Source: a virus. Taken from it: a stretch of DNA of 28,011 nucleotides. Shown piece by piece: positions 1 to 28,011 of this stretch (position 1 is the stretch's first letter; the number at the start of each line of letters is the position of its first letter). The position numbers and the translations under genes are program-made. The notes below the pieces were generated by a model. That model did no database searches. It had not been told where the DNA came from and saw nothing but the letters and a program-made list of their open reading frames with translations. The DNA is taken from the IMG/VR virus record IMGVR_UViG_3300008262_000475, positions 1 to 28,011 of that record; one strand, given 5' to 3'.

Positions 1-21
1 GGACTCTACGAATAAATAGAA

Positions 22-67
22 ACAAAAAAGACCCCCGCCTGGTAGGTTAAAGTACCAGAGCGGGGGC
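22..67 (-). terminator. Rho-independent terminator closing the late operon
   Basis: Read on the minus strand, arms of about 13 nt (CCCCCGC, one bulged T, CTGGTA against TACCAGGCGGGGG) enclose an 8-nt loop and are followed at once by TCTTTTTTG. It lies just past the last minus-strand gene, whose stop is at 84-86. It should end the long structural and lysis transcript. On the plus strand the hairpin is followed by no T-run, so it looks one-directional. Confidence 0.9.
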
Positions 68-83
68 TATTAATTTAGTTGTA

Positions 84-275
84 TTACTTAGTGCGTCCAA
101 ATTCAGGTGCTGACTTATCAAGCGCCTTCATGATAGGACCTACTAGACCAGCAAGAAATGCAGTAGCCAATACCTTTGGGTCATGCTGACCCGCAGTGTA
201 TAGAGCGACTACAGATGCAGCAGCAGCACGTAGATATGATAATCCGATTTGCTTTAGTTTTTCTTTGTCGAACAT
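84..275 (-). CDS. Small membrane protein, r1t-like holin candidate
   Basis: A 63-aa protein with a hydrophobic stretch over about residues 15-28 (AAAASVVALYTAG), a second over about 36-50 (LATAFLAGLVGPIMKA), and a charged C-terminus ending APEFGRTK. The closing pattern of hydrophobic segment, Gly-Pro, ALD and APEFG recalls the r1t holin family of Gram-positive phages, where the tail often reads like RALNPKDPAYG. That match is from memory. The start is the ATG at 275 with a strong AAGGAGAACAA ribosome site. It lies 9 bases after the endolysin stop and is the last gene before the terminator. Role by family: membrane pores that release endolysin. The two neighbouring membrane proteins upstream of the endolysin are alternative holins. 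Confidence 0.65.
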   Translation of the reverse strand: MFDKEKLKQIGLSYLRAAAASVVALYTAGQHDPKVLATAFLAGLVGPIMKALDKSAPEFGRTK

Positions 276-284
276 TTGTTCTCC

Positions 285-794
285 TTATGACTTGAATACA
301 GGCTTGCCAAAACCTACGATATAAACTGGCAACGAACGTTTAATCTTTGAACCATTCTTAACCTTGTATGCACGTATCTTCTTGCATACCTGACCACCAT
401 TGCGCTGGTCACCCTTCTTGTCAGGGCTAGTGTTACCTTCAATACAGGTTACAGTTCCGTCTCCGTTGTCTTTAACCACGATTCCAACATGACTAATACG
501 GTCAACACCATCGTTGGGAAAATCAAAGAAAACAATATCCCCAGGTAGTGGAGTCGCTTCATTTACTTTCTCCCACTGCCCTTTCTTAATGAACGCAGTA
601 GCGCCCGCCACTGTGCTGACCACATTAGGAATCTTAAGTCCCACTTCATTTGCACACCAATTCACGAATGAGCCACACCAAGGCAAGAAGTTTGCTTTAG
701 TGAATGCTCCATATTTTGTTTCATTATCTTTTGGTCCCTCGATAACATCGAGTTCTCCCTTTGCAACTGCAATAAAATCTGCACGTTGACCCAT
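285..794 (-). CDS. CHAP-domain endolysin
   Basis: A 169-aa cell-wall hydrolase consisting essentially of one CHAP (cysteine, histidine-dependent amidohydrolase/peptidase) domain. The nucleophile is probably Cys40 in PWCGSFVNW, the histidine His102 in ISHVGIV, and the third residue Glu119 in IEGNTS. PLPGDIVFF at 83-90 is the usual strand before the catalytic His. No separate wall-binding domain follows; the basic tail at about 138-169 may serve for attachment. No signal peptide is visible, so release should need a holin. The ATG at 794 lies one base after the stop of the upstream membrane gene. CHAP enzymes cut peptidoglycan as amidases or endopeptidases, and the sequence alone does not tell which. 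Confidence 0.9.
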   Translation of the reverse strand: MGQRADFIAVAKGELDVIEGPKDNETKYGAFTKANFLPWCGSFVNWCANEVGLKIPNVVSTVAGATAFIKKGQWEKVNEATPLPGDIVFFDFPNDGVDRISHVGIVVKDNGDGTVTCIEGNTSPDKKGDQRNGGQVCKKIRAYKVKNGSKIKRSLPVYIVGFGKPVFKS

Positions 795-795
795 A

Positions 796-1038
796 TTATT
801 CGCTCGCTTTCTTATCTACCTTAGCAAAGGCTGCGTTTATTTCTTCTGATGTAAGGCTTCCATCTGCTAGATAGAAGCGTGCTAATGCTTCAAGCACTCT
901 TGCTGCGCCAAGCGCACCTGCGAGTGTTGCTGCTTGCCATACTTCAATGCCAACAAGTGAGCCAGCACCGATAACTCCGAGTGATTCTGCTGCAATAACA
1001 GCAAAGATTCTCATCATTACATTCTTAAATGTATCCAT
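796..1038 (-). CDS. Small membrane protein, possible holin
   Basis: An 80-aa protein with a hydrophobic N-terminal half, about residues 8-50, rich in Ala, Gly, Val and Ile. It can form one or two membrane helices, with GAGSLVGIEVW as a possible turn. A short charged C-terminal part follows (SLTSEEINAAFAKVDKKASE). It begins at an ATG that shares one base with the stop of the 57-aa gene (TAATG) and ends one base before the endolysin. Position and size suggest a holin or antiholin, but I see no family signature, so the role is inferred from context. Confidence 0.6.
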   Translation of the reverse strand: MDTFKNVMMRIFAVIAAESLGVIGAGSLVGIEVWQAATLAGALGAARVLEALARFYLADGSLTSEEINAAFAKVDKKASE

Positions 1039-1211
1039 TATTCATCGTCCTTTAAGTTGCGTAGATTAAGTGTGACTATCCAGATGACTAAACAAATCAC
1101 AATTGCATAACCAACAACTGTCTTGGCAGAACCTTCAAGGACTACCCAAGCAACAAACATTCCAAGGAGTGTCCATAGTTGGTTGGCAATATCAGATAGT
1201 AATTTTTTCAT
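1038..1211 (-). CDS. 57-aa two-helix membrane protein of the lysis region
   Basis: This ORF of 58 codons starts at the ATG at 1211, which shares one base with the stop of the proline-rich gene, and ends in TAA sharing one base with the next ATG. The protein begins MKKLLSDIANQLW. It has two likely membrane helices, residues 12-27 (around LLGMFVAWVVL) and 32-48 (around VVGYAIVICLVIWIV), and a charged tail NLRNLKDDE. Double TAATG coupling on both sides supports it as real despite its size. A holin, antiholin or helper role is possible; nothing identifies the family. Confidence 0.7.
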   Translation of the reverse strand: MKKLLSDIANQLWTLLGMFVAWVVLEGSAKTVVGYAIVICLVIWIVTLNLRNLKDDE

Positions 1212-2344
1212 TATGGTTTTCTCCTATAGGCTGCGGTAGCAGCAGCACCTGCTGCTGCTTGTGTTGCTATACCACCTGCAATGATTGCAGATACAACTAC
1301 TTCTTCTGCATCCTTGCGTACTTCTGGTGGTAAGTCCGCCCCCACATTTCCGAATGCTGCAAGTGCAGCACCTGGGTCTGTGAATAATTCTTGTAACAAT
1401 GCTGCTGGGTCTTGCAATAAAGCCACAGCAATTGCAACTTCTGCTGTTATAACTACACCATTCTCCAAGGTAACTGGGGTATTAGGTGCTAGACTTTCTA
1501 GGTCAACACTATTAACACTAGGAGGTTCAAGTGATATTTCAGGCTGAGGTTCTGGCTCAGACTCTTCGACTGGCTCAGGAGAAGGCTCTGGCTCTGGTGC
1601 AGGCTGCTCTTCCTCGGCTGGAGGTAGAGGCGGCTCTTCTGCAACGGGAGGTGCAGGCGGTTCTTCGACAGGCGGTTGCTCTTCAACAACTGGCGGCTCT
1701 TCCGCAGGAGCAGGTGGCTCTTCAACAGGTTCAGGAGCGGGTTCAGGAGCCTCTGGAGCGGGTTCAGGAGAAGGTTCAGGGGCTGGTTGAGGCTGAGGCT
1801 CAGGTTGAGGTGCTGGAAGCGGGACAGGTGCAGGACTTGGTTCAGGCTCCACTACTGGTGGAGGACTGGGTAGGCTGGGTTCAGGTTGAGAAGGAGAAGG
1901 AGTAGGTTCAGATGGAGTTGCTAATACTGTTTGCGTTTCTGACTGGTTGGTTTGTGTGCTGGATTCAGATGTCGAAGTCTGAGTCTCGGCAGATTCAACA
2001 ACTACAGTTGGAGAATCAACAACTGCAGTCGGAGAGTCAGAAGTTACAGTCGAAGTCTCGGAAGGAGCAGCAGTTTGCTCAGGAGAGGGCGATGGCTCTG
2101 GAGTGGGACTTACAGTAGGCTCTGGTTCTGGTGTAGGTACTACTCCGCTATAGTAACCCAAAGAAATATCGCCAAGATTGTCAGAGATATAAAGAACGTA
2201 TGGGTTTGCATATCCACCTTCACAATAAAATCTAGGGATGTATCCCTTATCTAGGGATGTATCCCTTATTGGCAAAGAACTGTTGACTATTATCCCAACC
2301 AATTTGGAATGAGCGTTGCTCGCCACCTTCAGTAGCACATACAA
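1211..2344 (-). CDS. Proline/glutamate-rich surface protein, C-terminal part of a split gene
   Basis: Open frame of 377 codons. Residues about 70-269 (bases 1538-2137) are a low-complexity spacer of Pro, Glu, Ser and Thr built from PEP, PAPEP and EEPPA units. Residues 270-377 look folded and end in a hydrophobic Ala/Gly segment followed by YRRKP, which could be a membrane helix with a positive tail. The first 33 or so residues are probably not real: they are the other frame of the upstream fragment, and a 19-bp duplication at 2232-2269 brings the frame in at KGYIPRFYCEGG. Without the extra copy this joins a signal-peptide-bearing N-terminus in one protein of about 404 aa. A rigid Pro-rich spacer between an export signal and a hydrophobic end suggests a wall-spanning envelope protein, perhaps for lysis or exclusion. 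That is inference. Confidence 0.7.
   Translation of the reverse strand: MYVLLKVASNAHSKLVGIIVNSSLPIRDTSLDKGYIPRFYCEGGYANPYVLYISDNLGDISLGYYSGVVPTPEPEPTVSPTPEPSPSPEQTAAPSETSTVTSDSPTAVVDSPTVVVESAETQTSTSESSTQTNQSETQTVLATPSEPTPSPSQPEPSLPSPPPVVEPEPSPAPVPLPAPQPEPQPQPAPEPSPEPAPEAPEPAPEPVEEPPAPAEEPPVVEEQPPVEEPPAPPVAEEPPLPPAEEEQPAPEPEPSPEPVEESEPEPQPEISLEPPSVNSVDLESLAPNTPVTLENGVVITAEVAIAVALLQDPAALLQELFTDPGAALAAFGNVGADLPPEVRKDAEEVVVSAIIAGGIATQAAAGAAATAAYRRKP
2232..2269. repeat. Perfect 19-bp tandem duplication that shifts the reading frame
   Basis: The unit ctagggatgtatcccttat occurs at 2232-2250 and again at 2251-2269 with no mismatch; two further bases before it (2230-2231) also match at the same offset. 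Each unit holds the imperfect palindrome agggat-gt-atccct. Since 19 is not a multiple of 3, the second copy moves the minus-strand frame and creates a TAA stop after KGYIPR. The frame offset between the two ORFs (2480 versus 2344, 136 bases) minus 19 is 117, an exact multiple of 3. Confidence 0.97.
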
Positions 2345-2444
2345 CAGTAGCGTTACCGTATGCTGCTTGTGCTACAGGACTCCAAAAGAATGAAGTACCC
2401 AAGACGATAAAGAATACTGAGTACTTACTTGCCTTTACTCTCAC
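2247..2444 (-). CDS. Signal-peptide N-terminal part of the split proline-rich protein
   Basis: This short frame encodes the export signal and first folded part of the gene whose remainder is at 1211-2344. From the GTG at 2444 the protein starts MRVKASKYSV, runs through a hydrophobic core (FFIVLGTSFFW) and reaches SPVAQA, a good signal-peptidase I site after residue 27. The mature part begins AYGNATVVCATEGG and stops after KGYIPR because of the 19-bp duplication. The Cys here and the Cys just beyond the break (RFYCEGG) could pair once joined. The start is uncertain: a TTG at 2480 would add 12 residues, and neither has a clear ribosome site. The GTG overlaps the end of the 74-aa gene by 20 bases. 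Confidence 0.6.
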   Translation of the reverse strand: MRVKASKYSVFFIVLGTSFFWSPVAQAAYGNATVVCATEGGEQRSFQIGWDNSQQFFANKGYIPR

Positions 2445-2649
2445 AGAGGATAAGGTAAATCTGGTCAACGCGTTGTTCAACTCGGTCCAATCGTTCGCTG
2501 TTAATATTAACTGCGTCCCTCATGCTGCTACCTGAATTTGGTTTCAGTTCGCTTAAGTAATGCTGGACTAGCCAGCGAATTCCTGCTGTAAATCCAGCAA
2601 GTAGAGTCATTATGGCTACGGCAAAGCCAGCCCATTCTGTTGGTGTCAC
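2425..2649 (-). CDS. 74-aa membrane protein with C-terminal coiled coil
   Basis: Starts at a GTG (2649) that shares one base with the TAG stop of the large tail protein (TAGTG). One membrane helix at residues about 6-31 (AGFAVAIMTLLAGF, then GIRWLVQHYL) is followed by LKPNSGSSMRD and a heptad-like stretch at 48-70 (NSERLDRVEQRVDQIYLIL). Small proteins of this plan, one helix plus a short coiled coil, are common just before the lysis genes of phages of Gram-positive hosts. Their role is not established. It opens the lysis end of the operon. Confidence 0.7.
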   Translation of the reverse strand: MTPTEWAGFAVAIMTLLAGFTAGIRWLVQHYLSELKPNSGSSMRDAVNINSERLDRVEQRVDQIYLILCESKGK

Positions 2650-4667
2650 TATACCGTCCTAACCACAATAGTAATGATGCCACCATAACCACTAAACTTA
2701 TCTGGTGGGGTAGTTCTCTTTAATGATACTGCTTCAATTTGTACTTGACGAAGTTCTTGTGTATTTAAATCCTGCCATAACACGATATCTCCGCTTTCTT
2801 CAATTGCTTCTAACTGCAAAATACGCTCATGCGCTCTGCCCTTATAGCCAGTAGTCACACCATTACGGTCTGTCTCTGTATCAAAGCAGTAAACAGGGAA
2901 CTGAATTAAACGCTGACGAGGCGTAGCAATAGTAGCCTTAGACTGATAGCCCTTAAATACAGGACCACGAGATGTAGTTGTACCATCACGTGTAAATAAA
3001 AACTTAAATGCTACATACTCACGAGCAGAAGATGGCTGGTTAGTACCCACTTCAACGGATGGAACAGCAGAATCATATGAGATGTGGTCATATTCTGTGC
3101 CATTCATATCAACTGTAACTAAGCCAAGTGAGCCATAAGCAAAGTCACCACGCCCAATAAGACGTTTAAAGTTCTTAGGCTCTAGTGTTCCGTAACGAAT
3201 GTTGCCAGTCTTTAGATAGCCACTCTCACGAAGAACAGTTGCTGACTCAAGGTAGATTGCACCATCAGTTGTCTTATGGGCAGTACAGAAAGCAAGGCGA
3301 TTAGTTGTTCCTATAAATGCAACGGCAGTTGTGTAATGTTCTGCAGTCTGAGTTACTTGCAGGTCATTTGCATATGCCATGCGGAGCGTGCTGATTTCAT
3401 TCTCTAAATCAATGCGGATAAGCCCAGCATCTAGAGCACCAATACCAGAAGCAGCCCAGACAAATCGGTCACGACCAGCAAAGTCATAAACTGGTTGGCT
3501 TGTCTCTACAATAAGTGGACCATAATCTAGCGAACCGTCTTGGTCATTGACCAATGCAACACGGATACCCTTGCTAGTGCCAATGCACATAAATCCTAGG
3601 TAATAATATATCTTCTCAATTACTTCACCTGCTGGTAATTCGGCAGCAACCACTGCTGATGTCAAAGTTGGCATGACACCAGAAGTATTTAGTGTATACT
3701 TCTGTATAGTAGAATAGATACCAGAATGTCCCGCCGTGTAAATGGCGGGTCCTGAAGCAGCAACAGATGTGTAGTGATAGTTAGTATTAGGGTTTGTGTA
3801 TACAGCAGTAGGTAATGAAGAAGCATTAGTTGGTAATTCATATACTGAATTGTTAACACAAAGAATAATACGGTCTTTAATAAACTCCATTGTTGCATGA
3901 GCAATAGTGATGCTGTTTGCAGTAAGCATAGCGCTTGGAATAGTTGTGGTGTTATCTGTAAGCAACTTCTTATACATATGCAGTCTAGGAGTACCGCTAA
4001 TGTTTGCGTTAGTTACCCAGTATGCATATACACCGTCATCGCAGATGGCATAAACAGGTTCGGCTGAGCCTGTATTGTAATCAATAAAGTGTGTAACTGT
4101 TCCATCTGCAGCAACTTTATCTACATCATACTCGTCGTGCAGTAGCACGCCTTGAGTTCCGTTCCATTGAATAGAACGAATGTGTTGATTAGTATGCTGA
4201 TGGTCTGTGCCAGTTACTGCGCCAGTGGTAATGTGCTCATTAACTACATCTTTAAGTAAAGTTACTTGTCCCTTAGTCCATACATCTACGCCTTGGCTAT
4301 CTGCAAAGCGGTAGTGTCCTGCTTCATCATTAGTTCCTGGGTCAAAGAAGTTAATACCAGCACCAGCATGGAAAGACATTTGACTACGTAACCACCAACC
4401 AGTAAGCGATTGCTCACCAGGTTCATTGCCATTATCAAACTGGTCTTTACGAAATGGTGCTGTTTGACGAGTAGCCTCATCTTTATCTGAGATTGCAGAT
4501 ATAAATGGCATACCACCAATGGCTGTATCGTAGGAGATATTTGTATTCTGCCAGACTGCATCTGTTGATACGATGCCAATGTCTGCAATAGCACGAGCAA
4601 TAGGTAGCCCATCGCTTGCTAACGCCCAGACATTACCATCACCCTCTGTTATGTCGCGACCAGCCAC
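2649..4667 (-). CDS. Large tail protein, probable propeller-like nozzle or hub component
   Basis: A 672-aa, beta-rich protein starting at a GTG (4667) behind TAAGGAGTAAC. From about residue 170 to 480 short strands ending in aromatic or hydrophobic pairs recur with Gly and Asp turns (for example DDGVYAYWV, AASGPAIYTAGHSGIY, DRFVWAASGIGAL), suggesting a beta-propeller. A separate C-terminal domain (about 570-672) contains ETDRNGVTTGYKGRAHER and VLWQDLNTQELRQVQIEAV. In podoviruses a propeller-like protein forms the tail nozzle (T7 gp12, P22 gp10). Its place beside the fiber and adhesin genes fits a tail component. The propeller is inferred from pattern only and no named family is recognised. 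A receptor-binding or baseplate-like role is the alternative. Confidence 0.65.
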   Translation of the reverse strand: MAGRDITEGDGNVWALASDGLPIARAIADIGIVSTDAVWQNTNISYDTAIGGMPFISAISDKDEATRQTAPFRKDQFDNGNEPGEQSLTGWWLRSQMSFHAGAGINFFDPGTNDEAGHYRFADSQGVDVWTKGQVTLLKDVVNEHITTGAVTGTDHQHTNQHIRSIQWNGTQGVLLHDEYDVDKVAADGTVTHFIDYNTGSAEPVYAICDDGVYAYWVTNANISGTPRLHMYKKLLTDNTTTIPSAMLTANSITIAHATMEFIKDRIILCVNNSVYELPTNASSLPTAVYTNPNTNYHYTSVAASGPAIYTAGHSGIYSTIQKYTLNTSGVMPTLTSAVVAAELPAGEVIEKIYYYLGFMCIGTSKGIRVALVNDQDGSLDYGPLIVETSQPVYDFAGRDRFVWAASGIGALDAGLIRIDLENEISTLRMAYANDLQVTQTAEHYTTAVAFIGTTNRLAFCTAHKTTDGAIYLESATVLRESGYLKTGNIRYGTLEPKNFKRLIGRGDFAYGSLGLVTVDMNGTEYDHISYDSAVPSVEVGTNQPSSAREYVAFKFLFTRDGTTTSRGPVFKGYQSKATIATPRQRLIQFPVYCFDTETDRNGVTTGYKGRAHERILQLEAIEESGDIVLWQDLNTQELRQVQIEAVSLKRTTPPDKFSGYGGIITIVVRTV

Positions 4668-4683
4668 GTTACTCCTTAGATAG

Positions 4684-4716
4684 AAAAATTAGTTGAGCAG
4701 TTTGAATCCATGCTCA
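4684..4716 (-). terminator. Weak hairpin with T-run between adhesin and tail gene
   Basis: In the 61-base gap after the 332-aa gene, the minus strand reads TGAGCA, an 11-nt loop, TGCTCA, then ACTAATTTTTC. A 6-bp stem and five Ts make at best a leaky terminator that could lower transcription into the 672-aa gene and the lysis genes. It may also be chance. Confidence 0.3.
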
Positions 4717-4728
4717 GGGATAAGTTAA

Positions 4729-5727
4729 TTAGAAGCGAAGTACGTAAAGAACTCCTGGAGAACCTGTTCCGCCTGTAACGCTTGAACCACCGCCAGCGCC
4801 ACCACCACCAGCGCCATAGCCAGTTGCATTCCCACCAGTTCCTGGGTTTCCTCCGTTGCCACCAGTTCCGATGCCACTTCCGCCACCGCCACCTTGACCG
4901 TACAATGCAGAACCACCAGCACCTCCGCCAGTAGTTCCATTAACTACGAAAGAATAAACTTTTGTAGTACTTGAACCAGCACCACCTGCTTTATTTCCAG
5001 CATTAGCATTTTGTGCGTTACCACCACTAGCACCACTAATATTATATGTTCCGCCAGTTGCAGTTCCGCCTGCGCCACCCGCGCCACCATCACCACCGAT
5101 ACCACCAACACCACCGCCAGCAGACATTCCTGCAAAAGTAGATGTTCCACCAGTTCCACCAGTTCCGCCTGCTCCAGATTGTGCTGGACCAGCAGTACCG
5201 CCAGCACCAATTACTACTGGCATTGAACCAGTAAGTTGTACTAATTTTGCAGCAAGAGAACCACTTCCTCCACCTGGAGCACCGTTGTGAGAGCCGAGAC
5301 ATCCACCTCCACCACCGCCACCACCAACAAGAACTGCATATCCGTAACCAGAAGCAGATGTACCAGTGTAAGTTGATGTTGTTGTTACTGTGTCAAGAGT
5401 TCCTGAAAAGTTATTAGTTAAAGCAGATGCTGTTTTTGTAATTGTTACAACAATGCTAGAACCAGTATCTGTCCATACACGGACTCTATCAGCAGCAGAT
5501 GCAAGATTTATTGCAACAGTTCCAGACAATGTAGTTGCTGTAGTAATTAATGTACCAGCACCTGAATAAAATTCAACAATAGCAACTGTGCTTGACGCAC
5601 AAGTAACTGTGTAAATTGCTGGGTCTAAAGAAACAGATGCTGCATACAGAGTATTAGCAGACGTGCAAGTAATTGAATTTGCGTTAATAGATGATGTTAC
5701 TGGTGCTGGAAATACGCTAATAGCCAT
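4729..5727 (-). CDS. Glycine-rich tail adhesin, second copy of the module
   Basis: 332 aa. Residues 1-105 form a Ser/Thr/Val-rich beta domain, with strands such as AIYTVTC, VAIVEFYSGAG and DRVRVWTD. Residues about 131-325 are extremely glycine-rich: AVLVGGGGGGGGC, then GGTGGTGG, GGDGGAGGAGG, GGGGGSG and GGGGAGGG, ending in SPGVLYVLRF. Such Gly runs are known from phage adhesins that fold as packed polyglycine-II helices (T-even gp38 types) and bind host receptors through loops between them. The ATG at 5727 shares one base with the stop of the preceding 100-aa gene. The 366-aa gene at 6357-7457 has the same glycine-rich design, so this pair looks duplicated. Receptor binding at the tail tip is inferred. 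Confidence 0.75.
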   Translation of the reverse strand: MAISVFPAPVTSSINANSITCTSANTLYAASVSLDPAIYTVTCASSTVAIVEFYSGAGTLITTATTLSGTVAINLASAADRVRVWTDTGSSIVVTITKTASALTNNFSGTLDTVTTTSTYTGTSASGYGYAVLVGGGGGGGGCLGSHNGAPGGGSGSLAAKLVQLTGSMPVVIGAGGTAGPAQSGAGGTGGTGGTSTFAGMSAGGGVGGIGGDGGAGGAGGTATGGTYNISGASGGNAQNANAGNKAGGAGSSTTKVYSFVVNGTTGGGAGGSALYGQGGGGGSGIGTGGNGGNPGTGGNATGYGAGGGGAGGGSSVTGGTGSPGVLYVLRF

Positions 5728-6029
5728 TAGGAAATCTCCACTCCGCTAATATGAAATTTTACTGTAGTTGCTGATGCAAGACCAGCAATAATCTTTGTTG
5801 TAGCAAGTGTTTGCTTTAGGTCAAATGCTGCTGTTGAGTTAGCAGCAATTGCTGTATCCTTAAACAAATCAACGCTATCAAGCGTAATAGTAAATGTTGC
5901 TGCACTAGCAGCAGAGTTAGTTACCACAATATTAGTCACTACTGTAGTAGTAGATGATGGAACTGTGTATAGGGTTGTGCTTGTTGTTGCTGCTGCTGTG
6001 CGAGCCAGAGCCTTAGATGTTGTAGCCAT
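5727..6029 (-). CDS. Small beta tail protein, paralog of the 109-aa gene
   Basis: A 100-aa Ala/Thr-rich protein with no charged clusters. It shares with the 109-aa product at 7937-8266 the start MATT-K-L, the segment TTLYTVPSST, a following VV--I-V-N, AATF-I, LATT, and the end G-EIS. Both genes sit directly before beta- or Gly-rich tail genes and both couple to the next gene through TAATG. The ribosome site AAGGAAG lies before the ATG at 6029. The fold is probably a small beta-sandwich that decorates or joins the fiber. The function is unknown. Confidence 0.7.
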   Translation of the reverse strand: MATTSKALARTAAATTSTTLYTVPSSTTTVVTNIVVTNSAASAATFTITLDSVDLFKDTAIAANSTAAFDLKQTLATTKIIAGLASATTVKFHISGVEIS

Positions 6030-6049
6030 TAGTTACTACTTCCTTTTCT

Positions 6050-6169
6050 TTACTTTGAATCCATAATGTCTTCGATGACAATTGGTTCTGCTAGTGCTGT
6101 TACTTGGGTTGAAGTAACAAGTGTTGTTGCTGTTGAGCCAAGGTTGGCTAGGTCACGGGCTTTAGTCAT
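6050..6169 (-). CDS. 39-aa mini-protein with a fiber-like ARDLAN motif
   Basis: Forty codons from the ATG at 6169, which shares one base with the stop of the 58-aa gene, to the TAA at 6050-6052. The protein starts MTKARDLANLGSTATTLV and ends EDIMDSK. KARDLANLGS recalls a short segment I remember from fiber and other virion proteins of aquatic phages, where it precedes a long repeat region; here almost nothing follows. It could be a remnant of a fiber gene or a tiny structural peptide. Coupling on its upstream side and a 20-base gap with a ribosome site downstream support translation. Confidence 0.5.
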   Translation of the reverse strand: MTKARDLANLGSTATTLVTSTQVTALAEPIVIEDIMDSK

Positions 6170-6345
6170 TAGTTATCCTGTTCTGCAAAAACAATAATTG
6201 CTTGTCGTATTTCATTTTGTAATGTTTCAAGTTCTTTTTTTGTATTAGCAAATGCTTCTATTGCTGCAGACTCTGTATCAAATCTTTCCTTTAATACAGT
6301 TTCTCTATCAAGCATATCCTGAATATCTTCTGATGTAATTGTCAT
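6169..6345 (-). CDS. 58-aa helical, probably coiled-coil protein
   Basis: Starts at the ATG at 6345 behind GGAGAGCAT and ends in TAATG at 6169. The 58-aa product is charged and helical: MTITSEDIQDMLDRE at the start, then ERFDTESAAIEAFANTK and ELETLQNEIRQAI, with hydrophobic residues spaced as in a coiled coil. It lies between two adhesin modules. Similar short coiled-coil proteins accompany phage fiber genes as assembly helpers, but no family is recognised here. Confidence 0.6.
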   Translation of the reverse strand: MTITSEDIQDMLDRETVLKERFDTESAAIEAFANTKKELETLQNEIRQAIIVFAEQDN

Positions 6346-6356
6346 ATGCTCTCCAA

Positions 6357-7457
6357 TTAGTTGTATCTAATGATTACTACGCCAGACCCACCACCACGGT
6401 TTACACCTGTAGCACCTGAGCCACCGCCACCACTATTTGCTGGTACTGGTACGCCTGTTCCGTTTCCAAAACTTCCATTAGAACCATTAATTCCAATACC
6501 ATATCCACCGCCTGCATACCAAACTGTTCCAGATACGTTTACACCAGTTCCAGTTGCAAGACCCCAAGCAGAGTATGTAGATGTTCCTGCACCACCGCCA
6601 CCGCCAATTGAAATACCACCAGCATTGCCACCAGCAGCGCCAGCACCACCACCACCACCTGATGCGTGGAATACACCAAACTGACCGTCATTAATACCAT
6701 AACCACCCATATTACCTTGACCAGATGTACCACTTCCTGGTGTCTGTGTTCTATGAGCGCCACCACCAGAGCCACCGCTTCCTGGTCCTGTTGCGGTGCT
6801 TCCACCGCCACCACCGCCAATGGCTACAAGTGTTGTTGTGTTAAATGTTGAGTTAGAACCATTTGCAGTATTTCCGCTAGCAGCACCACCATCACCAACA
6901 ACAACTGGATATGTTGTACCAGAAGTTAATGCAGTAGATGAACTATAAAGAACACCACCTGCTCCGCCTCCACCACCATTTTGGTCATTGCCACCTTGGT
7001 TCTGAATATTTGCTCCAGCACCACCACCTGCAATTACAAGGATTTCTGGAGTAAAGTTTACGTTAGCAACAAAGTTACCACTTGAGCGAAATACGTGATA
7101 TGTATATCCACCGCTTGAGTAGATAGTTCCACCAGTAGCCTTAACAACCATTGTTACAGAGTTTGAAGCAGCAGATGCAACAGATGAACCAGATGAATTA
7201 TTTGCTTTAACTGTAAATGTGTATGCAGTTGCATTAGATAAACCAGAAACTAATACTGGTGAAGATGTTCCTGTACCAGTAGCCCCACCAGGTGAAGCCG
7301 TTACTGTATAACTACTTGATGGTCCACCAATTGTTGTGTTAGGAGTAAATGCAACCGAAGCACTTCCTCCGCCAACATCAGATGCTGTTCCAATTGTAGG
7401 GGGACTTGGAAGGTCTAGTATTTTTCCTTTTCTAGGAGATACTCTATTAATAGCCAT
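6357..7457 (-). CDS. Fibronectin type III plus glycine-rich tail adhesin
   Basis: 366 aa in two parts. Residues about 18-105 read as a fibronectin type III domain: it opens with PSPPTIG, has SASVAFTPN, SSYTVTASPGG, then VSGLSNATAYTFTVKANNSSG, the classic late FN3 strands, and ends ASNSVTM. Residues about 107-366 begin GYTYHVFRSSGNFV and then become glycine-rich (VIAGGGAGAN, GGGGGAGGV, GGGGGGS, ASGGGGGAGAAGG), closing with RGGGSGVVIIRYN. FN3 domains on phage tails often hold weak carbohydrate contacts, and Gly-rich tips recall gp38-type adhesins. It follows the 158-aa gene by three bases. The ATG at 7457 lacks a good ribosome site, so it probably depends on reinitiation. The gene partner at 4729-5727 shares the Gly-rich end. 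Confidence 0.8.
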   Translation of the reverse strand: MAINRVSPRKGKILDLPSPPTIGTASDVGGGSASVAFTPNTTIGGPSSSYTVTASPGGATGTGTSSPVLVSGLSNATAYTFTVKANNSSGSSVASAASNSVTMVVKATGGTIYSSGGYTYHVFRSSGNFVANVNFTPEILVIAGGGAGANIQNQGGNDQNGGGGGAGGVLYSSSTALTSGTTYPVVVGDGGAASGNTANGSNSTFNTTTLVAIGGGGGGSTATGPGSGGSGGGAHRTQTPGSGTSGQGNMGGYGINDGQFGVFHASGGGGGAGAAGGNAGGISIGGGGGAGTSTYSAWGLATGTGVNVSGTVWYAGGGYGIGINGSNGSFGNGTGVPVPANSGGGGSGATGVNRGGGSGVVIIRYN

Positions 7458-7460
7458 ATA

Positions 7461-7937
7461 TTATGCTGCAATTCCGTAGAGGGCAATGCTTCCAGCAGTA
7501 AACCCAGCGCCTGAAAAAACTTCAACTGCGGTTATTGCTGATGTTCCTAAATAAATTCCATTGCTATAGCCAAGTGCTGAGCCACCTGCATCTTCTAAAA
7601 ACTTTGGAGTTGTTTTATCGGTTGAATTAAATACTGCATATCCAGTCATTCCTGTATCAGCAAGACCAGTTAATATAATACTATCGCTTGACCTATTTCC
7701 ACCATTGCTGGTATAAAGACCAGTAGTAGAGCCATAGTTGGTGCTAGTACTATCTGAATTAAATCTTAAATAAAGCCAGTTAGATGAATTTAGAGTTACG
7801 CCCTTAAAAGTAACCATTAATTTTCTATAACCAGATATATTTGTAAATGATGTTGTACTTCCGCTTGTTACTGTATTAGTAGCAATTAACTGCCAGTTGT
7901 CTGATGATTCCAGTCCCGTTACTGTACCTACTGCCAT
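7461..7937 (-). CDS. Small beta-sandwich tail protein
   Basis: 158 aa, Ser/Thr/Gly-rich, with strands such as NWQLIATNTV, TTSFTNISGYRKLMVTFKGV and NWLYLRFNSD, and a final VEVFSGAGFTAGSIALYGI. That last pattern, a strand then GFTAGSI-LYG, is one I associate with small jelly-roll or carbohydrate-binding-like domains at the ends of phage tail proteins. It overlaps the preceding 109-aa gene by one base (TAATG) and is followed at once by the FN3 adhesin gene, so it probably belongs to the same tail-tip assembly. Binding activity is not shown by the sequence. Confidence 0.65.
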   Translation of the reverse strand: MAVGTVTGLESSDNWQLIATNTVTSGSTTSFTNISGYRKLMVTFKGVTLNSSNWLYLRFNSDSTSTNYGSTTGLYTSNGGNRSSDSIILTGLADTGMTGYAVFNSTDKTTPKFLEDAGGSALGYSNGIYLGTSAITAVEVFSGAGFTAGSIALYGIAA

Positions 7938-8266
7938 TATGAAATCTCGCTTCCGTATGCGTTGAATGAAAGGGTTGCGCTAGATGCATACACCGTCACT
8001 ACATCAGTAGTAGCAAGTGTAAGTCCAACTGTAATCATAGTTGAGTCAGATGCTGGAACAGTTGCACCATAAATAATATAGTGCTTTGCAGCCAGTGTTT
8101 CTCCTGCTGGACGAACAGCAATACGAAATGTCGCAGCGGTTGATGCTTGATTACATACTGAAATGGTTGAAACTACCGATGATGTTGAAGACGGTACTGT
8201 ATATAGAGTAGTTGCTGTTGTCGCTGATGGGTTGACTTGCCCCAGGACTTTATAGGTTGTTGCCAT
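7937..8266 (-). CDS. Small beta tail protein, first paralog
   Basis: 109 aa starting MATTYKVLGQVNPSATT. It shares TTLYTVPSST, AATF-I, LATT and a final G-EIS with the 100-aa gene at 5727-6029, so the two are diverged copies. It has the Ala/Thr/Val-rich composition of a virion beta domain and one Cys (SVCNQAS). The gene begins three bases after the fiber stop and couples to the 158-aa gene by TAATG. It may cap or link the fiber to the adhesin; this is inferred from position only. Confidence 0.7.
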   Translation of the reverse strand: MATTYKVLGQVNPSATTATTLYTVPSSTSSVVSTISVCNQASTAATFRIAVRPAGETLAAKHYIIYGATVPASDSTMITVGLTLATTDVVTVYASSATLSFNAYGSEIS

Positions 8267-8269
8267 TGA

Positions 8270-10417
8270 TTATGCTCCCATCAAGAGGAATACGGTTGGT
8301 GTAGGGTCTGTGGTAATGGCTCCCCAAGAAGTTGTTGAACCATCGGTTGTTAGATATTTGCCAGAGTTTCCAGTCTGGCTAGGAAGTGGGTCATATGCTG
8401 ACCACTTCAAACCTGTTGCTGTAGATGAATCTGCTACTAGCACTGTGCCATTTGAGCCGACTGTTAATTTGCCTGGTGTGTCAGCAGATGTTGCTACAAG
8501 CAAATCACCCTTAGCATCAAAGAGTGAACGAGCAATTGAGTCTGCAAGTTCAAACGCTGTAAAGGTAATAATTTCTACAATGTCACTAGAAGCAAGGGCT
8601 GCAAGAGATGTGATACTTGAGCCATCTGTTGCTGTGTAGTCAGATGTACGAGCAAGGAGTACACCGTTAAGGTATACCTGCTCTTTACCTGGAATGTAGG
8701 ATAGTGTAAGTCCGTTTGCATCTGTTCCAGATAGTGATGTTTCTCCGCCTGATGCTGTAAAGCGGAAGCGGTAGATATCTGCAGTAGATGAGATTGAACC
8801 CCACTCTGTACCTGTCCAAGCATACATAGCATTGGTTACTGAGTTCCAGTAAATAGCACCAGTAAGAAGTGCATTGCCATCATTGTCTACAGATGGAGCA
8901 GTTGACTTGCTACCAAGGTAACGGTCATCAAAGTTATCATAAGTTGTTGCAGCAGCAGCAGCACTGGCTGCAGCAGCAGTAGCAGAACCTGCAACTGTAT
9001 CTACGTAAGCCTTTGTAGCAGCGTGTAGGTCGACTGTAGGAGCACCTGACAGTGTAAGAGCACCAGTCATAGTAGAACCAGCCTTGAGTACAAATGACTC
9101 GTAAACAGTTCCACCTGATTGGATTGCGCTAGCAATCTCACCAAGTGTGTCAAGTGTAGATGGTGCTGAGTTAACTAGGTCTGCAACCTTTGTATCTACA
9201 TATAACTTAGTAGCAGCATCAGCGTTAGACGCTGGAGTACCAAGGTTTGTAATCTTGTATGTAGCCATAGATACGTCTGCAGCAGGGGCTGCCATCTGGC
9301 TTAACTTAGATGTGCGTACTTGTGTATCAAAATCTGAGATAGTTGATGCTGCTTGAGTACCAGTGTGATTGGCGCGAGCATAAGGGTCAGACACCATTTT
9401 GGCTGCAGTAATAGTTCCATCTGCAATATCAGAGGCTACGATAGTTCCATCAACCAAATCAGCAGAAGTAATAGTTCCACCAAGGTCTAACTTGGTCTTA
9501 GCAATTGCTGCCGAAGAGTTAATATCAGCGTTTACAATTGTTCCATCTGCAATCTTTGCAGAGGTAATTGCACTGTCAGCAATATCTCCAGTAGCAATTG
9601 TGCCATCAAGAATCTTTGCGCTAGTAATAGCGCCATCTGCAATATCTCCTGCAACAATAGTACCATCGGCAATCTTAGCCGAAGTAATTGCTGAGTCTGC
9701 TATTTTGGCGGTGGTAACCGCTGAGTTTGCAATCTCTGTAGTTCCAACTGCATCATTAGCAATCTTGTCTGATGTCACAGCATCTGCTGCGATACGAGAG
9801 TTAGTAACTGCAGACTCTTCAATCTTTGCAGTAGTAACATTAGCGTTAGCAATCTTTGCTGTTGTGATAGCAGAGTCTGCAATGTCTGCCGTAGCAATTG
9901 TGCCGTCAGCAATCTTGGCAGATGTAATAGCCGAATCAGCAATCTTGGCTGTAGTTACATTTGCGTCTGTAATTTTTGCTGTAGTTACAGCATTTGCCTG
10001 AAGCATTGCTGTAGTAATCATATTTGTATCTGTCGTCTCAAGGACGTTAGCAATAGTCAAACCGTGTGCTGTTGTTACATTTTCAGCATGTGTATTGGCT
10101 TCACGGTAGTCACGACCAATAGCCATGTGACGAACCTCTGCACCAGCAGAGTGAGCCTGTGCTACAGAACCATCAATGTTGCGAACAATTGCCAGCGTAT
10201 TACCAGAGACAGGGTTTCCGTCTACCTTATATACGTCTACAATTTCTTCAAGGGCTGTATCTGGGTCAATGACAACTGTGTATGTTTCACCAGCAGAGAT
10301 TGTTACGCCACCAAGAAGTGATGACGCAGACACAACGGTAATAGCAGTACTACCAGAGTTAATCGCAGATGCTAGTGTTGTACTCTGCGAACGGGATGAG
10401 TATTTACGGGTTGTCAT
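8270..10417 (-). CDS. Tail fiber with decapeptide repeat shaft
   Basis: 715 aa, start ATG at 10417 behind AGGAATCTGA. Residues 1-125 are an N-terminal domain (TLASAINSGSTAITV; VVIDPDTALEEIVDVYKVDG; GRDYREANTHAENVTTAHG) probably used for attachment to the tail. Residues about 131-300 are an almost perfect 10-residue array of the type DSAITSAKIA / DGTIATADIA, with a looser continuation to about 340. Residues 375-480 hold two collar-like units ending AATKLYVDT and AATKAYVDT, as in many fibers. An Ala-rich helix (about 475-490) precedes a C-terminal beta region with YIPGKEQVYLNGVLL and DIVEIITFTA, then GLKWSAYDPLPSQTGNSGKY. Trimeric receptor-binding fiber is the expected role. No self-cleaving chaperone is visible at the end, so the adhesin-type genes downstream may supply tip and folding functions. 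Confidence 0.9.
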   Translation of the reverse strand: MTTRKYSSRSQSTTLASAINSGSTAITVVSASSLLGGVTISAGETYTVVIDPDTALEEIVDVYKVDGNPVSGNTLAIVRNIDGSVAQAHSAGAEVRHMAIGRDYREANTHAENVTTAHGLTIANVLETTDTNMITTAMLQANAVTTAKITDANVTTAKIADSAITSAKIADGTIATADIADSAITTAKIANANVTTAKIEESAVTNSRIAADAVTSDKIANDAVGTTEIANSAVTTAKIADSAITSAKIADGTIVAGDIADGAITSAKILDGTIATGDIADSAITSAKIADGTIVNADINSSAAIAKTKLDLGGTITSADLVDGTIVASDIADGTITAAKMVSDPYARANHTGTQAASTISDFDTQVRTSKLSQMAAPAADVSMATYKITNLGTPASNADAATKLYVDTKVADLVNSAPSTLDTLGEIASAIQSGGTVYESFVLKAGSTMTGALTLSGAPTVDLHAATKAYVDTVAGSATAAAASAAAAATTYDNFDDRYLGSKSTAPSVDNDGNALLTGAIYWNSVTNAMYAWTGTEWGSISSTADIYRFRFTASGGETSLSGTDANGLTLSYIPGKEQVYLNGVLLARTSDYTATDGSSITSLAALASSDIVEIITFTAFELADSIARSLFDAKGDLLVATSADTPGKLTVGSNGTVLVADSSTATGLKWSAYDPLPSQTGNSGKYLTTDGSTTSWGAITTDPTPTVFLLMGA
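9518..10027 (-). repeat. 30-bp / 10-residue repeat array in the fiber gene
   Basis: About 17 consecutive units of 10 codons cover fiber residues 131-300, for example DSAITSAKIA, DGTIATADIA, ESAVTNSRIA and NDAVGTTEIA. The pattern is (D/N/E)-(S/G/A)-(A/T)-(I/V)-x-(T/S)-x-x-I-(A). Units alternate loosely between an SAITSAKIA type and a GTI-x-x-x-DIA type. A degenerate continuation runs to about base 9398. Nucleotide copies differ mainly at third positions. Confidence 0.9.
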
Positions 10418-10425
10418 TCAGATTC

Positions 10426-11247
10426 CTATCGGCTGTAACGAATGCGTGGCGGATATTGCTGTTGCTGTGCCTGAGTTTCCTCAGCCAAACGTGCTGCATA
10501 AAGTTGATATAGTGCTCGTGTTGCTGTATTTCCAGAACCATACTGACGCTTTGAATCTAGTTCATCAGCCTGTGGGCTTGTCAGTGCATTGCGTGCAGGG
10601 TCTAGGAATGATAGAAGGCGATATGAAGCGCCTAGTACGATTACATCTCTAACAGATTCTGGCAGTCCCGTTTGCTCAGCAAATGATGTTGTAGATGTAG
10701 TGCTCAATGTAGATGGGGATGTAGCATAGGTAACATTAACCTTAATCCAACGCTTAGCAGCGCCAATGTCCTGCCACGACATACGCAGAATGTTCTGGAT
10801 GTTTAGATTTGTAAAAGCATATGTATCTACAACTGCATTGTAGGTAAAGGAAGTATTCTTAGCAGCAAAGATGCTAGAGCCAATGGCTCGGATAGTATCT
10901 TGAATTGCACGCTTAACAGATGAGCGTGGGAATGTAGGAGTAATAACTACACGGTCACCAGCAACGTGTGTCTCTGCTGTTGTACCCATAAAGCCACGAC
11001 CATATGGTGGGACAGTTGCTGTCTTGGAGATTCGGTCATATGAATCTACCCAGATTAATTCATCGCCAATTTCAACAATGCCAGAACCAATTTCATCTGC
11101 GTTCAATGAGAACGTAGTAGGTGCTGCTAGTGTAGATGTAGTTGTAGTAATAGGAGAAGTCAAGTGAGTAGTACGGTCTTGCTGTAGCGTATAGCCAGCA
11201 AGATTCATTACTACTTCGTCAGTTAGTGCGTCTAGGGTTGATGCCAT
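10426..11247 (-). CDS. Head-tail connector / adaptor candidate
   Basis: 273 aa. The N-terminal third is beta-rich (SLNADEIGSGIVEIGDELIWVDSY, with ATVPPYGRGFMGT). A helical segment follows, SVKRAIQDTIRAIGSSIFAAK, and later LPESVRDVIVLGASYRLLSFLDPARN, leading to a charged C-terminus QYPPRIRYSR. Helix pairs flanking a beta insertion, together with position between head and fiber genes, resemble head-completion or tail-adaptor proteins (P22 gp4 or T7 gp11 class). I recognise the plan rather than a specific family. It overlaps the 289-aa gene by one base (TAATG). Confidence 0.55.
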   Translation of the reverse strand: MASTLDALTDEVVMNLAGYTLQQDRTTHLTSPITTTTSTLAAPTTFSLNADEIGSGIVEIGDELIWVDSYDRISKTATVPPYGRGFMGTTAETHVAGDRVVITPTFPRSSVKRAIQDTIRAIGSSIFAAKNTSFTYNAVVDTYAFTNLNIQNILRMSWQDIGAAKRWIKVNVTYATSPSTLSTTSTTSFAEQTGLPESVRDVIVLGASYRLLSFLDPARNALTSPQADELDSKRQYGSGNTATRALYQLYAARLAEETQAQQQQYPPRIRYSR

Positions 11248-12116
11248 TATTTAGCCTTCTTTGCAATAGTGGCAGCCTCACGGCGTGCTCGCGCAATCAT
11301 TTGTTTAATCTGTGCATCTGTCATGCCACGTGCTTTAGCCTTAGTAACAGCACGTTGCTGTGCTGCCTTAATTGCTGCAGCCCTGCGCTCAGCAGTTGGG
11401 GTTAACGCTCTAGCGCGACCACCTGAAATTTGAGCAGGTGAAACATTTGGTTTCTTAACAGTACTCTCACGAAGTAACTGTGCATATCTTTTAAGTTCTG
11501 CAGTTGGTATACGGTCAGTTCCAGCCTGATTACGAGATGTAAATGGAATCTTTTCAGAACCAGATGCTAAGCGAGATTCAATTGTTGCTTGTGATGGACG
11601 AAGTTCCGTTACATCTGGCTTAACCTTCTTGGCACGTTCTGCAGCCAACTTAGTCTGACGCTCACGAGCAGACTTGTATTCAGCCTGAAGTTTAGCGCGA
11701 CGCTTTAGTTCCACATTACGTAGACGTGGATTTGCTGGAAGGTTACGGCTATATGTTACTGGCTTGCTAGGGTCAAACTTTGGTTTAGGTTCTGACTTTG
11801 TACGAGCAGGTGGTTGTGTATTTGTTTTAGGAGGATACTTCTTTTCAACCATTTTGCCAGACTTAGTCTTTGGTCCAACAATCTGACGAACAGTTGTGTT
11901 GGGTGGAGTATTATCTGTATCGCGTAAACGCGGTCTAGAATTAGGAGACGGCTTGCGATAGGTGCCAAAAGGTGCCTTAGCCTTAGGACCTGCTGCTTCT
12001 CTAGCAACAGCACGTGCAACCTTAGGAGATGTTTTCTTTACTGCATTCTTAGCAAGTTGTTTTGCAATAAGTCTTGCAGCAGCCAATGCTGCCGCGCCTA
12101 CTAACGGTGCTGCCAT
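11247..12116 (-). CDS. Basic virion-region protein with MAAPLVGAA N-terminus
   Basis: 289 aa, strongly basic throughout with Lys, Arg, Pro and Ala. It begins MAAPLVGAAALAAARLIAKQ, a hydrophobic then amphipathic helix. A long probably disordered region follows (PKAKAPFGTYRKPSPNSRP; KKYPPKTNTQPPARTK), and then helical basic segments near 125-165 (LRNVELKRRAKLQAEYKSARER) and 240-289 (ERRAAAIKAAQQRAVTKAKARG; QIKQMIARARREAATIAKK). The same N-terminus occurs in the gene at 26117-26611, so the two are paralogs at least there. No enzyme motif is seen. Binding of packaged DNA, or ejection with DNA through the helical N-terminus, are guesses. Confidence 0.65.
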   Translation of the reverse strand: MAAPLVGAAALAAARLIAKQLAKNAVKKTSPKVARAVAREAAGPKAKAPFGTYRKPSPNSRPRLRDTDNTPPNTTVRQIVGPKTKSGKMVEKKYPPKTNTQPPARTKSEPKPKFDPSKPVTYSRNLPANPRLRNVELKRRAKLQAEYKSARERQTKLAAERAKKVKPDVTELRPSQATIESRLASGSEKIPFTSRNQAGTDRIPTAELKRYAQLLRESTVKKPNVSPAQISGGRARALTPTAERRAAAIKAAQQRAVTKAKARGMTDAQIKQMIARARREAATIAKKAK

Positions 12117-12117
12117 A

Positions 12118-12402
12118 TTACCACTTGACCTTATCTGCCCAGTATGCGGCGCTTAGTTTTCCTTTTGCAATGTTGCTGGCGTGTCGCGCCTTAAATGATT
12201 TGCGACGCGCCGCGTATGAAGCAGATTCTCCAGCCTTCTTAGGAGAACCACTGACACCTTGCTGTCCAAAGCGGATGGTCTTAACGACGTTACCTTCTTT
12301 AGCAACAACTACATGGGACTTCTTTGGGTGGTTTGGAGTGCGCTTAGGCTTGTTAAAGCCTGCTACTCCTGCCCTTGCTAGGCGAGAATCTTTTTTCTTC
12401 AT
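12118..12402 (-). CDS. 94-aa basic protein with SFKARH...YWADKVKW signature
   Basis: The product is Lys/Arg-rich: RLARAGVAGFNKPKRTPNHP, then KSHVVVAKEGNVVKTIRFGQ, and a closing block with RRKSFKARH at 67-74 and KGKLSAAYWADKVKW at 80-94. I remember this pattern (Asn-Lys-Pro-Lys-Arg-Thr-Pro, IRFGQQGV, SFKARH, YW-x-x-KVKW) from small conserved proteins of cyanophages, pelagiphages and some large eukaryotic DNA viruses. No function is known to me. The ATG at 12402 overlaps the stop of the 131-aa gene by four bases (ATGA). Confidence 0.75.
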   Translation of the reverse strand: MKKKDSRLARAGVAGFNKPKRTPNHPKKSHVVVAKEGNVVKTIRFGQQGVSGSPKKAGESASYAARRKSFKARHASNIAKGKLSAAYWADKVKW

Positions 12403-12794
12403 CTGAATTTAGCCGTCTTCTTTGCAATAGATTTTGGTTGTCTTACAAACTGCTTGCCCTGCTTCATGCCAGCCCGCTTTGCAGCGGTGGTTTTAGCGTA
12501 CTCAGAGGCTGATAGAGCCTCTCTAGCCTTCTTGGGAAGGTAACGCTCACCAGTAGCCTTTGACCCTTGTGTGCTGGGCTTACCTGACTTAGTACCCCAC
12601 TTCTCCTTAGTCCACTTGGACAGAGAAGCCTGAGCCTTGGTCTTAGGACCTGAGTACCCACCGCCTGCTTTCTTGTAAGCCTGACCTAGGAGTTGAGCCT
12701 TACGAGCAGACCACTGACCAGGCTTGCCACCTTTGGAGCCAGCCATAATCTGGTTCTTTAAACGCTCTCTGAGTGCTGCCTTGGTGTATGCCAT
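12399..12794 (-). CDS. 131-aa basic protein, DUF5872-like
   Basis: Basic product with a run of conserved-looking blocks: KAQLLGQAYKKAGGGYSG (33-50), SLSKWTKEKWGTKSGKP (58-74), TGERYLPKKAREALSASEYA (81-100), and KRAGMKQGKQFVRQP (105-119). The order WTKEKW, RYLPKKA, LSASEY, KQFVRQP matches what I recall as DUF5872, a short family shared by phages and some large DNA viruses. The family name is from memory and unverified. The role is unknown. It may bind DNA or the capsid interior, given its charge and its place between capsid and connector genes. Confidence 0.75.
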   Translation of the reverse strand: MAYTKAALRERLKNQIMAGSKGGKPGQWSARKAQLLGQAYKKAGGGYSGPKTKAQASLSKWTKEKWGTKSGKPSTQGSKATGERYLPKKAREALSASEYAKTTAAKRAGMKQGKQFVRQPKSIAKKTAKFR

Positions 12795-13100
12795 TTACTT
12801 TTTCTTTTTCATTGAGTCGACATAATCTTTCTGTCGCTTAAAATATTCTTTGTTAGGTGTCATGGGTAGTGGCTTAGGCTTTACAGCCTTTGGTGTTGGC
12901 TTTACCTTACCGATATCTTTTAGACCAACAGTACTTCCATCTCCAAACACAATCGTTGGACCACTGTTCTTTGGCTTAGCAGCCATTGGTTTCTTTGCAG
13001 TTGTAGTGCGAACTCTCTGCGGTGAAGTCGCTGACTTCTTAGGCATAGGTACTGGAGTGCCACGCCTTTTAGCACCTGGTGCTGGCTTTGGCTTTTTCAT
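12795..13100 (-). CDS. 101-aa Lys/Pro-rich basic protein
   Basis: The product is dominated by Lys, Pro, Arg and Thr and starts MKKPKPAPGAKRRGTPVPMP. A single structured-looking segment lies at 46-66 (GPTIVFGDGSTVGLKDIGKV), and the C-terminus is helical and charged (EYFKRQKDYVDSMKKKK). The ATG at 13100 shares one base with the stop of the 63-aa gene. It is largely disordered in appearance. No family is recognised; it is one of five consecutive basic proteins here. Confidence 0.7.
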   Translation of the reverse strand: MKKPKPAPGAKRRGTPVPMPKKSATSPQRVRTTTAKKPMAAKPKNSGPTIVFGDGSTVGLKDIGKVKPTPKAVKPKPLPMTPNKEYFKRQKDYVDSMKKKK

Positions 13101-13291
13101 TACTTCTTCTTGCCCATCTTCTTAGGCATAGCCTTCTTAGCAGACTTCTTAACAGCCTTCTTCTTCATACCCTTTTTCATTTCCATCATCTTCTCAGACT
13201 TGGATTCCATCTTCTCGCCAGCCGCATATGCCTTGGCTGCCTTCTTACCTGCTGGTGTATAAGGGAACTTCTTGTCTCCAAACATTGGCAT
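13100..13291 (-). CDS. 63-aa lysine-rich protein
   Basis: Starts MPMFGDKKFPYTPAGKKAAK and then is almost entirely Lys, Met, Ala and Glu, ending KKMGKKK. The opening (KKFPYTPAGKKAAKAYA) recalls tiny Lys-rich proteins seen next to capsid genes in aquatic phages. It shares single-base TAATG junctions with both neighbours. The C-terminal KKAVKKSAKKAMPKK block is histone-tail-like and probably binds nucleic acid; that is inferred from composition only. Confidence 0.7.
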   Translation of the reverse strand: MPMFGDKKFPYTPAGKKAAKAYAAGEKMESKSEKMMEMKKGMKKKAVKKSAKKAMPKKMGKKK

Positions 13292-13740
13292 TATATTGCT
13301 CCTACTTCTGTTAGTGATGCTATTGATTCTTTGGTAATTGATTGTGCTGTAGTGCCAGCAGTATCTGCATCAAAGGCTTTACCCATTGTGTCAGATGCTT
13401 CAACTGCTGCTTTAATATGAGCCATGCTAGTTCCAGCAGGCTGAATACCTTGAGCGCGTGCTGCGCGATAAGCGTCTAGTTCGCCGTTCCACTTCTTGTT
13501 TGACATTTGCTTTTGTGAATTAGCGTCACCAGTATTTAGTTGTAGTCCTCTAGCCTTGCAACCAAAGCAAGGATTAGCATCACAGTCTGTGTGGTCAATG
13601 CTTGCTACCTGGTCTTCATGTGGAAATGGCTTAGATGTTTTCTCACCGCAAAGAACGCAGTCATATGCAGTAGCAAGAAAGTCATGGGCTTCTGTGAAGC
13701 CCCACTCAGTTACTCTTGTAATGTGTTGACACTTAGGCAA
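13291..13740 (-). CDS. Cys/His-rich, probable zinc-binding protein of the head region
   Basis: 149 aa. Six cysteines lie in the first 61 residues: Cys4, the pair C28-V-L-C31, Cys53, and C58-F-G-C61. Nearby are His6, His19, His41 and His50, which suggests one or two structural zinc sites. The second half is helical and Ala-rich (KKWNGELDAYRAARAQGIQPAG; SMAHIKAAVEASD). The start is a TTG at 13740 behind GAGG; an in-frame TAG eight bases upstream excludes a longer form, and the gene overlaps the end of the 86-aa gene by 8 bases. Function unknown; it may be a head-decoration or maturation protein. Confidence 0.7.
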   Translation of the reverse strand: MPKCQHITRVTEWGFTEAHDFLATAYDCVLCGEKTSKPFPHEDQVASIDHTDCDANPCFGCKARGLQLNTGDANSQKQMSNKKWNGELDAYRAARAQGIQPAGTSMAHIKAAVEASDTMGKAFDADTAGTTAQSITKESIASLTEVGAI

Positions 13741-13993
13741 TTGTATCTACCTCGTATCCTGCTGCTTCTAAATCTGCTTTTTCTTCTGCACTTACCGTGT
13801 GAGTAATACCGCCAAGATATGCAATATCTGCTGCTTCATATTCTTCAGAAGATGGATATCTAACTTGGAAGTATTCGCCATCAATCTTTAGAACTGTAAC
13901 ACCAACTGGAATCTTAATCTGAGAAAACAGTGGGTGATAATCTCCACCAGGGTTTTCAAGAACTCTAGGTGTTTCGAATCTGTATGTAGGCAT
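13733..13993 (-). CDS. 86-aa protein following the capsid gene
   Basis: Begins MPTYRFETPRVLENPGGDYH with the best ribosome site of the region (GGAGGAAAA before the ATG at 13993), so it is probably made in quantity. Middle strands (IKIPVGVTVLKIDGEYFQVR) are followed by YPSSEEYEAADIAYLGG and a short helix (SAEEKADLEAAGY). The acidic, compact beta make-up next to the capsid gene would suit a capsid decoration or head-completion protein. No family can be named. A strong hairpin lies between it and the capsid gene. Confidence 0.7.
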   Translation of the reverse strand: MPTYRFETPRVLENPGGDYHPLFSQIKIPVGVTVLKIDGEYFQVRYPSSEEYEAADIAYLGGITHTVSAEEKADLEAAGYEVDTIA

Positions 13994-14014
13994 TTTTCCT
14001 CCAATAGGTTTACT

Positions 14015-14045
14015 GATAGACAGGGACTAAAAGCCCCTGCCTATC
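14015..14045 (-). promoter_or_regulatory. Strong RNA hairpin directly after the capsid gene
   Basis: On the minus strand GATAGGCAGGG pairs with CCCTGTCTATC around a 9-nt loop. This is an 11-bp stem in which one pair is G-U in the minus-strand RNA but would be an A-C mismatch in plus-strand RNA. That asymmetry favours a role in this transcript. No T-run follows, so it is more likely a processing, stability or attenuation element than a simple terminator. It lies 15 bases beyond the capsid stop. Confidence 0.65.
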
Positions 14046-14059
14046 CGTCAAACTATTGA

Positions 14060-15067
14060 TTAAGCGTTTGGACGACCTGATGCTGCTGTCTCGATACGAA
14101 CCAATGCTGGTGTACGATAGAGAGCCCAGTTGATAATTCCATACCAACCAGCAGGTGAGAAGCGGTTGAAGCGGTCTTCAATCTTTCCAACTTCCATTCC
14201 TGGTTCCTTCCATACAGCCTCAGCAAGTGCCTGAGCACCTGTTACGTATGTGTTGTACACACGTGTCTGAGTTGTTGAAGAGCCAGAACCTGACTGAGTG
14301 TTTGTAGCGTTTGCTGTTTCAATGAAACGAACGCCTTCCCATGAGCCGAGTTCTCCACCGAATAGTGGTGATACTGCTTGGTACTCATGTGGTGTACGCC
14401 ATACGTTGTTACCTGTCTCTGTACGAAGGTCAGCAGAAACTTCTGGGTGGATGTATGCAACATACATTCCAGCAGCCTTGTACTGAACTCCAGCAGCACG
14501 CATCTTTGTAACAGCGCGGCGGATTGCATCAGACTTCATTGTGTCTGCTGCTGTGATTGCTGTCTTAGCAGCAACTGTTCCAACACCTTCGTAAACGCCT
14601 GATGTTGTCTGTGTTCCTGAAGTTGTTGAAACACGAACGATGTTCGCGCCTGCATCCAACTTAGCAACAACAGCGTTGTCAAGTGTCTTTGTCATGTTGA
14701 AGCCGATTGCGTTAGCGACCCATGGGTCGATGTTAGCAATTGACATAAGGTTAATCTTCTTGACTGGAAGCACTGAGCGACCAAGTTCAAGTTGTGCAAT
14801 ATCAATGTATGATGTTGCTGGTAGTGCGACTGAGTCTGTGTCAACAGTCTCTTCTAGAGTTGCTGAAGCAACTGATGTTTCCGCAATATCAGTATTGAAC
14901 TGAAAGCGAATTGAAGAACCGTTATGTGTAAGTGAGCCGACCTTCTTGTCAGCAATCTCGCGGAACTTTGGCAATACGCGGAGGTTGGTTTCAATCAACT
15001 TATCGTATGCTAAAGTTACAAGGTTAGTACCTAACCCACTACCTGTGGTTGTAAAAGCATCTGCCAT
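14060..15067 (-). CDS. Major capsid protein, N4 gp56-type
   Basis: 335 aa, the usual size for this HK97-fold group. It opens with TNLVTLAYDKLIETNLRVLP, a helix typical of N4 gp56-family capsids, then RFQFNTDIAE and LEETVDTDSVALPATSYIDI. Two further markers are AYIHPEVSADLRTE (204-217) and GELGSWEGVRFIET (238-251), which correspond to the family's HP-x-V-x-x-DLR and G-x-x-G-x-x-GVR blocks. It lies 21 bases after a scaffold-like gene, with GAAGG before the ATG at 15067. It forms the icosahedral shell. The hairpin after its stop may raise its mRNA level. Confidence 0.9.
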   Translation of the reverse strand: MADAFTTTGSGLGTNLVTLAYDKLIETNLRVLPKFREIADKKVGSLTHNGSSIRFQFNTDIAETSVASATLEETVDTDSVALPATSYIDIAQLELGRSVLPVKKINLMSIANIDPWVANAIGFNMTKTLDNAVVAKLDAGANIVRVSTTSGTQTTSGVYEGVGTVAAKTAITAADTMKSDAIRRAVTKMRAAGVQYKAAGMYVAYIHPEVSADLRTETGNNVWRTPHEYQAVSPLFGGELGSWEGVRFIETANATNTQSGSGSSTTQTRVYNTYVTGAQALAEAVWKEPGMEVGKIEDRFNRFSPAGWYGIINWALYRTPALVRIETAASGRPNA

Positions 15068-15088
15068 TTGGCAAGCCTTCTTTCTGAA

Positions 15089-15580
15089 TTATTGCATCTT
15101 GTTAGAGATGCTTTGGATTATGGATAGTAATTCTTCTTCAGAGTTTCCGTCATAGTTTTGTAACATATCAACATATTCATCTGAAACGTCGGGAGTTGCA
15201 GCAAACTGAGTTGCACCATCTTGGCGAGAGAACTCGCGCACGTTAGGCTTTGACTCTGTTTGTTCTGCTTCGGTGTATCCGACAATGTCTCCGTTTTCAC
15301 GAAGCCAGGTTGTAACTGAATCTTCGCTGACTTCATCTAAATCCTTAAGGATTAGACGAGCAGCCCTGGAGTTGACTCCCTTAGATTCTAGGACTGACTT
15401 GACTGTTGACTCTCGCTGTTGGCGTTCGAACATCTCCAACTTTTCGGTCAGTTCTTTGATACGCTTTTCGTCCGCTCGCTTTGCCTTACGAAGGTCTTTA
15501 ATACCATTCGTTTCGTCGCTGCTTACCTCGTTATACATATCAAGGTCATCATCATTATCCCAGTTGTTGTTGTTGCTCAT
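15089..15580 (-). CDS. Scaffold-like protein
   Basis: 163 aa, acidic and mostly helical. Residues 1-25 are Asn/Asp-rich; residues about 30-60 are a coiled coil (KAKRADEKRIKELTEKLEMF); then come SVLESKGVNSRAARLIL and a charged C-terminal helix (SEEELLSIIQSISN). Position just before the capsid gene, acidity, helix and size match phage scaffolding proteins, which guide shell assembly and then leave. The ribosome site AAGGGTGG lies before the ATG at 15580. Identification rests on position and composition; sequence similarity between scaffolds is rarely visible. Confidence 0.75.
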   Translation of the reverse strand: MSNNNNWDNDDDLDMYNEVSSDETNGIKDLRKAKRADEKRIKELTEKLEMFERQQRESTVKSVLESKGVNSRAARLILKDLDEVSEDSVTTWLRENGDIVGYTEAEQTESKPNVREFSRQDGATQFAATPDVSDEYVDMLQNYDGNSEEELLSIIQSISNKMQ

Positions 15581-15701
15581 AGCAACCCACCCTTCTATTG
15601 TTGTTTAGTTTCGCAGACCACAGTGACCATTCGGGGAAATGGGCTGGCTTCTACTCCTAGTCTTATACGCCTGACGGGGCTAGTCGGTCCGTCTAGGGAT
15701 T
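15581..15701 (-). promoter_or_regulatory. 121-bp leader before the scaffold and capsid genes
   Basis: This is the longest gap in an otherwise packed operon. In minus-strand RNA, GACGG (15693-15689) can pair with CCGTC (15677-15673), and the flanking CCTA (15697-15694) with TAGG (15659-15656), giving a forked hairpin. Downstream of the inner stem is TATAAG (15665-15660), which could be a -10 element, though no matching -35 is seen. A start or processing point for high capsid expression is plausible but unproved. Confidence 0.4.
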
Positions 15702-16940
15702 TTAAAATACGCCGTTATTACCCGACGTTTGTCCTGTTCTTAAGCGACCTGAAGTTCCTTCGAATCCTGCTCGTGCCATTGATGCAAGGCGCTTACGCTT
15801 TTTACCTGCTTCAACATCACCAAGGATTACATCTTTTTCGGCTGTCTCTTGATTGTAGTTAATATTTTCTTGTCGATAAATATTGCTATAAAGTTCGGCA
15901 TCCGAAAGGAAACCACCGATTTCTTCATAATCTTTTCGTGTTTGTGTAGCGCTGATATCAGCACCAGCAATTCTTTGTGCCATTTCCTTAGATGTAGCAG
16001 CCAATCCAACCTGTAGTGCAGATGCGCTAATTTCAGCAGCAGCAATCTTCTGGTTAAGTACAGGTAGTGTATTCTCTGGGTCCGCTAGGTAACTTACAAT
16101 ATCTGTATTAGTAATACCAGGGAAGAAAGCGGTAAACTGCTTCTTAATATTAGGATTCATATTCTCTACTCGTTCAAAGAATGAATCAATACGGCTAGCA
16201 AATTCTGTTGCTGATAGTCCGTTCTCCATGTACTTAGCAAACTTCGCTTGATTAGCGGTAGAGTCTGCGCTAAGAATATTGTTTATGTTATTTTTACGAA
16301 TTGTATCAGCGTATGAATCTTCTAGTGCTAAGTACTCAGCCTCTGAATATACGTTTAAACCCTTTTTAGCACGAGCAACGTTGCCAGAAAAACGTGCATT
16401 GTAATCAGCATTCCAGGCTTTACCTGTTGCTGGATTAATTGTACCGTCATACTTAATCTTATTCATTGCTTCTTGTGGCTTAAATCCTTGAGTAGCAAGA
16501 GAGATAAATGCAGTAGCAAGGTCATCTAGTTTCCACTGACGTAGTTGTGCTTCAAGCAAAGCAAAGGCATCAATCTGGTCTGTATCAGTCTTGCCACCAG
16601 ATACAGTCTTTAGTGGATTAAATACTTCACCAGTAATAGTTGCTGCTTCACGCATAGCAACATTGGCTTGACCAATGGCTACGTTAGCCTCATCAATTGT
16701 GGCTGGAATAGTATCGGCAATAGCCTTGCCTTCTGCAACTACCTTATTTACATCTACTGGCTTTACTGGATTTGTAGCAACATATGCCCTATAAGTATCC
16801 TTGGCAATAGCAATATTCTCTGGTGTTGGATTCTTTTCTGCATTCTTTAGAGCCCAGTCAGCAGCAGCCTTTGATACGCCTTGAGCGTTAGATGCTTCTT
16901 CTGCTCTACGAAAATTAGAACCATATGATGCAGTAGTCAT
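15702..16940 (-). CDS. 412-aa helical virion-region protein
   Basis: Almost entirely helical and Ala-rich. The start chosen is the ATG at 16940, which shares one base with the stop of the upstream gene; a GTG at 16955 would add five residues. The N-terminus reads MTTASYGSNFRRAEEASNAQ. There are long helices near 75-110 (DEANVAIGQANVAMREAAT) and 300-330 (NQKIAAAEISASALQVGLAA), and a basic tail (GKKRKRLASMARAGFEGTSG; RTGQTSGNNGVF). No enzyme motif is visible. With the 513- and 1727-aa proteins it forms a block of large helical proteins between portal and scaffold, in number and type like the internal core or ejection proteins of podoviruses. Confidence 0.6.
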   Translation of the reverse strand: MTTASYGSNFRRAEEASNAQGVSKAAADWALKNAEKNPTPENIAIAKDTYRAYVATNPVKPVDVNKVVAEGKAIADTIPATIDEANVAIGQANVAMREAATITGEVFNPLKTVSGGKTDTDQIDAFALLEAQLRQWKLDDLATAFISLATQGFKPQEAMNKIKYDGTINPATGKAWNADYNARFSGNVARAKKGLNVYSEAEYLALEDSYADTIRKNNINNILSADSTANQAKFAKYMENGLSATEFASRIDSFFERVENMNPNIKKQFTAFFPGITNTDIVSYLADPENTLPVLNQKIAAAEISASALQVGLAATSKEMAQRIAGADISATQTRKDYEEIGGFLSDAELYSNIYRQENINYNQETAEKDVILGDVEAGKKRKRLASMARAGFEGTSGRLRTGQTSGNNGVF

Positions 16941-18481
16941 TAACCACGTCCCCACATTCTTCCAATTGTATCCAAGAAGTCAGAAGCAGTTTCACGTGCT
17001 TCATCTGTAAAGCGCCACATAGGATTAGCCTGCATCTCTTTATCAAACTGTGCTATTGACTTACCAGAAGCAACAGCATCCATTACGTCTTTATCCTTTG
17101 TTGGTGACTTAATTACTACGCCTAGTTTATTAAACTTTGCGCGAGCATATGTATTTGCAATATCAAGAACAGTTCCACCAGCATCAATATGGTCTGCAAG
17201 ACCAGGGTGCATTTTCTTAGCAATTAACTTAAGGCGTTCCTGTTGCTTTTCAAGATAGTTCTTCTGACCAATGCCGATTGTTACCTGCTTAAGCGCTTCT
17301 GCTGCTGTCATATCAATGCCGTAATCTGCAGCCAATTCCTGCAACGCAGAGATATCCATAGCAACTTGGCTTCCCTTTGAGGAAGACAACAGTGCATCAA
17401 CTTCTGTATTCTTAAGACGCTTACGTGCTACCTTGGCAGCAATAACCATACGCTCAGCATCTGACATAACATCGCCAGTTGTAGTTCCACCAGAACTTGT
17501 CATTGTCTGACGGCGCTCTTCAGCGCTTAGAAGTTTATAGTATTCTTCGTACTCTTCATCGCTTGCTCTTGAGCCAGTAAGGTCTGTAAGATAATCATCA
17601 ATTTGCTGGCGAGCATCGCCACGTGTAGATAGATTACGATATACCTTTGTAGTGCTACCAGATTCTTTCTTTGTCTTTAAGAAGTCTTCTGCACTGATAA
17701 CGGTACCAGCACCATACTTAACATCAGAAACCATCTTGGCTGTTCTAGCAATAAGCATAGAATCAAGACCATTAATCCAAGTGCCATCATTAATCTGGCT
17801 TTGTTTAATATAATTAGATTGAAGTAGTTGATTCTGAAGATTTGTAATCTGGTCTTTTCCAGAATAGTTCTTTAAGAATGCTTCTCTTGCCTTAGCCTTT
17901 GACTTATATTCAGTTGGTGTTGCACGTCCTTGACCGTCAATTACATCAACGAATATAACCTGTGCTCCACCTTTGGCTGTAACAATACCATCGGTTATAG
18001 TGTAATCACTAAACTTATCTTCTTCTAGGGTTACATCCCCAGCAGCAGCCTTTTCTTCTTCAGTGACTGGATTACGGATAGCATCAATCTCTCTTTGCTT
18101 TGCCGCTGCTTCTTCAGTCTTATTCTGGCGTCTTAAAGAATCTCTTTGGAACTCCAGTTGCTTGACTGTAGCATCATCAGTTGCTTTCTTTTTGCTGGCG
18201 TTCTTTTCGGTAGACTTCTGTTCTTCCTGTGCATCAATGCTTTCACGCATGGCTTTAGCGGATGCTGTTGCTGCCTCTAACTCAGCCTGAACCTTATCGA
18301 ACTCAGCCTTAATCTTAATATATTCAGGACTTGTCTCGCCGCTTTTTGCAGCAACTCTATCCATTGCATCAACAAGACCTGTTCCGCTAGTACCCTTAGG
18401 ACCATTCAAACGGTTCTGAAGTTTCTGTACCTTTTCAACAGCAGCACGATATGCTGGGTAGTTACTATAATTAACTGCCAT
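16940..18481 (-). CDS. 513-aa helical, partly coiled-coil virion-region protein
   Basis: The first 140 residues are strongly coiled-coil and charged (VEKVQKLQNRLNG; KAEFDKVQAELEAATASAKA; VKQLEFQRDSLRRQNKTEEA). A mixed middle part follows, with ITDGIVTAKGGAQVIFVDVI. The helical second half ends in TASDFLDTIGRMWGRG. It is joined to the 1727-aa gene and the 412-aa gene by TAATG overlaps on both sides, so the three are probably made in fixed proportion. No family is recognised. An internal-core or ejection-apparatus role is inferred from context; a minor head protein is the alternative. Confidence 0.6.
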   Translation of the reverse strand: MAVNYSNYPAYRAAVEKVQKLQNRLNGPKGTSGTGLVDAMDRVAAKSGETSPEYIKIKAEFDKVQAELEAATASAKAMRESIDAQEEQKSTEKNASKKKATDDATVKQLEFQRDSLRRQNKTEEAAAKQREIDAIRNPVTEEEKAAAGDVTLEEDKFSDYTITDGIVTAKGGAQVIFVDVIDGQGRATPTEYKSKAKAREAFLKNYSGKDQITNLQNQLLQSNYIKQSQINDGTWINGLDSMLIARTAKMVSDVKYGAGTVISAEDFLKTKKESGSTTKVYRNLSTRGDARQQIDDYLTDLTGSRASDEEYEEYYKLLSAEERRQTMTSSGGTTTGDVMSDAERMVIAAKVARKRLKNTEVDALLSSSKGSQVAMDISALQELAADYGIDMTAAEALKQVTIGIGQKNYLEKQQERLKLIAKKMHPGLADHIDAGGTVLDIANTYARAKFNKLGVVIKSPTKDKDVMDAVASGKSIAQFDKEMQANPMWRFTDEARETASDFLDTIGRMWGRG

Positions 18482-21400
18482 TATCTCATTAACTCCTTGT
18501 ATGCAAAGTAAGAATCACGCGAATAGAAGTTAAGTATTGACCTAAAGATTGCTCGGTTAGCCTCAGTTATGTAAGGGTCTCCAGTAGTTAGTTCTTTAAG
18601 TTGTGCTTCTACTTGTCTTTTTCTTTCAGCCTTTAGTTCTGTTCCATTAATAATATTGCCCATATCTGGGTTACGTACAAATGCTATGTACTCACGCATT
18701 AGACGAATAGCAGTGCTCATTCTCTTACGAGTAGCAGCCTCGACTGGTGTATTTGGATTGCCAATCATTTCCTCTACGCGACCAAGCATTACTTCTTCAT
18801 CACCAATATTGTTACCTTCGCCAATAAGCGCTGGATTCAATAGCGGATTAGCAGCCTTCAGAGCGTCACGCGCTGCAGTTGCCTGCTTAATAATCTGTGT
18901 TCTAATCTGAGGGTCTGATTCATTAGCAAGGGTTTCTTTCTCCTGCTTGCCAATCTGATAATAAGTATTCTTATCTTCAGCAACCATAAGGTCTTGGTAG
19001 TACTTTTCAAGCGTCTTGGTCTCAATGAGACCTGCAGCCTTTAACCAGTTGTATGTGCCAGCATTAAACTCTCCGACCTGCGGAGCAAAGATATATGCTG
19101 CTTCACCGTATGTACTAATCAAACCCTTGTTTTTAATAGCCCAGTTCTTAAGACCCTCGGTATTCTTAATAACTACCTTAGAGCCTTTTTCTGTTGGAGA
19201 TACTGTATAGATTAGTTTGCCTGGATACTTACCAGTAAATGTAGATAAAGCCAACTCATATGGGTCATCTACATCGCCCTGATTCATCTTTGATACACTG
19301 TTGAGAATATCAAAGAACTCAGAACGTAGGCTTGTGATACCTGTATCTTTTATGTAATCTGGAATACCCTTGCTGTCCTGCATTGTAGGGGCAACTGGAG
19401 AAATCAAACCAAGTATATTACGCAAAGCAATAACGTTATGAGCAGAGATGCGAATGTTCTTTAGGTATTCGTTCTTCTCTTCTTCTGTAGAGTTAGGGTC
19501 TAAGAAGCGACCATTAGCAGCATTATAAGCCATAGCCTGCTGTGCTGCTGTTACCTCTTGTCGGTTCTTCTCATCAAATGGAAGTATCGACCAGATGCGT
19601 TGTAGGCTTGAAGGAACAATAGCCCTTCTAATATCTATGTTATCGCCAAGATTACCTAGAGCAAATGTATCTATTGCTTCTGCTGTCTGCTCAAGTGTTG
19701 GGTCAATCTTCTCACCAATAAACGGTAATGAACCTGGAACAGAGCCAAGAATGTTTTTAAATGTAATTACCCCTAGACCAGCAATAGGTCCAGAGATTGT
19801 AGGAGTACCAGCATCTTGTGAGAATGATGGGTTAACCATACGCAACTTAAGAGTAAACTCATTAAACTGTGGCTGTGAGTATCCACTCTTACCAGTTAAT
19901 ACACGAACAGTTGTATCTGTAGCCTTAAAAAGAATATCATCCATAGGCATCATTACGTATGGCTCGTTGTCCTGGTCGTAATGAACCATACCAGTAGCAT
20001 CTAGACCAAGATGCGCTAGGCGCATACGGTATAGAACACGTGGAGATACATCCTTTAAACGGTAAATACGGCGGTAGAAATCTTCTGTTGCACGATAATA
20101 ACGACCAATAGTTCTTGCCGAGAAAGCAAAGTTGGAGCGAATTGCTGGGTTATCTGCAAACTTTAGGATTGTATCTGCAGCCTCACGTGTAGCAAGTTCA
20201 GTAAATCGCTTCTCAGCAATATCATCTGCTTGCTTCTTAAGTTCTAACTTCTTTGCTTCTGGAAGAGTATTCTTAAATACTCCACCTGACAGTACATCAT
20301 ATTGCTGGCGAGCGAATTCACGCTCTAGTCCAGCATACTTCTTGCGCAGACCAGTATATGCAACCATAACTGCTGGCTGACGGAAGATACCAGTAACCTG
20401 CTTATCCATCATATCCATTGCGCCGTTACCTAAACGCTTGAATAGATTCTCGGTATCAGCATAGTTGCCAACACCTAGTTCGCTAGCAACGGTTCCAGTA
20501 ATACGGAAACCATCAGTTGCATCTGCAAAATCATCTAGGCTAATCTTCGCAATAGCCTGATTCCAAGTAGGTGTGCGCTTCAAATCAGTCTTCATCTCTC
20601 GAAGATTCTGTTTAATTAGATTCCATAGGTTCTCATTAAAGTTATCTACTCCACCGCTAAAGGTTTCATACATATCATTGAACATACGGCTAAGTTGAAT
20701 GCGGGTAATATCAGCATCTGAGTATCCCTTAGCACGCTGGAATACTGTGTTAGCACTTGCTTCTAAGAATTCATCTGCAATCTTAGCAGCATTACCTGTT
20801 CCCTTTTCCCATACACCAGATAGTCCGTTAAAACTGTACCCAAGTTTCATCATTGAGTCATCGAGAGCAAGTTCAAGCATCTCTTTGCCAGTCTTAGGGT
20901 CAATTACTCCAGGTCTAAACCCTTCGTATCTAAAGAATGTTTCTGCTGGGTTAATAATTGTTGTTTCGTTAACAACAAACTTGTTGCCAACAAACTGCTT
21001 TACAAACTTTTCAAAGTGAACAAGAGTTGCCTCACGCTCGGTGAGCGTAGCAATATCAATATCCTTTGATACTGCATTTAATTTAACACCAGTCTCATCC
21101 ATTGCAAGACTTAATTGAGATGGGGTAAGAATTGCACGCTGAACTTCTTCACCGTACTGTCCAGACAAACCACTTCGACCAACTACAGAGTTAGCAGCAG
21201 AGTACAAAGCCTCTGGCTGGTGGATAAATGCTTGACGTAGATACTCAGCAGAGTCTGCATCAATGTATCGGCTATACATAGACATAACTTCGTCTACAAT
21301 TACTTCACGCTTCTCCATATTTGTAAGAAGGGCAGAATCAATATCTAATGATTTAGCCAAACGCTCAATAGCATCAACACGAGCAGCAACTGTTAGCGCT

Positions 21401-23664
21401 TCTTCTGAATTAATCTTAGTTCGCTGCCCGATTGCCTTAACTGCTGGAACTTTAGCCCCAGTTTTATTGAGTACCTTTTGCAATCCAGCACGAATTGGTC
21501 CAGTTGCTTCTCTTGAACCTGTAAATGTTCTAGTAAAGTTAGCCATCTTGCGACCAGTGCCAAGTGCAAAAGCACGAAGGTCACGTGAAGGAGCAGCAAG
21601 AACAAACATTGTTGCTTCATCAATAGCAGAACGGATACCAAGACGCGGGAATAGGGTCAAGATAGACCAAGCATCCACTATCTTCTTTGAGAATGAACCC
21701 TGTGTGGCACCACCAACTGCATAAATTAAGTTCTTCTTAGAGATTCCGTCACGACTTGACTTAATGCTCCAAATCATGGAGCCAATCTCGTCATAAGGCA
21801 ATGAACCTACAGCATATGTTGACTGGTATGCATGGATTGGACCAATGCCGTCAAGGTATAAACCGTTTTCGTTCTGCTTAATTGCACCTTCAGGCATAAG
21901 TTTAGCGTGTTCTGGGTTAACTCTGGATTCTTTTTTAGTAGCAAAGCCAGATGTTGTTCCATACTTGTTAAGCAATGTCTTCTCAATGAGTTCTTCTCCA
22001 CGGATTTCTCCGCCAAGACCCATTGAGTACATAGTAGATGCATCAAGGTTACGCAAAATTACATATTGTTCGTCAGCACTAGATGCTAGAAACTTAACAG
22101 TAAGGGCTTCAGCCATATCACGTGGTAGTAATAGACGAGCACGAGCAGTAAAATTAGCAGCAGTAGTAATTGCATTACGACCTGTGCGTACTTCTGCTCC
22201 AGCAGGAGAGCGAGAAGCAAGTTGACCAATACGCTTCCAGCGTTTAATCTCCTTGTTTGCTTCTAGCACAACTCCAAAGTCTGCTTTGTCTGGACTTGTC
22301 AGACGCTTCATTGTATCTTCTGGATTTAAGAAAGCCTTTATTACTGGCTCCATAGCCTTATCTACTTCTTCAGCAGAACGACCAGCACCAGCAAATGTGG
22401 TTTTAGATGTATTGTTAAATACACCATCAAGATACTTAGAAAATTCTTCACCAAGCAAGCGACGCTTCTTAGCAGTAACGACACCGTTACGCATGTAAGT
22501 CATGCCGTCAACGCGACCAGACATCATTAGGTGCAGGTTAGAAGCACCTTCAAAGTAATCCTGTGCGCCCTTAGCGCTAAATACTTTTCCACGTGCAAGA
22601 ACTTCTACAGCCTGACGGTCTGCGTATCCAGGAAAGTTAGTAGAGATTTCTCTAAATGCTTCAGCCTTAGCAGCACCAGTTGCTTCATCATACTTCTTGA
22701 TTGCTGGTCCAAGGTCTTCTTCCCAAAGTTTTACTAACTTAGGTTCAGTTTTAAATGCAGTCTCTACTGCACGCTCAACTGGGATACCGTTATCAACAGC
22801 CTTAAGAATGCTGTTCTTAATTCGCTCACCTTTAGTGACACCCTTGCTGAGACCACCTGTAAGCCAGGTAAGTGGGTCAATAGCAATCTGGTAAATAAAG
22901 TCTACAGTTCCAGAGATTTTATTCTCTTGGTTATTTACATAGTCATATGTAGGTCCGCCACCCTTTGGTGGCTTTGTAGCCATCATACGAACAAGGTCAC
23001 GACCTGGGCTAATCTGGGCAAACTTAACATTGTCCATTACCTGTTTGAAGTTACTTGAATCATCATATGCTTTTTGAATTGAAGCGAGAACCTTCTCGTC
23101 AATCTTTCCATATGACTCAAGGATTTCTCCAGGAGTTTTACCATCTAGTAATCCTTGTGCAACAAATACATCTTCGTTACCAAAGTAATTCTTTGCTTTA
23201 TCTAGTGCTCCGACATCATACATGTCTGTGCCATTCCAAGCATCAGTCCATGTCTTGCCATCAAACAAATCTTCGCCTTGTGCAACCTGACGAGCGACCT
23301 TATACGGTGTGTTGATAAGTCGGTTATATTGACCACCAAGTTTGAATAGACCAATCAATGGGCTTGCTGCAACCTTTAGAGCACCACCAAGAACACCCTG
23401 TACTTTGTCAGTAGCAGTAGGCATTGGCTGTAAATAGTCAGCATCTTTAAATAGAAACTTTAGTTGCTCTTGTGCTTTACCACCAAGGCGGTCAAACTCT
23501 TTGCGAGCAGTGTCGCCTTCCATCTTTGTTAACTGACGGTGCTTCTTAATTGCATAACTCATTTGTTCTACCTGATTAATTTCACCAGGCTTTAAGTTTG
23601 CAGTCTTAGCAGCAGTATAAAGATTAGGAGATACTTCAGCAACAACTGGCTTTAGATATTGCAT
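18481..23664 (-). CDS. Giant 1727-aa virion protein, candidate DNA-ejection protein
   Basis: At 5.2 kb this is by far the longest gene here. It is mostly helical and charged, with a few hydrophobic patches that could touch membranes: residues about 88-111 (VQGVLGGALKVAASPLIGLF), 254-272 (VDFIYQIAIDPLTWLTGG) and about 1290-1315 (around IAGLGVITFKNILGSVPG). I looked for a lysozyme or transglycosylase active site, kinase or Walker motif, and RNA-polymerase DxDGD motif and saw none. Podoviruses carry one internal protein of 1000-3500 aa (T7 gp16, N4 virion RNA polymerase) that is ejected ahead of the DNA, and size and company fit that role. It is not a siphovirus-type tape measure by context, since no tube or chaperone genes are present. 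The assignment is inference. Both ends are TAATG-coupled. Confidence 0.6.
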   Translation of the reverse strand: MQYLKPVVAEVSPNLYTAAKTANLKPGEINQVEQMSYAIKKHRQLTKMEGDTARKEFDRLGGKAQEQLKFLFKDADYLQPMPTATDKVQGVLGGALKVAASPLIGLFKLGGQYNRLINTPYKVARQVAQGEDLFDGKTWTDAWNGTDMYDVGALDKAKNYFGNEDVFVAQGLLDGKTPGEILESYGKIDEKVLASIQKAYDDSSNFKQVMDNVKFAQISPGRDLVRMMATKPPKGGGPTYDYVNNQENKISGTVDFIYQIAIDPLTWLTGGLSKGVTKGERIKNSILKAVDNGIPVERAVETAFKTEPKLVKLWEEDLGPAIKKYDEATGAAKAEAFREISTNFPGYADRQAVEVLARGKVFSAKGAQDYFEGASNLHLMMSGRVDGMTYMRNGVVTAKKRRLLGEEFSKYLDGVFNNTSKTTFAGAGRSAEEVDKAMEPVIKAFLNPEDTMKRLTSPDKADFGVVLEANKEIKRWKRIGQLASRSPAGAEVRTGRNAITTAANFTARARLLLPRDMAEALTVKFLASSADEQYVILRNLDASTMYSMGLGGEIRGEELIEKTLLNKYGTTSGFATKKESRVNPEHAKLMPEGAIKQNENGLYLDGIGPIHAYQSTYAVGSLPYDEIGSMIWSIKSSRDGISKKNLIYAVGGATQGSFSKKIVDAWSILTLFPRLGIRSAIDEATMFVLAAPSRDLRAFALGTGRKMANFTRTFTGSREATGPIRAGLQKVLNKTGAKVPAVKAIGQRTKINSEEALTVAARVDAIERLAKSLDIDSALLTNMEKREVIVDEVMSMYSRYIDADSAEYLRQAFIHQPEALYSAANSVVGRSGLSGQYGEEVQRAILTPSQLSLAMDETGVKLNAVSKDIDIATLTEREATLVHFEKFVKQFVGNKFVVNETTIINPAETFFRYEGFRPGVIDPKTGKEMLELALDDSMMKLGYSFNGLSGVWEKGTGNAAKIADEFLEASANTVFQRAKGYSDADITRIQLSRMFNDMYETFSGGVDNFNENLWNLIKQNLREMKTDLKRTPTWNQAIAKISLDDFADATDGFRITGTVASELGVGNYADTENLFKRLGNGAMDMMDKQVTGIFRQPAVMVAYTGLRKKYAGLEREFARQQYDVLSGGVFKNTLPEAKKLELKKQADDIAEKRFTELATREAADTILKFADNPAIRSNFAFSARTIGRYYRATEDFYRRIYRLKDVSPRVLYRMRLAHLGLDATGMVHYDQDNEPYVMMPMDDILFKATDTTVRVLTGKSGYSQPQFNEFTLKLRMVNPSFSQDAGTPTISGPIAGLGVITFKNILGSVPGSLPFIGEKIDPTLEQTAEAIDTFALGNLGDNIDIRRAIVPSSLQRIWSILPFDEKNRQEVTAAQQAMAYNAANGRFLDPNSTEEEKNEYLKNIRISAHNVIALRNILGLISPVAPTMQDSKGIPDYIKDTGITSLRSEFFDILNSVSKMNQGDVDDPYELALSTFTGKYPGKLIYTVSPTEKGSKVVIKNTEGLKNWAIKNKGLISTYGEAAYIFAPQVGEFNAGTYNWLKAAGLIETKTLEKYYQDLMVAEDKNTYYQIGKQEKETLANESDPQIRTQIIKQATAARDALKAANPLLNPALIGEGNNIGDEEVMLGRVEEMIGNPNTPVEAATRKRMSTAIRLMREYIAFVRNPDMGNIINGTELKAERKRQVEAQLKELTTGDPYITEANRAIFRSILNFYSRDSYFAYKELMR

Positions 23665-24089
23665 TAGTACCCCTGGTCTGTGAGTTTCCTATAAATTAAT
23701 TCCGCATCTCCCGATGGGTCAAACTGTGTTAGGTAACGAATAGTGTCAATTAAAGACTGCGAACGATTACCCATATTAGGCATTGCTTCTGAACCTGGAC
23801 CCGCACCAATATCTAATCCAGCAGTTAGTGGCTCATCTGGTCTTTCTGTTGGAGCATTCAATGAAAGTACTGATGGCATTGTAGGAAGTTCTGGTGCTTT
23901 TGGCATTGGGCTTCCGCCAGACATAGGTGCTGCAGTTTGCTGCGCCATTGTGTTTTCACCATATGGCATACCAGGCATATACTTAGCGCCTTGTGCTGGT
24001 CCACCATCTGTGCGCTGTGATAGCGCACCAGGACCTGATGTAGGTGCTGGGTTTTCTGGCTTGCGGTATCCGCCTCTTGTTTCAGCCAT
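23664..24089 (-). CDS. 141-aa Pro/Gly/Met-rich protein after the portal
   Basis: The first 110 residues are low-complexity and probably disordered (ETRGGYRKPENPAPTSGPGA; PMSGGSPMPKAPELPTMPSV). A short C-terminal helix follows (SQSLIDTIRYLTQFD) and then SGDAELIYRKLTDQGY. The opening RGGYRKP-ENPAP-SGPGALSQRTDGG is a pattern I recall from many uncultured aquatic tailed phages, without a known role. Joined by single-base overlaps to both neighbours. It may be a linker between portal and internal core; this is a guess from gene order. Confidence 0.65.
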   Translation of the reverse strand: MAETRGGYRKPENPAPTSGPGALSQRTDGGPAQGAKYMPGMPYGENTMAQQTAAPMSGGSPMPKAPELPTMPSVLSLNAPTERPDEPLTAGLDIGAGPGSEAMPNMGNRSQSLIDTIRYLTQFDPSGDAELIYRKLTDQGY

Positions 24090-24334
24090 TAGTCATCATC
24101 CTCATCGTCGTATGGAATATTATCAATTTTGTTTGGTAGGTCTGGAATAATCCAGTCTGGGTAAGACTCAACATCTTGAATCATTGATAGTGCAATTGGT
24201 TCTGAAAATCCTGCAACGCGTAGCGCTTTGTAGTATTCATTAATTGCAATGCAATGTTTTTCTAGCGCAGAATAATCATCATTAAGTACGGTTGCTACTT
24301 TTGCTTTGCGTACTGGCTTCTTACGTGCTGCCAT
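24089..24334 (-). CDS. 81-aa protein with basic N- and acidic C-terminus
   Basis: Starts MAARKKPVRKAKVATVLNDD with AAGGGATAATC before the ATG at 24334. The middle is a helix-turn-helix-sized helical part (YSALEKHCIAINEYYKALRV; SEPIALSMIQDVESYP), and the end is very acidic (NIPYDDEDDD). It follows the portal by 11 bases. Charge segregation suggests binding to an acidic and a basic partner. No family is recognised. Confidence 0.65.
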   Translation of the reverse strand: MAARKKPVRKAKVATVLNDDYSALEKHCIAINEYYKALRVAGFSEPIALSMIQDVESYPDWIIPDLPNKIDNIPYDDEDDD

Positions 24335-24345
24335 GATTATCCCTT

Positions 24346-26091
24346 CTAAATTATTTGTTGTTGTCTAATCTGTGCTGAACCTGATGCTTGACCGTCAGAA
24401 CCTAAACGGCTAAGCAGCATTTGCAAATCTGGTCGTGCTTGTGCAGGAGCGCCCCCTACTGGAGCGCCAGGAGCAGAGGGGACGGGTTGCTCGACTGGAG
24501 TCCCAGCAGGGGGATTCTCTGGTGTAAACACTTCCTCAATAACATCCTCAATCTGTCTACCTTCTTTACGTCCCTTGATTGCCATAGCAATCTTCTGAAT
24601 GATAGGTAGAGGGTCTTGTCCCTGAGAAGCCATTTGTGGAATTGTTTGTGTATATGCTTGTAGTGAACCAATGAGAGCCTTACGAAGTTTCTCAACTTCA
24701 ATCTTCTCTTGTTCCTGTGTGACGTTAATGCCAAACGGCATTTCTCGTTGAGCCAAGTCAACGGAAATTAAATCGCCACCCAATGCTTGAAGCATAAAAA
24801 TAAGTCCCTGTGCTGGGTTAAGCCCAGCCAGCATGCCGTAGCGAACATCTGCAGAATAGTCACCCTTAATATTCTTAGATGGTGTGTACTCAAGTGCATA
24901 TGGAGCACCAGCGTCTACGCCACGAATTGTTTTCTTTTCGTCAAATATTAATTCGTCAACCTCAAAACAAATTGAGATAACGTTCTTAAGCGCTGAGGCA
25001 AAGATAGCCTGAGCAGATTTAACTTGCGTATCGAATCCACCCATGAGTGCTTGCACACCCTGACCAGTAATAATTGACGCATCAACATTACCAGTACGTG
25101 ATTCTGGATAACGCGTTCCAGTACGCAGTTCTCCTTGTAGAATCTGCTGTTCATTAAATGCACCAGCAGGGATAGGAAGTTCTACACGACGAACACCAGC
25201 AGGATTGTTTGTGCGGATGACACCGTCGCCACCAAACTCAAACTCCTGCACATCACTAGGTAAGACAAGCGGTGCTTGTACTGACTTCTCTGCTGCTTCC
25301 ATTGCAAGTAATGCAAAACGATTTCGAAGCAACTGAATACCAAGTACATCATCAAACTGTCCACGCATCTCTCCATCTACAGATGGACGACGTGCGATAT
25401 GGACTAGCATCTTCTTTAGTGGGTTTTCCGCTGTTGATACTGCGTAGTTTCCGCGGTCTGGAATATAAATTACAGACTGCTCTTTATCGTAGTATCGAAT
25501 TACAGTTAGGTAGCCGTTCATATCCTGGTCATAACCATCATCACCAAGAATGCCAGCCTCATGCTCAGGGAACTGAGCAACCAACTCTGCCATTGTCATG
25601 CGGTATTTCTTAGCAAAAGCAATGCAACGCCCATAGCGGTCATACTCTGGGTAAGCACCTACAGGGTTTTCTATGCGAACGCGTGGCAGTTTTGCTTCTT
25701 CGTCGAATTCTATGATGAATGGGACGAAACCAAATGTGATGTACCAGTCTGCACCAGTATACATCTGCACCTGTAAATCGGAATTGATGAAGTAGTTTGC
25801 AGCAATACGTGTACGTGTATCGGCAAACTTACGTGATTTATCTTCTACTTGATTAATTGCAGAGCAGTTAATCGCTGGAAGCGGAGCCATTACTTCTGAT
25901 AGGTCGCGTGCAACAATGTCAATAAAGTTTGCTACTACGTTTGCATCTACTCCGTCTGGAAAGAAGTCAGGATAGACGCTAGAAATTTGACCACGACGTA
26001 CTGCTAGGACATCTTCATGTCTAGAATCGCGCTCGCGTGCGCGGTGTTTAAGCGACTCAACACGCGCCGCAATCTGCTTAACTGTTAACAT
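24346..26091 (-). CDS. Portal protein
   Basis: 581 aa, typical for portals. The N-terminal helix (VESLKHRARERDSRHEDVLAV) is followed by the wing/stem part: ANVVANFIDIVARDLSEVMA, YTGADWYITFGFVPFIIEFD, and RVRIENPVGAYPEYDRYGRC, the last being a common portal block. Later come LGIQLLRNRFALLAMEAAEK and the stretch GVRRVELPIPAGAFNEQQIL, then a tunnel-like helix and a Pro-rich C-terminus (NPPAGTPVEQPVPSAPG). It is two genes downstream of the terminase and upstream of the core and capsid genes, as expected for the dodecameric DNA channel at one vertex. RBS TTAGGA lies before the ATG at 26091. Confidence 0.85.
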   Translation of the reverse strand: MLTVKQIAARVESLKHRARERDSRHEDVLAVRRGQISSVYPDFFPDGVDANVVANFIDIVARDLSEVMAPLPAINCSAINQVEDKSRKFADTRTRIAANYFINSDLQVQMYTGADWYITFGFVPFIIEFDEEAKLPRVRIENPVGAYPEYDRYGRCIAFAKKYRMTMAELVAQFPEHEAGILGDDGYDQDMNGYLTVIRYYDKEQSVIYIPDRGNYAVSTAENPLKKMLVHIARRPSVDGEMRGQFDDVLGIQLLRNRFALLAMEAAEKSVQAPLVLPSDVQEFEFGGDGVIRTNNPAGVRRVELPIPAGAFNEQQILQGELRTGTRYPESRTGNVDASIITGQGVQALMGGFDTQVKSAQAIFASALKNVISICFEVDELIFDEKKTIRGVDAGAPYALEYTPSKNIKGDYSADVRYGMLAGLNPAQGLIFMLQALGGDLISVDLAQREMPFGINVTQEQEKIEVEKLRKALIGSLQAYTQTIPQMASQGQDPLPIIQKIAMAIKGRKEGRQIEDVIEEVFTPENPPAGTPVEQPVPSAPGAPVGGAPAQARPDLQMLLSRLGSDGQASGSAQIRQQQII

Positions 26092-26116
26092 TATTGTCCT
26101 AACGATTGATTAAAAA

Positions 26117-26611
26117 TTACTTAGACTTCTTTTTCTTTGCTGCTTCTTTTGCCAAGCGAGCATTAGTTGCTGCAAAGCGAGCAGATACTCCCGATGGAAC
26201 TTCTTCCAATTTTGCACGAGACATTTTTTCTTTTGAAACAAGTTTATCAATATTAGATTCAAACTTTTTAATTTCGCTCTGGTTCATCTTGCGAGCCTTA
26301 GGCTTATTAACTTTTGGCTTGCCAGCATTTGCAACACGAGCATCTCTTGCCTTCCCAACAGTACGACCTACACCACCACGAGAAACGCTAGAAAGAACAC
26401 TTTCCCAAGCCTTTGCATTATTAGGAGGATTGCCAATTGGTTTAGCCGCAGGCTTTACGCGAACAGCAGATTTAGGTTCAGCAAGTGGCTTAGTCTTCTT
26501 AGCAGTTTTAATTGCTTTCTTAACGGACTTTTTTGCTGCGTCCTTAGCCATCTTTCGTGCTACAAGTTTAGCAGCGGCTAGTGCTGCTGCTCCTACGAGT
26601 GGTGCTGCCAT
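26117..26611 (-). CDS. Basic protein with MAAPLVGAA N-terminus, between terminase and portal
   Basis: 164 aa from the ATG at 26611, which has AGGAACTAAC before it; a start at 26641 would add ten residues but would overlap the terminase. The N-terminus MAAPLVGAAALAAAKLVARK is nearly the same as that of the 289-aa gene at 11247-12116. The rest is Lys/Ala/Pro-rich (KKSVKKAIKTAKKTKPLAEP; AKARDARVANAGKPKVNKPK of similar style) and ends AKEAAKKKKSK. The helix plus basic tail suits nucleic acid or membrane binding. It is too basic for a usual small terminase and has no HTH. Function unknown. Confidence 0.65.
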   Translation of the reverse strand: MAAPLVGAAALAAAKLVARKMAKDAAKKSVKKAIKTAKKTKPLAEPKSAVRVKPAAKPIGNPPNNAKAWESVLSSVSRGGVGRTVGKARDARVANAGKPKVNKPKARKMNQSEIKKFESNIDKLVSKEKMSRAKLEEVPSGVSARFAATNARLAKEAAKKKKSK

Positions 26612-26619
26612 GTTAGTTC

Positions 26620-28011
26620 CTATCCGAATGTTTCTTGCCACTGCTCTTGATAAGCAGCGTCTAGGTTAATTGTTTGCCGTTTTGATAGTTGCGCTTTAGT
26701 TGCCCAACGGTTTTCTTTGTAGCGGCTGGTAAAAGATGCCGCTTGCATTAATTCCTTGGCACGCAATACAGCAAACCAAAGCGCCATCACACAGTCGGTC
26801 TTACCTCTAGTGTTAGGTTTCCAAGTCATCAACTGCTGAAGCAAGGACTTCATGCCCTCTGAACCTTCAGTAGATGGGAACTCGATTGAGTTGTTATCTT
26901 GGAACTTGCCTTCACGTAGGGTTCCAAAGAACGTAGACATAGATGCTACGCCCAAGTTTGTGTCCCATTTGTTCTTGCCAGTAAAGTGTGGTTTTAAATC
27001 ACAACCATACTGGGCAAGCCAATTACGTAAGTCATCATCTAGGGCATAGCCCTTCTGATGAGCGTTAATCTCTACACGCAATTCGTTAGGTCGGTACTTA
27101 ACTACCAACTCTTCAATCGTGTTTCTAATCTTGGCTGGTGTAGGCTCCGACATGTTTATACAGTCAAGCACATATATACGGCTATCTGCTGAGTTATAAG
27201 TAATAACTACAAATGCAGAGTTACCTGTCATAGCAGGGTCAAAACCAATAATGGTATAGCCACTGACACGGCTAGGATGTCCAAGCCTCTCTGGGTCAAG
27301 CGGACCGCGCTTGCGCATACCGTTGACACAGCCTTGCACCAAAGGTGCTGAGAAGATTGCATCTTCAGTCACATCCTCTTGCTGGTAGACAAGCGCCCAA
27401 GTAGAAGCGGTAACTTCACCACGTCTCTTATTAAGGGCTTCGCCATTCCACTTGGGATATAGACCATCTGCATCTGGAGTATCTTCATCCCCGTCCCAAG
27501 GAATATCAGAACGACCCCATAGGGTCACCCAGTCTTCAACCTTCTCTTTGTACTCAAGGACTGCGGGCATACCCATATAGGTAAATGGGCTCTTACCGTT
27601 AGACCAGTACTTCGGGTCACGTAACTCTTTATAGAAATCTGTAGGGGCAATTCGCGTGCCCACAATAAGCAACTTACCGTTCTTGCCCAGACGGGTAATA
27701 ACTTCCTTCTGGAGCCAGTTAATCTGCTTCTCATACTCATGGGCGTTAGCCGTAGTAATGCAGTCGTCCAAAATAATCAAATCTGCACGAGCACCGTAAA
27801 TCTGTCCACCCATACCTAGGGCTTGGATAGTCGGGTCCTTCTCAGATGAATCACGCGCATCGCCACCAAGGTAGACGGTATCTACACGCCAGGTATCTGC
27901 GTCACCCTTCCAACCGCCTTCAGGACCGAACGCATTCTGCATCTTGGCGTAACGAGGGTGGGACAACCTATTTTTAATTGAGTACACAAACTCACGTGCT
28001 TTGTTCAACGT
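26620..28011 (-). CDS. Terminase large subunit, C-terminal part (cut by window edge)
   Basis: 463 codons are present; the frame is open through the right edge, so the ATPase N-terminus with its Walker A lies outside. Numbered from the TTG at 28008, the Walker B with catalytic acidic pair is LIILDD (77-82), and the coupling motif is LLIVGTR (113-119). The nuclease domain has the RNase H-like acids Asp257 in IIGFDPAMTG, Glu313 in RVEINAHQKG and Asp405 in GKTDCVMALWFAV. The enzyme pumps DNA into the head through the portal and cuts concatemers. The TTG is not a real start. No small subunit is visible in this window. Confidence 0.9.
   Translation of the reverse strand, partial: TLNKAREFVYSIKNRLSHPRYAKMQNAFGPEGGWKGDADTWRVDTVYLGGDARDSSEKDPTIQALGMGGQIYGARADLIILDDCITTANAHEYEKQINWLQKEVITRLGKNGKLLIVGTRIAPTDFYKELRDPKYWSNGKSPFTYMGMPAVLEYKEKVEDWVTLWGRSDIPWDGDEDTPDADGLYPKWNGEALNKRRGEVTASTWALVYQQEDVTEDAIFSAPLVQGCVNGMRKRGPLDPERLGHPSRVSGYTIIGFDPAMTGNSAFVVITYNSADSRIYVLDCINMSEPTPAKIRNTIEELVVKYRPNELRVEINAHQKGYALDDDLRNWLAQYGCDLKPHFTGKNKWDTNLGVASMSTFFGTLREGKFQDNNSIEFPSTEGSEGMKSLLQQLMTWKPNTRGKTDCVMALWFAVLRAKELMQAASFTSRYKENRWATKAQLSKRQTINLDAAYQEQWQETFG

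Follow-up and report, generated by a model that had tools for sequence, protein, structure and literature searches.

A 19-bp tandem duplication divides a modular, predicted secreted late gene in a metagenomic relative of freshwater-actinobacteria phages

The window analysed here, a linear 28,011-bp virus record, comes from a metagenomic relative of the phages of freshwater actinobacteria, and its late gene block contains a gene whose signal peptide and proline-rich C-terminal part lie in two different reading frames that meet at a 19-bp tandem repeat. The locus raises the question of how this gene came to be divided and whether it still yields its protein. The original prediction offered three causes: an on/off switch set by repeat number, a fresh mutation in one phage of a population, or an assembly artefact. 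Among these a fresh mutation fits best, as the relatives are intact and single-unit, and we consider a recent slippage duplication that truncated, and probably inactivated, an accessory secreted late gene to be the best explanation of the locus (probability about 0.75).

Layout of the divided gene

The two copies of the 19-bp unit are free of mismatches, as had been claimed, and the array found by Tandem Repeats Finder (Table 1) extends the originally reported span of 2232-2269 by two overhanging bases, AT. A 33-base core of the duplication occurs once in the window and in none of 100 dinucleotide shuffles. Each unit contains AGGGATGTATCCCT, a 6-bp inverted repeat with a 2-nt loop (AGGGAT-GT-ATCCCT) that merely corresponds to the codons for KGYIPR; the DNA hairpin of a single unit is weak (-3.1 kcal/mol), and the unit ends share the 2-bp microhomology AT.

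The duplication shifts the reading frame, 19 not being divisible by three, and brings a premature stop into the signal-peptide frame (frame A), which ends in ...QQFFANKGYIPR and a stop codon at 2247 (...FFANKGYIPR), the position at which this frame had been said to terminate. The proline-rich and C-terminal parts were likewise correctly assigned to another frame (frame B), open to 1211, and the lengths calculated for a one-unit gene (404 aa from the GTG at 2444, 416 aa from the TTG at 2480) are arithmetically correct. Frames A and B overlap by about 125 nt. The translation of frame B includes ...DKGYIPRFYCEGG... and, where the second unit begins, continues as KGYIPRFYCEGG; its homology to relatives begins solely at that unit (FYCEGG...).

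Table 1. Features of the divided gene and its neighbours in the window
Feature	Coordinates	Strand	Remarks
CHAP-domain endolysin	285..794	(-)	Same late gene block
Small membrane protein, downstream	1038..1211	(-)	Start overlaps the stop of the divided gene
Conserved C-terminal domain, about 99 aa	1211..1513	(-)	Putative membrane anchor with a hydrophobic segment rich in Ala/Gly, followed by the basic tail AYRRKP
Frame B	1211..2371	(-)	Open between the stop at 2374 and the stop at 1211
Stalk, about 211 residues	1511..2143	(-)	32% Pro, 19% Glu
Second half of head domain	2143..2269	(-)	FYCEGGYANPYVLYISDN...GYYSG; carries the second conserved Cys; no longer in the frame of the signal peptide
Exact tandem duplication	2230..2269	(-)	Unit (period) 19 bp, 2.1 copies; Tandem Repeats Finder, 100% match
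Frame A	2247..2444	(-)	Starts at GTG 2444 or, further upstream, at TTG 2480; encodes a signal peptide with an AQA-A cleavage motif and the first half of the Cys2 head; stop directly after KGYIPR
Holin-like small membrane protein, upstream	2425..2649	(-)	phrog_9869, annotated unknown function; 20-nt overlap with the start of the divided gene

All parts of the gene family are present in the window, although not in the one reading frame that they share elsewhere. The signal peptide and Cys2 head (A2 profile) match at 92% over the 39 of 71 positions that precede the break, and frame A is 90.5% identical in amino acids to its counterpart in relative L002 over 63 codons. The C-terminal domain (A3), ending in YRRKP, lies in frame B with 78% identity to L002 over all 99 positions. 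The slot that the gene occupies has the holin-like gene on one side and, on the other, the small membrane protein, a phrog_26427 gene and the CHAP endolysin. On that latter side, positions 1-1053 of the window are 96-97% identical in nucleotides to L011 and L025, and the adjoining region just 76-77%; judged from the alignments, this jump would mark an exchange on the endolysin side between mosaic genomes.

Intact homologues and the rarity of frame breaks

Relatives were collected from IMG/VR viral contigs, with ORFs counted as distinct. A search with the signal peptide and head fragment gave 46 relatives in viral contigs, 45 of which stay in one frame beyond KGYIPR, traverse the stalk and finish in ...AYRRKP or a similar C terminus. 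The relatives added by a profile search were again single ORFs; the exceptions were truncated at contig ends, apart from L093, which shares its contig with L004. A third sample, drawn independently by way of the upstream holin-like gene, presented the same picture. Altogether 98 distinct relative ORFs hold both parts in one frame (the anchor is joined to the same head family in 87 and to another head in 11), which supports the reading of the window locus as a split gene; the five head-only ORFs are four cut by contig ends and L004.

None of about 100 relatives carries the two-unit allele, and the comparison with related contigs that the original prediction had proposed yielded no relative with two units and separate genes. 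The exact two-unit allele, or either allele with a variable gap, was also absent from the other viral contigs searched, a set that possibly does not include the nearest records. Genome contigs of the searched collection contained no host or prophage copy with the head and anchor profiles, and querying named phages with the signal peptide and head fragment returned no match.

Frame breaks are rare in these contigs. A tblastn scan of 85 loci, in which a break was kept if supported by at least 3 loci, retained three: the window (40 loci), L004 (26 loci) and the endolysin gene of L042 (25 loci). The last is an apparent frameshift near position 7489 of L042, in that relative's CHAP endolysin gene. 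Two of the three breaks fall in the split gene, an excess that is not significant; the window was selected for its break, and therefore no excess can be claimed. The second broken copy, in L004 (the same contig as L093 and L140), has an out-of-frame 74-bp deletion relative to L007, 11-12 codons beyond KGYIPR (region 5850-6100), and this lesion is unrelated in kind to the 19-bp duplication. Across 812 kb of family DNA, the other exact tandem duplications in the period range 12-60 all have a period divisible by three, except for a 14-bp AT-rich one (L032); the window has the one sizeable case that shifts the frame.

The two halves of the window gene have different nearest relatives, L002 for the N-terminal half (92.6% nucleotide identity) and L011 for the C terminus (94.3%), and the gene is mosaic as well. 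On codon alignments, dN/dS is 0.25 for the N-terminal half against L002 and 0.04 for the C terminus against L011, values at which both halves still appear to be under constraint. The lesion is probably young, because frame B has acquired no additional stop codons and both halves retain a low dN/dS.

The break falls at residue 39 of the 71-residue head. Modelled from L002 with 65 relatives, the head is predicted with high confidence (pLDDT 94) to fold in the order strand, strand, helix, strand, short helix; by this model the fragment made from frame A would lack most of the main helix (residues 37-43), strand three and one of the two invariant cysteines, the second, and from the reading frames it would also lack the whole Pro/Glu-rich stalk (211 residues) and the C-terminal anchor, for which the model is of low confidence (pLDDT 71). 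A signal peptide is missing from frame B, in which no start preceded by a good ribosome-binding site was found after the break. Since frame B has no convincing start, signal peptide or recoding signal, a null allele is the simplest reading, and the window allele probably is one, with a product that we take to be non-functional.

Origin of the duplication

We propose that an accessory secreted late gene gained a second copy of 19 bp of its head domain through replication slippage. The polymerase would have paused at the hairpin formed by the quasi-palindrome and then slipped between breakpoints that share AT. Translation from the normal start would now end after about 65 residues and release a secreted fragment; the remainder of the gene, still open, would have neither signal peptide nor credible start, leaving a probable null. 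Slippage is documented for hairpin templates, with deletions between direct repeats flanking hairpins observed in vitro (PMC4134008). The original suggestion that the palindrome favours slippage stands in so far as it could explain the origin of the event; the palindrome does not demonstrate a conserved hypermutable element.

That the duplication was made in vitro during library preparation, or came from a rare read, and so entered the consensus is unlikely, though it deserves the most weight among the alternatives. The allele is known from a single contig, with no second contig of the same population, and hairpins in the template make PCR polymerases slip as well (PMC4134008). A single 21-mer would also occur twice in the 40-bp array; small assembly k-mers have this size, and a minority of junction reads could therefore create an assembly loop. 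However, the one-unit sequence would have just a 2-bp repeat at the breakpoints, so the assembler would need at least some reads that carry the junction, and the tblastn scan placed no other frameshift relative to the relatives in the rest of the window. On balance we infer that the phage, and not the library, was where the duplication arose, and put the chance of a genuine mutation, not an artefact, at about three in four.

A contingency switch, in which one unit is ON and two units OFF and the repeat is kept for phase-variable display of the head protein, was also part of the original prediction. Stochastic gain or loss of a unit would then toggle a head-on-stalk display and leave the phage population mixed for the protein. 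An exact 19-bp tandem repeat can collapse through slippage, so the null is reversible in principle, and the L004 copy provides a second, independent frame break nearby. Against this, a maintained switch would retain the repeat, and the relatives have not retained it. The identical quasi-palindromic 14-mer stands in single copy in 8 relatives, including L027 with the same flanking AT, which indicates that the motif is not a maintained switch; in other relatives, synonymous codon changes disrupt the palindrome as the KGYIPR region drifts. The 74-bp deletion in L004 is moreover unrelated, and slippage cannot restore it. The comparison thus leaves the proposed switch unsupported, and we regard it as improbable, well below the artefact.

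The long open frame B and its overlap with frame A would suit a pair of separate genes, or a programmed frameshift between frames A and B. Both readings are very improbable, as the overlap has no -1 slippery heptamer (X-XXY-YYZ) or homopolymer run, the local RNA fold of 2200-2310 is unremarkable (z -1.13, for structures free of pseudoknots) and the N-terminus of frame B is neither coding nor a separate gene in any relative.

The intact protein and its likeness to known systems

As a mutation the 19-bp duplication is ordinary, and the gene is more interesting than its lesion. A modular gene occupies the slot downstream of the holin-like gene (window 1211-2444; L128-L190), composed of a common signal peptide, an exchangeable head, a Pro/Glu-rich stalk and a common C-terminal domain. 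The heads include the Cys2 type of the window (GYIPR/CEGG), a YRGGSATYTG type (L133), PA14 (L137, L166, L175; E about 1e-10) and a type with CVTSAQAATIAAAI (L139, L160). Sequence searches of Pfam, PHROGs and PDB with the Cys2 head and the anchor returned merely weak, inconsistent matches. A fold search with the head reached a VIA-align Z of 3.9 at best, and no match to a solved structure had E <= 0.001; the one viral model that it matched is an uncharacterised phage protein, probably a member of the same family. Our literature searches found no description of the gene.

The succession of head, stalk and anchor suggests that infected cells display the intact protein on their surface; that it might block re-adsorption there, bind wall sugars or help lysis is guesswork. 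The gene would thus encode a modular, apparently surface-displayed phage protein with swappable heads, in phages whose relatives infect the abundant freshwater Nanopelagicales. If reads showed the two-unit allele at high frequency, a conserved late gene would be losable in the wild, a sign that selection disfavours it in some hosts.

The proposed event resembles the slippage products described at quasi-palindromes (PMC4134008) in having an exact tandem unit around a short inverted repeat with microhomology at its ends, but deletions were measured in vitro there, whereas here a duplication is deduced from one sequence. Like phase-variable contingency loci built on short coding tandem repeats, the window has a repeat whose number would set the reading frame; unlike them, it has two units rather than an array, conserved in none of about 100 relatives. 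The intact protein shares with the wall-spanning surface proteins of Gram-positive bacteria a signal peptide, a head, a Pro-rich stalk, a C-terminal membrane segment and a basic tail, but it is phage-encoded, no LPXTG-type sorting motif was seen in it and its C-terminal domain matches no known family.

Among cultured phages, the Planktophila phages LanE43AprE7 and F5 (PMC10202952; OX376640, OX376641; L125, L126) share with the window a tail protein that is 59-60% identical, the holin-like gene and the gene order up to that point. They differ in that the split gene is absent and an endolysin, assigned by eye as M15-like, directly follows the holin-like gene; the slot is apparently empty in L173, L185 and L186 too. 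Since E7 and F5 do without the split gene, its loss, as proposed for the window, is evidently tolerable.
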